Assembly: GCA_019090615.1 (NCBI GenBank)
Contig: JAHRVQ010000087.1
Coordinates: forward strand, 1-58,975
Source of the DNA: Pseudomonadales bacterium
GTDB lineage: Bacteria; Pseudomonadota; Gammaproteobacteria; Pseudomonadales; Azotimanducaceae
Direction: 5' to 3'
DNA: 58,975 nucleotides
A program made the translations under genes and the position numbers. Of the stretch, positions 1 to 58,975 are shown piece after piece. A model generated the notes under the pieces. That model saw only the letters and a list, made by a program, of their open reading frames with translations. It did not search any database and had not been told where the DNA came from. Position 1 is the first letter of the stretch. Every line of letters starts with the position of its first letter.

Positions 1-319
1 AAGTTTTTACAACTGCTTCCCTCGTTTGTTGTACACCTTGTGCACCGCAAAAGAGGCGCGAATTATACAAGTCTCAGACAACAGCGCAAGCTAATTCTAA
101 AAATCTTTTTAATAAAGATGGTCATGACCATTCGAGGCTTTTAAAGCTAGAACACAATAAGGATAGCAGACAATAGGGTTTCTCGCTTCGTTGTAGGGCG
201 CCCTATCAAAAGACCTCACAGGGTGACGCTCGGCCTACCCTCAACCAATTAAACGCTTTGACTCAACAACCACTACCAGAAGCCACCTAATACTCTATGC
301 GACGTTAACCTTAACCAGC
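1..319. other. Non-coding region between the contig edge and pssA
   Basis: I see no credible gene. Apart from the leftward promoter, it contains a perfect 14-bp palindrome, ATGGTCATGACCAT, at 118-131 that could be an operator. No terminator-like hairpin follows pssA. Confidence 0.5.
62..89 (-). promoter_or_regulatory. Leftward promoter reading off the contig edge
   Basis: On the minus strand a perfect TATAAT (62-67) follows TTGCGC (84-89) with 16 bp spacing, and is followed by a GC-rich discriminator (TCGCGCCTC). A GC-rich discriminator after a strong -10 is typical of stringently controlled rRNA and tRNA promoters, and contigs often break at rRNA operons. That an rRNA or tRNA operon lies beyond base 1 is inference. 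The -35 match is poor. Confidence 0.4.
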
Positions 320-1120
320 CTACACACTACTATCGGGCTCTTTGATAAAACGCCCAATTACCGCTTGAACCGGACCCGAACAGGCATAACAGCTACCCAA
401 TATTAATAACACCACATTCGGCATTGAAGCCACCAACGCAAATAACAAAACCATCCCGAGTAAATACAAGAACGGTACACCCTGCTTCGAGTCCATCGAT
501 TTGGGGCTATAGTAGCGAACATTACTGACCATCAACAAGGCCAGCAAAAACGTAATAATTGCAGCAAATACGCTCAACTGAAAGTCTACAGCAGGCCCCT
601 GATATTCTATCCACACCCACACTAAAGTCGCAATAACACCCGCTGCCGCAGGACTAGCTAAGCCATAAAAAACACTATTATCTGGCCGGGTATTAAAGCG
701 CGCAAGCCGCAATGCGCCGCTTGCCATATACAAAAAAGCAACGATCCAGCCTATTTTCCCCAACCCTGATAGCACCCAGCTAAACATCAAAACCGCTGGC
801 GCCACACCAAAAGCAACCATGTCTGATAAACTATCGTACTGCACCCCAAACTCGCTTTGAGTATTGGTCATACGAGCAACTCTACCATCTAGCGCGTCAA
901 GAAAACCGGCCAATACAATAGCAATAGCTGCATTCTCTAACGATCCGCTCATGGCCGCTATAATGGCGTAAAACCCAGCAAAAAGCGCACCTGTCGTCAC
1001 CAGGTTTGGCAATAGATAGACGCCCCGCCTGATACCCGCGCGTTCATTCTTCAATTCAAACAGGGACGAGACTTTCTCCCCCTTCGACAGTTTGTCCGGT
1101 TGATTGTGTTCATCTGGCAT
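320..1120 (-). CDS. pssA: CDP-diacylglycerol--serine O-phosphatidyltransferase
   Basis: This inner-membrane enzyme condenses CDP-diacylglycerol with L-serine to make phosphatidylserine, the precursor of phosphatidylethanolamine. The CDP-alcohol phosphotransferase signature is complete: D78-G79, A82-R83, G92, D96 and D100 with the family spacing, surrounded by several hydrophobic membrane segments. I start it at the ATG at 1120 (266 residues), which has a GAGGTGG ribosome-binding site; the longer frame would begin with TTG at 1141. It is last in an ilvI-ilvH-pssA arrangement. In Pseudomonas ilvC normally sits between ilvH and pssA, but here only about 80 bp separate them. Confidence 0.95.
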   Translation of the reverse strand: MPDEHNQPDKLSKGEKVSSLFELKNERAGIRRGVYLLPNLVTTGALFAGFYAIIAAMSGSLENAAIAIVLAGFLDALDGRVARMTNTQSEFGVQYDSLSDMVAFGVAPAVLMFSWVLSGLGKIGWIVAFLYMASGALRLARFNTRPDNSVFYGLASPAAAGVIATLVWVWIEYQGPAVDFQLSVFAAIITFLLALLMVSNVRYYSPKSMDSKQGVPFLYLLGMVLLFALVASMPNVVLLILGSCYACSGPVQAVIGRFIKEPDSSV

Positions 1121-1203
1121 CAGTACCACCTCGTCTACCAAAAACCTGTTAATCTATCGAAGACACGCATTACAGCATGACCAGATGGCCAATGAATAAG
1201 TGC

Positions 1204-1695
1204 CTACAGGGCGAGAATTTTTTCGCCCCGCGACAATCCTGATATACCCGAACGTACTACTTCAAGAACGGTTGATTCACTGATTGCGCGAAGAAACGCA
1301 TCTAGCTTCTCTGCATTACCTGTCAACTGAATGGTATAAGCATTGTGGGTCACATCCACTATCTGACCACGAAAAATATCCGACGTCCGTTTAATCTCAG
1401 CGCGCTGAGACCCTGTCGCTTTTAACTTCACTAACATGAGCTCTCGTTCGATATGCTCACCGTCAGTTAAATCCACCAATTTTACCACTTCAATTAATTT
1501 ATTAAGCTGCTTGGTAATTTGTTCAATTTGCTTATCATTCGCGAAAGTTGTCAAGGTTAACCGCGACAAGGTAATATCTTCAGTTGGAGCCACTGTTAAT
1601 GTTTCGATGTTATAGTTTCTTTGCGCAAACAATCCTATGACCCGCGACAACGCGCCCGCTTCATTTTCCATCAAAACCGATATAATTCTTTTCAT
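1204..1695 (-). CDS. ilvH: Acetolactate synthase small (regulatory) subunit
   Basis: This is the regulatory subunit of acetohydroxyacid synthase III, which makes the branched-chain amino acid precursors. The 163-residue length is typical. Residues 1-80 form an ACT domain beginning [19 protein letters not shown], the valine-binding feedback module. The C-terminal half is the second ACT-like domain (TVLEVVRSGISGLSRGEK near the end). Its ATG shares one base with the ilvI stop codon (TGATG at 1693-1697), so translation of the two subunits is probably coupled. A GAGG ribosome-binding site lies inside the ilvI 3' end. Confidence 0.96.
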   Translation of the reverse strand: MKRIISVLMENEAGALSRVIGLFAQRNYNIETLTVAPTEDITLSRLTLTTFANDKQIEQITKQLNKLIEVVKLVDLTDGEHIERELMLVKLKATGSQRAEIKRTSDIFRGQIVDVTHNAYTIQLTGNAEKLDAFLRAISESTVLEVVRSGISGLSRGEKILAL

Positions 1696-3428
1696 CAGGT
1701 CCTCACCCCCTTACGCAACCACATATCCCGCATAGACCCATTTGGGGCAATTTGCATAGGGTATACATGCTCATTATGATCAACCCGAATATCCACAAAA
1801 ACAAGTCTGTCGCGAATTGAATATGCCTCCTCCAGCACAGGTACCAATGCATCTAGCTCATCCACTACAAAACCAACGTGGCCATAAGCTTCAACTAACT
1901 TTACGAAATCTGGCAAAGACTCCATATAACTATGGGAATGACGTCCTTCATATTGCATATCTTGCCACTGCTTCACCATCCCTAACGAACGATTGTTCAG
2001 GTTGATTATTTTAATCGGCAGCTCGTATTGAGCGCAGGTAGATAATTCCTGGATATTCATTTGAATACTGCCATCACCTGTAATACAGGTCACTACTTCG
2101 TCAGGAAATGCCATTTGCACACCCATCGCGGCTGGCAAACCAAAACCCATAGTGCCGAGACCGCCCGAATTTATCCATTTACGCGGCTCAGCGAAAGGAT
2201 AATAGAGCGCGGCAAACATTTGATGCTGACCGACATCAGAGGTCACATAGGACTTGCCCGCTGTGACTTTATAAACCGCCTCAATGGCCTGCTGGGGTTT
2301 AATCTCTTCACCCGCAACATGGTTTATTTTCAAACTATCCTGGCCACGCCAACCCTCAATTTGCGCCCACCATTCGGCCAAAGAATTTTTCGTCTCGTGC
2401 GCGCCGGATTCAAGTTCAAACTCTATCAAAGCGATCATTTCCGTTAAGACATTGTCAACCGGACCTACAATAGGCACGTCAACCGCTATATTTTTCGAGA
2501 TAGTCGCCGGATCGATATCAATATGAGCAATTTTTGCGTAGGGACAAAATTTCGATATGGTATTCGTCACACGGTCATCAAATCTTGCGCCCACGGCAAG
2601 AATAAAATCACAGTGATGCATTGCCATGTTGGCTTCATAGGTGCCATGCATACCTAGCATACCAACAAATTGCGGGTCCGTAGCAGGGTAGCCACCAAGC
2701 CCCATAAGCGTATTGGTTACTGGGGCGCCGATCAACCTGACCAACTGGGTCAGCATTGCCGCACCATTACCCTGTATTACGCCACCGCCAGAATAAATCA
2801 TCGGCCGTTCCGCTGCCAATAACAAACTGATGGCTTTTTTTATCTGTCCTGTATGGCCTTTTAACGCAGGGTGGTATGATCGAATTGCGACTTCTTCTGG
2901 ATATTCATATTCCACCAAATCTGTGGGCGAAGTAATATCTTTTGGGATATCCACAACCACTGGCCCTGGACGCCCTGTAGTTGCAATATAAAATGCTTTG
3001 CTGATTGCATCAGCGATATCCTCTGCTTTCTTACATAAAAAGCTATGTTTAACGATGGGCCTGGATATACCGACCATATCAGTTTCCTGAAACGAGTCCG
3101 ATCCAATCAAATGCCGTTGCACCTGACCTGAAACCACAACCATAGGAATTGAATCCATATAAGCGGTCGCAATCCCTGTTATCGCATTGGTTGCCCCCGG
3201 CCCTGAAGTCACGAACACTACACCAGGCTTACCTGTACTCCGCGCATACCCATCAGCCATATGGGTCGCAGCCTGTTCATGGCGCACAAGCACATGTTGG
3301 ATTTTGTTCTGCCTGAACAGCGCATCATATATATGTAAAACCGCACCGCCTGGGTATCCAAAAATAAAATCAACATCTTCCGCTTGGAGTGAACGGATCA
3401 AAATGTCACCGCCAGATAGCATTTCCAA
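1695..3428 (-). CDS. ilvI: Acetolactate synthase large (catalytic) subunit
   Basis: This thiamine-diphosphate enzyme forms acetolactate from two pyruvates, or acetohydroxybutyrate from pyruvate and 2-ketobutyrate. It has the N-terminal TPP-binding domain ([15 protein letters not shown], with the catalytic Glu in [17 protein letters not shown]), a central FAD-binding domain and a C-terminal TPP domain with the metal motif GDGSIQMN...LNN. The open frame reaches an ATG at 3503. The better start is the TTG at 3426-3428, seven bases after AGAGGA (3436-3441), which gives M-E-M-L-S-G-G as in E. coli IlvI and 577 residues. It is coupled to ilvH. Confidence 0.96.
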
Positions 3429-3657
3429 CTTATTTTCCTCTGATTTCTCTAATCTTGAATATGACTGTATACCAGGGTATACGGATATAATTAGGCGGGG
3501 CATTCTCTGTCAAATAACCTTGTTGTGTCAATCTTTGCGACGAAGATACCCGACCAACAATTGATCCGCATCACTGGTCGATAAGATAGCCACGGAATTC
3601 GATTATTTGCAGATCATCGAGTAAGCTTAAACAAAGTCATGAGTTGCGAGCATTACC

Positions 3658-4125
3658 ATGCGGAAATTCACCGCTTGCCTGTTTATACTTTCCCAGATGA
3701 TACTCCCCGTACAAGCTGAATCTGATTATTATATTTGGGTTGATGCAAACGGCGTAACTAACTACGCCGCCCAAAAGCCAAACGACCATGAAGCAAAACA
3801 CATCACAACTAACCGGTCATTTGGGCAAAATTATTCCTCAGAGAATCCCGAGCAACTGTCAGACACGCCCACACGTAAAGCCAAAGACCGCCCATCAGAG
3901 CAGGACAAGGCACTGGCTCAAACACGCAGTAATCACAATTTAGAAGTAGCCGCGGCTAAACGTTCCAATTGCCAGATTGGCAGACGAAATCTCGCTAAAC
4001 TCGAAGAATTCGCTCGCATTCGTTTAACTGATGAAAAAGGCGGCAGCCGAATTTTAAGTGACGATGAAAGAACCGCCAGGTTAAATAAAGCGAATAAAAC
4101 CATTAAAGAAAATTGCAATGGCTGA
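3658..4125 (+). CDS. DUF4124 domain-containing exported protein
   Basis: A 155-residue protein with an N-terminal signal peptide (hydrophobic to about residue 20, ending in VQAES). A short DUF4124-type motif follows (YYIWVDANGVTNYAAQKP). The rest is polar and charged with no recognised catalytic domain. DUF4124 proteins are common small periplasmic proteins of unknown function in gammaproteobacteria. It is transcribed away from ilvI and converges with pgeF. No function can be assigned. Confidence 0.8.
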   Translation: MRKFTACLFILSQMILPVQAESDYYIWVDANGVTNYAAQKPNDHEAKHITTNRSFGQNYSSENPEQLSDTPTRKAKDRPSEQDKALAQTRSNHNLEVAAAKRSNCQIGRRNLAKLEEFARIRLTDEKGGSRILSDDERTARLNKANKTIKENCNG

Positions 4126-4134
4126 AAGCATTTT

Positions 4135-4926
4135 TCAGTGCTGCGCTATTTTGCACTGAAGGGAAGGGGGATTGCTGATCGAAATCAAAGCGGCAAACCG
4201 ACCTGTTTTCCCATCACGCCGATAAGAATAGTAACGTTGATCACAATAGGTACAGATCCGCTCGCATACCACCTGGCTAACCGCCGAATAGCGCAACTGC
4301 CTTGCTGCCTCCTTCGCTAAATCAAACCGCCACCTGCCCACATTATCGGTTTCGATAAAATTCGTTGCTGAACCAAAAGCTTGTTTCACCTGCTGGTCCA
4401 CTTCGTAATGACAGGGGCCTATCGCAGGACCAACCCATGCATTGAGTTCCCGGCAGCGAAATTGAGCAACAGTTTTAGCAATAATGCCATTTGCCAGGCC
4501 CCGCCAACCTGCATGTATCACAGCCACTTCACGCCCATCAGCACTAAACATCAGGATGGGTAGGCAGTCGGCCACCAAAACCGCCAGCACGATACCCGGC
4601 TGATCTGTATAGCTTGCATCAGCGTTAATTTCCTTCCCTCGAGCGCGATCAACATCCGCCAAATAAACTTCCGAGCCATGTACCTGATTTAACCATAATG
4701 GCTCGTCTGAGGTAATTTGCTGACCCTGAAGCCATGCTGCCAAATAGCCCCGGTTAGCCGCCACTTGTTGCGACGAATCCCCAACGTGTTTCGCCAGATT
4801 AAACCCGCCATAAGGTAAATTAGCCTCCGTACTGGCCCCAGATGATAAGTAAGCATTTACATTTTTAACGGCCGACCAACCAATATCAACAGCTCTCAGG
4901 TAGCTTATGCTATCCACCCTGGACAT
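4135..4926 (-). CDS. pgeF: Polyphenol oxidase / purine nucleoside phosphorylase family (YfiH)
   Basis: Laccase-domain protein of the YfiH/PgeF family. The E. coli member was linked to peptidoglycan quality control, and other members act on purine nucleosides. The metal-site motifs are present: NQVHGSEV, VADCLPIL, HAGWRG and a C-terminal CTYCDQRYYSYRRDG segment. I start it at the ATG at 4926 (263 residues), because the frame further upstream lies within rluD and does not look like the family N terminus. The start overlaps the rluD 3' end by 17 bases, suggesting coupled translation. The rluD-pgeF pairing is widespread in gammaproteobacteria. Confidence 0.92.
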   Translation of the reverse strand: MSRVDSISYLRAVDIGWSAVKNVNAYLSSGASTEANLPYGGFNLAKHVGDSSQQVAANRGYLAAWLQGQQITSDEPLWLNQVHGSEVYLADVDRARGKEINADASYTDQPGIVLAVLVADCLPILMFSADGREVAVIHAGWRGLANGIIAKTVAQFRCRELNAWVGPAIGPCHYEVDQQVKQAFGSATNFIETDNVGRWRFDLAKEAARQLRYSAVSQVVCERICTYCDQRYYSYRRDGKTGRFAALISISNPPSLQCKIAQH

Positions 4927-5875
4927 CCCCTTCGCTGTTACCGAGTAGATCGAGTAAAGTCTGCATATCGAAAGGTGTCGCAGCAAAAAACTCCATTTCT
5001 GCCAAACTCTCTGGATGCTGGAAAGCGAGCTTTTTCGCATGCAAGGCTTGCCTGGAGAAACCTTTCAGACAATCCAGCAACATCACATCAGGTTGATTTG
5101 CCGGTATTCTAAAAGTGCCTCCGTAAGTCGGATCACCAATCAGAGGAAAGCCCAGGTGTTGCATATGCACTCTAATTTGGTGAGTCCTGCCAGTTTCTAG
5201 AGACAACTCAACATGAGAATGATACCGATAAGCCTGAATTAACCGATAATGGGTGACTGCCGCTCTACCCCCAACCTGAATAGACATCCGGGTTCTCATA
5301 TGTGGATGCCGACCAATAGCTGCGTCGATCCGACCTACCTTTGGCACCTGCCCATAACTAACAGCCTCATAGGTTCTTTTGACAGTCCTTGCCTGTAGCT
5401 GACGTACAAGATGATTTTGCGCCGCCAGTGTTTTCGCCACCATCATTAAACCCGTAGTATCCTTATCGAGACGATGTACGATACCTGCCCGAGGCACAGC
5501 TTCTAAGGCTGGACAATGGTGCAAGAGCGCGTTTAATATCGTACCTGACGCGTTCCCGGCCCCTGGATGAACGACTAAACCAGCGGGTTTATTCAGCACC
5601 AAAAACATATCTTCTTCATAAATGATGTCCAGGCTAATATTTTCAGGTCCGTGTACAGAAACGTCGGCTGCAGCCTGGATAACCAGTCGCGCACCATTCC
5701 TGACTTTGTATTTTGGCTTTTGTTGCTGACCATCGACAGTCAGCGCGCCAGATTCGATCCATTGTTGTAATCGCGACCTCGAATATTGAGGGAACAAAAT
5801 AACGGCAGCATGATCCAATCTTTTCAAGGCAAGCGCAGCAGATACTTCAGCGGCATGTTCAATCAGGTTTGGCAT
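4910..5875 (-). CDS. rluD: 23S rRNA pseudouridine(1911/1915/1917) synthase
   Basis: 321 residues, the standard RluD length. An N-terminal S4 RNA-binding domain (about 20-80, SRLQQWIESGALTVDG) is followed by the RluA-type catalytic domain. That domain has the hallmark GIVHRLDKDTTGLMMVAKT, in which the Asp is the nucleophile, plus LETGRTHQIRVHMQHLGFPL. It modifies helix 69 of 23S rRNA, which matters for ribosome assembly. It is divergent from bamD, a classic gammaproteobacterial arrangement. Confidence 0.96.
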   Translation of the reverse strand: MPNLIEHAAEVSAALALKRLDHAAVILFPQYSRSRLQQWIESGALTVDGQQQKPKYKVRNGARLVIQAAADVSVHGPENISLDIIYEEDMFLVLNKPAGLVVHPGAGNASGTILNALLHHCPALEAVPRAGIVHRLDKDTTGLMMVAKTLAAQNHLVRQLQARTVKRTYEAVSYGQVPKVGRIDAAIGRHPHMRTRMSIQVGGRAAVTHYRLIQAYRYHSHVELSLETGRTHQIRVHMQHLGFPLIGDPTYGGTFRIPANQPDVMLLDCLKGFSRQALHAKKLAFQHPESLAEMEFFAATPFDMQTLLDLLGNSEGDVQGG

Positions 5876-6023
5876 TTAAGGCGAATTTTCCTTACGAAGA
5901 TAACCCATTAAGCCAAGCAGCAATGAACATCCGGCGCTGCTTGGGAAAGTTTGGCGACTATGATTAAATAGCCGATTTTATTGATTTAACTCAGTCCTAT
6001 TATCACATGTGATCGAGAGCCAT

Positions 6024-6848
6024 ATGCGTTTTATTGCAATAACAGTTTCAATTCTACTCCTGACCGCTTGCGCGAATGATGAAGTAGCCCCTGAGATCGA
6101 AAGTACAGAATTAAAATTTTATCAGGCGGCGCAACAAAGCTTGCGCTCTTCAAACTTTACCGACGCCGTGGATCGACTGCAGCAACTGGAAGCACGATTT
6201 CCATTCGGTCGCTTTTCTGACCAGTCGCAACTGGAAATTATCTATGCTTACTATAAAAGCCAGCAACCAGAAGCTGCCCGTGCTGCCGCCGACCGATTTA
6301 TCAGGCTTCACCCACAACATCCAAACATAGACTATGCCTACTATCTTAAAGGTATGGCCTCTTTTGAAGAAGACCAAAATTTTCTTGAACGCTTTTTACC
6401 GCTCAATCCTGCAACCCGAGACCTGGGTGCAGCCAATGATTCGTTCGCCGATTTTTCACAGCTGGTATTAAAGTTCCCAGATAGCCAATATGCACCCGAT
6501 GCTCGCCAACGCATGATCTACCTAAAAAACTTATCTGCTGAGTTTGAAGTCAACGTAGCCAAATACTATATCCGCCGAGGCGCATATATTGCCGCCGCTA
6601 ATCGAGGTCGCTATGTCTTCGAACATTTTCAGAAAACACCATCAGTACCAGATGCTCTGGCGGTCATGATCGAAGCCTATAGTTTATTGGGCATGCAGGA
6701 TCTCGCCAGCGAAACACTGTTGGTACTATCAACCAATTATCCGCAACACGAGTCACTCAATTCAAGCGGCCAACTACGAGATTCGAAATCAGTCAAAAAT
6801 AACGAGCGCTCTTGGTTAAACATCATTACCTTCGGCCTGGTGGGATAA
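6024..6848 (+). CDS. bamD: Outer membrane assembly lipoprotein BamD
   Basis: Essential lipoprotein of the BAM complex, which folds beta-barrel proteins into the outer membrane. A signal peptide ends in the lipobox LLLTAC (lipidated Cys16). The rest is TPR-like repeats typical of BamD ([32 protein letters not shown]). I prefer the ATG at 6024 (274 residues) over the in-frame GTG at 6009, because it places the signal peptide correctly and has GAGAG just upstream. It lies seven bases before pilS, the same neighbour as in Pseudomonas. Confidence 0.96.
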
Positions 6849-6855
6849 TTCATGA

Positions 6856-8457
6856 ATGAATATAGCTATGCATGACAAGCTTGAGGATCTGCATAGCCTT
6901 CAACGACCAACCATATTACGGGTCTATAATTACTACCGCATTCTCCTGTCATTTCTTTTCCTCTGGCTTTTTCTGGATGATACTTTTCATGACTTCGTAG
7001 GTGCTTTTAATCCTCGATTATTCCAGTACACAATTCTTGTATATTTATTTCTGAACATTCTGACGGGTCTCAGCACCCTTGTTTTCTGGAATAACTCGCT
7101 CTACAAGACAATTCCTTCATTCACAATTCTGGTTGCTGACATCATTGGTTTAGTACTGCTGATATTCGCCAGCGGCGGAGTTTCGTCGGGCCTGGGGAAT
7201 TTCCTGATATTTACAGTGGCTTTTGGCGGTGGCCTGATACACGGTAAAATCTCAACCGTGCTACCCGCACTAGCCTTCATTCTCACCATCTATTTTGAAT
7301 TTCATTTATTTTTCCTTGGCCAGACAGAGCTACGAAGTTTTTTCCAGGCAGGCATTCTTGGCATTGTCTATTTTGGTGCCAATATCTTTTTTCAGAGTAT
7401 CTCAAGACAACTGCGTATTCGCGAATCTGAAGTCTTCTCGCTTGAAAAAATCAATCAGCATATCGTCGCAAAAATGCGTATTGGGGTGACAATTACATCA
7501 ACAACTGGGGAAATTAAGCTGATCAACTCAGCCTGCCAGCAACTTTTATTTCCAGAATCCAATCATTCATCCCAACCAACTCAATTACCCCAGGTGCTGC
7601 AGGATCAGCTAGCACTACAGGATAAGGCAATGACTACGTCGTCAAATATCAGTTTCCAGGTTCTGGACAATTCACCATCACTGTTGGCAACTTTTTCAAG
7701 TATCTCAACACGGGAACAAAGCAACGAAAGACTTATATTTATTGAAGATAGTACCGAAGTACAACGCCAGGCTCAGCAGCTAAAACTAGCTGGGCTTGGC
7801 CGATTATCTGCAAGTATCGCACATGAAATAAGAAACCCACTCGGTGCCATTAGTCACGCAGCTCAACTCCTGGGAGAATCAAAAGACCTTCATGCTGGGG
7901 ATCAAAGACTATGCGACATCATCCAGAATAATTGCCTCAGAACCAATAACGTCATAGAAAACGTACTCCAGATGTCCCGCCGAAAACACGCACAACCCAC
8001 AACACTTCAAATCAGGCCCTGGCTAAAACAATTTTTTGAAGATTTCTCCGCCAGCTTTTCCTCAGCAGTTAATATTGAATTTGAGTATGACGACCGGTTA
8101 TCAACTATTTGCTTCGATCCGGCGCATTTAGTACAAATATTTACCAACCTTTCCGAAAACGGTTTACGCTATAGTAAAAAAGTAACTGGTACCAATAAAC
8201 TAAAGATAACTACAGGCATAGATATCAGGACAAATACCAGTTACCTGGAGGTTATCGACTACGGCAAAGGGGTTGACGACGCACTGGTTGACAACCTTTT
8301 CGAACCATTTTATACCACCGAATCCTCTGGCACCGGGCTTGGCCTTTATCTGTCCAGGGAATTATGTGAGGCCAATAATGCTCATTTAAATTATTCCAGA
8401 ACAACAACTATGGGTAGTTGTTTCAGAATTTCAATCAGGCCGCAGAAGGAACTGTAA
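6856..8457 (+). CDS. pilS: Type IV pilus two-component sensor kinase PilS
   Basis: 533 residues. About six transmembrane helices span residues 25-200, followed by a PAS-like segment (about 205-300), the HisKA dimerisation domain with phosphorylated His323 in SIAHEIRNPLGA, and a HATPase with N-box NLSENGLRYS and G boxes DYGKGVDD and GTGLGLYLSREL. In Pseudomonas PilS senses pilin levels in the inner membrane and controls PilR. It sits between bamD and pilR (6 bp gap), which supports the assignment. Confidence 0.94.
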   Translation: MNIAMHDKLEDLHSLQRPTILRVYNYYRILLSFLFLWLFLDDTFHDFVGAFNPRLFQYTILVYLFLNILTGLSTLVFWNNSLYKTIPSFTILVADIIGLVLLIFASGGVSSGLGNFLIFTVAFGGGLIHGKISTVLPALAFILTIYFEFHLFFLGQTELRSFFQAGILGIVYFGANIFFQSISRQLRIRESEVFSLEKINQHIVAKMRIGVTITSTTGEIKLINSACQQLLFPESNHSSQPTQLPQVLQDQLALQDKAMTTSSNISFQVLDNSPSLLATFSSISTREQSNERLIFIEDSTEVQRQAQQLKLAGLGRLSASIAHEIRNPLGAISHAAQLLGESKDLHAGDQRLCDIIQNNCLRTNNVIENVLQMSRRKHAQPTTLQIRPWLKQFFEDFSASFSSAVNIEFEYDDRLSTICFDPAHLVQIFTNLSENGLRYSKKVTGTNKLKITTGIDIRTNTSYLEVIDYGKGVDDALVDNLFEPFYTTESSGTGLGLYLSRELCEANNAHLNYSRTTTMGSCFRISIRPQKEL

Positions 8458-8463
8458 TAAAAT

Positions 8464-9888
8464 ATGACCACCAAATTTGCGCTAATCGTCGATGACGAAG
8501 CCGATATCCGAGAACTGCTTGAGATTACTCTAGGAAGAATGGATATCCATACCACATCTGCCGAGAATATAGCGGCTGCTAAAACCCTGGTTGCCGAGAG
8601 TAATTTTGATTTTTGCCTGACTGATATGAAATTACCCGACGGCAGTGGTATAGATCTAGTGCAATTCATCTCCGATCAGAAACCTGAAATGCCGGTCGCG
8701 ATGATTACCGCCCACGGAAATATGGAATCCGCTGTGGAGGCCCTGAAAGCTGGTGCCTTTGATTTTGTATCCAAACCGGTCAATCTTGTTCTACTTCGCA
8801 ACCTGGTTGATAAAGCCCTTAATCTCAAATCGATAGAAACCAGCCAAATAGTAACCCAGCAACTATTTGGCAATACTGAACCAGTGCAACTATTACGCAA
8901 GCAGATTCGCAAACTGGCAAGAAGCAGAGCACCGGTTTATATCAGTGGCGAATCAGGTACCGGCAAAGAACTAGTGGCTCGCCTTATTCACAGCCAGGGC
9001 CCACACGCCAATGCGCCTTTTATTCCTGTCAATTGTGGCGCAATTCCTGGGGATTTAATGGAGAGTGAATTCTTCGGCCATAAAAAGGGTAGCTTTACTG
9101 GCGCAACCAGCGATAAAGAAGGGCTATTTCAAGCTGCAAACGGAGGCACACTGTTTCTTGATGAAGTCGCCGACCTACCACTCGACATGCAGGTCAAACT
9201 ATTGCGCGGAATTCAGGAGAAAGCGATTCGACCAGTAGGCACTCAAACTGAAATAACAGTTGATGTTCGTATTCTAAGCGCCACTCACAAAAATCTTGCA
9301 CAAGAAGTAGAGAATAATAGTTTTCGCCAGGATTTGTATTATCGCATCAATGTTATCGAGCTAAATGTACCCAGTTTAAGGGACAGAGTTGAAGATTTAC
9401 CGATTCTGATTGAAGAACTGCTACGTAGAATCACAGCAGAATACCAAACCGAACCCCTCACTTTAAACCCGGAGGCAATGGCGGCACTAACGAGTTATCA
9501 TTTCCCGGGTAACATTCGCGAACTCGAAAACATTCTCGAAAGAGCCTTTACACTTTGTGAAAATGACATTATTACCCCGGCTGATTTAAACCTTGCTACT
9601 GTGACAGAAACAGAGCCATTACATACAAATCAGCCACAACCAGTAATAACCACTGCGATCAACTCAACCGATTCTGGCATTCAAACAAATGCACAAGACA
9701 ACCTACCAGATGCAGTGAATTTACCAGGCGAGGTCAATTCACTTGAGTCATATCTCGAAAATATCGAAAAAAATGCCATAGTCAAAGCCCTTGAAGCAAC
9801 CCGTTGGAACAAAACGGCAGCAGCGAAGAGTCTCGGCATAACCTTTCGGGCACTTCGTTATCGACTCAAAAAACTCAACCTGGACTAG
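8464..9888 (+). CDS. pilR: Type IV pilus sigma-54 response regulator PilR
   Basis: 474-residue NtrC-family activator. It has a receiver domain with phospho-acceptor Asp54 (CLTDMKLPDG), an AAA+ domain with Walker A GESGTGKE (162-169) and the sigma-54-contacting GSFTGA loop (209-214), and a C-terminal Fis-type helix-turn-helix (about 435-474, NKTAAAKSLGITFRALRYRL). In the family it activates the major pilin gene from a sigma-54 promoter. The major pilin gene is not in this window. Confidence 0.95.
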   Translation: MTTKFALIVDDEADIRELLEITLGRMDIHTTSAENIAAAKTLVAESNFDFCLTDMKLPDGSGIDLVQFISDQKPEMPVAMITAHGNMESAVEALKAGAFDFVSKPVNLVLLRNLVDKALNLKSIETSQIVTQQLFGNTEPVQLLRKQIRKLARSRAPVYISGESGTGKELVARLIHSQGPHANAPFIPVNCGAIPGDLMESEFFGHKKGSFTGATSDKEGLFQAANGGTLFLDEVADLPLDMQVKLLRGIQEKAIRPVGTQTEITVDVRILSATHKNLAQEVENNSFRQDLYYRINVIELNVPSLRDRVEDLPILIEELLRRITAEYQTEPLTLNPEAMAALTSYHFPGNIRELENILERAFTLCENDIITPADLNLATVTETEPLHTNQPQPVITTAINSTDSGIQTNAQDNLPDAVNLPGEVNSLESYLENIEKNAIVKALEATRWNKTAAAKSLGITFRALRYRLKKLNLD

Positions 9889-10019
9889 GATTAATCGCGC
9901 ACTAAAACCCTATAAGTCTGTCGCAATTTTAAGCATTCACTTACAGCGACATACCGTCAGCTGTTACACACTTAGCATCTAAATACCTAATTACCCTATC
10001 AAACTTATGGTGTAAACAG

Positions 10020-10586
10020 ATGCTGGCGAACAAACAAATTGGCGCAACACTCATCGAAATAATTTCTGTACTGGCGATTATTTCCGTTATGACCAATATG
10101 ATTGCACCATCAATTGGCAAGATAGCCTCACGAAGCAATGCCACGGCCAGCATCAACTGGATTATTGGTGCGGTCAATACCAGCCGTCACGCCGCTATTA
10201 GTTTTAATGTGACTACAACATTATGTCCCGCATCGGATACTGCATTAAAATGTCAGGGAAAATGGCATGAAGGCATAATAATATTTGCCGATCATAACGC
10301 TGATGCCAGCTTTAACGGCTCAGACTATCTTATCTATCGAGCCGGCCCCGATAATATCGATGGTACGCTTAAGTGGCGATCCTTCGGCAATCGCCAATAC
10401 CTGCAGATCACGCAACTAGGCTTTACCAATTATCAAAACGGTAATTTCACCTATTGTCCGCACGATCAGAATCTGCATTTTGCCCGCCAGATTGTCATCA
10501 ACGTACAAGGCCGTGCCAGAGTGGTGCATACCACTGATGCTCAGGGCCTAAGGACCGACAGGCTAGGGAAATTACTCCGATGTTAA
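10020..10586 (+). CDS. fimT: FimT-like type IV pilus minor pseudopilin
   Basis: 188 residues with a short class III prepilin leader (MLANKQIG, cleavage before ATLIEI) and Glu at mature position 5. A hydrophobic N-terminal helix is followed by a GspH/FimT-like C-terminal domain with cysteine pairs (TLCPASDTALKC, TYCPHD). Its place directly after pilR matches fimT in P. aeruginosa. It converges with the minor pilin operon; the two 3' ends are 33 bp apart. The residue after the processing Gly is Ala rather than the usual Phe. Confidence 0.85.
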   Translation: MLANKQIGATLIEIISVLAIISVMTNMIAPSIGKIASRSNATASINWIIGAVNTSRHAAISFNVTTTLCPASDTALKCQGKWHEGIIIFADHNADASFNGSDYLIYRAGPDNIDGTLKWRSFGNRQYLQITQLGFTNYQNGNFTYCPHDQNLHFARQIVINVQGRARVVHTTDAQGLRTDRLGKLLRC

Positions 10587-10619
10587 ACTTAAGCAGTCGA
10601 TAGGGCTTAAAAAAGCGGC

Positions 10620-10976
10620 TCAATATTGATCGATAGCAACTACTTCGGTAATCGTTTTACCAATTCGATAAGTTGGCGACAGCAAGTATCTAATTTCAAC
10701 CTTCATACCAATAGTAAGAAGTTCAAGTGATGCAAAAGACGAATTTAGCAATTTAACTTCAACGGGCTTTGCCAGTGTCGCTGGTCCCAGAAGATAGGTA
10801 AAACCACTAATGACAACAGTCCGGTCCGCCAGGTTAATCCCCCGCACAACACCAGCTTCAATTCTTTCAAAGCTATTTTCTGGCATCGACTCAAGTACAG
10901 AATAAAAATTTACATTACCTGCATAGACCTGTGTACTCAGTAAAAACAACCCCAAAAGGCGGCTAATCCATTGCAT
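10620..10976 (-). CDS. PilY2-like small exported protein
   Basis: 118 residues from the ATG at 10976, beginning with a signal peptide (MQWISRLLGLFLLSTQVYAG). The remainder is a small beta-rich domain with the phrase VVRGINLADRTVVISG, similar to what I remember of Pseudomonas PilY2. The ribosome-binding site AGGAG overlaps the pilY1 stop codon, so it is the last gene of the operon and probably coupled. The longer open frame from 11078 only reads into pilY1. Function is unknown beyond the link to pilus assembly. Confidence 0.7.
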   Translation of the reverse strand: MQWISRLLGLFLLSTQVYAGNVNFYSVLESMPENSFERIEAGVVRGINLADRTVVISGFTYLLGPATLAKPVEVKLLNSSFASLELLTIGMKVEIRYLLSPTYRIGKTITEVVAIDQY

Positions 10977-10986
10977 TTCTGTTCTC

Positions 10987-13900
10987 CTACTGCACCGTTT
11001 CAAGTTGTTTCCAGGATAATCTTCCGGTATTGAGGCCGCCGCCAGTATTGGTGGTGGTTGAGTCCAATGACTGATCACTCAATTGTGTAATCCGCTCATC
11101 ACCAATAAAGGACGAATCTGTAGGTACCGCATCCTCGAATCGAAGCCCAGCAACAATTTCACCATCCACATCATCGTTGTCGTCAAACTCACCGTCATTA
11201 TTGAGATCGAAAATACCACCATCCTCCAGGCAACTAGTCCCTCCCGTAGCAGGACAAAATGACAGCGCAAAACCACCCGCTACATCGATACAACTCGTAT
11301 CGCTTCTTGGAATAATGCTATTAACAAAAGCCAGGCCACCACGCAGCTGAATATTACGAATGGCGCGTTCACCTGGGAATTCAGCAGGTGCCAGGTCACT
11401 TTCGCCCGCAGCAGGCACTTGAAGATGGTTATACCAGCCCTTTTTGTCTCCGATAACGCTGTAATCTACATCGTTATTACTCAAAATTCGAACAGCACCA
11501 AACTCACTCGATATTTTATTGGTATATTTCTGTTGTACCATATCTGCAATATCCAGCAATTCAGGTGTCAAACGGTCCCAGATACCATAGATCGACTGAA
11601 TCTCTTCATCTGCACCGTCAGGCAAGGTGATATAGCTACCCGTTGAAAAAATCACAATAAAACCTTCAGGTTCAGTGGGATGACGTACCACAATCGGCTG
11701 CGTAGTAATTGGTTGTTCAAAAACATTACCACCTGAGTCAGTATATTCAGCTTTAAATATCTTGGTATAATTCCAGTCATCGAAATTCGACGAAGTAAGA
11801 TCGAATCTAAAGAAGTTGCCAAAGGTATCACCTGCATAGACATAATCTACGGTGCCGTTGCCGTCTATATCAATTGCTCTTGGAATGCCTAGCCCATTTG
11901 GAAAACCACCCTGCACACCAAAAGTAGTATCTATTTTTACAAAATCCTGCTTGCCAATACATTCAGTTGGCAAGGTACCATTAAGAACAATATTGTGCCG
12001 CATATCAGGGTGACACCATAGACCATCCACACCGCGATCGATAAACAGCAAAAATAATTTAGCGATGCCTGAGGTGCTGTTATAGCCATTGCCAAAAATG
12101 GCCACCCACTCATTATTACTGCTAGCGTCAAGCACATTGCTCATCACCAGTGACGGCACTGAAAAACTATAACCCATATCCTTAATCGGTCTAGGTACAT
12201 CCTGTAGATCCAGCCTCTGAAGGCCACCTGAATCAACCAACGGAATACCCGCAGCATCCGTTGGGTAGGTATCATCATCATCTGTAAATTCCCACAGGAC
12301 TACATCAGCAGCACTTGACTCGGTCAAAACAGCAGGGTCTGTTACATTTAGCGCAAAATATGCCTTAGCACCCGCGCCCTGCCCTCCAACTAATACGGTT
12401 GACCACTCTTCATCGCCATCACCGTCAACGTCTAAATAGATATCATTCACAGCTGGCGTAAGATCTACAAAAAACTTATGTATATAATCAAAACTCAGCA
12501 ATTGAGTAATGTTGTTACTAAACGTACCTAGCAATAGGTTGTTAGGTACGTAGGCAAAAACTTCTGAGCCGTCCTCGGCACTAATGCCATGCAACATGCC
12601 GTCATTAGCGGCCACATAGATCATTTTTTGCCGACTAGCATTTGCCGCCCTAAAAACCGAGTACAAATCAGTTTGTGGAAATGCGGCCTGGTCACGACCA
12701 ACTCTGTTAGGCGGACCAACAAACACTGGCGTCGAATGTACAACATCGCCAAGCCTACCATTTTCCACCGGCCTTTCACGTAAATTCCCTGTTGGGCGCT
12801 CATTCTCGTCGTTACCCCTCAGATAATTAACTTTGGCTAATATTTCATCATTCCGTTCAGCGGCAGTAACCATAGGGTCTGAGACAAAAATCGATTCCTG
12901 AATCAAATTCAAACAGCTACCAGCCACAGGGCAACCGTTATTTGGCCTAAACCTGATACCTTTAGCCGCGTCAGGATCCCAGGAAAGTATTTCGCGGTCG
13001 TCGCTGGACAATGTATCAAGCTCTGCAGCCGCACTCCAGACTGGCTCCTCAGTAATGCCATCAGTACTGAGAGTCTGCGCTATAAGGTCTCCCGTATTAA
13101 TTTTAGTATTATAGAATGCTCGGAAAATGAGGGTATCTTCCTGAACTTCCTGAGAATTAAAACTCACTGCCGAAGCCGCACCACTACCCTGGGCAAATTC
13201 ACTAAATGCATCCACTAGCCGAGCAGCTAAATCGGCGCCATCGCTGGCATCCAGGTAACGCCCACGACCGTTATAGGCTGCGTGTCGCATATCATCAATT
13301 TTTGCGGAGAAATCAGATTGTGGGTCGCCCCAGGGAAAACTCGCGGTATAATCAACTGGGTCTGCATCGAGATCACCAGAAACACCAAATCCGACCATAA
13401 AAGTTGACATATGTTGATGCATAACATCATTCCCGGCATCAAAAAATGCGGTTTCAGACGCTGTATCTCTATCTCTTGCTGTGGTAGGTACTTCATCAGC
13501 GAGGCCAGTATGTAAGTCTTTTTCATAGAAATTCATACTAACATCAGCAAGTGTTGCGACTGCCGAGCCCGCAAAAGCACCGCCGTCAAAATTGGAATCC
13601 CCGTCTGCATCCGCATTATCGCCTACAAGACCTGGAGCACCGCCATTCCAGCCACCATCACTGATCAACAGTGTGTAGTTTTGCTGACAATTGCCCAATG
13701 GCGCTGCCAGTATAGGACACCCGACGGCACCTGGTAACGAGTCTGCCGCGCTATCGAATAGATCATCTGCCTTACACTCAAAATGCCGACCAGCATCTCT
13801 TAAGGCGAGTCTTAACGGTGTTCCACCTCTAGAGTCTGTTGCGTAAATAGTATTTAGCAACGCAGCTTTATTACCCGTTCTGGCGGATGTATTCATCAAT

Positions 13901-16900
13901 TTAATCGGCTGCGCGTTAAGTCGGTCGTTCAGTAGAGCATATCCGACACGCAAGTTTTGTGCAGTCGACACGACTTCACCCAGCGCTGCTTTAGCAACAA
14001 ATTCGCGCGTACGGTAATAGGAAAACCAGTTAGCAAAATTTTTAATTTCTTCGTTATAATTACAACTTGAGGCACTGGCAATACAATCAGTACGATCCTC
14101 ACCACGCGGATACAGACTGCCATCATTCCTGATTTCCACCAGTATACCCTCAGAACAATTATTGGCCTGAGTTCTATTTGACACACATATAGCAGGCTCA
14201 GACGTTGGTGATGGTGTGGCATCTAATAAACCAAAGCCGGCTTCGCCTTCGACATTAAGGTCTTGCCAGGTGTAATAACGCGCTGGATAATAATTTGAAA
14301 TAGTAATCGGCAAAAATTCGATACTAGTAAAGATACCAATAGAGACCTCTTCAACTGTCTGGCCTGTATAGGGTGGAAGTACCGTAGTTAGATTCGTGGT
14401 AGCGCCACCGGCAGACACAGGGTTTTGTCTGGCCGCCACTGGATTACTGTCGGGGTATTCTTCACCACTTGCCTGTAAACCCTTCCAGGGCAGGTAGCGC
14501 GTTTGCGGATCGTAGTAAATAGAGTTGTAGGTTGAATTTCTAAGCCGCCAATAGCCAGCGCCCGGAACCAGTTCTTCCGGAGGCACAATCCCGTTGTTTT
14601 CTCCTGCGCTGGCAGGGTTGATGAAACTAAAACTTCTACCCATTACAGAATATAGACCTAACAAGTTCTCAGTCAGAATATCCCCTCCCATTGAACCGGA
14701 ATCATCATTTACAATAAGTACATTCGGCTCTGGTCCTATGGGCAACTCCAGCGGCACATCTGCCAGCTGATAATCAAACTCTACCGCTTCTTCCGTAGAG
14801 CCCTCAGCGGCACCTTGCAAAGCAATCACCTGTACGATTACAGTGCCAATTGAGCAGTTTTCAATTTGACCCGGTGTTGGCCTGTCACAAACCTGAAAAG
14901 TAAATTCATCGCTGCCGAAAAAATCAGAGTTTGGTTCGTAAACAAACGAACCATCATCCGCAAAAGGGGCTATTAAATTTCCATTTGGCGTAACGGAACT
15001 ATCAAAATAATAATAGAGCTGATCTGGCTGACGATCTAAAGCCGGGGTACAACTGGCTAATAGCGGATCACATCCTAAGCCGTCAATATGAGTATTATCT
15101 TTGTCATCAACAAAGTTACGCAAACCATCTTCAACACTTGCAACCAGCCTATCAGACTGCTCCATGCTAAATATAATGCTGGTATTAACTATCGGCTTAT
15201 CATTTACTGGCAGTACATTAACCGTGACCGTGGCACAACGAATATCAGTTGCAGCATCCGCTGGATTAGGCACAAATTCAGGCTCTAATGTATTAGCACT
15301 ATCTTCAATACAATAGCTAAAAAAATCGACGCCATTGAAGTCATCAATGGGTTTATAAATAACAAATCGATCACCAATCGCCGACGGATTCACGGCTGAA
15401 TTAGTGGTTATCCCATCAACACAGGGGGTACTGGCACAGCCAACTTCGCCATTAATTGTAATTCTGAAATCACCTGAGTCGTTCGGATCGGAGAGCCGAC
15501 TTGTGCTTCTAAAAGCATTGATTTCACCTAGGGAATCAACAATTTGTTGACCTGCGCTAACAACTATTGTTGGTACATCGCCGGCGTCATCATTGGCCAG
15601 CACATCGAAGACCACACCATTGCTACCTTCTGCAATGTTAAGCTCTGGGAAATCATCAAAGTGGTCATCCCGCGCCACAGGAATATCATTATCAACAGCG
15701 AGCACCGTGATCTTAAACGATGCCAAAGCAGTTTCACCACTTCTATCCGTCGCACTCACTGACACCTCTATGACCCCATGCACATCATCCTTCACATCAA
15801 TTTGTAAGTTACTCAGCGCAGTAGTGGTAAGAACAAATGTCGTCTCACCATCTACTTCTAAAGCAGTTGAATCATCAGGCACAACGATCATCGGGCTTGC
15901 TACAAATGGACTCGGTCGGTCTACTATTGTGATTACATAGGTTAGTTCTTCATCCGTTGCACTACCATTATTGGGTACGTTATCCGTCAAATCCGCATCA
16001 TTGAATGCTGTAGCTAGAGGCACATCGAAATCAGCCAGGTCCTCCGCGACTGTAGCAGACGAATAAATACCGGTATAAACCGGCGCATCATTGACAGGCA
16101 CTACCGTTACATCAAAAACCAAATCCACCGAACTAATATTTCCGTCGGGTTCAGCTGTATCTGTTGCCCTGATAGTTAATGTCGACGTGCCATAAAAATG
16201 GAGATTAGGGCTAGACAGTCGCAAGATACCAGCGTCCTCTATTTCTGCGAGAACTATTTCAGGGCTACTATTATCAACCACTGTAAAATCCAGAGACTCA
16301 TTGTCGTCAGATAAATCTTCGTCCAACAGCCCGTCAGCGTCTATGTCTATATCAAAAAACAGCCCATGAAGCAGAACAGAGTCAGGTGCTCGAGTCGCTT
16401 GATATTCTACGAATGAGTACCCACTTGCCGCCAATTCTTCACCAGACTCAGTCAGCTGTGGCGCATTGTCATTTTGCGCTTCTATCTCAATACTCACTAC
16501 CGCCAGAGCACTTTCAGCCCCCGTAGAATCCGCAATTTTGTAACTTAAATCAACAGATCTAGTTTCTACAGTGGCGTCAGCTGTAGGTAAAAAGGTCAAT
16601 AAACCAGTAGATGCCATGGTCGCCACGCCAACTACCTGACCGTCAACTTCGATATCAAACGCAGTACTATCCACAAGACCTGGATTACCTGATACCTCAA
16701 TAACCGTCAGAACCTCGCCACCACCAGGGAAATCCGCATCAGTATCATTATTCAACACGTCAATACTCGCTGCTGGACTTGTCAATTCGTTTACGATCAA
16801 CAAATCATCAATTGCAACTGGGGGGTGTTCCCCAACATCAATCAGCGCAATAGTAAAAACTTTTTCAAATCTCCCATCATGTGGATCTGTAATTCTTATC

Positions 16901-17622
16901 CGAATTGAATAGTTTGGTTCAGTCTCAAAATCTAGCGGCTCCGATAAACTTAATACATCATCTACAATGGTAAACAAACTATTATCAGTGTCGCCAGCAC
17001 CACTGACCAACGTATAAACAGGCAAATGATTACCATGTGGGGCTTCATCATCAATATCAATGCCCGTCAGAATACCAACAGTGCCTATTGAATTTTCTTC
17101 AATACTATTGTTACTCAGCCCAATATCAGTGGGCAAATCATTTGCTCCAACCACAGCTATATTAATATTAGCCGTGCTAAAGGCAGCAAAGAAGCCCCCT
17201 TTGGTTTGGGAGTAGACTAGCAAGGCATCCGATGCGCCGCTGGTCTCATTAAAAACTACACCCTCTGCCAGCGACTGATGTACCTGGCCTGGGTCATACC
17301 TTAATGAACCATTTGCTCGCAACCTCACTTTAGCCCCGGTATCTGTTGTTAACGTTGTACCAGGGTTACTAAAACCAAAAAAATTAAATGGCAGCTTCTG
17401 GAATCTACTTACTCTATTACCTGCAGAAAAGCTCGGCGTATCATTTACCAGAACACCGGGAGATTTTTGCGTAAAAACCCCATCTTCAGACACCACGAAC
17501 TTATCACTGTTCGGGCCAGCCCAACTATTTGGCATCGTCAAGCAAGCACCAGCACATAAAATAGTAGTTAGAAAATAACGCCAGCCGTACCCTCGATTTA
17601 TCTGCCCAAATTTGGCATTCAT
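10987..17622 (-). CDS. pilY1: Giant PilY1/PilC-type pilus-tip adhesin with cadherin-like repeats
   Basis: 2211 residues, about twice P. aeruginosa PilY1. After a signal peptide (to about residue 36, MPNSWAG), residues 40-950 hold a series of cadherin-like or VCBS-like beta repeats, marked by phrases such as VVPVNDAPVYTG, VLPVNDKPIV and AIDDLLIVN. A von Willebrand A domain starts near 965 with the MIDAS-like NDDSGSM. The C-terminal PilY1 beta-propeller starts near 1625 (GDVVHSTPVFVG). It contains Ca-binding loops DVDGDGDEEW (about 1728), DIDGNGTVDY and DLNNDGEFDDNDD. PilY1 promotes pilus extension, adhesion and surface sensing. The operon context supports the call; what the repeats bind is unknown. 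Confidence 0.93.
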   Translation of the reverse strand: MNAKFGQINRGYGWRYFLTTILCAGACLTMPNSWAGPNSDKFVVSEDGVFTQKSPGVLVNDTPSFSAGNRVSRFQKLPFNFFGFSNPGTTLTTDTGAKVRLRANGSLRYDPGQVHQSLAEGVVFNETSGASDALLVYSQTKGGFFAAFSTANINIAVVGANDLPTDIGLSNNSIEENSIGTVGILTGIDIDDEAPHGNHLPVYTLVSGAGDTDNSLFTIVDDVLSLSEPLDFETEPNYSIRIRITDPHDGRFEKVFTIALIDVGEHPPVAIDDLLIVNELTSPAASIDVLNNDTDADFPGGGEVLTVIEVSGNPGLVDSTAFDIEVDGQVVGVATMASTGLLTFLPTADATVETRSVDLSYKIADSTGAESALAVVSIEIEAQNDNAPQLTESGEELAASGYSFVEYQATRAPDSVLLHGLFFDIDIDADGLLDEDLSDDNESLDFTVVDNSSPEIVLAEIEDAGILRLSSPNLHFYGTSTLTIRATDTAEPDGNISSVDLVFDVTVVPVNDAPVYTGIYSSATVAEDLADFDVPLATAFNDADLTDNVPNNGSATDEELTYVITIVDRPSPFVASPMIVVPDDSTALEVDGETTFVLTTTALSNLQIDVKDDVHGVIEVSVSATDRSGETALASFKITVLAVDNDIPVARDDHFDDFPELNIAEGSNGVVFDVLANDDAGDVPTIVVSAGQQIVDSLGEINAFRSTSRLSDPNDSGDFRITINGEVGCASTPCVDGITTNSAVNPSAIGDRFVIYKPIDDFNGVDFFSYCIEDSANTLEPEFVPNPADAATDIRCATVTVNVLPVNDKPIVNTSIIFSMEQSDRLVASVEDGLRNFVDDKDNTHIDGLGCDPLLASCTPALDRQPDQLYYYFDSSVTPNGNLIAPFADDGSFVYEPNSDFFGSDEFTFQVCDRPTPGQIENCSIGTVIVQVIALQGAAEGSTEEAVEFDYQLADVPLELPIGPEPNVLIVNDDSGSMGGDILTENLLGLYSVMGRSFSFINPASAGENNGIVPPEELVPGAGYWRLRNSTYNSIYYDPQTRYLPWKGLQASGEEYPDSNPVAARQNPVSAGGATTNLTTVLPPYTGQTVEEVSIGIFTSIEFLPITISNYYPARYYTWQDLNVEGEAGFGLLDATPSPTSEPAICVSNRTQANNCSEGILVEIRNDGSLYPRGEDRTDCIASASSCNYNEEIKNFANWFSYYRTREFVAKAALGEVVSTAQNLRVGYALLNDRLNAQPIKLMNTSARTGNKAALLNTIYATDSRGGTPLRLALRDAGRHFECKADDLFDSAADSLPGAVGCPILAAPLGNCQQNYTLLISDGGWNGGAPGLVGDNADADGDSNFDGGAFAGSAVATLADVSMNFYEKDLHTGLADEVPTTARDRDTASETAFFDAGNDVMHQHMSTFMVGFGVSGDLDADPVDYTASFPWGDPQSDFSAKIDDMRHAAYNGRGRYLDASDGADLAARLVDAFSEFAQGSGAASAVSFNSQEVQEDTLIFRAFYNTKINTGDLIAQTLSTDGITEEPVWSAAAELDTLSSDDREILSWDPDAAKGIRFRPNNGCPVAGSCLNLIQESIFVSDPMVTAAERNDEILAKVNYLRGNDENERPTGNLRERPVENGRLGDVVHSTPVFVGPPNRVGRDQAAFPQTDLYSVFRAANASRQKMIYVAANDGMLHGISAEDGSEVFAYVPNNLLLGTFSNNITQLLSFDYIHKFFVDLTPAVNDIYLDVDGDGDEEWSTVLVGGQGAGAKAYFALNVTDPAVLTESSAADVVLWEFTDDDDTYPTDAAGIPLVDSGGLQRLDLQDVPRPIKDMGYSFSVPSLVMSNVLDASSNNEWVAIFGNGYNSTSGIAKLFLLFIDRGVDGLWCHPDMRHNIVLNGTLPTECIGKQDFVKIDTTFGVQGGFPNGLGIPRAIDIDGNGTVDYVYAGDTFGNFFRFDLTSSNFDDWNYTKIFKAEYTDSGGNVFEQPITTQPIVVRHPTEPEGFIVIFSTGSYITLPDGADEEIQSIYGIWDRLTPELLDIADMVQQKYTNKISSEFGAVRILSNNDVDYSVIGDKKGWYNHLQVPAAGESDLAPAEFPGERAIRNIQLRGGLAFVNSIIPRSDTSCIDVAGGFALSFCPATGGTSCLEDGGIFDLNNDGEFDDNDDVDGEIVAGLRFEDAVPTDSSFIGDERITQLSDQSLDSTTTNTGGGLNTGRLSWKQLETVQ

Positions 17623-17633
17623 AATCTCTATCC

Positions 17634-18194
17634 CTAGAATACTTTACCGTAGGTACCCTGGATCAGCAGATGCGCCGTATCCGAGCCACCCGTACCATAA
17701 ACTGTCACACGAAATATTTGCGTACGAGCAGAACCGGTTGACTGCCCAATATTGCTCTGGTTCAACGAATCAACATCGGACACCACCGTCTTTAAATGCT
17801 CTATGATAAACTTTGGCGGACTTGCTATGCCTTCAATATTGGTAGCTGCAGTCATATAATTGCCGCTAGCATCCGCCCAGTTTATCTGTGACCAATTGGT
17901 TACAGCATCGTAATCTGCCTCATAAAAAAGACCATTCTCGGTTGCGCTGGCGGCGTTGAACTGAGCTAATGAGGTTAATGCTTCAACAATTACCTCAGCG
18001 TCTTTAAGTGCTGACTCGGCTGCCTGGAAAGCAAGGTTACTATCACGCGCATTACGCGCCATACGCTCTTGAAGACTAGTGGTTTGTACCGACGATATAC
18101 CAAGCACTGTTATTATGAGCAACATCACAAGACTCATAAAAAGCACGATACCTCGCTGCGACCGAGCCAGGGATATTGACCCATAATTATTCAT
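17634..18194 (-). CDS. pilX: Type IV pilus minor pilin PilX
   Basis: 186 residues with the PilX N-terminal pattern: leader ending SQRG, then IVLFMSLVMLLIITVLG without the usual Glu5, then QERMARNARDSNLAFQAAESALKDAE. PilX belongs to the tip complex that primes pilus assembly together with PilV, PilW, FimU, PilE and PilY1. It is one base after pilW and 11 bases before pilY1. Confidence 0.93.
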   Translation of the reverse strand: MNNYGSISLARSQRGIVLFMSLVMLLIITVLGISSVQTTSLQERMARNARDSNLAFQAAESALKDAEVIVEALTSLAQFNAASATENGLFYEADYDAVTNWSQINWADASGNYMTAATNIEGIASPPKFIIEHLKTVVSDVDSLNQSNIGQSTGSARTQIFRVTVYGTGGSDTAHLLIQGTYGKVF

Positions 18195-18195
18195 A

Positions 18196-19377
18196 TCAAC
18201 CCTGGTTCCTTAATTTGATTGTTTGCGAGAATACTCGCCGGATTAACCCATCCGCAGCGCTGCTTGAGCCAACATTATCAATACTGTTAACAACGATAGT
18301 TACCCTCACAGTAGTTACCTCAGGCCACACATCGACGTCATTTGCGGGTTTATACTGATTTGGTACCTCATCATCATCCGTATCAACGCCATATAAAACC
18401 TGCAAATCTTCGACACCTTCAACCAGCTCAATCGGCGCCCTCAAACCTGATTTACGCCATAAGCTTAAAGGTGGATTGCCATCATTATTCCGTCCCTCAC
18501 CTGCGGCAATAAAAAAGGTATGCGATTCAATGGCCGACACCGCCGCATCAACCCCAAAGGTATTAACCAATGCCAGCTCGGGAATTGTATTGGCCGTTGC
18601 ATCAGCGTTAGCAAGATCGTGACCAACCGTTAAATCCGCGACCGCAGGTGCCGCAGCGGGACTAAGATCGCCGTTTCTGCCCCAGGGGTTCGCAGTGGTT
18701 ACACGAAATATCGTTGCCTTCTCACAATCATGTACCATTACCAGATGGTCCTGGTCGAACTCAGCCCAACCCGCCTGAATACCTACAACCATATCAACAA
18801 TGGAGGTTAACGATGAAGTAGGCATACGAGGACGTTCAGGCGGGATCAGCACACTAAAATCTTTAACGACACCACCCTCAACGTATTTACCAATGCGCGC
18901 CTCGACCTGAGACAGGTGCCGAAAGGTGACAACATCGGTGCCAGAAATCACCTCGTCTAGCGCGATACCAGCGCCAACACCATAGTTATAGGTGGTTTTA
19001 AAAACACTATTCGCATCGTCAGTATTCGGCAACTGATCAAGCGACGGTGACCACATATCCGCACCCACGGCATTATAGCCAAAAACACCAAATCGCAAAT
19101 CAAACTCATAGGGCAGGTTACCTAAAGGCCTAATAGCACTATTTAGGTCGTCAATTTTTGAGAAACAGCCCCTGTAACCCGCCTGGCGCACTTGCCGGCC
19201 AATAAAACTTAGCGCAAATCGAGCTGATTCCTGCATCCGAGATTGCCCCTGCAACAACGTATGAGTTTCAGAATTCGCGACAAATAACTGCACCACACCC
19301 GCAGTAACAACAGAACCAAGAGCTAACGAAATCATTAATTCAACGAGAGAAAACCCCCCTGGCAATCTGCTTCTCAT
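18196..19377 (-). CDS. pilW: Type IV pilus minor pilin PilW
   Basis: 393 residues. The prepilin leader MRSRLPGG is cleaved before FSLVEL (Glu5 present). A long hydrophobic helix is followed by QSRMQESARFALSFIGRQVRQAGYRGC, characteristic of PilW. The large C-terminal domain includes a late segment (IELVEGVEDLQVLYGVDTDDDEVPN broken by a short loop) that is common in the family. It lies between pilV and pilX with one-base gaps on both sides, so the operon is compact. Confidence 0.93.
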   Translation of the reverse strand: MRSRLPGGFSLVELMISLALGSVVTAGVVQLFVANSETHTLLQGQSRMQESARFALSFIGRQVRQAGYRGCFSKIDDLNSAIRPLGNLPYEFDLRFGVFGYNAVGADMWSPSLDQLPNTDDANSVFKTTYNYGVGAGIALDEVISGTDVVTFRHLSQVEARIGKYVEGGVVKDFSVLIPPERPRMPTSSLTSIVDMVVGIQAGWAEFDQDHLVMVHDCEKATIFRVTTANPWGRNGDLSPAAAPAVADLTVGHDLANADATANTIPELALVNTFGVDAAVSAIESHTFFIAAGEGRNNDGNPPLSLWRKSGLRAPIELVEGVEDLQVLYGVDTDDDEVPNQYKPANDVDVWPEVTTVRVTIVVNSIDNVGSSSAADGLIRRVFSQTIKLRNQG

Positions 19378-19378
19378 A

Positions 19379-19897
19379 CTAAATGACCCCTACCTGTGTT
19401 CTAAGCTTGATTTCAGTTGTATTGCCGTCCCGGTCATGAATCCAGCGCACCGTTATTTCATGGACACCGGCATCAAGTTGAATGGAACCACGCCCACCTG
19501 GCAATGACGCCTGAATGATGCCAAAGCCATCGCACACTGGATATATCTGCCCCGCATCATCAATTGGATTAATTCGACATTTCCACTGCGCGACATCAAA
19601 AGCGCGCATACCATCACGACTACAACTATTAGTGATACAGTCGAACCCTGCAGCTGGCGCATCGGCAAACCCGATTGGCGCATACTCCGTGGCAGGATTG
19701 GCGCGCATTCGATCTAAAATATCATTACCCGCCAACAATGCCTGGTCTCTCAGCAGCGCATCACGATTCTGCTGTAGACTAACCACTTGCATACCGGCGA
19801 CCCCCAAAATACCAACAGCGACAATCAACACTGCTACCATCACCTCAATAAGCGAAAACCCATGCTGTTTCGTTGACGTCACGTATTCCTCTAACAT
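19379..19897 (-). CDS. pilV: Type IV pilus modification/minor pilin PilV
   Basis: 172 residues from the ATG at 19897. The leader MLEEYVTSTKQHG is followed by FSLIEVMVAVLIVAVGILG and then AGMQVVSLQQNRDALLRDQA, typical of PilV. The start overlaps the end of fimU by seven bases, which suggests translational coupling. The longer open frame to 19996 is only read-through in the fimU region. Its C-terminal domain carries cysteines in DCITNSCSRDG and WKCRINPI, probably disulphide-bonded in the periplasm. Confidence 0.92.
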   Translation of the reverse strand: MLEEYVTSTKQHGFSLIEVMVAVLIVAVGILGVAGMQVVSLQQNRDALLRDQALLAGNDILDRMRANPATEYAPIGFADAPAAGFDCITNSCSRDGMRAFDVAQWKCRINPIDDAGQIYPVCDGFGIIQASLPGGRGSIQLDAGVHEITVRWIHDRDGNTTEIKLRTQVGVI

Positions 19898-20463
19898 GTG
19901 GGCTGTCTGGCAGTAATAGGGTCGGTTTCTGAATGCGACTTGGCCCTGCCAACCGGCGATATAAATATCCGTCGACCTAGCTGGCCAGGCATACAAAAAT
20001 CAAGGCTTCTACTCCTATCGCCTCTCAAGCCACCAAGAGGAGAAAACTGAATAGTTGTATTGCCACCATCATCAATCAGGTTCAGCGTCGCATCATTGGT
20101 TAACTCTGAGAATTGCTGGATAACTGTTGTATCGCTGCAGGGTACCAGCACGGCCGGATCAGGTTGTGGTATCACACACCACCCCGCACCAAATTCATCG
20201 CCACTGGTTGGCGCAGCTGCCTGCACGCTAACAATAAAACCCAACCTACCAGCCTCACTTCTTGCCAGGTTGATAGCCAACAACATTTGATTTACCTGAG
20301 TCGCAATAGCATTGCGCTTTACCATCCCCTGGAATCCTGGCAGCGCGACGCCAAAACCAATGCCAATAATAACAAGACCTACCATCAACTCTATCAACGT
20401 TAGGCCTTTGCATTTATTTGAAAAATGTCGAAATGTAGACTTGTGTGGCTTAACCGCCTTCAT
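19891..20463 (-). CDS. fimU: FimU/GspH-family minor pilin
   Basis: 190 residues. A 20-residue leader ends KCKG before LTLIELMVGLVIIGIGFGVALPGFQ, with Glu5 conserved. The C-terminal GspH-like domain includes INLARSEAGRLG, FGAGWCVIP and FSPLGGLRGDRSRSLDFC, the usual FimT/FimU layout with two conserved cysteines. I call it FimU because it immediately precedes pilV, as in P. aeruginosa, but FimT and FimU are hard to separate by sequence alone. Confidence 0.87.
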   Translation of the reverse strand: MKAVKPHKSTFRHFSNKCKGLTLIELMVGLVIIGIGFGVALPGFQGMVKRNAIATQVNQMLLAINLARSEAGRLGFIVSVQAAAPTSGDEFGAGWCVIPQPDPAVLVPCSDTTVIQQFSELTNDATLNLIDDGGNTTIQFSPLGGLRGDRSRSLDFCMPGQLGRRIFISPVGRAKSHSETDPITARQPTC

Positions 20464-20616
20464 AACCCCCCCATTTACCCTTGGAACGAAAGTTTACGTC
20501 AAGCGATTTTAACATGGAGTCCGAAGGGATAGGGGCACCCATTTCTGAGATAAACGGCATTTTATTGAACTTTTCAGGCTAATTGCGGAAAAAATTACAC
20601 TGCCGTCAAATATTCG

Positions 20617-21123
20617 TCAAAGCTCTGTCAAAGTTCCGTCGGCTAGTAACTGCACAGTAGAGCCACAACTCTGGCCCGCTGCAGGGGCAGCTTGCAGCGT
20701 GTAGTTATTCAAGGTGGTTGCAACCAACGAAATATCAAATATTGCAGCGCCTTCTTTCGGCGATTGATCAATACATACCGGCGGCAAACTGACATCAGAG
20801 CCATCGTTGATTAGCGCACCTACATAGGTAAAATCATTACTATAAAATCGCTCAAGTGCCAGCGCGCATACTTTCAAATCAACCACCGCATTACTCTGAT
20901 AAGTATCACAGGTATAAGACTGATAACTCGGATAGGCAATGCCACTAATTATTCCAATAATCGCCAACACAACCATCAATTCTATGAGTGAAAAACCGCG
21001 TACGCCTGCCGCCGTACCTGTCCTGCAACCAGGCGCTACCTCAATATGCCTACTCGGGCCATATGTGGTCCTGGTAAGTGTGATCTCGGAATCCTGGTCT
21101 GGTTCGTTTTTGCAGCGATCCAT
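20617..21123 (-). CDS. pilE: Type IV pilin PilE-like minor pilin with a long leader
   Basis: 168 residues. The prepilin core is GFSLIELMVVLAIIGIISGIAYPSYQSYTCD with Glu5, followed by an alpha-beta domain and a C-terminal disulphide candidate (CIDQSPK...SCGSTV). The leader before cleavage is unusually long, about 43 residues, and polar. No Met closer to the cleavage site is in frame, and a GGGGAGGG ribosome-binding site precedes the ATG, so the long leader seems real. It is the first pilin gene after ispH, and 153 bp separate it from fimU. Confidence 0.85.
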   Translation of the reverse strand: MDRCKNEPDQDSEITLTRTTYGPSRHIEVAPGCRTGTAAGVRGFSLIELMVVLAIIGIISGIAYPSYQSYTCDTYQSNAVVDLKVCALALERFYSNDFTYVGALINDGSDVSLPPVCIDQSPKEGAAIFDISLVATTLNNYTLQAAPAAGQSCGSTVQLLADGTLTEL

Positions 21124-21161
21124 TGGCTCTAACCCTCCCCTTTTATAGCCCGCCCTCGGGC

Positions 21162-22103
21162 CTATGTAGTAGTTATCTGGCGCAATTCTTTTGGCAATGA
21201 AAATTCTATATTCTCTTCGTGGGTGACGATACTGCTAACCGTCGCCGGCCGTATGCAGTTTAATCTTGCCACAACGCCCTGCACAAGACTTTCAGGCGCA
21301 CTGGCACCAGATGTGACCCCAACGGTATCTACCCCTACCAACCAGTCGGCATTAATCTCTGTCTCATCATCAATCAAATACGCTTTTACGCCCATGCGCT
21401 CTGCCAACTCTTTTAGTCGGTTAGAATTAGAACTATTAGTAGAACCCACCACGAGTATAAGGTCACATTGACCTGCCAATTCTTTCACGGCATCTTGCCG
21501 ATTCTGTGTCGCATAGCAGATATCATCTTTGCGCGGCCCTTGAATTAAAGGCAGCTTTTGTTTTAATGCCTGAATAATATCCTGAGTATCATCTACCGAT
21601 AAGGTGGTCTGAGTGACATAGGATACAGGCTGCTGGTCATTTAGCTTAAGCCGATCAACATCTTCAATTGCTTCTACCAGACGGATTTTCGATGCATCCT
21701 CAAATTGCCCCATAGTGCCTTCAACTTCCGGATGGCCCGCATGACCTATTAAAATAGTCTCACGTTTTTGCTTAGAAAAGCGCATGACTTCTTTATGCAC
21801 CTTAGTCACTAAAGGGCAGGTCGCATCAAATACGCTAAGGCCTTTTTCCTCAGCTGCTTTTTTTACTGCCTGAGAAACGCCATGCGCGCTAAATATAACA
21901 ATGGCGCCTCGCGGCACTTCATCAAGCTCTTCAACAAAAATTGCGCCCTTTGATTTTAACTCGGCGACAACCGTTCGATTATGCACCACTTCATGCCTGA
22001 CATAGATGGGCACACCGTATTTTTCAATCGTTCGGTTAACAATTTCAATCGCGCGGTCGACACCAGCACAGAAACCCCGCGGGTTAGCCAATTTAATCTG
22101 CAC
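21162..22103 (-). CDS. ispH: 4-hydroxy-3-methylbut-2-enyl diphosphate reductase
   Basis: 313 residues, standard for IspH/LytB, the iron-sulphur enzyme that completes the MEP isoprenoid pathway by making IPP and DMAPP. The three cluster cysteines are visible in [24 protein letters not shown] and [11 protein letters not shown], along with the substrate-binding histidines in RHEVVHN and [11 protein letters not shown] and the [13 protein letters not shown] loop. It directly follows fkpB with a one-base overlap, as in many gammaproteobacteria. Confidence 0.97.
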
Positions 22104-22576
22104 TAACTACCCACCCTGAGAATTTCGTTAGTTAGCTGCGCAACAGCAATTATTTCAACCTCGAAAGTCAAATTTTTCCCTGCCAATGGATGATTAAAAT
22201 CGATATCTACATAGTCTTCTGTCAAGTTGATAATAATACCGGGCAACTCAGCATTCTGCGCATCCGCAAATGACATCATCAGCCCCACAGCCAAATCCAT
22301 ATTATCCTGAAACTGCGCTCGTTCCATGCGTTGAATATTCTCAGGGTCAGGTATCCCAAAGCCAGCTTCAGCCATCACTAGCAGGCTTTCCTTATCACCT
22401 GCTTTCAGACCAAACATCGCCTGCTCAAACCCAGGCAATAGACTGCCATCTCCCACTACCAATGAAGCCACTGTATCACCCGTCGAATCGATCAAGTCAC
22501 CCGATTCGAGCTTCAGACTAAACAACAACTCCACTTGAGTGCCTGGGCCAACTGGCACATACTTTTCTTCAGCCAT
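22103..22576 (-). CDS. fkpB: FKBP-type peptidyl-prolyl isomerase (SlpA/FkpB)
   Basis: 157 residues from the ATG at 22576, which follows GAGGA and overlaps the lspA stop. It has an FKBP domain ([22 protein letters not shown] broken across the SlyD-type flap) with the IF-domain insertion typical of SlpA-like isomerases ([17 protein letters not shown]). The end segment [22 protein letters not shown] is the family hallmark. It is a cytoplasmic proline isomerase and probable chaperone. The lspA-fkpB-ispH cluster is conserved in gammaproteobacteria. Confidence 0.94.
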
Positions 22577-23066
22577 TAGTTTCCTCAATTTTATTGCCCG
22601 TATGCGGCGCAAATATCATATCGATTAGTAGCAGACAGGCACCAATAGTAATGGCGCTATCTGCAATATTAAAGGCAGGGAAGTAGTGCTGTTGCCAATG
22701 TAGAACAATAAAATCCACCACGTATCCTGCGACTGCGCGATCGATTAAATTACCCACCGCACCACCAAGAACAAAAGCCAGGCCCAGCGCCAGTAGCTTT
22801 TCTGAATGCCTGATTCGATATAACCAGATACTGATAAATACACTCACTAAACACGAAATGGACAACAGAAACCACCGCCCCCATATACCCGCATCGCTCA
22901 AAAAACTAAACGCAGCACCGCTATTATGTAACAACGTAAATTGAAAAAACGGCAATATCTCGATCGATTCGCAGGCCCCTGGGCGGCACAATTGTAACAA
23001 CCCCGACATATACAATTTTGAACACTGATCGAATATTACGATTAACAGCGGAATTAAATAGATCAT
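22569..23066 (-). CDS. lspA: Prolipoprotein signal peptidase (signal peptidase II)
   Basis: 165 residues with four membrane helices. The catalytic aspartates lie in GGAVGNLIDRAVAGYVVDF and FPAFNIADSAITIGA, both hallmark LspA motifs. It cleaves the leader of lipidated prolipoproteins such as the BamD encoded upstream. It overlaps ribF by four bases and fkpB by eight. ileS, which normally lies between ribF and lspA, is absent. Confidence 0.96.
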   Translation of the reverse strand: MIYLIPLLIVIFDQCSKLYMSGLLQLCRPGACESIEILPFFQFTLLHNSGAAFSFLSDAGIWGRWFLLSISCLVSVFISIWLYRIRHSEKLLALGLAFVLGGAVGNLIDRAVAGYVVDFIVLHWQQHYFPAFNIADSAITIGACLLLIDMIFAPHTGNKIEETNG

Positions 23067-24001
23067 TGCATACGCCTGCTAGAAAAATAATCCCGCGCAC
23101 TGGTCATATCGTCGTGAATAGCGGCTTTTAATTCATCGAGACCAGAAAACTTTTTCTCATCGCGAATTTTTTTCCGAAATACCACGGTTACACTCTTGCC
23201 ATAGATATCACGATTAAAATCAAATAAATGAACTTCCAATATGGGCCTTACAGTCTGTTCTTTTAAAGTCGGCCGCAGGCCCACATTAGCCACGCCTTGA
23301 TAAGTTTTATCCAGCCCTTCAATTTCAACCGCATAAACACCATCAATCGGCGCTCGATAGCGGTGTAGCTGTATGTTAGCAGTAGCCGCACCGATAGTTC
23401 TGCCTAGCTGACGGCCATAGACAATTTTGCCAAATATGGAATAGGCATGGCCCAGCATCTTTTCAGCCTCTTCAAAATGCCCCGCCGCCAAACATTGTCG
23501 AATGCGGGTACTACTGACCCGCATACTTTCAAAAGTCAGCGTGTAAAGGTTAGTCACCTCAAACCCGTGTACTTCACCTGCCCGCTGCAATTCTGCAAAG
23601 CCACCACCACGATCATTACCAAACTGAAAATCATCACCCACATACAACGCCTTAACCTGAATTTCATCCACAAGAATATTAACAAACTGCTCAGAAGACA
23701 TGGTGCGCGTTTTTTCATCAAACTTAAAACACAGCACTAGATCAATACCGGCCGCTTCCAGCAACTCCACTTTTTCACGAAACCGTGTCAGCCGCGCTGG
23801 GGCATTAAACGCATCAAAATATTCTTTCGGTTGCGGCTCAAAACAGATCAGCATCGATTGCACGCCTAATTTTTTAGCATGGTCTCGAATTTGGCTGAGA
23901 ATAGCCTGATGGCCACAATGCACACCATCGAAATTACCCACTGTAGCTACTGCGCCACGATGCCTTGCTTTCAGGTTGATGACGCCTCGAATAACTTCCA
24001 T
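23063..24001 (-). CDS. ribF: Bifunctional riboflavin kinase / FAD synthetase
   Basis: 312 residues. An N-terminal FMN adenylyltransferase domain (TVGNFDGVHCGHQAIL nucleotide-binding motif) is followed by a C-terminal flavokinase domain (about 185-300, GRTIGAATANI, GVYAVEIEG, LEVHLFDFNRDIYG). It turns riboflavin into FMN and FAD. It sits seven bases after murJ and overlaps lspA by four bases. Confidence 0.96.
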   Translation of the reverse strand: MEVIRGVINLKARHRGAVATVGNFDGVHCGHQAILSQIRDHAKKLGVQSMLICFEPQPKEYFDAFNAPARLTRFREKVELLEAAGIDLVLCFKFDEKTRTMSSEQFVNILVDEIQVKALYVGDDFQFGNDRGGGFAELQRAGEVHGFEVTNLYTLTFESMRVSSTRIRQCLAAGHFEEAEKMLGHAYSIFGKIVYGRQLGRTIGAATANIQLHRYRAPIDGVYAVEIEGLDKTYQGVANVGLRPTLKEQTVRPILEVHLFDFNRDIYGKSVTVVFRKKIRDEKKFSGLDELKAAIHDDMTSARDYFSSRRMQ

Positions 24002-24008
24002 AGACCTG

Positions 24009-25610
24009 CTACCTAATCATTTGTTTAAATTTAACCCCAACCAGGGCAAGACAGACGGTATAAATCATGGCGCCAGCACCACAAATCAATAACATCGTAC
24101 CCAGGCGCAACCAAAAGGCCATATCAAGCCAGGTAGCCTGCACAGGCAGAACAATCAACAAAAACCCCAACAACATCAGGCTAGCAACCGTTATCTGGCA
24201 GAGAAATTTTAGCCAGTCATCGGTCAAAACCAGAACCCCACTGCGCTGCAAGCCGAACCATAACAAACCGGCATTTAGAAACGCCGACAACGACGTGGCC
24301 AACGCTAGCCCTGCATGTTGCAACTGCCAGACTAAAATCAGATTAAAAACCATATTCGCCGCTAACGCGATAATGCCATACCTGACTGGCGAGCGGGTAT
24401 CCTGACGCGCAAAATACCCAGGCGCAAGCACCTTAACGAACATATGACCTAGCAGACCAATGCCATAAGCACTCAAACTGTAGGCCGCCATTGTGACATC
24501 CCGCGGGGTCATCTCACCCTGGTAGAATATTGTTGTAATCAAACTTTCTGATAACACCACCAGCGCCACCGAAGCTGGCACGCCAAGCAGACATACCATT
24601 TTCATCGCCCAATTCAATGTCTGATTAAACTGTGCTGAACCTGCCGCATGCTGCCTTGACAGGCTCGGCAAAATCACCGTAGCAATAGTAATACCAAATA
24701 GCGCTAGCGGTAACTCTAATAAGCGATCTGAATAATACAGCCATGACAGACTACCAGTCTCCAGAAAGGATGCCAGCACTGTGTCCAGTAAGAGATTAAT
24801 TTGCCCCACCGACACCCCAAACAACGCAGGCAACATCAGCTTCATCACCTGCTTAACCCCGGCATGCTTAAAATCTATCCTCGGCCTCACCAGCATTCGC
24901 TGCTGGGCTAAAAAAGGCAGTTGAAACGACAACTGTGCCACACCTGCTATCAGCACTCCCCAGGCCAACGCAGTAACCGGCTTTTCAAGCATTGGTGCCA
25001 GATATAAAGCACACCCAATAAGCGATATATTCAACAGCACAGGTGTTAGGGCAGGCACCGCAAACCGACCAAAGCTATTTAACACCGATCCGGCAAAAGC
25101 GGTCATACAGATCAATAGCACATAGGGAAAAGTCAGGCGTAGCATTTCAGTTGCCAGTAGCAGCTTTTCAACTTCACCGTTATAAACAAAACCGGCTGCA
25201 AAAATGCCAATAACCAAAGGCGCCAGGGCCACACCCAATACAGTAAGCAGTACCAGATTTAACCCCAACACCCCACTTATAGCGCTGACGAGTGAGCGTA
25301 CTTCGTTCTCAGATCGGGTGGCTTTATATTCTGATAGTACCGGCACAAATGCCTGGGAAAAAGCACCTTCGCCAAACAACCGGCGAAAGAAATTGGGAAT
25401 CCGAAAGGCTAAAAAAAATGCATCTGATGCAGCGCTTGAACCAAATAGCGCAGCTATCACCATATCTCGCACCACACCTAAAACACGCGACAGCAAAGTC
25501 ATCAACGAAACCACACTGCTGGATTTCAACAATCCACCAGTGCTAGCCTTCACAGCTTCACTGATCGACGGCTTTGCGGTTGATTCTGATATTGGCGGCA
25601 GGTCTTTCAT
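24009..25610 (-). CDS. murJ: Lipid II flippase MurJ
   Basis: 533 residues with about 14 membrane helices of the MATE-like MOP superfamily. Family signatures include LLKSSSVVSLMTLLSRVLGVVRDMV, split here as in all MurJ N termini, the segment SDAFFLAFRIPNFFRRLFGEGAFSQAFVPV, and basic residues in the cavity helices. It moves lipid II across the inner membrane for peptidoglycan synthesis. It is divergent from rpsT, the usual gammaproteobacterial arrangement. Confidence 0.96.
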   Translation of the reverse strand: MKDLPPISESTAKPSISEAVKASTGGLLKSSSVVSLMTLLSRVLGVVRDMVIAALFGSSAASDAFFLAFRIPNFFRRLFGEGAFSQAFVPVLSEYKATRSENEVRSLVSAISGVLGLNLVLLTVLGVALAPLVIGIFAAGFVYNGEVEKLLLATEMLRLTFPYVLLICMTAFAGSVLNSFGRFAVPALTPVLLNISLIGCALYLAPMLEKPVTALAWGVLIAGVAQLSFQLPFLAQQRMLVRPRIDFKHAGVKQVMKLMLPALFGVSVGQINLLLDTVLASFLETGSLSWLYYSDRLLELPLALFGITIATVILPSLSRQHAAGSAQFNQTLNWAMKMVCLLGVPASVALVVLSESLITTIFYQGEMTPRDVTMAAYSLSAYGIGLLGHMFVKVLAPGYFARQDTRSPVRYGIIALAANMVFNLILVWQLQHAGLALATSLSAFLNAGLLWFGLQRSGVLVLTDDWLKFLCQITVASLMLLGFLLIVLPVQATWLDMAFWLRLGTMLLICGAGAMIYTVCLALVGVKFKQMIR

Positions 25611-25804
25611 GCGGTTATTTTACAGCAATTTAAGCAGTATTTTAGATTCTCCTGCGAATACATGGCGCAACCCCGCTGTTATAACGGCAAAACAAAGTCC
25701 AGACACCACGCCCACTGCATTTTTCAGAATAAACCAGACCCGTTATTAAATGCGCTTCTAGCCTGGAAATTTGCAACACAGCAGTAAGACAGAGCAATTT
25801 CTTA

Positions 25805-25833
25805 TTGACAAAAACATCCAGCCCAAGCATAGT
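25805..25833 (+). promoter_or_regulatory. rpsT promoter
   Basis: A perfect -35 TTGACA (25805-25810) and CATAGT (25828-25833, four of six consensus bases) are separated by 17 bp and followed by the GC-rich discriminator ATCGCGTC expected for a ribosomal protein gene. The start codon lies about 45 bp further on. Confidence 0.6.
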
Positions 25834-25877
25834 ATCGCGTCTAATTTTTCAGTCAAACTTTTGAGGTATACTACACA

Positions 25878-26144
25878 GTGGCTAATTCCGCACAAGCACG
25901 TAAAAGAGCCAAACAAACTGAAGTTCGACGCAAGCATAATGCCAGTCAACGCTCCGGCATGCGTACAGCAATCAAAAAGACCATCGCCGCTGTAGAATCT
26001 GGCGACTACGAAGCTGCCAATGCTGCCTACAGCTCGACCGTACCAATACTTGACCGCGCAGTCACCCACGGCATCATTCATAAAAACAAAGCAGCACGGC
26101 ATAAATCTCGGCTAAACACCCGAGTACTTGCACTCAAAGCCTAA
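25878..26144 (+). CDS. rpsT: 30S ribosomal protein S20
   Basis: 88 residues, basic and alanine-rich ([24 protein letters not shown] at the N terminus, in two parts), matching S20, which binds 16S rRNA early in 30S assembly. The start codon is GTG, with GAGG at 25863-25866 about ten bases upstream. No ATG is available near the family N terminus. E. coli rpsT likewise uses a non-AUG codon (UUG) linked to autoregulation. It is divergent from murJ. Confidence 0.97.
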
Positions 26145-26161
26145 CCTCAGGGCTGGCTTTT
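26136..26161 (+). terminator. Weak candidate terminator overlapping the rpsT stop
   Basis: AAAGCC (26136-26141) pairs with GGCTTT (26155-26160), and a short T run ends the arm. The stop codon lies in the loop. The stem is only six base pairs and the T tract is short, so this is a weak call. Confidence 0.25.
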
Positions 26162-26497
26162 AACCGAACCCGAATTTATCCATCCAGGGCCCCAGCTTGC
26201 CCTGGTTGCGACACAAGTTTGCAAAACAGGCTTGCAGAAAAACCTTCTGCGAGAGGTTTACGCTTGAGTGCGATGTTTTCTATAAACAGCTTTTATTTTC
26301 CATGACCAGCCTCTAAAAAGGCCCTTTCCTTGCACCGACTGCACCGACTCTTTAGGCGCAACCCTCTCTTGCAACAGCCTGCTCAGAAACCTTCTTGCCG
26401 GAGGCAAATCGCCCCGATCTATTGACCTGCTCAGCCACAGCTCTTTACCCCATACCCCGTGTCGGACAGAGGGTTACAGCCAAATTAGACCGTCAAA
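26145..26497. other. Intergenic region between rpsT and proB (convergent)
   Basis: No gene seen. It holds a 7-bp stem hairpin (CCAGGGC 26184-26190 with GCCCTGG 26199-26205, no T run), a small AAACCT/AGGTTT hairpin near 26240-26259, and a perfect 9-bp tandem duplication GCACCGACT at 26332-26349. Confidence 0.5.
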
Positions 26498-27619
26498 TTA
26501 CACAACCACCAAATTATCCCGATGGATAATCTCTTTTTCACCCGCATAACCCAGGATAGATTCAATTTCGGCACTGGCATGGCCAGCGATCTGCGCTGCT
26601 TCCGTATGACTATAATTCACCAGCCCCCGCGCAACCTCCAGACCCTCCGAGTCAATACAGGCAACCATTTCACCACGGGTAAAAACACCAGCCACCGACT
26701 TTACACCTACCGCCAATAAACTCCGCCCCTCGCCCCGCAGCACCCTTACCGCGCCAGTATCTAACACCAGCCGACCGCGAGCAGGCAATCCAGCTAGCCA
26801 TTGTTTACGCGAATCTAGCACCGCCTCATCAGCCAACAGCAAAGTGCCGGTAACTTCTCCAGCCGAGAGCCTTGTTATCACCTTATTTTCTCTGCCGTAA
26901 GCGATAACCGTATTCGCACCACTGCGCGCCGCTACCCGCGCCGCAGTAATTTTTGTCACCATACCACCACGGCCTAAAAGGCTACCTTCGCCCGCCATAG
27001 CATCGAGCGAACGATCCCGCGCACGAGCAGTTTTAACAAGTTTTGCCGCCTCAGAGATCCGCGGATCAGCATCAAAGAGCCCTTGCTGGTCAGTCATTAA
27101 TAACAATGTATCGGCACCAATCAAATTAACCACCAGCGCCGCCAGCGTGTCATTGTCTCCAAATCGGATTTCATCGGTGACTACCGTATCATTCTCATTC
27201 ACCACTGGAATAACACCCAGCTCCAATAAATTACGCAAAGTGCCACGGGCATTAATATATCGCTCGCGGGAACGCAGATCTTCATGGGTTAGTAATACCT
27301 GCGCGGTCTGCAAACCGTATTCCTGGAAATTGGATTCATAGAGCTGCACCAGGCCCATCTGACCTACCGCTGCCGCCGCTTGCAACATAGGCAAAGACTG
27401 CGGCCGACGCGCCATTCCTAACCGACTCATGCCCGCAGCCACAGCACCCGACGACACGATGACTACCTGGATACCTGCTTTATGCAACCGAACAATTTGC
27501 GCCACCCATTCCGACACCAACCCTACAGCCAGGCCCTCGCCATTTTGGGTTAACAGCGAGCTACCAATCTTTATCACCCAGGTTTGCCCAGGCTTATATT
27601 TACTGTTCTGATCACTCAT
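26498..27619 (-). CDS. proB: Glutamate 5-kinase
   Basis: 373 residues. The amino acid kinase domain (about 1-260; [50 protein letters not shown]) is followed by a C-terminal PUA domain (about 280-365). It phosphorylates glutamate as the first step of proline synthesis and is usually feedback-inhibited by proline. It follows obgE in the same direction after about 190 bp, as in Pseudomonas. Confidence 0.96.
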
Positions 27620-27645
27620 GGGGATTTGCTTTTACGCTCAACTTA

Positions 27646-27685
27646 TAGACATTGAAGAAAGAATTTAGACATTGAAGACAGAATT
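27646..27685. repeat. 20-bp tandem duplication
   Basis: Two adjacent copies of TAGACATTGAAGAMAGAATT (27646-27665 and 27666-27685) differ at one base. They lie in the spacer between obgE and proB. Confidence 0.9.
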
Positions 27686-27758
27686 GCCAACTCAACCAGC
27701 TACCCGCAGCAACTTTGCCACAAGGTTGCTCAGCATTATTTTGCCAGCGTTAACATTC

Positions 27759-27782
27759 AATTATCTAGACAATTATCTAGAC
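27759..27782. repeat. 12-bp perfect tandem duplication
   Basis: AATTATCTAGAC occurs twice head to tail (27759-27770, 27771-27782) just downstream of the obgE stop codon on the minus strand. Confidence 0.9.
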
Positions 27783-27806
27783 AACTATTGAGCAGAGTAG
27801 CCAGGA

Positions 27807-29060
<1,254 letters not shown>

Positions 29061-29138
29061 TCATAGCTTGCACTCTTTATGATAGTGCCTGTTATGATTG
29101 CGCCGGTACAAAATCTGACTGACCGAAAAATACCGGCC

Positions 29139-29167
29139 AAAAAAAAGCCCTGTCACTGACAGGGCTT
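29139..29167 (-). terminator. Rho-independent terminator of rplU-rpmA
   Basis: On the minus strand AAGCCCTGTCA and its complement form a stem of about ten base pairs (29145-29155 with 29157-29167), followed by a run of eight T residues (29139-29146). It lies 17 bases after the rpmA stop. Confidence 0.88.
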
Positions 29168-29183
29168 CGATAACCTCTATCGC

Positions 29184-29444
29184 TTATGCTTCGGCAACAA
29201 CATCGACATATTTACGCTGTCTCGGCCCACGAACAGCAAATTGCACCGTACCAGGCGCAGTTGCAAATAACGTATGGTCCTTTCCGCAACCGACGTTTTT
29301 ACCTGGGTGGAACTTAGTACCGCGTTGACGAATGATAATATTGCCAGCATTAACTGCCTGACCGCCGTAGATTTTCACACCCAGTCGTTTCGATTCCGAA
29401 TCGCGACCGTTACGTGTACTACCACCTGCTTTTTTATGCGCCAT
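29184..29444 (-). CDS. rpmA: 50S ribosomal protein L27
   Basis: 86 residues starting [20 protein letters not shown], the conserved L27 N terminus that reaches the peptidyl transferase centre. [18 protein letters not shown] and [10 protein letters not shown] are also family motifs. It follows rplU by two bases and ends before a strong terminator. Confidence 0.98.
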
Positions 29445-29446
29445 TA

Positions 29447-29761
29447 CTAACCTCCAGAGATCGTTGCGATTTTAACTTTGGTATAAGACTGACGATGCCC
29501 TGCCTGCCGACGATAATGCTTTCGACGACGCATCTTAATAATCGTGATCTTTTTGCCACGCCCATGCTCAACTACTTCGGCAGTTACCTTGCCGCCATCG
29601 ACATAAGGCGCACCAATCTTCAATTCTTCGCCGTCGCCAATAAGCAATACCTGATCAAAATCAACAGTACCACCTGCTTCGACATCCAATTTCTCAAGTT
29701 CGAGCACTTCACCAGGCTCTACCCGATGCTGTTTACCACCACTTTTAATTACAGCGTACAT
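29447..29761 (-). CDS. rplU: 50S ribosomal protein L21
   Basis: 104 residues starting [18 protein letters not shown], with the C-terminal signature [22 protein letters not shown]. It binds 23S rRNA. It is first in the rplU-rpmA operon and divergent from ispB, the standard gammaproteobacterial layout. The likely promoter is about 175 bp upstream, leaving a long leader. Confidence 0.98.
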
Positions 29762-30185
29762 TATCTTTACTCTATTTTGTCTTTGCTATGAATCGACCCG
29801 CCCTACAGCTATACACGTTAACCATGCGCCTTCACGGCCTTATCATCTTGCTGGATAGATTTGGCTGATCGTGTAACCTTGCTTTAACTTGCGGCACGGG
29901 TAGACCACGGGGCCCGCCCATATTCAGGGTGCGCAATTCTAATGGAACAGACCTTTGCAATCAACCAGAGATTAAAGGTATTTTAAAGTATTCAAAGCAA
30001 CCGGAAAAACCAGCTCAGGTCGTCATTTTCGTTAAGCCGACGCACTTTCCTTAATACTAGCTTCTTTGCTCATAAATCACTCAATGCAAAGCAAAAATCG
30101 TGGCTTTTCTTGACAGCCCGTCTGCCCAGGCCTAGCATTCATCCGATCAACCCGTTTACCCTTTTGTCCCAGAGTCGAGCCGGTA
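29762..30185. other. Divergent regulatory region between rplU and ispB
   Basis: No gene seen. It includes the rplU promoter and an implied rplU leader of about 170 nt (29762-29930). I did not recognise a clear ispB promoter. Confidence 0.5.
29936..29964 (-). promoter_or_regulatory. rplU promoter
   Basis: On the minus strand TTGATT (29959-29964) and TAGAAT (29936-29941, five of six) are separated by exactly 17 bp and followed by the GC-rich discriminator TGCGCACC, as expected for a ribosomal protein promoter. Confidence 0.55.
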
Positions 30186-31151
30186 ATGAATAACCCGTTT
30201 TATGCTGTTGTGGACTCGGATTTTTCCGCAGTAAACCAGCTTATCATCAATAGCCTAAGCTCCCATGTGCCGCTAGTTGAAGAAATTTCAAGCTACCTGA
30301 TTGACGCGGGCGGTAAACGCATGCGCCCCCTGCTAGTTTTATTAGCGGCCAGGGCCTGCGGCTATAAACAGTCTCAACATATCAATTTAGCCACCGTTAT
30401 CGAGTTTTTACATACTGCCATGTTACTCCACGACGATGTGGTAGACGACTCTGCATTACGGCGCGGTCGCACCACCGCCAACGCAGCCTGGGGCAACCCA
30501 GCCAGCGTACTAGTTGGGGATTTCCTGCATTCTCGCGCGTTTGAAATGATGGTTGAAATAAAAAATATGCGGGTCATGGAAATACTCTCGCACGCCACCA
30601 ATACCATTGCCGAGGGTGAAGTCCAGCAGCTAAGCAATGTACGCAATCCTGAAATCACCGAAGCCAGCTATATTGAAATCATCACCCGCAAGACTGCGAT
30701 GTTATTTGAAGCCGCCGCTCATTCTGGCGCCGTACTGGCCAAAGCCACCATCGCCCAACAAGATGCCCTGCAAGCTTACGGACTGCACCTTGGGCTAGCC
30801 TTCCAACTGATCGACGACGTACTGGACTACCAGGGCAACACCGAGGACCTCGGCAAAAATGTCGGCGATGATCTTGCTGAAGGCAAAACCACCCTGCCAC
30901 TCATCATTGCAATGCGAAATGGCACAGAGCAACAGGCTCAATTCATCCGCCAGGCTATCCTCAATGGCGGCGTGGAAAACCTGGACGAAGTCGCCAGCAT
31001 CGTAAATGCCACTGGCGGCCTCAAATACACCACAGACCTTGCCACCCAGGAAATCAAAAAGGCCAACGATTGCCTGAACCATTTACCCGATTCCATCTAT
31101 AAATCCGCTATGCTCACACTCGCCAAATTTTCCATTAGCCGCAGATTTTGA
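30186..31151 (+). CDS. ispB: Octaprenyl diphosphate synthase
   Basis: 321 residues, trans-polyprenyl synthase family. The first Asp-rich motif is LLHDDVVDDSALRRGR and the second is FQLIDDVLDYQGN; GGKRMRPLLVLLAAR near the N terminus binds IPP. It builds the long side chain of ubiquinone and uses the IPP and DMAPP made by IspH. Chain length cannot be read exactly from sequence. Divergent from rplU. Confidence 0.95.
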   Translation: MNNPFYAVVDSDFSAVNQLIINSLSSHVPLVEEISSYLIDAGGKRMRPLLVLLAARACGYKQSQHINLATVIEFLHTAMLLHDDVVDDSALRRGRTTANAAWGNPASVLVGDFLHSRAFEMMVEIKNMRVMEILSHATNTIAEGEVQQLSNVRNPEITEASYIEIITRKTAMLFEAAAHSGAVLAKATIAQQDALQAYGLHLGLAFQLIDDVLDYQGNTEDLGKNVGDDLAEGKTTLPLIIAMRNGTEQQAQFIRQAILNGGVENLDEVASIVNATGGLKYTTDLATQEIKKANDCLNHLPDSIYKSAMLTLAKFSISRRF

Positions 31152-31170
31152 CCACTACTTATCCACTACC

Positions 31171-31206
31171 GTGCGCCAACTAATAGATCGTGCCGACTAA
31201 TAGATT
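31171..31206. repeat. Imperfect tandem duplication of 17-19 bp
   Basis: CGTGCGCCAACTAATAGAT (31171-31189) is followed directly by CGTGCCGACTAATAGAT (31190-31206), just after ispB. Confidence 0.75.
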
Positions 31207-31445
31207 AGTACAACTCTCTTACCCAGCGTTTCAAACAAACCCTGACGGTACAGAGCTGCATCGAGTTGTAGCTCAAAATGATAGAGTACTATCTTTGGGA
31301 GGCAGCTGTAGTGAGTTTAAAATTACAATAGTCAACCCACATATACCGCGTATAAAAGCCATCGCTAACAACAGTTATTATGCTGTCGAATAAATAACAC
31401 CGAGGGTAAGTTAGCAACCCGTTAATACTAACTCGGCAAATTCAC

Positions 31446-32054
31446 CTACAAACCTGTCAGACCAAGCTCCCTGGCACGCTCAATTAATTGTACGACATTA
31501 CGTACTTCAAGCTTTTTCATTAGGTTCATGCGATGGGTATCAACGGTTTTTGGGGAAATGAATAATTCACTAGCCACTTCTGTATTACTTCGTCCAACTG
31601 CTAGCAGGTTAAGCACCTGCCTTTCCCTTTTTGTTAGATCATGTGCGGTATCTAGCAATAGCTGACTAATTTCTTGCTGAATAAATTGCTCACCCCGGCT
31701 TACGGCGGTTATGGCTTGTTGCAAAACATCCGGGTCGACAGACTTCGATAATAAACCTTGTATCCTGGCCTGACTGGCAAGTACCTTCTGGAACACAGCG
31801 CCGTATTGCAAACCGGTCAGAATAATAATCTTTAAGTCTGGCTGATTGAGCCTGATATTTTCAAGCGTTGACAATAGCTCTCCACCCGGCATATCAAAGT
31901 CGCTGACCAAAAGGTCAACATCAAAATTATTCAACAACGCTTCAAGTGCCGGGATATCCGCCGCCTCGGCGATAACATCATGACCTAACGCTGTCAGCAG
32001 GTTTTTGAAACCCGCACGCATCAAATTATGGTCATCAGCAATCGCGATTTTCAT
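31446..32054 (-). CDS. NarL/FixJ-type response regulator
   Basis: 202 residues. A receiver domain with phospho-acceptor Asp52 (LLVSDFDMPGG) and acidic pocket ADDHN is followed by a LuxR-type helix-turn-helix (about 138-200; LTKRERQVLNLLAVGRSNTEVA, in two parts, and SPKTVDTHRMNLMKKL). It is probably the output of the hybrid kinase encoded upstream, whose C-terminal HPT domain could phosphorylate it. The target promoters are unknown. Confidence 0.9.
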   Translation of the reverse strand: MKIAIADDHNLMRAGFKNLLTALGHDVIAEAADIPALEALLNNFDVDLLVSDFDMPGGELLSTLENIRLNQPDLKIIILTGLQYGAVFQKVLASQARIQGLLSKSVDPDVLQQAITAVSRGEQFIQQEISQLLLDTAHDLTKRERQVLNLLAVGRSNTEVASELFISPKTVDTHRMNLMKKLEVRNVVQLIERARELGLTGL

Positions 32055-32208
32055 ATATTCGCCCCTGGCTTAGCGCTACTTTTATCCGTGCGAAATTTAA
32101 CCATCGCCCGATTTGTCACTGGCATAAAAGTTCTCTGCAATCACTTAGTATTAGCGCGCATTTCACTCGGATTAGCGTCAGATATAGCGCCATTAGTAAC
32201 ACCTCGTA

Positions 32209-34725
32209 CTAACTCACCATAGCATTGGCGAGGTTTGCCATTTTATTAATCGCCTGCCGATTATCCAGCACTTCTAATACAGCCTGGCTATACTGCTCAA
32301 GCATCAAACTCGTCACCTGACTGGATTCGAAAATAGTCGTTTCTATCGTGGCTGCGGCTGTTGCTAACCCTTCAAGCGCCAGAAATGATGCGGACCCAGA
32401 AATTTTATGCGCCAGGGTTTTTAATTCTTGCAACTGATTGCCCTCAAGGCATTCATCAATTTCGGCGCTACTGGTTCGTATCTCATCAAGGAATTCGAGC
32501 AAGTGTGAAAAGTATTCGCTTTGATTATTAGGCCAACGTTTCAACCCTCTGGCAACATCAATACCTGGCAAGCTTAGATCATGAGTAGCATCAGGTGCAG
32601 CATCAAGACTGGCCGAAGTCCGCGGCATTTGTTCGGTTTGTTTTGCAACAGCAGCTGCAAAGCGCTGAGAAGACGTCATCGATAGCGCCAAACAGTCTTG
32701 TATTTTTTTGTATAAAATATCGGGGTCAAAAGGTTTAGCCAGAAAATCATTCATCCCAGCTGCAATGCATTGTTCTCTTACTCCATCCATTACGTTTGCC
32801 GTTAACGCAATAATGGGCAAATTACCCACAGCACCAGCCTGCTGTCGAATTTGACGGGTTGCCTCAAAGCCATTCATTTCTGGCATCTGGATGTCTATTA
32901 ATAACAAATCATATTGCTCATGGCTTACCTTATTTACAGCCGACTTACCATCATCAGCAACCGACACCTTAGCCCCCATACTCTCCAACATTGAAACCAT
33001 TAAGGCCTGATTCATTGCAACATCATCCGCAACCAGAATACGACAATCCTGCAATTTATACGCCTTGACTGTTGGTTCCGCCACCTGCATTTGGGCTACA
33101 TCCGAATCCGTACAAATGCAAAACGGCAAGGTAAATTTGACTGTAGTACCTGTGCTAATTCTAGTACCTGTGTTAATTCTAGCACCTGTGTTAACACTAG
33201 CCTCGGGCTTGACTGCAACATCATTTTCAGTGTCAGTTCCCCCGGAAAAATTACTGTCCACAGTAATATCGCCACCCAAAAGCTTAACCAATTTATATAC
33301 GATGGGCATGCCCAACCCAGTACCGCCATATTGACGCGTTGTTGATGGATCGGCCTGACTAAACACATCAAAGATTCTAGGGATATAATCTGGCTCAATT
33401 CCTACACCAGTATCATTGACAGAAAACTGAATATACACACTGTCTAACTGTTGGTTTTCTTTACTTGCAACTTTTTCTTGACGTAAACTGGCGACATCAA
33501 CCACACTAATATTGACGGTCACCTTGCCCTGACGGGTAAACTTAAGCGAATTACTAACCAGGTTGTTGAGTATTTGCTGCAGTCGATTTTGATCACCCCA
33601 TACCCTTTGCGGCACCGCTGCCTCCATCGAAACATCAAACAGCAAATGCTTTTCTTTCGCCTGGCCGGAAAATGTGGCAATACTCATTTCAATAACATCT
33701 GCAAAATAGAAGGCAATCGACTCTACGTCTGCCTTGCCTTCATCCAGCTTGGACATATCAAGAATGTCATTAATTAACAACAATAATGAGCGGGCTGATT
33801 TATCGATATAATTAAGTTGACGCCTTTCGTTATCTTTTAAATTCGCATTGCTTAACAAATGCGTAAAACCCATGATGGTATTCATTGGCGTGCGTATCTC
33901 ATGACTGATAGACGCTAAAAACAAACTTTTTTCCTGGTCCGACTTAGCGGCTGCGAAAGCCAACTTTTCTTTCTCACGAGAATTTTCAATTTCCAGCGCT
34001 AACGCAGTTTCTGTCATCTGTTTTTGATCAACACCTTCCTTAATCCTCAGCCGCATCTGGTTTAGCGCATTGACCACCTCGTCCAACTCATCATCAACCA
34101 CGTTCGGCTTTCTGTTAAGTGAAAATACACCGTCAATGTTTGAAAGTTTAATGGTGCTTGATTGCCTGGAAATATCCAGAATATGCCGAGTTAATATTTG
34201 CCGAATAATAAACAGGATAATGGCTGAAATCAGCAATGTTTTTAGACTTTGCAGTAGTACTATATAAAAGGCACTTTTATATAAATTATTGTAAGCAATT
34301 TCGTCAGATGTGGTAAGAACCAACTTGCCCAAATAATAGTCTTCCGTATTATTGGCATTAATGACCAGGTCATGATGACGAATAGCATTGTCGGTATAAA
34401 CTTTATCCCCTTTCTCGCCCAACTCAATTTTGTGAATACCGGTTTGTGTTTCTTGCCAGCTAAGCTCTACATGGATTACCTTTGGCAAAGACAACAGACT
34501 TTCCATACTGATCCTGATCTGGCTTTCGTCAAATTTCCACAAGCTATTAGTTAAAGCCGGTATTACGGTTGACTCCATCTGATCAACCTGATTATCCGCA
34601 ACCCGAAGATTGTCCTGCAGATCAGTCCATAGCAGCAATAGTATAAACAAAAAAGTGATGATCGAACTTGTTAAGATGATATAGAACAGCAGCCTGATAC
34701 GAATGCTTTTATTTTCCTGATTCAT
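32209..34725 (-). CDS. Hybrid sensor histidine kinase with receiver and HPT domains
   Basis: 838 residues. Order: TM helix (about 10-32), a periplasmic domain of roughly 110 residues, a second TM (about 155-178), a HAMP-like linker, HisKA with His275 (SISHEIRTPMNT), HATPase (NNLVSNSLKF, VNDTGVGIEP, GTGLGMPIVYKLV), a receiver with Asp611 (LLLIDIQMPEMNG) and an HPT domain with His773 (LAHKISGSASF). It is a full phosphorelay likely feeding the NarL-type regulator next door. A stretch of hexapeptide tandem repeats is inserted between the last strands of the HATPase domain. The upstream gene encodes a substrate-binding protein that could present a ligand. Confidence 0.92.
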   Translation of the reverse strand: MNQENKSIRIRLLFYIILTSSIITFLFILLLLWTDLQDNLRVADNQVDQMESTVIPALTNSLWKFDESQIRISMESLLSLPKVIHVELSWQETQTGIHKIELGEKGDKVYTDNAIRHHDLVINANNTEDYYLGKLVLTTSDEIAYNNLYKSAFYIVLLQSLKTLLISAIILFIIRQILTRHILDISRQSSTIKLSNIDGVFSLNRKPNVVDDELDEVVNALNQMRLRIKEGVDQKQMTETALALEIENSREKEKLAFAAAKSDQEKSLFLASISHEIRTPMNTIMGFTHLLSNANLKDNERRQLNYIDKSARSLLLLINDILDMSKLDEGKADVESIAFYFADVIEMSIATFSGQAKEKHLLFDVSMEAAVPQRVWGDQNRLQQILNNLVSNSLKFTRQGKVTVNISVVDVASLRQEKVASKENQQLDSVYIQFSVNDTGVGIEPDYIPRIFDVFSQADPSTTRQYGGTGLGMPIVYKLVKLLGGDITVDSNFSGGTDTENDVAVKPEASVNTGARINTGTRISTGTTVKFTLPFCICTDSDVAQMQVAEPTVKAYKLQDCRILVADDVAMNQALMVSMLESMGAKVSVADDGKSAVNKVSHEQYDLLLIDIQMPEMNGFEATRQIRQQAGAVGNLPIIALTANVMDGVREQCIAAGMNDFLAKPFDPDILYKKIQDCLALSMTSSQRFAAAVAKQTEQMPRTSASLDAAPDATHDLSLPGIDVARGLKRWPNNQSEYFSHLLEFLDEIRTSSAEIDECLEGNQLQELKTLAHKISGSASFLALEGLATAAATIETTIFESSQVTSLMLEQYSQAVLEVLDNRQAINKMANLANAMVS
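33144..33197. repeat. Three 18-bp tandem repeats inside a kinase gene
   Basis: Units at 33144-33161, 33162-33179 and 33180-33197 encode GARINT, GTRIST-type hexapeptides (VNTGARINTGTRISTGTT). They sit in a loop of the HATPase domain. Confidence 0.9.
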
Positions 34726-34760
34726 AAACGTCTTTTTTTATCAACAGTTATTAGAATAAT

Positions 34761-34792
34761 CAGCTCTCTAAATAGTCAGCGCTCTAAATAGT
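34761..34792. repeat. 16-bp tandem duplication upstream of the hybrid kinase
   Basis: CAGCTCTCTAAATAGT (34761-34776) and CAGCGCTCTAAATAGT (34777-34792) are adjacent and differ at one base. They fill most of the 70-bp spacer between the substrate-binding protein and the kinase. Confidence 0.9.
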
Positions 34793-34795
34793 CAA

Positions 34796-35560
34796 TTATT
34801 GGGCCAGGTTTTCTTCCAGCATAGAGTGAAAACTCTGATATATGTTTTCATATGTCCCATCATCGCGCATTGACTGTAGCGCTTCATTGAACTGCAATCG
34901 AATGCTGGCCGAATGGTTTTTTTTGGGGAAAATTAAATACGTCGGTACTGTTTCAAGTGCTGGCATCAGTTTTCTGACATCATCCTGCAAACCCAATTGA
35001 TAGAGATAATATTTACCGACATGCCTGCCACTCGGCGCAACATCAATTCGTTTCATCACTAACATGCGTAAGGACTGTTCTGTTAACGTCACAAACTCAA
35101 TATTCTTAACGACGCCTTCTGCAACCGCTTTATCATAGGTGCCGCCATAGCTATAGCCTCGAATCGCGCCGAATATATACTCGCTTAATGCGCCAAGATT
35201 GCCGTTATACTCAATTTGAGAATCTTTTCTAACAAACAGTACCGATGTTTCATCCTGCAACACCTCTGAATATTCTGCAAATAATTCTCGTTCTGGTGTT
35301 CTATAAACATTGAACAAACCATCTACAACCCCACTCCGAATTTGCTCCATGGCTCTTGCCCAGGGCGCGATAGATACCTGCACGGGTTGATTCATGCGCC
35401 TAAACGCTTCTCTAACTAATTCAACGCCAATACCTTTAACTTCATCGTCCTGGGTAAAACTGTAGGGCGCATTCTCCATAGTAAGGATCTGAAGTGTTTT
35501 AGCCTGGGCCTGTCCTGCCAGGACAAGCAGGGAAATAATAATAAACTTGAATCTAAGCAT
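34796..35560 (-). CDS. Periplasmic substrate-binding protein (SBP_bac_3 type)
   Basis: 254 residues. The signal peptide (MLRFKFIIISLLVLAGQAQA) is followed by a type 2 periplasmic-binding fold: QILTMENAPYSFTQDDEVKGIGVELVREAF, here in pieces, and RSGVVDGLFNVYRTPEREL. There is no ABC transporter next to it. Instead a hybrid kinase and a response regulator follow on the same strand, so it more likely serves ligand sensing than uptake. The ligand is unknown; polar amino acids are typical of the family. Confidence 0.85.
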   Translation of the reverse strand: MLRFKFIIISLLVLAGQAQAKTLQILTMENAPYSFTQDDEVKGIGVELVREAFRRMNQPVQVSIAPWARAMEQIRSGVVDGLFNVYRTPERELFAEYSEVLQDETSVLFVRKDSQIEYNGNLGALSEYIFGAIRGYSYGGTYDKAVAEGVVKNIEFVTLTEQSLRMLVMKRIDVAPSGRHVGKYYLYQLGLQDDVRKLMPALETVPTYLIFPKKNHSASIRLQFNEALQSMRDDGTYENIYQSFHSMLEENLAQ

Positions 35561-36306
35561 ACAAAATTGTCCATTTAAAATAACCAGCTGCCTGATCAGC
35601 CGGAAAATTCACAGGCATCATGGGCGAAGAACATATTCAAGAGCAACCTTTTTGTTATTGTGTTTTCGGTCCATGCTCAGGATCTTACATAGGCCGAATA
35701 GTTCATGGCTTTTTCTCGGCCTGGAATTATAACCGTCGCCAACTATACGTCGCCGAAACGAATAATCCGCAGAGCAAAAACAGCACCTGATGAACAGCCA
35801 GAATAAAAGCAAAAATTACGACAACACCCGCACTGATAAAGTACACTACTTAGCTTTCATATATTAACTGACGACAAAAAACCTACCCGAATAAATGCCG
35901 GTGATCACAACCTCAACACCCAAACACCTGGTTTCAGTCTCTAAACCCGCGAGCGAAACTTAACCCCTTCGTATATACGTTTTCTCAGGTGGCCACAAAA
36001 AATTGCCCACAAATATACAACCCCACATAACTTGGGCGATATCATTCATGGTGAAAACAAGGGATTATAGAACAAATCGCACCCGACATAATGAGTTAGA
36101 TGCCTTAATATTGCCGTTTTGACAGAGCATTTATGCCATATTATGCCATATAATTGTCACCAAAATTTTATAGTGCCTTTTTGATACCCTTACAATTCGG
36201 TTTTTTTGCCTGGGTCAAATTCAGTAAAGTTATTTTATGAGATTATCTTGCTAGCTATTGAACTGGATCTACACTGTAGGACAATCAAACTATTTGGGGT
36301 GCGGAT
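35561..36306. other. 746-bp intergenic region upstream of a porin
   Basis: No convincing gene. A perfect TTGACA (36119-36124) and a perfect TATAAT (36149-36154) are 24 bp apart, with a 10-bp tandem duplication between them. A CGTATATACG palindrome lies at 35970-35979. A GGGG ribosome-binding site precedes the porin ATG. Confidence 0.5.
36131..36150. repeat. 10-bp tandem duplication between promoter boxes
   Basis: TTATGCCATA is repeated exactly (36131-36140, 36141-36150), lying in the spacer between TTGACA and TATAAT upstream of the porin gene. Confidence 0.9.
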
Positions 36307-37272
36307 ATGAACCGGCTTATCAAATTATTTGCATGGACAACGTTGATAATCATGAATATGACTATCAATACTTTTGGCAGTTCAAATTCTCTTTACGGCG
36401 ACTTTAGATATTCTTTAAATGATGTCGATGCAGGTACAAATACTACCAGTAGTGACAACAATGCTTCCAGACTAGGTTTCAAAGGCGACTTTGGTGACCC
36501 CGAAGGCATCACTGCATTTTACAATCTACAAACAGGTGTTAACGTAGATAGCGCCGCTGATGCTTTTTCTCAACGGTTCTTTTTTGCGGGGATAAAAGGC
36601 AAATTTGGCAAGGTGGCCTATGGTAGAACCTCTACTGCCTATAAAATGGCAGGTTTACGGCTTGACCCTTTCTATGACAGCTCTGCGGGCCCTGGCTTTG
36701 GGGGGGCAAATTTTGGCCTTTCGCCTTTGACCAATGGCTGGACCGATAATTCGCTTACATACACAAGCCCTAAACTAGGCCACTTTACCGTAAATGCAGC
36801 GGCCTTTCTTGATGATTCTGACGAGGATGAACATGATGCCAATGTGGGCATTTTATACAAAAACGAAACTATATCAGCAGGCTTTCAATATGCCCATATA
36901 GCAGATACTGGCGTTATCGCAAAGGGTGCTGCGGACAGCAATGCAGCCCGGTTTCATGTCGCTGCCAGGTGGGGCAAGTGGAACTTCAATGCCTCCATTG
37001 AGAAAATTGACGTAAGCCAGGGCAACGATCAGGACTACCTCTATCTTTCATCTACCTATAAGATGTCGGATACGCTGAAATTCGCTGCCTCGGTTGGCAC
37101 AGCTGATGATGTTAGTGTAACCGCTGATGGCGATGGCTACAGTCTCGGCATGTTTTATACAATGCCCACTCGAACAGTAATTTCTCTGATGTACAGCACG
37201 GTTGATTATGACAATGGTACTGACAGGGATATATTCGCCCTGGGCGTAAGCCAGAAGTTTTCCTTTAAATAA
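36307..37272 (+). CDS. Gram-negative porin
   Basis: 321 residues with a signal peptide (to about residue 24, cleavage near NTFGSS) and repeated amphipathic beta strands ending in short turns, as in general trimeric porins. Hallmarks are LYGDFRYSLN at the mature N terminus, GFKGDFGDPEG, FAGIKGKFGKVAYGRTSTAY (the strand preceding the constriction loop) and a C-terminal VSQKFSFK. It probably allows diffusion of small hydrophilic solutes. It stands alone between large non-coding regions, suggesting its own regulation. Confidence 0.85.
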   Translation: MNRLIKLFAWTTLIIMNMTINTFGSSNSLYGDFRYSLNDVDAGTNTTSSDNNASRLGFKGDFGDPEGITAFYNLQTGVNVDSAADAFSQRFFFAGIKGKFGKVAYGRTSTAYKMAGLRLDPFYDSSAGPGFGGANFGLSPLTNGWTDNSLTYTSPKLGHFTVNAAAFLDDSDEDEHDANVGILYKNETISAGFQYAHIADTGVIAKGAADSNAARFHVAARWGKWNFNASIEKIDVSQGNDQDYLYLSSTYKMSDTLKFAASVGTADDVSVTADGDGYSLGMFYTMPTRTVISLMYSTVDYDNGTDRDIFALGVSQKFSFK

Positions 37273-37302
37273 AATAGACGGTATCTTTTATTTTATTTTA
37301 AA
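37264..37302. terminator. AT-rich hairpin at the porin 3' end
   Basis: TTTAAATAAAATA (37264-37276) and TATTTTATTTTAAA (37289-37302) are near-perfect inverted repeats spanning the porin stop codon. The stem is almost purely A-T, so terminator function is uncertain. Confidence 0.35.
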
Positions 37303-37389
37303 GGCACTAGGAATAGCAGCTAAAATTCGACAGGCTCCGGGTAATCAAATTCCAAAGGTATTGATTATCCTCTAGTGATTTATCAGCAA

Positions 37390-37446
37390 CCAGGATAGTA
37401 CCTTATCGAACCGGTACCATCCTGGGTTTCCATGAGAAATGGAAAC
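37390..37446. repeat. Twin adjacent stem-loops
   Basis: The first has 13-base arms with one mismatch (CCAGGATAGTACC 37390-37402; GGTACCATCCTGG 37413-37425). The second has perfect 8-base arms (GTTTCCAT 37426-37433; ATGGAAAC 37439-37446). No T tract follows on either strand, so they do not look like ordinary terminators. Confidence 0.7.
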
Positions 37447-37710
37447 GCCATACTCAGACCGTCATCCTTAGAATTTCCTTTACATGAACCTCGACATCAA
37501 CTGTCCCGTCTATCCTAACGCCCAAGCAATGTTTCTCAAAAATGATGCAGTTACTATATAAAAGAACCCAGCCACTCTCTAACACCCGCCTCCGGCTAAC
37601 CTTAACCTAACCGGGCACAAACAGGCATAAAGAGCAGTATGCATTGGCAATTACTGATACTGATGATGCTAGTCTTAACACCATTTTCTTCAATAGAACA
37701 AAGCCGGTAT

Positions 37711-37735
37711 CCTGCCTTGATGCCAGCAAGGCAGG
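37711..37735. repeat. GC-rich stem-loop
   Basis: CCTGCCTTG (37711-37719) and CAAGGCAGG (37727-37735) form a perfect 9-bp stem with a 7-base loop. No T tract follows. Confidence 0.7.
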
Positions 37736-38021
37736 GCGGTAATCAGACTTAATCAAGCGCTCTCCAACACCAAATCATACAGAAAACTAACGTGCTAGTT
37801 ACCAAAACCAGCTCACATTAATGTCCATGAAACGCTACTAACGGATATTATATATTCTGAATAAAAACCTATCCAGCATTGATTCCGTCGTGTATATACG
37901 GTGTCAGAAAAGGATGCTCAGGAAACAACAACCCCAGTATAAAGCAGTTTAAATATGAAGAGTAAAGCGTGACTAAAAGCTAAGGACGAGCAGTGAGTAT
38001 AAGGATCTGGAACAACAACCG

Positions 38022-39929
38022 TTAAAACAAATCAACATCAACGTCGCCGACCCCTTCTTTGTCCTGTTCTTGAAAAACAAACTCAGACAGTATGGCTTTT
38101 AGCTTTTGCGATAGATTGATTAATTCTTCGGCATTTTGATACGTTGTTTTTGCATTGCCAGTAGTCTCCAACGATAGAACAGAAATCTTTTTGACGTTTT
38201 CTGCCACATCATCTGCCGCCCCATGCTGTATATGTACAGCCGCATCAATACTTGAATTCAACTTAACAATATCGGCAACTGAGTGCGATATCTCTTCGAG
38301 TGTGGTCAATGTTTTTTGCGAATGTTCTGTCGTCTCACCTATTTTTATACTGCCACTTTCTGTTGAACTAACCGCCGCCGCAGTGACGGCACTAAATCCT
38401 GTGACCATTGTTTCTATCTCCTTCGCCGAACTTTGAGTCTTTAAGGCCAAAGACCGAACTTCATCCGCGACAACGGCAAAACCTCGCCCCGCTTCTCCAG
38501 CTCGTGCAGCCTCAATCGCCGCATTAAGGGCGAGTAAATTAGTCTGATCGGCAATCGCTTTGATGGTCTCGATTATTGAGGCTATATTCTTCGCATTGCT
38601 TTCCAACGATTGTATTTCACTTGCTATACTATGAAACGATTCCACCAGTTGATCCATACTCTGGACCGCATCAGTCACAATACCGATGCCATTATCAGAT
38701 ATTTTCGACACCCCTCGCGCTGATTCATTGGCATCAGCGGAAATAGATTCTACATCGTGACTCGCGACCCTCATGGTCTGCATGTTGTTTTCTAAATCAC
38801 TGGTCATTTGATGTTGCACAGCCATATTAGAAGAAGTGGATTGGGTATTAACCTGCATTTCTCTGGCAGTTATTGACAAATTTCCCACTACATCATGTAA
38901 TATAACCAGTGATTTTTTTAAAGAAGATATTAATCCCTGAACACCCTGAGTGATGAGCCTTAATTCCAAAAGCCCTTCCAGTTTGGTATTAACTGTCAGG
39001 TCGCCATGAGCTATAAGGTCAAGGTCTTTCAATAATCGTTTAATCGGCTGGAACAGTAAAACTCTTAGCACTGAGAAACTGGCTAAAAGCACCACCACCA
39101 ACACAATTATATAACCCAGGAAAATGGAGTACCTGGTTGATGCCATGGACCTGGCAAGATGCTCAATATTCTCCTGAGTAGTAATAGTAAGACGGGCACC
39201 ATCTTGCTCTAAAAGATTAAAAGTAGCGGCTATATAATACGGGTTATCTATTACCCAGTCGTCAGACTGGTAACTGACTACAGTGTTTTGTCTTATTTGA
39301 ACCGGGCTATCAATGATCTCTGCAACTCTTTTTAAATGGAATACAGGGTCAGTAACTACCTCGATATAACCTTTAATTCGCAACCCCCCAATGGGCAAAA
39401 TAACGGTCTGAAAACCTTGCTGTGCATCGCCCCAAAGCCTATTAAAAGGACTAAATTTATCGCCCTTATCACGGTTCAATAACGCTGACTTAATCCCAGA
39501 ACCAAGCGGCAGTAATTGTTGTGCACCAAGATTACTTTCAACAAGAAAGGTCATTTTTTTGTCATAAAGCCGAACTTTTACCAGATCCAACAGACTACTG
39601 GTAACAAACCGCTCGGTGAAAGGGGCGTCTAATAAAGGTGTTAACGCCAGCCTACGTTCCTTTTCATCACGTATTTTAATTGATCGGCCGATGGCTTTAG
39701 ACCGTGCCAATTCACTCGCCAGGATTATACTATCTTCCACAAGGTCATTGAGCGTTTTATAACTGGAAACTTTAGAAACCCGTGCCAGTGAATGTTTTTG
39801 TGCTTCAATGGAGCTTTGCTCGATATAGTAGGTACCTATGGCCGCCATCAAAATAGCTAGCGCACCAACAACGCACAGGATAGTAAATATCACTCCCCGA
39901 ATGCCGATGGTGAACTTATAAATCGCCAA
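38022..39929 (-). CDS. Methyl-accepting chemotaxis protein
   Basis: 635 residues. TM1 (about 10-32) is followed by an extracytoplasmic sensor (about 33-265), TM2 (about 272-295), HAMP ([20 protein letters not shown]) and a full signalling domain whose tip reads [20 protein letters not shown] followed by [14 protein letters not shown]. It likely starts at TTG 39929 with AGGGG upstream. There is no C-terminal NWETF-like tether. The sensor shares RFVT..LL..VK.R.YD (near residue 108) and P.GGLR..GY.E.V (near 177) with the CheA-like protein at 44457-47114. No CheW, CheA or CheR gene of a canonical system is in the window. Confidence 0.93.
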
Positions 39930-40004
39930 TGTTATGTACCCCTGGGCACGTCAATATAGTACCACAGTAATAATGAATTATATCAGTACTTTATTGACAG
40001 ACTG

Positions 40005-40430
40005 TTAGTCTTTAACGAACGGGTAGTTATTCTCGCTCCATTCCTCCCAACCACCTCTAAACCAGTACACATTAGTATAACCTTCAGCAACGGCAATTTT
40101 GGCGGCTTTCACACTTCGACCACACTTAGGTCCATTACAATAGAAAACCACCTCATTAGATTTGCTAGGAATATTTTCTGCAAGTGACACCGGTGTTGTT
40201 AGCGTATCCGGCAAGGCAATCGAACCTTCGATATAACCACCCGCTCTATCGCTGGCTTTTCTTGAATCAATAATAATTAGATCATCATGCTGATCATATA
40301 AATCAAAAATTGCCTCAGCCGTCACGCGTGTCGTACCAGCAATAGATTCGGGCGCTGCCTTTTCTGCAGATGATACATAAAAGGGTAAAAACAATAGACC
40401 CAGCGATAGTATTCTCAACAATGGACGCAT
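40005..40430 (-). CDS. Exported rhodanese-domain protein
   Basis: 141 residues. A signal peptide (to about residue 21, LLFLPFYVSSAE) is followed by one rhodanese domain (about 35-140) with the start-of-domain motif IIIDSRKASDRAGGYIEGSIALP and active-site loop FYCNGPKCGRSVKAA, where the first Cys is the expected sulphur acceptor. Periplasmic single-domain rhodaneses have varied or unknown roles. It follows the chemoreceptor by 75 bp on the same strand, but a functional link is not shown. Confidence 0.85.
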   Translation of the reverse strand: MRPLLRILSLGLLFLPFYVSSAEKAAPESIAGTTRVTAEAIFDLYDQHDDLIIIDSRKASDRAGGYIEGSIALPDTLTTPVSLAENIPSKSNEVVFYCNGPKCGRSVKAAKIAVAEGYTNVYWFRGGWEEWSENNYPFVKD

Positions 40431-40775
40431 GGAAATCTCGGCTATCTGGTGGGTTTCATTAACTATAGTCCACTAATCGTTTGGCGAGATGAAACGTGTT
40501 GATAGCAAAATAGCATTTTGAAATTACTTTAGCTGCTTATATTTTAACAGGTAATAAAGCACTATTATGTATGTAATGAAGGATATTCTGGCACCAGCCA
40601 AATTATAAAAATTTAAAAAAATACTGCAAACATCCAGTAAAACTCCAACAAGGTCACTAGAAGTCCAACATCAGGTTCAGCGGTATAACAAAAAATACGT
40701 TTCAGCGCCAGGGATTATAGGAACAAAGAACGCTATATATCACTAATGATATCACTATCAACGGCTTTCGTAGTC
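40431..40775. other. 345-bp intergenic region
   Basis: AT-rich spacer between the rhodanese and the CheX-domain kinase, both on the minus strand. I see no gene and no clear hairpin or promoter. Confidence 0.4.
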
Positions 40776-41990
40776 TCAATGATACAGCGGCAACTCAAGC
40801 GTCACCACACTACCTTTGGCATAGACCGACTGAAAATCAATACCGCCATCGTTTAGCTTCGCCAGTTCCTGGCTCAATGCCAGACCCAGGCCAGTGCCAG
40901 CATAAGATTTTGTGTAGGCATCATCAATCTGTGAAAAAATCTGAAATAAACGATGTTTATCCTCTTCTTTTACACCGATGCCGGTATCTTCTATAATTAT
41001 TTTCACATGGTCTTCAGTGCATACTTGGCGCATTACAACAGAACCTTCATTGGTATATTTCAATGCATTGGAATATAGATTCATGATAATCTCTTTAATG
41101 CGCAGCGCATCACCATTAACCCATACTTCTTCGTTCTGCATATCTAGTCGAGCAGCTAGCTGTTTTTCAATCGATAAATAATTCAACATTTCAAAGACAT
41201 CGGCTACTATGGGCGTGATATTCATTCGCTGTTTATTGACCTGTAGCTTACCCGCCTCTATTGCATTCATATCCAGCACAGAATTAACCAGTTCCAGCAA
41301 GTGATTACTACTAACCTCAACAGTTTGTAACGCCTTTAATGTTCTCCCAGCAAGTTGATCAGTGTTCTTTCGCAATACAATTTTTGTGAATCCAATGATG
41401 GCATTCAGCGGGGTTCTGATTTCATGGCTCATATTGGCCATAAATAAATTCTTAGATTCAAGCAGATCCTCGGCCTCGGCGAGGTTTTTCATCACCTTGG
41501 TCTGGGTGGTATCAGAACAAACAGCAAACTCGAGGGCACCATAGTTTGTTGTCATCGATACGCTATGGGTTAGAAATCGTGGGAAGAATACAGTACCGTA
41601 AATAAGGTCAACAGGACGCACGGTAAGTAATTCGCCTTCTTCCTGAAGCATGGGTAACATTTTACCCGCTACAGTATTCATCGCCTCCCGCACAGAACCC
41701 GCCAGCACTCGCCTGAATTTTGCTTTTTCATCTGCGTTCGCAGAACCAATTTGATCGACACTAATACCTATCATTGCCGCGGCTGTTGTTTCACAACAGT
41801 TCATGACTAGCCTGACCTGAGACGAACCCTGTAATTCGACATAACAGATAAATTCTCCATTTTGTTCGAACCCAAGTCGCTTATCACTTACCTCAGACTG
41901 GACAGATATTTCCGCCTCAAGAACCTCGTTTAAAACAGTTACAAAGATAGCTGAAAAATCTTCAATCGGATAATTCAGAGAATCAATCAA
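40776..41990 (-). CDS. CheX-domain-fused sensor histidine kinase
   Basis: 404 residues without membrane segments. Residues 1-155 resemble a CheX/CheC-type chemotaxis phosphatase domain, with the catalytic-type ExxN at E102-N105 (REAMNTVAGKM). A short helix leads to HisKA with His189 (MSHEIRTPLNAIIGF) and a complete HATPase (NLYSNALKYTNEG, IIEDTGIGVKEED, GTGLGLALSQELA). The start is TTG at 41990; no ATG exists before the domain. In the CheC/CheX family ExxN removes phosphate from CheY-P. Fused to a kinase, it may act as a phosphatase on the CheY encoded divergently, or as a dimerisation or sensing module. It is divergent from the CheY-CheX-CheA operon. Confidence 0.85.
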   Translation of the reverse strand: MIDSLNYPIEDFSAIFVTVLNEVLEAEISVQSEVSDKRLGFEQNGEFICYVELQGSSQVRLVMNCCETTAAAMIGISVDQIGSANADEKAKFRRVLAGSVREAMNTVAGKMLPMLQEEGELLTVRPVDLIYGTVFFPRFLTHSVSMTTNYGALEFAVCSDTTQTKVMKNLAEAEDLLESKNLFMANMSHEIRTPLNAIIGFTKIVLRKNTDQLAGRTLKALQTVEVSSNHLLELVNSVLDMNAIEAGKLQVNKQRMNITPIVADVFEMLNYLSIEKQLAARLDMQNEEVWVNGDALRIKEIIMNLYSNALKYTNEGSVVMRQVCTEDHVKIIIEDTGIGVKEEDKHRLFQIFSQIDDAYTKSYAGTGLGLALSQELAKLNDGGIDFQSVYAKGSVVTLELPLYH

Positions 41991-42424
41991 TATGGAACCT
42001 GCTCAGGATTTTATTTTCATTTATTATAGACCAAGTTAAGGTCTGATATGATTCGATAAGGTCAGCCAGGCTTAGTACAAATAATTAATTTGATATCGTT
42101 TTTAATGCAGACCCAGTATAGATAAATAGTATAGGAGAATACCCGATACAATAATTAACCTTTGCCAACATACACCCTGTCCCAAAGTACATCCTGCACC
42201 AACGTGCCAAACCGAAAATTAAGGTTGAACATCCTTCTTTCAGAACCCAATGCTATAAAACCATTATTTACACAACTATCCCTCATAAAAGCATATCAAT
42301 ATTAACCAAAATTTATCAACTGAAATGCAAAACCTGAAAATTTTAAAATATAGTTAGGTCAGATATGCCCAAAACGATTTTGATAACTACACTGATAATT
42401 ATCAGTATTTTTAGGGTATTAAAA
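41991..42424. other. Divergent control region of the CheX/CheY/CheA island
   Basis: About 430 bp of AT-rich DNA separate the minus-strand CheX-kinase from the plus-strand CheY. The only strong element is a 16-bp palindrome next to the CheY start. An in-frame ATG at 42365 exists upstream of CheY, but the extension it would encode is hydrophobic and lies before the canonical receiver start. Confidence 0.5.
42391..42406. promoter_or_regulatory. Perfect 16-bp palindrome before CheY
   Basis: ACTGATAATTATCAGT is its own reverse complement and is followed by ATTTTT, 18 bases upstream of the receiver start codon. It could be an operator or a small attenuator hairpin. Confidence 0.5.
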
Positions 42425-42802
42425 ATGGCAAGTGTGGTGATTGTTGACGATAGTGTATTTCTTGCAGATAAAATCAAAGCTTTTCTTGAAGCTGAAGGTC
42501 ACGAAGTGCTGGGGGTCGGTGAAGACGGCAACGAAGGGTTTGCCCTTTACAAAGAGCATAAACCAGACTTCATCACTCTGGACATCACAATGCCAGTTCG
42601 CGATGGACAGGAATGCCTGGAAGATATACTTGAGTACGATGAATCTGCCAGCGCAATCGTTGTCTCCGCCATCGACGATAAAGCCATTATTCTAGATTGC
42701 ATGACCACCGGTGCAAAAGGCTTTATAGAAAAACCGCTGAAGTTCAGCAACGACGATTTTTGTACTGTTTTCCGCGAGGCAATTGAAGCCGCCTTACATT
42801 AA
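42425..42802 (+). CDS. CheY-like single-domain response regulator
   Basis: 125 residues from the ATG at 42425; upstream in-frame codons to 42365 are probably not translated. It is a stand-alone receiver: acidic pocket D8-D9 (VIVDDSVF), phospho-acceptor Asp53 (FITLDITMPVRDG), Ser81 and Lys103 (IEKPLKF). There is no output domain, so it works by protein contact or as a phosphate shuttle. It is first in an operon with a CheX/STAS-like/zinc protein and a CheA-like kinase. Confidence 0.9.
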   Translation: MASVVIVDDSVFLADKIKAFLEAEGHEVLGVGEDGNEGFALYKEHKPDFITLDITMPVRDGQECLEDILEYDESASAIVVSAIDDKAIILDCMTTGAKGFIEKPLKFSNDDFCTVFREAIEAALH

Positions 42803-42945
42803 CCCGCGCTGCCTATCCTTAGATAAATTGAGCGATAGCGCGAGAAATTAATTAACCGGTACGCAGTTGTTGCGGAAAATACCCGAAAAAATGCTACAAC
42901 CTATTTCGTTTATTCCTTTTTGATTATTCATTGCCTGGAGAAATC

Positions 42946-44253
42946 ATGCATTTAGAGTCGATTGATTATGATGCCGTTATCGATGTACTTAGAAACGGCT
43001 TCATTGCCGGGCTAGAAGATATATTAGAAATAACCCTGGAGGCAGGAGAAACATCAACCCATTCCGAAAAGACCTATTCACCACAGGGTAATTGTTTTGT
43101 CGAGGTAGGATTTATCGGTAAGGTAACCGGCTTTGTCGCCATTTGCGCTGATGAAGCCGTTTTTTCTGAATGCTTTGATCTCCAGGCTGAGGCATCGGTG
43201 CTGTTAGATGAAATTCGTCATCAAATTACCGGTCCCTTAAAAGAAATCGCCAATACAACTGCCGGCAAGATACTCAAGATTTTGCTACAAACCTATTCAC
43301 CAATGACGATGCAGGCACCCAAGGTTACCTATGGCGCAGTTTCCTATCCAAAAGTTGGTTGTGTGCGGCATAGCATGAAGACCAACTCCGGAGAAATCCA
43401 TTTCTATTTTAGTATTGATTCAATGAAACTTGATGTCACCAAGGCGATCGAAAAACTCGAAGAATCAGAACAAAAAAACCAGGACGTCATCGAATGGTTG
43501 GGCACATTATTCGAAGAACTGGAACTGACTGAAACCAACCTGGTGGACGATGTCGGCGATACAATCAGGAAGATTGAGGAAATTGAACGAGTGTTATCAG
43601 ACAGTGAACAAACACTAGACGATACGCTGCGCACTGATCTACAGGAAGCCCTGTCAACACTGACACATACCCGGCAAACAATGAATCGCAACCTGGCGAT
43701 TACCATTCATGATCTGCGAGTCTGTAACAACCAGATGCTGAATCATCTAATGGTCACAAAAGTCTGGGAGCACGACACTTATCTTAAGGTCACCTTATTT
43801 GGCTACCTTGAAGACCGCTCCAATTTGGCTTTTTTCAACGAAATTGGTAGCGGCAAGTTAGTCATCAATGCGCGCAACCTGTTACGCTTTAGTGACAATG
43901 GCATCCGTGCCTGGGGCAAACAGACTAAACGACTTAGCGACAAAGTTGATCTTAGCTTCGAAGAATGCACCAGCCATTTCCTGGAGGTATGTCTTGAAAA
44001 ACCACGCTTTGCTGACAAATTATCCGTCGAGTCCATTCTTTCACTATATACCTGTGCTTCGTGTCATTATAGGGAAGAGGTAATTTTACATAAGGACAGT
44101 CATCGACAGTTCCAGCTGCCTAAAGTGCTCTGCAGTTGCGGCAATATTATGCGACTGTCGCCAAAACAGGAATCAACCACAGAATTTCTTGCCCAGGTTA
44201 ATAACATGCTGGTCAATGAACAAACCACAACAACCCAGGACCAACGCCACTAG
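42946..44253 (+). CDS. CheX-like / coiled-coil / STAS-like / zinc-ribbon protein
   Basis: 435 residues from the ATG at 42946, seven bases after GGAG; the longer frame begins at a TTG. Residues 1-160 resemble CheX, with ExxN at E100-N103 (KEIANTTAGK). Residues 165-250 are charged and helical, probably a coiled coil. Residues 265-350 look STAS-like (LFGYLEDRSN, LVINARNLLRFSDNGIRAW, FEECTSHFLEVC). A C-terminal zinc ribbon is suggested by C370-x2-C373 and C396-x-C398. No membrane segment. It may couple CheY dephosphorylation to an anti-sigma-like or scaffold output. The architecture is unfamiliar to me; the function is inferred. Confidence 0.75.
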   Translation: MHLESIDYDAVIDVLRNGFIAGLEDILEITLEAGETSTHSEKTYSPQGNCFVEVGFIGKVTGFVAICADEAVFSECFDLQAEASVLLDEIRHQITGPLKEIANTTAGKILKILLQTYSPMTMQAPKVTYGAVSYPKVGCVRHSMKTNSGEIHFYFSIDSMKLDVTKAIEKLEESEQKNQDVIEWLGTLFEELELTETNLVDDVGDTIRKIEEIERVLSDSEQTLDDTLRTDLQEALSTLTHTRQTMNRNLAITIHDLRVCNNQMLNHLMVTKVWEHDTYLKVTLFGYLEDRSNLAFFNEIGSGKLVINARNLLRFSDNGIRAWGKQTKRLSDKVDLSFEECTSHFLEVCLEKPRFADKLSVESILSLYTCASCHYREEVILHKDSHRQFQLPKVLCSCGNIMRLSPKQESTTEFLAQVNNMLVNEQTTTTQDQRH

Positions 44254-44298
44254 AAGTAATTCAGGCGATACTTTGTCGTTCTATAACCGGCAGGTCAA

Positions 44299-44387
44299 CG
44301 TATAACTGTTTCGCTTATGAGCATTTATCATATTTACCAGGGCTTGTTGCCCATATCAAGCACGCTACCTGACGAAACAGTTATACG
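44299..44387. repeat. 15-bp perfect inverted repeat with 59-nt loop
   Basis: CGTATAACTGTTTCG (44299-44313) and CGAAACAGTTATACG (44373-44387) are exact reverse complements. Inside, GGGC-TTGTT-GCCC (44340-44352) forms a second hairpin. It fills the 203-bp spacer before the CheA-like gene and has no T run after it. Candidates are a structured 5' RNA, an attenuator or a small mobile-element remnant. Confidence 0.7.
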
Positions 44388-44456
44388 GCCGCCGAATACG
44401 ACATTATTAATTGGTTAGCGTCGCGTATAATACCAGCGCACTATAGAGGTAGGCTT

Positions 44457-47114
44457 GTGCAGTTAAAAAATATTTCGTCAAAACCATTGATTATTTCTTT
44501 GATACTTGGGCTCTGCGTCAGCGCAATAGCACTATCATTTTATGCCTCCCATGAATCAAAAAAATCTGCTCTAGTGGCACAAACCAAAACCTTGAAACGT
44601 GTTATCGAAGTGGCATCAAATGACGCTTTGGCCGATCTGTATGAACTCACTGTAGAACTTGCAAAAAGTGTCGTATCGAACGACATACTCATAAAAACAT
44701 TCAAGACCGCCGAAACAAGTTTCGATGAAGCACAAAGCGAACAACTTAATATAGAGCTCGGCCGGCAGTTTCACCAACGATTTGTTACCGCTGGGCTGTT
44801 GGAGGTGATAAAAATCCGCGCTTATGATACTCGACTGCATTATCTTGGCGCTAGCAACGAAGGCCGCGATCTAGGCGAAAAACTTTTATATGAAGTCATA
44901 GAAACTGTATTACAACGAAAAAAAGCCGAACGATTTAAACCGCTAGCCATACGGTGGCAGACCGACAATAGCGCATATTATTCACTTTTCTACCCTGTTG
45001 GCGGGTTACGTTTAGCTGGCTATGTAGAAATCGTAGTTGCGCCGGCGCACAATTTGGGCATTATCGATCAGGCCCTCGCCGCGCCAGTGACCATTCGCTC
45101 CCTCGACCAGAAACCATTATATCAAAGTAGCAATTGGCAAAATACCAGCGATAAGGTACTGGAAGTTGTCTATCGCATGCCACTGAGCAATGGCAACCCA
45201 GGACTGGAACTTATCCTACAGGAGGATATTCAGGCCTTCAAAAATTCCACCCAGCAGACCCAGACACTTATTGTCGGGGTGTTTGTACTGCTGGCTGTTT
45301 TTGGATTGCCATTTTCCTTATTAGTTTTGCGTAAGAACTTATTCCAACCGTTAGAAGCACTATCAGGCTCCGTGTCTCTCATCGCTAGCGGTGATATGTC
45401 AGTTGAATTAAAACCAACGCCAAGGAAAGACGAATTGGGCTCCCTTGTAGTTTCAGTAGAATCGATGCGAATTGATTTAAAAGATGTAATTGAAAACCTT
45501 GATCATAAAGTAGCCGCAAGGACTGAGGAACTGGTTATTGTCCAGGATGAAATAACTGATATTCTCGACTCTGTGGAAGAGGCCATATTTACCTTTAATT
45601 TGGATAAAAGTGTGAATGCCGAACATTCAAACAAAGCAGAGCGATTGTTCTCTACCAAAGATTTTGAAGAAGCCAATTTATTTACCCTACTTGATGCAGA
45701 TGAGGCCGCTGCGAAGCAATTCGATAAATGGTTGTCTTTTTGCGCGAAAAACAAAGCAGTACTCAAACAGTGGAAACAAATAGAGAAACTGACACCCATT
45801 CGTGAAATTAAACGCCAGCAAGCACCCAATACGGGCAAGCCAGGCGTAAATAATGCTGGCACAGGGGGTAATAACTTTGAGATTATACAACTCACCTACC
45901 AACCCATAGTAAAAGATAACCAACTAACAAAAATAATGGTGTTGGCAATGGACGTGACAGACCAGCGTCTAATCGAGAAAGCCTTAGAAAAAAGTAAACA
46001 CGACCAGAACTGCTTAACCGAACGCGTGGTCGCGATGATCGCAGGGGATCAGGAAGAAATTGAAAACTGGATTAACCTGAGTAAAGCCGCCCTGGAGCAC
46101 TTTACTAAATTTGAAACAATCGAAGATTTTGGTCAGGATGTTGATGAACTCTTTAGAGAGGTACATACACTTAAGGGCCATAGTGGCACACTGGGTTTTG
46201 GTGAATTTGCAAATGCGCTAGGGTTAGCTGAAAACAACCTCGCTAACCTACGTAACGGCACAGAAATGGATATCGTTGACTGGAGCAATAGTATCGTTCA
46301 TGCCGATTCAGAGCTGGCAAATATCCAGCAATTAAAACAAAAAATATTTGCTGCACATTCTAAAGAAGGGGTGTGGGTCAACAAAACCATTTATGAAGAA
46401 ATGTTAGGTAACCTTAAAGAAAACCGCTCCTACGACATAGATCAACTAATGCAAGCGATTGAAAAACTGGATGCAATGCGGTTTGAATCTTTTTGCCGAA
46501 AATATACGCAACTTACTGAGCGTTCCTCTACAGCACTGGGCAAAAAAGTCGGCCAGTTAAATATAGAAACGCCGGATGTGCTAATTAAAAAATCAGTACT
46601 CAGGAATTTGGATGATGCGATTGTGCATCTGCTGAGAAACGCTATAGATCATGGCATCGAACCGGCCAGCGTCCGAGACAAACTTGGCAAAGATGAAGGC
46701 AAGATTAGCATTGCTGCCACCATGGGTGATGAACAACTATCAGTGGTTATCCGCGATGATGGCCGAGGCATTGATCCAGACCATCTCGCCCGTGTTGCAC
46801 TCAAAAAAGATCTGCTGACCACAGAGCAGGTCGCAGCGCTATCAAAAGAAGAAAAGATGGATTTGATCTTTATGCCGGGTTTTACCTCGAAGCAATCGGT
46901 TACTGCTTTAAGCGGCAGAGGCGTTGGAATGGACGCAGTAGCAAATTGTCTCAACGAAATAGGCGCAAGTATCTCGATGCATAGTGAAATTAATATGGGT
47001 ACCCGGTTCACCATTTCCATCCCTCACGTGAACAGACTAGCGGCATTTGATACCTTACTAAACCCAGAAGGTAAAATTATGTCGTTAGCTCACGGCAACC
47101 TGGCCAGTCATTAA
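44457..47114 (+). CDS. Membrane-bound CheA-like kinase with HPT domain and no CheW-binding domain
   Basis: 885 residues, GTG start after GAGGTAGG. Order: TM1 (about 10-30), extracytoplasmic sensor (about 31-260), TM2 (about 270-292), HAMP (KNLFQPLEALSGSVSLIASG), coiled linker, PAS-like region (about 360-510), HPT with His570 (REVHTLKGHSGTLGF), then a CheA-type P4 ATPase with N-box HLLRNAIDHGIEP, DDGRGIDP and ALSGRGVGMDAV. The protein ends 25 residues after the ATPase fold, so the P5/CheW-like domain of true CheA is missing. It probably phosphorylates the CheY two genes upstream. The sensor is paralogous to that of the chemoreceptor at 38022-39929. Confidence 0.85.
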   Translation: MQLKNISSKPLIISLILGLCVSAIALSFYASHESKKSALVAQTKTLKRVIEVASNDALADLYELTVELAKSVVSNDILIKTFKTAETSFDEAQSEQLNIELGRQFHQRFVTAGLLEVIKIRAYDTRLHYLGASNEGRDLGEKLLYEVIETVLQRKKAERFKPLAIRWQTDNSAYYSLFYPVGGLRLAGYVEIVVAPAHNLGIIDQALAAPVTIRSLDQKPLYQSSNWQNTSDKVLEVVYRMPLSNGNPGLELILQEDIQAFKNSTQQTQTLIVGVFVLLAVFGLPFSLLVLRKNLFQPLEALSGSVSLIASGDMSVELKPTPRKDELGSLVVSVESMRIDLKDVIENLDHKVAARTEELVIVQDEITDILDSVEEAIFTFNLDKSVNAEHSNKAERLFSTKDFEEANLFTLLDADEAAAKQFDKWLSFCAKNKAVLKQWKQIEKLTPIREIKRQQAPNTGKPGVNNAGTGGNNFEIIQLTYQPIVKDNQLTKIMVLAMDVTDQRLIEKALEKSKHDQNCLTERVVAMIAGDQEEIENWINLSKAALEHFTKFETIEDFGQDVDELFREVHTLKGHSGTLGFGEFANALGLAENNLANLRNGTEMDIVDWSNSIVHADSELANIQQLKQKIFAAHSKEGVWVNKTIYEEMLGNLKENRSYDIDQLMQAIEKLDAMRFESFCRKYTQLTERSSTALGKKVGQLNIETPDVLIKKSVLRNLDDAIVHLLRNAIDHGIEPASVRDKLGKDEGKISIAATMGDEQLSVVIRDDGRGIDPDHLARVALKKDLLTTEQVAALSKEEKMDLIFMPGFTSKQSVTALSGRGVGMDAVANCLNEIGASISMHSEINMGTRFTISIPHVNRLAAFDTLLNPEGKIMSLAHGNLASH

Positions 47115-47232
47115 GTAACCATTTTTTGAGTTATTGCCAGGCATAGATTGGCGAAACTTTTGCAAAGGGGCTTCTTAAAGGAGCCTTCGTAAAGGGATTT
47201 TTGCTAAACGCGCATTTACTATCGAGTTTTGA

Positions 47233-49561
47233 TTAAACAGACTTTGACAAGCGCTTTAACCAGAACTTCCACTCGGCAACTTCTTTACCCTGTTCGGCAA
47301 TATCCATGGAAGTTTTAACGACCTGTCCCGCCTCTAATGCTTCAGAGGAGCAGCTCTCAGCTGAATCTTTTAGTTTATCAATACCAGCGGAAGTCTGCTC
47401 AAGGGTAGTTGCCTGTTGCTCAGTGCGATTACTTAAATCAATATTACCTTTAGCAATTTTTTCTGAAGCCAGGACAACGGATAACGCCATACTTTGAATT
47501 TCCTTAATGATGCTGCTTAAATCTGTAGCAGTCTTGTTAACTGACGCTTTCACCTCGCCAAAGTCACCACCATAATCTCCCGTGATTCTAGCCGTCAAAT
47601 TCCCCTCCGCCATCTGATTAAACACCGCACCTAACTCGTCAAAGGTACCACTAATCAGCTCCATCAATTGATTGAGTGAATCTGTCAGAGCAATAAAGAA
47701 ACCCGCTTTATCTTGTGTCGCCATACGCGTAGAAAGTTCACCTTTTGAAGCCGACGCCACCAGGTCTTCGGCTTCATCCATTACAGATTTCAAATTATCC
47801 GCTGTTTGATTGGCTTTGGTGGCAATTTCGCCAAAGGTACTCTGATAGGATTTTTCGATACGATGATTAAGATTGCCCGTTGCCAGGGCTTCCATCATCA
47901 ATTGCGTATCTTGCAACGAACTACTCACCGAATCGATAAGGTTATTAAGGTTGAAACTAAGACTCGAAAAGAAGCCTTCTTTACCTTCAATGGTTATTCG
48001 ATCTTTCAACCGTCCTTCAGAGCTAGATTTTACTAGCGCTTCAACTTCGCCCATTGCGGATTGCAAATTATCGGCAGTTTGATTGGCTTTCACAGCGATC
48101 TCACCGAAGGTACCCTGATAACGTGTTTGAATACGCTGCTCCAGATTACCGACGGCCAAAGCATCCAGAATCTTTTTCGTATCAAACAACGAGTTGCTAA
48201 CACTATCCAGTAGACTATTAGGTTTTTCACTAACAGACAAAAAGAAACCAGATTTGTCGGTAAGTGTTATTCTGTTTTCAAGATCGCCGCAACTGGCCTG
48301 ACTAATAACATCATCTATTTCTTTTTCGACCTGGGACTCAGTGGTTTTGTTCACCCATTCAAGCGTAGTACCAAGGGCTTGCCCATCAACATCACAAACC
48401 GGTGTGGCATTCACCAGGAACACCCGATCTTCTATGACGATTTCCTGCCGCTCAAACCCACGCCGCAATTGATTACAGAGCGCAGACCTATCCGAGGACC
48501 CAAACACGCCAAATTCCATATCCAGTACCGCCTGCACAGTTTTCATCGGACGCAGCATCTGGCCCAGAGAATCATTGCCATAAACCAGCCGATTTTCTGA
48601 ATTGATAATCGCTACCCCAGTAGTAACGCCATCTAGAGACTGCCTTATTCTGCTGTTTTCTCGAGCAATACCCTGCTCCTCCAGCACCTTCTGCCTTTCT
48701 AATCTGAGTTTTTCCTGACTCTGTGCTTCTGCCAGATAAGTTTCTGTTAGATCATGCCACTCGATGACTGTTCCGAGTCGATTATCATCTTCATCTATCA
48801 CCGGCGAGATAATCAGCTTTAGATGCCGCTCACCAATTGACAAGGTTTCTGTGGCCGGCTCTACAAAGGTACTGAGGTTGACTTTAAGGGCCGCAAATTG
48901 TTTCCCTAACGCCACACCCTCCAAATTGGTTGGATCTTGTTTGCCAAAAATTATCGACGGATCATTAACGTAGTTTTTAAAATAATCATTTAGCCGGTTG
49001 TTAGTGAAAATAACCTGATCTTTTTCATCCAGCATCATGATCGCGGTAGCAGCATTTCGTAAGGCAAAATTAACCCGAGAGGGCTCAGTAGAAATACGTT
49101 TATTTTCTCTGAACACAAATATAAAGAAAATCAGCGCGTTAGTCATACTACCTAGCTCATCTTTACGCTTATTGCCCTCCACCTCAATAGATAAATCACC
49201 GTCCGCAATTGCGCTCACGGCTTGCTGAAGGTTTTTCATCGGGTTAAATAAATTTTTGCAGTAACACCAAAGCGCTGCAAACACCGACAACACTCAGTAA
49301 TACAAAAAGACCAATAATAAGCTTTTGGGTATTGGCTAAAGATTGTAAGAACGCGGCAATATCTTCCTGCAACATTTGGTTTAAAGCCGGTTGGCCATTA
49401 GGAAAGGCCGGTAAGTATTCTATCTCCAGGATAGAATCACTGGCATCGGCGCTAGCACCGAAATATTCAAGCTTTTTATTGTAGGCACGCACCTTGACCA
49501 GATCGATGGTGGCTATTCGCTTAGAGCATATAGCTATTATATTAATGACACCTAAGAACAA
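47233..49561 (-). pseudogene. Degraded poly-HAMP/PAS chemoreceptor
   Basis: Two overlapping frames (49244-49561 and 47233-49293) together make one damaged receptor. The N-terminal TM and most of the sensor are missing: IDLVKVRAYNKKLEYFGAS is followed almost directly by the membrane-proximal NQMLQEDIAAF. A one-base frameshift near 49252-49262 splits ...SALVLL from KNLFNPMKNL. Then come HAMP, two PAS-like segments and tandem HAMP-like repeats with a period of about 91 residues (KANQTADNL twice). The methyl-accepting domain starts (ASEKIAKGNIDLSNRTEQQA) but stops after about 60 residues. The closest relative in the window is the CheA-like protein (QEDI.AF; KNLF.P; RKDELGS). Confidence 0.85.
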
Positions 49562-49663
49562 ATTTTAAAAAAATAGAATCCCGCCAGGAATAGACCCGTA
49601 TTGCGAGCACTGGATCTATACTTGGAGAATCATATTCTTTTGATAAAAAATCGACGAGCGACA

Positions 49664-51565
49664 ATGAACGACTCATCTGTAAGTTTTATTAAATTTCAAA
49701 TAATGCTAATCGCCCTTATTAGTACTATCGGATTCTTAAGCTACGTCGGTTTTAATTACATGGTCGCGAAAGAAAATGGCGCATTGATCCTGGAAATCGG
49801 CAGTAAAAAATTTCCTATCCTGCAGCAAATTACAAAAATAAAAAATAATGTCCCTTTTGCCAAGGATGCACTTGGGAAATTGATCGTTCTAGAGGACATA
49901 TTTTATATACAGGACGCTGACCGAATAGACAGCCAGATAAAAAAATCATTTGCCCAGGTTAAAAGCCTTGAACAATCGAACTTCGATGAGATAAACAAAA
50001 TTCAAAAACAATACCACCAATGGTATACCAACGGTCGTAGTTTATCGCTGCAACTCATGGCAGATACCGATGCCCCTGGGCCGGACAAAAACGTCATCAC
50101 AGTACTTAACCTTCAATATGCCCGCTTATTCGAGCAACTGCAGATATTAGAATCATTCTATATCAATAGCTACACTCAAAGTTTAGCCCAGGCTGACAGC
50201 GCGCAAAAACAGGCCATTAGCAACGGCCTGTTATTTGGCGGAATATTGAACATTGTGCTGGTAATATTCGCCTGGACAATCGCCAACCTTGTTAGCAAAG
50301 CAGTCCTTAAATCCAACCTGGTTAAAGATGAGTTTTTGGCCACCATTAGCCATGAATTACGCACCCCGATGAACGGCGTACATGGATCGTTAGAGCTACT
50401 AAAGATCGTAGCACCCAATAAAGGCGAAATCGGCGACTACATCGGCACAGCTTATGAATCGACTAAATCGATGATGGAATTAATTGATAATCTGCTGAAT
50501 TATATTGAAGCGCGCTCAGGCAATTTAAAACCCGGCAGCTACCGCTTCAACCTTAAATTACATCTCGCACTGCATGCCCATTACTATAATAATATCTGCC
50601 AGAAAAAAAACATGCTGTTTTACTTTGATCTGGCCGCAGTGCCTGATGCGGACCTGATTGGTGACGGCAGGCGGCTAATTTTATTACTTAAAAGCTTGTT
50701 AGACAATGCCGTCAAGTTCACCGACAAAGGCAGTATCAACCTGCAAATAACCACCCGGAAAGTCCACCAGAGAATAATTTTCACGTTCAAAGTAATTGAT
50801 TCCGGCGTTGGTATTGAACAAAAAAATATGCAAGAAATATATACTTCGTTTCGACAGGTTGATGGGTCCTTTAGCCGACGCCATGGCGGCTTAGGAATAG
50901 GCCTTGCAACCAGTGCCATAATCGCACGTTTAATGAAAGGAAATATAACATTTGAATCAACCCCAGGAGTCGGCTCTACCTTCTGTTTAGAAATACCCTT
51001 TGATATAGCACCCAAACAGAAAAAATCCACCAAAAACACAAAATCATCAGCGCAAAAATCACCAGCAACCAAGCCAACACTCAGCCAGCCTCTGGACCAA
51101 CAACACGCCGCATACAGCGGCATCACCACACCTCATGCAGAGCAAAATACAATCACTAAGCCAGCCTCTGAGATATCTGCAAAAAGTCGATTTCTGGTAG
51201 TTGAAGATAACCTTGTGAACCAGAAGGTGCTGCGGGCACTGCTGATAAAACTGGGCCATGAAGTTGACGTCGCTGAAAACGGCAAGGTAGCGTTAAATTC
51301 ACTAGAAGAAAACAGTTTCGATTGCATTTTTATGGACTGCCAAATGCCAGTAATGGATGGGTTTGATGCGACTCGAAATATCAGAAAATCCTCCGCAGAC
51401 TTCGCCTCTATCCCCATCATTGCTGTTACCGCCAATGCTATGTCTGCTGATCGAGAAAAATGTATTGATGCTGGCATGAATGATTATGTCCACAAACCCT
51501 TTAAAAAGGAAACCATTAGATTGATGGTAGATAAATATGTATGCCCTGATAACAATGCCCATTGA
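49664..51565 (+). CDS. Hybrid sensor histidine kinase with receiver domain
   Basis: 633 residues from the ATG at 49664; the open frame extends upstream to a TTG at 49601 but the extra residues look non-native. TM1 (about 8-28), a helical periplasmic domain (about 29-180, resembling a four-helix-bundle sensor), TM2 (about 187-208), HisKA with His230 (TISHELRTPMNGV), HATPase (LLDNAVKFTDKG, VIDSGVGIEQ, GLGIGLATSAIIARL), a Lys/Ser/Pro-rich linker, and a receiver with Asp558 (FMDCQMPVMDG). It precedes an outer-membrane protein and a PstS-like protein on the same strand; the three may form one sensing unit. Confidence 0.9.
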   Translation: MNDSSVSFIKFQIMLIALISTIGFLSYVGFNYMVAKENGALILEIGSKKFPILQQITKIKNNVPFAKDALGKLIVLEDIFYIQDADRIDSQIKKSFAQVKSLEQSNFDEINKIQKQYHQWYTNGRSLSLQLMADTDAPGPDKNVITVLNLQYARLFEQLQILESFYINSYTQSLAQADSAQKQAISNGLLFGGILNIVLVIFAWTIANLVSKAVLKSNLVKDEFLATISHELRTPMNGVHGSLELLKIVAPNKGEIGDYIGTAYESTKSMMELIDNLLNYIEARSGNLKPGSYRFNLKLHLALHAHYYNNICQKKNMLFYFDLAAVPDADLIGDGRRLILLLKSLLDNAVKFTDKGSINLQITTRKVHQRIIFTFKVIDSGVGIEQKNMQEIYTSFRQVDGSFSRRHGGLGIGLATSAIIARLMKGNITFESTPGVGSTFCLEIPFDIAPKQKKSTKNTKSSAQKSPATKPTLSQPLDQQHAAYSGITTPHAEQNTITKPASEISAKSRFLVVEDNLVNQKVLRALLIKLGHEVDVAENGKVALNSLEENSFDCIFMDCQMPVMDGFDATRNIRKSSADFASIPIIAVTANAMSADREKCIDAGMNDYVHKPFKKETIRLMVDKYVCPDNNAH

Positions 51566-51732
51566 AAAAAATTCGCCGCGACCATTGACAGAGGACAGGC
51601 GTAACCGACCAATTTACAGTGCCATTTAAATATCACAACAAACAACCTTAAGTCTAAACAAGATTTCCATAGCAAAACAAAATATACCGACTATATTCCA
51701 GTTAACTCATTTCTTCTCATCGGAATCAGCTT

Positions 51733-52803
51733 ATGTGGTCGCAAAAAAAAGCCCCGCTGCTAATTTTGGCCTGGCTTTGCCTACTAACTAGTCCCTTTTC
51801 TTTCGCAGAGATGAATATCAAATTATCTGGCTTTTTGACCGCAGGGGTCGCCATTTCTGATAACGAAGATAGTTATCTTGGAAAAAGCTACACCGATAAA
51901 ACAGACTTTTCTTCTGATTCTATTTTAGGGCTACAAATTGATAGCCGCTTTAATGACAAGGCACGAATTTCAGGTCAACTTGTTGCACAAAAGCAAAATG
52001 ACTTTGAAGTTGAAGCCGAGTGGCTTTATATTGCTTATCGTTTTTCACCAGCGACCACAGCACGAGCTGGCCGACTAAGAATGCCGCTTTATTCCGTTTC
52101 ATCTTTTATCCAGGTATCAAGCGCCTACCTATGGCAGGCACCGCCTGAAACAGTTTATGACCAAACGCCCTTTAATCGATATCATGGCGTTGATCTAACC
52201 TATACCAAATCCCTGTCGGGCAATTCTTTCGCCGCCACTATCTATGCCGGTGAACTTAGCGATGACATAGAGTTTTCGGGATTAACCGGCCGTGTCGAAA
52301 CCGATGGCTTTTATGGCATTCGGTTGGATGCGGCGACTAACCACTACAAAACTCATTTAACCTACCTCACTACCAACGTAAAAATCTTAGCCTTTGGTCA
52401 AAGCATCGATATTGATGCGCTATTTTTTGCTGCGGGCCTAACATTTTCCTACGGCGCCTGGGAAACCAATATTGAATGGGCAAGAACAGATACGGATTCT
52501 GCTATTTTTGGCGTAACCAATGGCGGTTTTATAACCCAGTCTCGTTCATTGTCAGACTGGAGCGGATATATTACTTATGGTATCAGCCGATCTGAGGAAC
52601 TCAACGACGCCTTCAGCAAAGATTCTTCAAACATCACAGTGGGTCTAAAATTTGATGATGATAATAATTTAACCTGGAAAGCCGAACTTCATCATGGCAA
52701 AGCTGAACCGAATACACCGGGGCAATTTAATCTTCCCACGGGCACCCTACCTCAGGACCCAACGGTAAATCTACTACGTCTTAGTGTCAGCACGACCTTT
52801 TAG
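51733..52803 (+). CDS. Porin-like outer-membrane beta-barrel protein
   Basis: 356 residues. The signal peptide (to about residue 25, LLTSPFSFAE) is followed by alternating beta strands from MNIKLSGFLTAGVAISDNE to the C-terminal LLRLSVSTTF, whose terminal Phe is the BAM recognition signature. The strand pattern and phrases such as EWLYIAYRF and RAGRLRMPLYSVS are common in porin-like proteins found beside small PstS-like proteins. The substrate is unknown. It lies 11 bp before the next gene. Confidence 0.8.
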   Translation: MWSQKKAPLLILAWLCLLTSPFSFAEMNIKLSGFLTAGVAISDNEDSYLGKSYTDKTDFSSDSILGLQIDSRFNDKARISGQLVAQKQNDFEVEAEWLYIAYRFSPATTARAGRLRMPLYSVSSFIQVSSAYLWQAPPETVYDQTPFNRYHGVDLTYTKSLSGNSFAATIYAGELSDDIEFSGLTGRVETDGFYGIRLDAATNHYKTHLTYLTTNVKILAFGQSIDIDALFFAAGLTFSYGAWETNIEWARTDTDSAIFGVTNGGFITQSRSLSDWSGYITYGISRSEELNDAFSKDSSNITVGLKFDDDNNLTWKAELHHGKAEPNTPGQFNLPTGTLPQDPTVNLLRLSVSTTF

Positions 52804-52814
52804 GGGGGCTCGCA

Positions 52815-53276
52815 ATGTCTACATTACCTGTCATCTTAAAGAGATACATACGCCTACTGGTAGTTACAATAATATTAGTGGCGGTTATTGGCAATGCAGC
52901 AAAGCTTTTTGCAGAAGAAATTGTTGTTGTGGTGAATTTGGATAATTCAATCGATAACATTACAAAAAAGGAATTACGGGCGATATTCATGGCGCAAAGT
53001 TTTAACTTCAGCGATGGGACATTGGCGACGGTAGTCAATTTGGCCTATAAACACCAGCTGAGAGATGAATTCTATGCCAGGGTAACCGGTTACTCCGCCA
53101 AAAAAGTCAAACAACGATGGTCGGCAGCGACTTTCTCTGGCCGTGCAGAATTCCCTGAAGAGTTCGATACAGCCAAAGAAGTTATTCGCTGGATTAAGCA
53201 AAACTCACATTCTGTTGGTTATATAGACGCAGCAAGTGTCACTGACGACGTCAAGGTAGTATTGCGACTTCCATAA
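52815..53276 (+). CDS. Short PstS-like periplasmic protein
   Basis: 153 residues. An N-terminal hydrophobic signal or anchor (about 10-32) is followed by a mini type 2 binding-protein domain (VVVVNLDNSIDNITKKELRAIF, in two parts, NFSDGTLATVVNL and HSVGYIDAASV). This is about half the length of PstS and lacks an ABC transporter nearby. Such proteins often accompany a porin-like protein and a sensor kinase, as here. Phosphate binding is not shown. Confidence 0.75.
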   Translation: MSTLPVILKRYIRLLVVTIILVAVIGNAAKLFAEEIVVVVNLDNSIDNITKKELRAIFMAQSFNFSDGTLATVVNLAYKHQLRDEFYARVTGYSAKKVKQRWSAATFSGRAEFPEEFDTAKEVIRWIKQNSHSVGYIDAASVTDDVKVVLRLP

Positions 53277-53484
53277 ACAGTAAGTTTAGTAATTCGCTGA
53301 ATTTGATCATTTACAGGTCTTCAACCTATTCCTTCGAATAACGTTTATGTCGCTTTATCCCGGCGTCAGAGCACGGACAATTAGCCAAATACTGCAAAGC
53401 ATTTAAACAGAGACTTTACATTGACCCCAAAACTGTGACATTTTCACTGCGCGATTTATGTATGCAATGGAGAAATGACAGTCA

Positions 53485-54225
53485 ATGACAGCTACAACCC
53501 CCAGCGAAGCTATACCTCAGGCGCTTAATCCCGATCTTGAAGCGGCCCTCAACAGCCTGGCAACCGCCACCTTGACCCATCAGTTACAGATGCGCGGTAT
53601 CAGGGGTACGTTCCTGACCGGCCTGAAGCCGCTACAACCAGGAAAACGGATGGTTGGCAGAGCCAGAACACTGCGCTATGTCGCGTTACGAGAGGACTTG
53701 CAACGGACTTATGGCGGCGGCATCAACGCGCAAAAGCGCATTGTTGAAGCCATCGAAAGCGGCGATGTATTAGTTATCGAAGCGCGCGGGGTAGCCGATG
53801 CGGCAACTATTGGTGATATTTTTGCTACCCGCGTGTTCGCCTTAGGCGGCCGCGGTATTGTTACCGATGGCGCACTACGCGATACACCGGCAATTGCCGA
53901 TATCGGCGAACCGGTTTACCACCTGGCCTCACACGGGGCAACCCTTGGCCGTCAACATATGCCTTTCTCTACCGATGAGCCAATTACCTGCGCTGGTGTT
54001 TTTGTTATGCCAGGAGATATTATCGTGGGTGATGCGGAGGGGGTTGTGGTGATACCCGTGGCCCTGGTTGAGGAAGTAACCAAAGATGCCCTTGCACAGG
54101 AGGAGAAAGAAGATTTTGCCCTTGAACGAATTGCAGCAGGTGAATCTACCATAGGCCTGTTCCCGCTCAGCAAGGAGCGAGTGCTGGAATTCGAAACCTG
54201 GAAGGCAAACAGAAATAATACTTAG
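53485..54225 (+). CDS. RraA-like / HMG-type aldolase family protein
   Basis: 246 residues of the RraA-like fold. The conserved core VADAATIGDIFATRVFALGG followed by RGIVTDGALRDTPAI includes the Arg-Asp pair that binds Mg and substrate in 4-hydroxy-4-methyl-2-oxoglutarate aldolases and oxaloacetate decarboxylases. An N-terminal stretch of about 20 residues and a C-terminal helical tail extend beyond minimal RraA, so catalysis is likelier than RNase E regulation. It is first in a four-gene plus-strand cluster and has GGAG 12 bases upstream. Confidence 0.75.
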   Translation: MTATTPSEAIPQALNPDLEAALNSLATATLTHQLQMRGIRGTFLTGLKPLQPGKRMVGRARTLRYVALREDLQRTYGGGINAQKRIVEAIESGDVLVIEARGVADAATIGDIFATRVFALGGRGIVTDGALRDTPAIADIGEPVYHLASHGATLGRQHMPFSTDEPITCAGVFVMPGDIIVGDAEGVVVIPVALVEEVTKDALAQEEKEDFALERIAAGESTIGLFPLSKERVLEFETWKANRNNT

Positions 54226-54234
54226 GAATATCTT

Positions 54235-54606
54235 ATGAGTACCCGACAAAGCATCGACATCGAAGGCTTGAGTCATCTTACTGCCATACCGGTCGCCAGC
54301 AAAATTGGTCCACTAATAACTTCCAGTGTAATTGCGCCTTTTAACCCTGGCACGCGAGACGTACCGGATACATTACAGGCGCAGTATGCCAATATTTTTC
54401 AGCACATTGATCTAATGCTTAAAAAAGCCGGTGCCAACTGGTCACATATCGCTAAAATGGAATTCTGGACCCCTACCGCCGACCGGGATGCGCTAGACCC
54501 ACTCTGGATCGAGAAGTTTCCCGATGAACAATCAAGGCCCTCTCGGCACACTCATGTAGGGCAGGGAAAAGTCGCCACCGCTACTTTTATCGCGTATATC
54601 GATTAG
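54235..54606 (+). CDS. RidA/YjgF-family protein
   Basis: 123 residues, RidA fold. Members hydrolyse reactive imines or enamines, or perform related deaminations; RutC of pyrimidine breakdown is one. Matching features are QAQYANIFQHIDLMLKKAGANWSHI, in two parts, and the C-terminal RPSRHTHVGQGKVATATFIAYI, in two parts. The usual catalytic R-P context is SRPSRHTH. It lies nine bases after the RraA-like gene. Confidence 0.82.
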   Translation: MSTRQSIDIEGLSHLTAIPVASKIGPLITSSVIAPFNPGTRDVPDTLQAQYANIFQHIDLMLKKAGANWSHIAKMEFWTPTADRDALDPLWIEKFPDEQSRPSRHTHVGQGKVATATFIAYID

Positions 54607-54724
54607 TAATACTCGATAATCTCCGCATAAGATCCATTTTCAACCGATATGGCGTTTAATAGATCTGTTGACACCTGGCGCGCAGGCATTGGACTGCGCG
54701 TTCTATATCCATCAGGAGCCATAA

Positions 54725-56206
54725 ATGGCAATTCGTACCGGCAAACAATACCTTAACGACCTTAAATCCACCGACCGTGAAATTTGGCTCGGCTCTGAAC
54801 GCGTAACCAGCGTCGTGGAACATCCGCAGCTTCAAGGTGGCGCCAACGCCATTGCAGACTATTACGATCTGCATCACCGAGAAGCCGGTTCGATGGTCAT
54901 ACAGGACCCTGAAAACGGTGAAGCAATGGCTGCAAGCCATCTGCAACCGAGGAGCCGGGAAGATTTACAATTTCGCCATCAGGCGTTACGCCAGGCTGCA
55001 GAATTAAGCATGGGTGTTATGGGTCGAACCCCTGATTATATGAACGCCACATTTGCCGGTTTTGCACAGGATAAGTATCGCTGGCAAGGCCCAGAAGGCC
55101 GTAATGAAGCGGGTTACGAGAACCTCTGCAACTTCCAACGGCGACTACGGCGTGAAGACCTTGCCCTCACACATACACTAATACAACCTACCATCAACAA
55201 GGCAACCGATGGCAATTTCGCCGACAATCCCATCGTACCGCTGCATAAGGTCGGCGAAACCAGCGACAGCATCATCGTCAGTGGTGCACGCATACTGGCA
55301 ACGCTTGCTCCTTATGCAGACGTCAACACAGTTTATCCTGGCATGCCACTGCCACCCGATGCGCCAGATGAGTATGCACTTTCCTTTAGCCATTCCATGG
55401 ATGCCCCAGGCCTGATTTTTCTTTGTCGGGATAGCGCCGCTAGCCAGGCCTCAGCATTTGACGCGCCATTTTCGAGTCGTTATGACGAACAGGATGGCTA
55501 TTGCATTTTTAATAATGTTGAAATCCCCAGGTCCGACGTCTGGATAAACGGCAATCGAGAAATCTACAACCACGTCATGATGATGAGCCCCTGGTGGCCG
55601 AATATAATGCAACAAACCAGTATCCGAGCACTGGTCAAGCTCGAATTTGCTTATGGCATGACTCTCATGATGTGTGAGGCAGTCAATGATACCTCTGAGC
55701 GTGCCATGGAATTACTAGGAGAAATTCAGCACTACGTGGAAATGGTCCGCAATGCACTGGTTGCAGGCGAAGCAAATCCACAGGTCTGGGAAGATGGCAA
55801 CGTCACCTGTGACCCACGTGCCATACACCCTTTACGGGCGCTAATCCCACAGTGGTTCATCAGGGTTAACGATATAATAAAAGAATTAGGAAGTTCCAAA
55901 CTCCTGGCATCAGCCAGCCGCGCACAGCTAGACAGTTCAGAATTAAAACCAATTCTCGACAAGTACCTGCCAGGGGCAGAAGACATTTCTTGCGAGGACC
56001 GAAGCGCTGTATTTCGCCTCGCCTGGGATTTTGTTGGCTCGAGCCTGGGCGGTCGAAACGAACTATACGAACGAAACTATCTCGGCGCCACCCGGATGAA
56101 CCATATGATGTCACAAAGATTGCACTCTGGTAATAATCAGTTACGCGGCAAGGCTCTGGTAGAAAAATTCCTCGCAGCAGCAAGTGCCCGAGGAGTTCAG
56201 CAATGA
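54725..56206 (+). CDS. 4-hydroxyphenylacetate 3-hydroxylase (HpaB) family monooxygenase
   Basis: 493 residues of the HpaB/PvcC two-component flavin monooxygenase family with acyl-CoA dehydrogenase fold. An N-terminal HpaB domain (GKQYLNDLKSTDREIWLGSERV, in parts) is followed by a central beta domain (SDSIIVSGARILATLAPYAD) and the C-terminal helical domain (WDFVGSSLGGRNELYERNYLG). It would oxidise an aromatic or heterocyclic substrate using FADH2 from a partner reductase; no HpaC-type reductase is in the window. AGGAG precedes the start, and its stop overlaps the next gene by four bases (ATGA). Confidence 0.85.
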   Translation: MAIRTGKQYLNDLKSTDREIWLGSERVTSVVEHPQLQGGANAIADYYDLHHREAGSMVIQDPENGEAMAASHLQPRSREDLQFRHQALRQAAELSMGVMGRTPDYMNATFAGFAQDKYRWQGPEGRNEAGYENLCNFQRRLRREDLALTHTLIQPTINKATDGNFADNPIVPLHKVGETSDSIIVSGARILATLAPYADVNTVYPGMPLPPDAPDEYALSFSHSMDAPGLIFLCRDSAASQASAFDAPFSSRYDEQDGYCIFNNVEIPRSDVWINGNREIYNHVMMMSPWWPNIMQQTSIRALVKLEFAYGMTLMMCEAVNDTSERAMELLGEIQHYVEMVRNALVAGEANPQVWEDGNVTCDPRAIHPLRALIPQWFIRVNDIIKELGSSKLLASASRAQLDSSELKPILDKYLPGAEDISCEDRSAVFRLAWDFVGSSLGGRNELYERNYLGATRMNHMMSQRLHSGNNQLRGKALVEKFLAAASARGVQQ

Positions 56207-57036
56207 AATTAGGCGTCATGATTTTCCCCACCCAGGCAACACCCACTCCTGGCCAAATAGCGGTTGAGCTTGAGGCACGCGGCTTTGAATCATTGTTTTT
56301 GCCTGAACATACTCATATCCCAACATCTCGTCACAGCCCCTACCCTGGCGGCGGCGAACTACCTGCTGAATACTGGTCGATATACGATCCCTTTGTAGGC
56401 CTGATGCAAGCCGCCGCAGTCACAAAAAAACTCATCATTGGCACCGGTATCTGCCTGGTAACCGAACATCACCCTGTAACCCTGGCGAAGCTGGTTGCAT
56501 CTCTTGATGTGCTTTCCGGTGGACGCTTTATATTTGGTGTTGGCGCAGGCTGGAATGCCGGCGAGATGGAACACCACGGTACGCCATTCGCCAAACGTTG
56601 GCCAATCCTCCGAGAACGGATATTGGCTATGAAACAGATATGGACCGAAGAAAAAGCAGAGTTTCATGGTGAATTCGTTGATTTCAACCCACTTTGGTCA
56701 GACCCAAAACCGCTACAAAAACCCCACCCTCCGATATTAATGGGTGCTTTTGCTAAATTTGCCTTTCCTCGAATTTGCGAATATGCCGATGGCTGGTTTC
56801 CCATCTATGGCCCAGACCTTGAATCCGACCTGATAGTATTACGTAAAATGTGGCGTGAAGCTGGCCGCGACCCGGCGGGGCCGCAGGTAACGGCATTATT
56901 TGTACCGCCTGAAGCCGCAGCCCTTGATAGACTCAGCGCACTCGGCATTGAACGAGCGGTCTTGGGCTTAGGTCAGATCAATCTGGACCAGGTATGTAAA
57001 AAGCTCGATCAGTGGCAACCATTAATTTCCCCCTGA
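56203..57036 (+). CDS. LLM-class flavin-dependent oxidoreductase (TIGR03619-like)
   Basis: 277 residues, luciferase-like TIM barrel. Motifs include LEARGFESLFLPEHTHIP, GTGICLVTEHHPVTLAKLVASLDVLSGGRF, in parts, FGVGAGWNAGEMEHHG and ILMGAFAKFAFPRICEYADGW. Some relatives use F420, others FMN; gammaproteobacteria generally lack F420, so FMN or FAD is likelier here. Translationally coupled to the HpaB-like gene by ATGA overlap, implying a shared oxidation pathway. Confidence 0.82.
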   Translation: MKLGVMIFPTQATPTPGQIAVELEARGFESLFLPEHTHIPTSRHSPYPGGGELPAEYWSIYDPFVGLMQAAAVTKKLIIGTGICLVTEHHPVTLAKLVASLDVLSGGRFIFGVGAGWNAGEMEHHGTPFAKRWPILRERILAMKQIWTEEKAEFHGEFVDFNPLWSDPKPLQKPHPPILMGAFAKFAFPRICEYADGWFPIYGPDLESDLIVLRKMWREAGRDPAGPQVTALFVPPEAAALDRLSALGIERAVLGLGQINLDQVCKKLDQWQPLISP

Positions 57037-57084
57037 GGCTATATTTCTGCTTTCTATAAAATACTATCTGGCAAGTACAATCAT

Positions 57085-57957
57085 TCACGACGGCGGCATA
57101 GGTACCAATACCGAGGTGCGTTTTACATAGGCCTGATATTCTTCATCATCCCCCCAACGCGCCTGAGCACTTTGCTCTAGCATATGTACCCCGCTAATGC
57201 GGGTAAGCAGCAGGGTAACAAATACGGGCGAAATCAATGCGACCCAGCGCCAACCCTCTAACGTCGGTAGTGCGATTATGGCGATGCCAAGCCAAAGCGT
57301 TATTTCACCAAAATAATTGGGATGTCGGGACCAGGACCATAAACCGCTACTAATAAATGCGGGACCGCCTGCTTGCTGTTTTTGTTGACGAAATACTGAT
57401 TTTTGCCAATCTGCGATGGCTTCAATCGAGAAACCAACTAACCAGATCACAAGGCCTGCATAACCCCAGCTACCAAAACCTGCCGAATGCGTAGTGGTTA
57501 TCGCTGCAAGCCCAGCTGACAAGGTAACAACAACCCACAGGCCCTGGACTGTCCAGGTCATAAAAAACCACGTTGGCACGGTTTTCATCTCTGTAAAACG
57601 GCTGTCGGCACCGGTATTTTTCACCCGCAAAAACAGAAACAGGCCTAATCGAGCTGCCCAGATAGTCACCAGCAAAGCGATTATCCAACCCCGAAAATCC
57701 ACAGCAGGCTGAAGTAATAATGCGAGTGCAACCACCCCAATATAGGTCAAGGTTCCGGTTAAATCGAAGTAATGTTCGGTCTGAAAAATATACGCGGGGA
57801 TAAACACCAACCATTGCACTACAAATGCAAACAGCGCACAAATGGCGAATATCGGCCAACCGCCACTTTCAATGCCGTCCTGGCTTACCGCCAGGGTAAT
57901 CAACCCTGCAGTGACCAGAGCCGCAACAATACCCTTGGTGGAATCAGCATTGGTCAT
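57085..57957 (-). CDS. DUF1295 / steroid 5-alpha-reductase-like membrane protein
   Basis: 290 residues with about seven membrane helices and the DUF1295 C-terminal signature (FISSGLWSWSRHPNYFGEITLWLG, in parts, and QARWGDDEEYQAYVKRTSVLVP). Related enzymes reduce or methylate lipids with NADPH or SAM, but the bacterial DUF1295 group is uncharacterised to my knowledge. It converges with the LLM oxidoreductase; 48 bp lie between their ends. Confidence 0.82.
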   Translation of the reverse strand: MTNADSTKGIVAALVTAGLITLAVSQDGIESGGWPIFAICALFAFVVQWLVFIPAYIFQTEHYFDLTGTLTYIGVVALALLLQPAVDFRGWIIALLVTIWAARLGLFLFLRVKNTGADSRFTEMKTVPTWFFMTWTVQGLWVVVTLSAGLAAITTTHSAGFGSWGYAGLVIWLVGFSIEAIADWQKSVFRQQKQQAGGPAFISSGLWSWSRHPNYFGEITLWLGIAIIALPTLEGWRWVALISPVFVTLLLTRISGVHMLEQSAQARWGDDEEYQAYVKRTSVLVPMPPS

Positions 57958-58068
57958 TTATCTCTCCTTTAATTGACCGTAAGCAACCACTAATTTTTTG
58001 CTTAGATTAGGCTTATGCTCGGACTTCATGTATGTTGCCCCTCGTTAAGTGTATCAGGGCTCTATTCA

Positions 58069-58392
58069 ATGATTAAAAAATGGTTATCTATGGGGCCCCT
58101 GCGGGTTATGTTACACGGGCTTGCAATATTATTTATGCTGGTTCTGCCGTTTTCAGAACCCAGCTGGAATCCACAGGGCATCGAAATTTTATTTGGCGCA
58201 GTGGTACCTGCGGTCGCGCCTATGGTTATCATCATAATTATGCTGGATGTACTTATGAGTAAAATCTGGCAATCAGACACCAGTGATCCAGTTATGAAAC
58301 AACACTACCAGTCAATCATCTGGACGCATCTGGTATTTGCCGCGCTGCTGCTGCTGCTCTGGCTTGAAGCATTTAGCCAGGCGCTTTTTTAA
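58069..58392 (+). CDS. Small hydrophobic membrane protein, unknown
   Basis: 107 residues from the ATG at 58069 (an earlier ATG at 58015 would add 18 poorly hydrophobic residues). Three likely membrane helices: MLHGLAILFMLVLPF, VAPMVIIIIMLDVLMS and LVFAALLLLLWLEAF. I do not recognise a family. It is divergent from the DUF1295 gene and ends in a good terminator hairpin. Confidence 0.65.
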   Translation: MIKKWLSMGPLRVMLHGLAILFMLVLPFSEPSWNPQGIEILFGAVVPAVAPMVIIIIMLDVLMSKIWQSDTSDPVMKQHYQSIIWTHLVFAALLLLLWLEAFSQALF

Positions 58393-58398
58393 CACAGC

Positions 58399-58427
58399 CA
58401 GGTTAACTTAAACTTAACCTGATTTTT
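58399..58427 (+). terminator. Rho-independent terminator after the small membrane protein
   Basis: CAGGTTAA (58399-58406) and TTAACCTG (58414-58421) form a perfect 8-bp stem with a 7-base loop, followed by ATTTTT. It lies seven bases after the stop codon. Confidence 0.8.
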
Positions 58428-58517
58428 GCAGCAACCTATACAGCAAAAGAAGAGGCCAGCACTCAAAATGCAACCCCTTCTTTGCCAATGCACACTTTTC
58501 GACTGAAAGGTCTGCGA

Positions 58518-58859
58518 CTAACCGAAGAATTTAGTAAATACATCTTCGTTAAACCCAACCAGGATAGTCTTGCCAATTCTGGCAGTTGGGGCACGCATAT
58601 TACCCGTTGGTCCGAGGGTGGCTGCAATAGCTTCTTCGGGTACGGATTTAGCCACTGAAAACTCAGTGACCTTTTTGCCTTTCATGGCAATCAGTTTACT
58701 CGCCCCTTCAAGTAATTTTTCTGCATCAGCTGCCTGCAACTTTTTACTCGCCGGTACTTTTTCTTTTATATCAATTTCACTTGCTTCCAAGAACTTGGAT
58801 GCGCGGGTACAACTAGTTCAGCCATTGCGGAAATAATACCAATCAACTTTTTTAGCCAT
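58518..58859 (-). CDS. ArsC-family selenoprotein (UxxC thioredoxin fold)
   Basis: 113 residues if TGA at 58818-58820 is read as selenocysteine. The ATG at 58859 follows GAGGAGG by eight bases. Translation gives MAKKVDWYYFRNG-Sec-TSC, continuing TRASKFLEASEIDIKEKV. Sec14 and Cys17 form a UxxC redox motif where ArsC/Spx-type proteins have CxxC or a single Cys. The frame stays open on both sides of the TGA, and the second half (TEFSVAKS..., NMRAPTARIGKTILVGFNED) continues the fold. An arsenate-reductase-like selenoprotein family is known from marine bacteria; arsenate reduction itself is unproven. selA, selB, selC and selD must lie outside the window. Confidence 0.88.
58783..58802 (-). promoter_or_regulatory. 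Candidate bacterial SECIS hairpin
   Basis: On the minus strand GCATCCAAGTTCTTGGAAGC folds as GC-A-TCCAA / GTTC / TTGGA-A-GC: five base pairs, an A/A mismatch, then two more pairs. The loop begins G-U, the SelB-recognised feature in E. coli, and starts 23 nt after the UGA, within the known spacing range. Confidence 0.55.
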
Positions 58860-58956
58860 GAATTTATCCTCCTCTATTTTTAAGGTCAATACTGGAAAAA
58901 CTAAAGCCTACGAAAGCAGCGCCGCCAAAGCAACTAAATAAACACCGCGTTTAAAC

Positions 58957-58975
58957 CTGTCTCTTATACACATCT
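58957..58975. other. Tn5/Nextera mosaic-end adapter (sequencing artefact)
   Basis: The last 19 bases, CTGTCTCTTATACACATCT, are identical to the transposase mosaic end used in Nextera library preparation. They are untrimmed adapter, not genome, and mark the true end of the genomic sequence at about 58956. Confidence 0.97.

Follow-up and report, generated by a model that had tools for sequence, protein, structure and literature searches.

Four genes in a contig of a Pseudomonadales bacterium (JAHRVQ010000087.1, 58,975 nucleotides, referred to here as the window) are best explained as a relay of the chemosensory type in which CheX domains provide the connections. This explanation draws on sequence comparison and is given an even chance of being correct. 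The genes encode a CheX-HisKA-HATPase histidine kinase (P0001), a single-domain CheY (P0002), a protein joining a CheX domain to a Cys4 module (P0003), and a membrane Hpt kinase (P0004). Because two further genomes carry the set as well, it looks like a genuine pathway.

All four open reading frames were recovered at the positions and on the strands assigned to them in an earlier reading made from the DNA letters (the sequence-only reading), and are listed in Table 1. The frames are uninterrupted over 378–2658 nucleotides and their key motifs are preserved. The term operon, used for the three plus-strand genes, is loose. The genes are co-directional, but are separated by gaps of 143 and 203 nucleotides, the latter containing a strong palindrome. 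This palindrome is not required by the proposed explanation. No Rfam match was found at the gathering score between positions 36000 and 52000, and a tRNA scan of the window returned none. Promoter-like sites numbered 14 against 14.9 expected, so site prediction is uninformative.

Table 1. Coordinates of the set, its motifs, and neighboring features in the window.
Feature	Position	Strand	Basis
MCP, sensor homologous to the P0004 sensor; associated, not core	38022..39929	-	29% identity, 304 aligned positions, E 3e-34
Rhodanese-like protein	40005..40430	-	Homologue with 53% identity flanking the G424 locus
P0001, CheX-HisKA-HATPase histidine kinase, 404 aa	40776..41990	-	
CheX-like N-terminal domain of P0001, residues 1-165	41496..41990	-	Homology to CheX regions of P0005, P0009, and P0003; profile to solved CheX
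ExxN (E102-N105) of the P0001 CheX domain	41676..41687	-	Invariant in 5/5 CheX domains, 4/4 CheX-HisKA kinases
HisKA phospho-acceptor H189 (SHEIRTPLN) of P0001	41424..41426	-	Invariant in 4/4 CheX-HisKA kinases
P0002, single-domain CheY, 125 aa	42425..42802	+	Plain Response_reg (Pfam)
P0003, CheX - helical-looking linker - Cys4 module	42946..44253	+	
ExxN (E105-N108, numbered from TTG) of the P0003 CheX domain	43243..43254	+	Invariant in 4/4 family members
Cys4 motif C375xxC378 ... C401xC403G, C-terminal module of P0003	44053..44139	+	Invariant in 4/4
Palindrome between P0003 and P0004	44299..44387	.	15-nt perfect arms
P0004, membrane kinase, 885 aa: TM - extracytoplasmic sensor - TM - HAMP - PAS-like - Hpt - HATPase	44457..47114	+	
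Hpt phospho-acceptor H570 (HTLKGHSGTLGF) of P0004	46164..46166	+	Invariant in 6/6 kinases

The set had been described as something other than a canonical chemotaxis cluster, and this description holds: no CheW, CheR, or CheB match lies beside the kinase. None of the four proteins matches CheW, CheR, CheB, or P5 in Pfam. Among the eight window proteins scanned, no Pfam match was found to CheR, CheB, or GGDEF (diguanylate cyclase), and the CheB models of NCBIfam hit nothing beyond the receiver region of CheY. The genome contains eight CheW domains, located on contigs C36, C23, and C7; no CheW match is present on the contig of the window (C83). The MCP listed in Table 1 lies about 4.5 kb from P0004. 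A broken receptor remnant (47233–49561) also has a sensor resembling that of P0004.

P0001 has no hydrophobic transmembrane-type segment. Its HisKA and HATPase domains score well above the Pfam cut-off, and its H-box has the HExxT form. The CheX domain scores 13.7 of 27 bits, below the cut-off, and the CheX assignment rests on the relatives P0005 and, in genome G424, P0009. P0005 (contig C45) is a full-length paralogue elsewhere in the genome with 30% identity over 397 amino acids, and its CheX domain is barely at the cut-off (27.1 of 27 bits). The CheX domain of the corresponding kinase in genome G458 is also below the cut-off, at 13.4 bits.

The N-terminal regions, called CheX-like in the sequence-only reading, were matched to the CheC/CheX superfamily by profile search, the point on which that reading had made its case depend. 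When a profile of five CheX domains was compared with the PDB, CheX/CheC or chemotaxis chains occupied ranks 1 to 8. The best match was 3hzh_B (entry 3HZH, E 3.4e-5), with the E and N residues aligned. Up to E 10, 10 of the 14 PDB sequences are named as CheX/CheC or chemotaxis proteins; the other four are EME1 nuclease chains, at E 0.93 or worse. Entry 3HZH is Borrelia CheX with CheY3, and entries 1SQU and 1XKO are Thermotoga CheX. The window domains have the profile match and the ExxN pair in common with these three entries. CheX is stand-alone in 3HZH, 1SQU, and 1XKO, whereas in the window it is one domain of larger proteins. A tree weakly separated fused from stand-alone CheX domains, and a stand-alone CheX is present in the same genome (contig C18). 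The ExxN motifs reported in two proteins were both found, and are invariant among the five CheX domains. The motif is needed for the activity of Borrelia CheX (PMC3510030), and by sequence both CheX domains of the window may act as CheY~P phosphatases.

The P0003 frame opens at a TTG at position 42931 (440 amino acids), but the likelier start is the ATG at 42946, which follows a GGAGA and gives 435 amino acids. Its CheX domain passes the Pfam cut-off (29.3 vs. 27 bits). The C-terminal module had been labeled a zinc ribbon. The Cys4 pattern (CxxC...CxC) is indeed invariant in 4/4 members, but no profile match identifies it as a ribbon. The module has no recognizable relative by profile search, and its role as an output is therefore a guess. 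The STAS-like part proposed for P0003 failed a controlled profile test. In a leave-one-out control on the seven STAS domains encoded by the genome of the window, six were recovered with E values no higher than 3.5e-4; the remaining one, which is also below the Pfam cut-off, was recovered only at E 0.005. The hhalign score of P0003 against STAS was 8.3, lower than the average of 10.1 that 40 STAS profiles gave once their columns had been shuffled. STAS is absent among the Pfam matches listed up to E 10 for the four P0003 family members, and a single-sequence comparison, the controls of which were uninformative, also gave no match. STAS is thus not supported by profile, though a very distant STAS fold may be present. 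AlphaFold2 mean pLDDT values of 34 (full P0003) and 36 (C-terminal 168 amino acids) are too low for a fold search.

The likelier start of P0002, at position 42425, matches the starts of its three relatives. Residues D8, D9, D53, S81, F100, and K103 are invariant in all four CheYs of the set, which share 55–65% identity with each other vs. 26–33% with three other receivers compared.

In P0004, Pfam matches HAMP, Hpt, and HATPase, and two hydrophobic segments start near residues 11 and 272. The PAS-like label comes from the relative P0010 only, where the match is below the cut-off. The ATP-binding glycine-rich motif SGRGVGM is preserved in 6/6 kinases. The best NCBIfam match, CheA_Halo at residues 676–857, is far below the whole-protein cut-off. 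A CheW domain is present in 100% of the CheA sequences surveyed, and that survey defines CheA by CheW together with HATPase (PMC10782961). P0004 resembles CheA in having an Hpt and a CheA-type HATPase, but differs from it in having no Pfam match to CheW or P5 and in having its own membrane sensor.

The set is present at four loci in three genomes that belong to one taxonomic order, a recurrence that the sequence-only reading had called for. The CheY, CheX-Cys4, and membrane Hpt kinase genes occur together at all four (the window, G424 contig C63, and G458 contigs C45 and C89), and different sensors sit on the related kinase core. The divergent CheX-HisKA kinase is present at three of the four loci and absent from G458 C89. 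Since that locus keeps CheY, it points to the Hpt kinase as the CheY donor. At G458 C45, an extra CheA-like gene, whose CheW/P5 match falls slightly short of the cut-off, lies beside the CheX-Cys4 gene and could be the donor of CheY there. At G424 C63, an MCP lies between the set genes, and a single REC gene, the second receiver of the locus, lies directly behind the CheX-HisKA kinase, which argues against CheY as the only target of that kinase; no receiver gene lies behind P0001 in the window. A kinase remnant with internal stops adjoins the G424 locus. With these differences between loci, the description of the pathway as self-contained needs qualification. In the overall interpretation, the CheX identity and the non-canonical recurring set were supported and STAS was not; competition between the two CheX-type regulators is hypothetical. 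Among the four CheX-HisKA kinases, P0001 stands furthest apart, with 29–32% identity to the rest vs. 41–51% among the rest. The kinases from the G424 and G458 loci resemble P0005 more closely than P0001, and the tie of P0001 to the relay could thus be weaker than its position implies.

A profile scan of the order matched 14 of 390 genomes, strongly only in G000 (the genome of the window), G424, and G458 (E 1.8e-31 or better, frames of 408–476 amino acids). Five weak frames were classified with Pfam. Those in G540, G718, and G751 are AcrB-type transporters and were rejected as chance matches; those in G458 (C46) and G516 are 331-amino-acid CheX-REC fusions. The class scan matched 4 of 369 genomes (the own genome and three weak), and the phylum scan 5 of 398 (the own genome and four weak partial matches, with weak frames that include 319 and 328 amino acids). 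Scans of small families matched one of five genomes in the G458 family and one of two in the G424 family. With the P0003 sequence as single query, the only matches lay in its own genome, in 1 of 38 relatives, and in 1 of 369 class genomes, and one search of genome contigs found no relative. In a contig search that included the kinases, the best 80 of 565 matches were mostly CheA-type kinases. Two plasmid searches had no match, and a third gave one weak partial match (E 0.03).

Among tested systems, PdcABC of Burkholderia thailandensis comes closest. According to a review (PMC9899790), PdcB, a CheC/CheX-domain phosphatase, acts on the lone response regulator PdcC outside chemotaxis, and phosphorylated PdcC controls another enzyme in a c-di-GMP cascade. 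As described there, PdcABC shares with the window a CheX-type domain and a stand-alone regulator outside chemotaxis. It differs in that its CheX is a separate protein and its output is a diguanylate cyclase. In the window, CheX forms part of a HisKA kinase and of a Cys4-module protein, and the set includes a membrane Hpt kinase. A looser relative, composed of a membrane Hpt kinase, an MCP-hairpin protein, a CheX-like protein, and a CheY, is present in all six Burkholderiales loci examined (L088, L098, L103, L128, L179, and L180). These sets share with the window a membrane HAMP - Hpt - HATPase kinase, a CheX-like protein, and a single CheY. Their CheX-like protein is separate (L088 also has a REC-CheX protein), a short MCP-hairpin protein is added, and no CheX-HisKA kinase was seen. 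Identity to the window-type set is 19–23% for the kinases and 29–33% for the CheYs. No CheW match was found in seven proteins scanned from L088 and L098.

CheC/CheX is fused to CheA in Leptospirae (PMC10782961), and the accessible text of that paper makes no mention of a CheX fusion to a HisKA kinase. The 331-amino-acid CheX-REC proteins of the same order (G458 C46 and G516 C34; CheX 33 bits, receiver 96 bits) pair CheX with a receiver, not a kinase, and match the fused-CheX profile weakly (E 0.004–0.008). In Myxococcus xanthus, CrdS/CrdA with Che3 ties a HisKA kinase to a chemosensory system (PMC3510030). CrdS resembles P0001 in this link, but no CheX domain of CrdS is mentioned in the accessible text. 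Among the matches listed from the open-licence PMC literature, no description of a CheX-HisKA or CheX-Cys4 fusion was recognized.

The relay explanation is built on the domains, the preserved catalytic motifs, the recurrence of the set, and the sensors, which differ although the kinase core is related. From these we infer each of the phosphotransfer steps, the partnership of CheX with CheY, the way in which control runs, and the output. P0004 would sense an extracytoplasmic signal and autophosphorylate at H570 of its Hpt, and the phosphoryl group would pass to D53 of P0002. The resulting CheY~P would be bound by the CheX domains of both P0003 and P0001. P0003 would erase CheY~P through its ExxN motif, and its Cys4 module would carry or recruit an output. 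In P0001, a soluble HisKA kinase, CheX would serve as the input, which would let CheY~P control how active this second kinase is. The P0001-type kinase would have its own receiver partner, as the REC gene at G424 may exemplify. That CheX has in this way turned from eraser to reader, with the sister protein coupling erasure to a new Cys4 output, is a tentative proposal, and the chances lean somewhat against it. The confinement of the set to three genomes was counted against the relay.

P0001 could instead serve as a second kinase and phosphatase for P0002. Its HisKA core would phosphorylate P0002 and its CheX domain would take the phosphate off again, which would place a single CheY under two kinases and two phosphatases. 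The P0001 gene adjoins and diverges from the CheY gene, the window has no other adjacent receiver gene, and the Thr/Asn of the HExxT form is needed for HisKA phosphatase activity (PMC3510030). The receiver gene behind the kinase in G424 and the retention of CheY and CheX-Cys4 without this kinase at G458 C89 oppose such a dual role, which is considered unlikely. The set could also branch off from ordinary chemotaxis. In that case the CheX proteins would only end signals, the flagellum would be the target of P0002 or the motor CheY, and the fused parts would do no more than localize the phosphatase. The CheW domains on three other contigs, the nearby MCP of the same sensor family, and the CheA-like gene at the sister locus fit this arrangement. 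It is nevertheless rather improbable, given the four proteins without CheW, CheR, or CheB matches, a genome that already has a stand-alone CheX, and a full HisKA kinase that would make an improbable localizer.

The receptor remnant in the window, the kinase remnant by the G424 locus, and the patchy distribution would suit a decaying or moving island, with P0001 a drifting paralogue that has lost its CheX role. Against this stand the four open frames with their preserved motifs, and such decay is judged very unlikely.

If the relay wired through CheX domains is correct, CheY~P, a chemotaxis-type output, would be passed straight to an ordinary two-component kinase by a domain so far known as a phosphatase. 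The idea is easy to test, since both fusion proteins (CheX-HisKA and CheX-Cys4) are soluble and moderately sized. It would represent an extra way of stacking signaling pathways, and CheX-bearing genes listed as hypothetical in databases would be flagged as parts of non-chemotaxis pathways.

ORF reading of the window located all four genes where the sequence-only reading had placed them, on contig C83 of a 4.88 Mb draft genome (positions and lengths are listed in the table). GGAGA precedes ATG 42946, which makes this codon the probable start of P0003. The three plus-strand genes are separated by gaps of 143 and 203 nt. An operon, as had been proposed, is therefore likely, and with gaps of this size it stays putative.

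Features of the window and of related loci (window coordinates unless a locus is named)
Feature	Position	Strand	Length	Description
P0001	40776-41990	-	404 aa	CheX-HisKA-HATPase kinase (CheX-HK), soluble-looking
P0002	42425-42802	+	125 aa	CheY
P0003	42946-44253	+	435-440 aa	CheX, linker and Cys-rich C-terminal module (CheX-Cys4)
P0004	44457-47114	+	885 aa	Membrane kinase: two hydrophobic segments, HAMP, Hpt, HATPase
MCP	38022-39929	-		Receptor
Rhodanese-like protein	40005-40430	-		Start resembles signal peptide (by eye)
Palindrome	44299-44387			Between P0003 and P0004; perfect 15-nt arms
Remnant	47233-49561	-		Broken receptor
CheX-REC (G516)	L073:919-1911	-	331 aa	Fusion
CheX-REC (G458)	L083:919-1911	-	331 aa	Fusion
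REC-CheX (Burkholderia sp. MS389)	L088:13224-14183			Fusion; receiver half by eye
MBL-rhodanese-like protein (G458)	L164:17290-18357			By eye
Paralogous membrane kinase (window's genome and G424)	L057:6766-9030; L058:8499-10724			68% identical between the genomes

The claimed CheX identity holds for both proteins. P0003 scores 29.3 bits against a Pfam cut-off of 27. The CheX of P0001 by itself scores 13.7 bits, below the cut-off, and is assigned through a full-length alignment (30% identity) with P0005, a second CheX-HK on contig C45 of the same genome, whose CheX is barely at the cut-off (27.1 bits). Other CheX regions lie near or below it (P0007, 26.9; P0009, the CheX-HK of genome G424, 26.4; P0012, 26.0; P0013, 22.4; the CheX-HK of genome G458, 13.4 bits). 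A profile built from five CheX regions (window, C45 and G424) matched 14 PDB sequences to E 10, ten of which, including all of ranks 1-8, have CheX/CheC or chemotaxis names. The top match is 3hzh_B (E 3.4e-5), with the E and N of the ExxN motif aligned; the remaining four, with E values of 0.93 or higher, are EME1 chains. ExxN is invariant in the five profile regions, and in all four CheX-Cys4 and all four CheX-HK proteins. An excerpt of a paper about HisKA kinases (PMC3510030) states that Borrelia CheX activity requires both residues. A tree of 21 CheX rows weakly separates fused from stand-alone forms, with open forks and long branches; the REC-CheX of Burkholderia is a stray row.

A STAS domain had also been proposed for P0003 and is not supported. 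STAS is absent from the Pfam matches to E 10 of the four CheX-Cys4 members and from six PDB matches. Against the STAS profile of its own genome, CheX-Cys4 scored 8.3, less than 40 shuffled profiles did on average (10.1). Run as a control, the procedure recovered six of the seven own-genome STAS domains (E 3.5e-4 or better), whereas the last one reached only E 0.005. P0003 may still have a very distant STAS fold. Structure predictions were of too poor quality for use. Of the zinc claim, the cysteines stand: four (CxxC ... CxC) are invariant in 4/4 CheX-Cys4 proteins, and metal binding is therefore plausible.

The gene set recurs. An order-wide scan of 390 genomes with the CheX profile gave matches at E 0.01 or better in 14. 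In three of these, namely the window's genome, G424 and G458, each from a different family, the matches are strong, with E values of 1.8e-31 or lower and frames 408-476 aa long. Of the weak long frames, five were looked at more closely; three encode AcrB-type transporters matched by chance and two are CheX-REC fusions (CheX 33 bits, Response_reg 96 bits) with a domain order opposite to that of the Burkholderia fusion.

The G424 locus (L056, contig C63) contains a rhodanese gene, a kinase sharing 49% identity with P0004, an MCP encoded on the opposite strand, CheX-Cys4 and CheY, followed by a divergent CheX-HK and a single receiver gene. G458 has two loci. On contig C45 (L164), CheX-HK is divergent from CheY, CheX-Cys4 and a CheA-like gene (CheW/P5 20.5 bits, slightly below the cut-off of 23.5), and the membrane kinase lies on the opposite strand. 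On contig C89 (L165), the membrane kinase is divergent from CheY and CheX-Cys4, followed by a stand-alone CheX, and CheX-HK is missing. CheY, CheX-Cys4 and the membrane Hpt kinase thus occur together at all four loci in three genomes, and CheX-HK at three. The set's CheY proteins are 55-65% identical to each other, versus 26-33% to three other receivers compared. The kinases have a common Hpt-HATPase core and sensors that vary by locus. A CheX-Cys4 profile matched five of 398 genomes of the phylum (its own and four weak, partial matches), with nothing comparable, and G462 (same genus as G424; 87% complete) gave no match. The distribution is patchy.

The palindrome between P0003 and P0004 folds, single-stranded, much better than shuffles (z -4.7). 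No third arm copy occurs in the window (up to two mismatches), and exact copies in extracted loci are confined to those overlapping it. It could be a hairpin element or a terminator. In the broken receptor, two pieces covering the sensor end and the beginning of HAMP resemble P0004 (37% over 106 aa, 46% over 54 aa); behind them come HAMP-type repeats and a below-cut-off PAS match. A kinase remnant with stops adjoins the G424 locus. The MCP has a sensor family in common with P0004 (29%, E 3e-34), and a single sensor type is found in both a receptor and a kinase. The rhodanese-like protein has a homologue (53% identical) at the kinase end of the G424 locus, and may be connected with the signal that is sensed. 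The paralogous kinase has, in both genomes, porin-like, small phosphate-binding-like and cytochrome c peroxidase-like neighbours (by eye).

A looser relative in Burkholderiales consists of a membrane 4HB-HAMP-Hpt-HATPase kinase, a short MCP-hairpin protein, a CheX-like protein and CheY. The open reading frames of L088, L098 and L103 were determined, and the first two of these loci were also scanned for domains. Homologues of the four L098 proteins occur in the same order in all five other loci compared (L088, L103, L128, L179, L180), which had been selected for their kinase. The separate CheX-like protein matches Pfam CheX weakly (E 0.0046, below cut-off); the REC-CheX gene adjoining the L088 set passes it (36.3 bits). 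One annotated record names an Hpt domain-containing protein, a methyl-accepting chemotaxis protein and a hypothetical protein; the L179 record has no annotation at these genes.

That the island is not a canonical chemotaxis cluster is upheld. An excerpt of a survey (PMC10782961) gives CheW in 100% of CheA sequences, and because of this P0004, which has no CheW match, is not a CheA under that definition. No description of CheX-HisKA or CheX-Cys4 fusions was found among the open-licence papers listed by the literature searches. Most likely, the set is a relay from P0004 to CheY to CheX. P0004 would pass a phosphoryl group to CheY through Hpt, and CheY~P would be read and erased by the CheX of P0003 and P0001. 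The Hpt kinase is the likely CheY donor, because the G458 C89 locus lacks CheX-HK; at the G424 locus, the receiver gene that follows CheX-HK points to a separate target for this kinase. Against the relay scheme counts that P0001 is the outlier of the four CheX-HKs, the G424 and G458 locus kinases being closer to P0005 than to P0001. That CheX can act on a lone receiver has an experimentally tested precedent in the c-di-GMP cascade PdcABC of Burkholderia thailandensis, in which, according to an excerpt of a review (PMC9899790), phosphorylated PdcC inhibits PdcA and PdcB strips the phosphate. In its working, the set would resemble a small chemosensory or Pdc-type relay.
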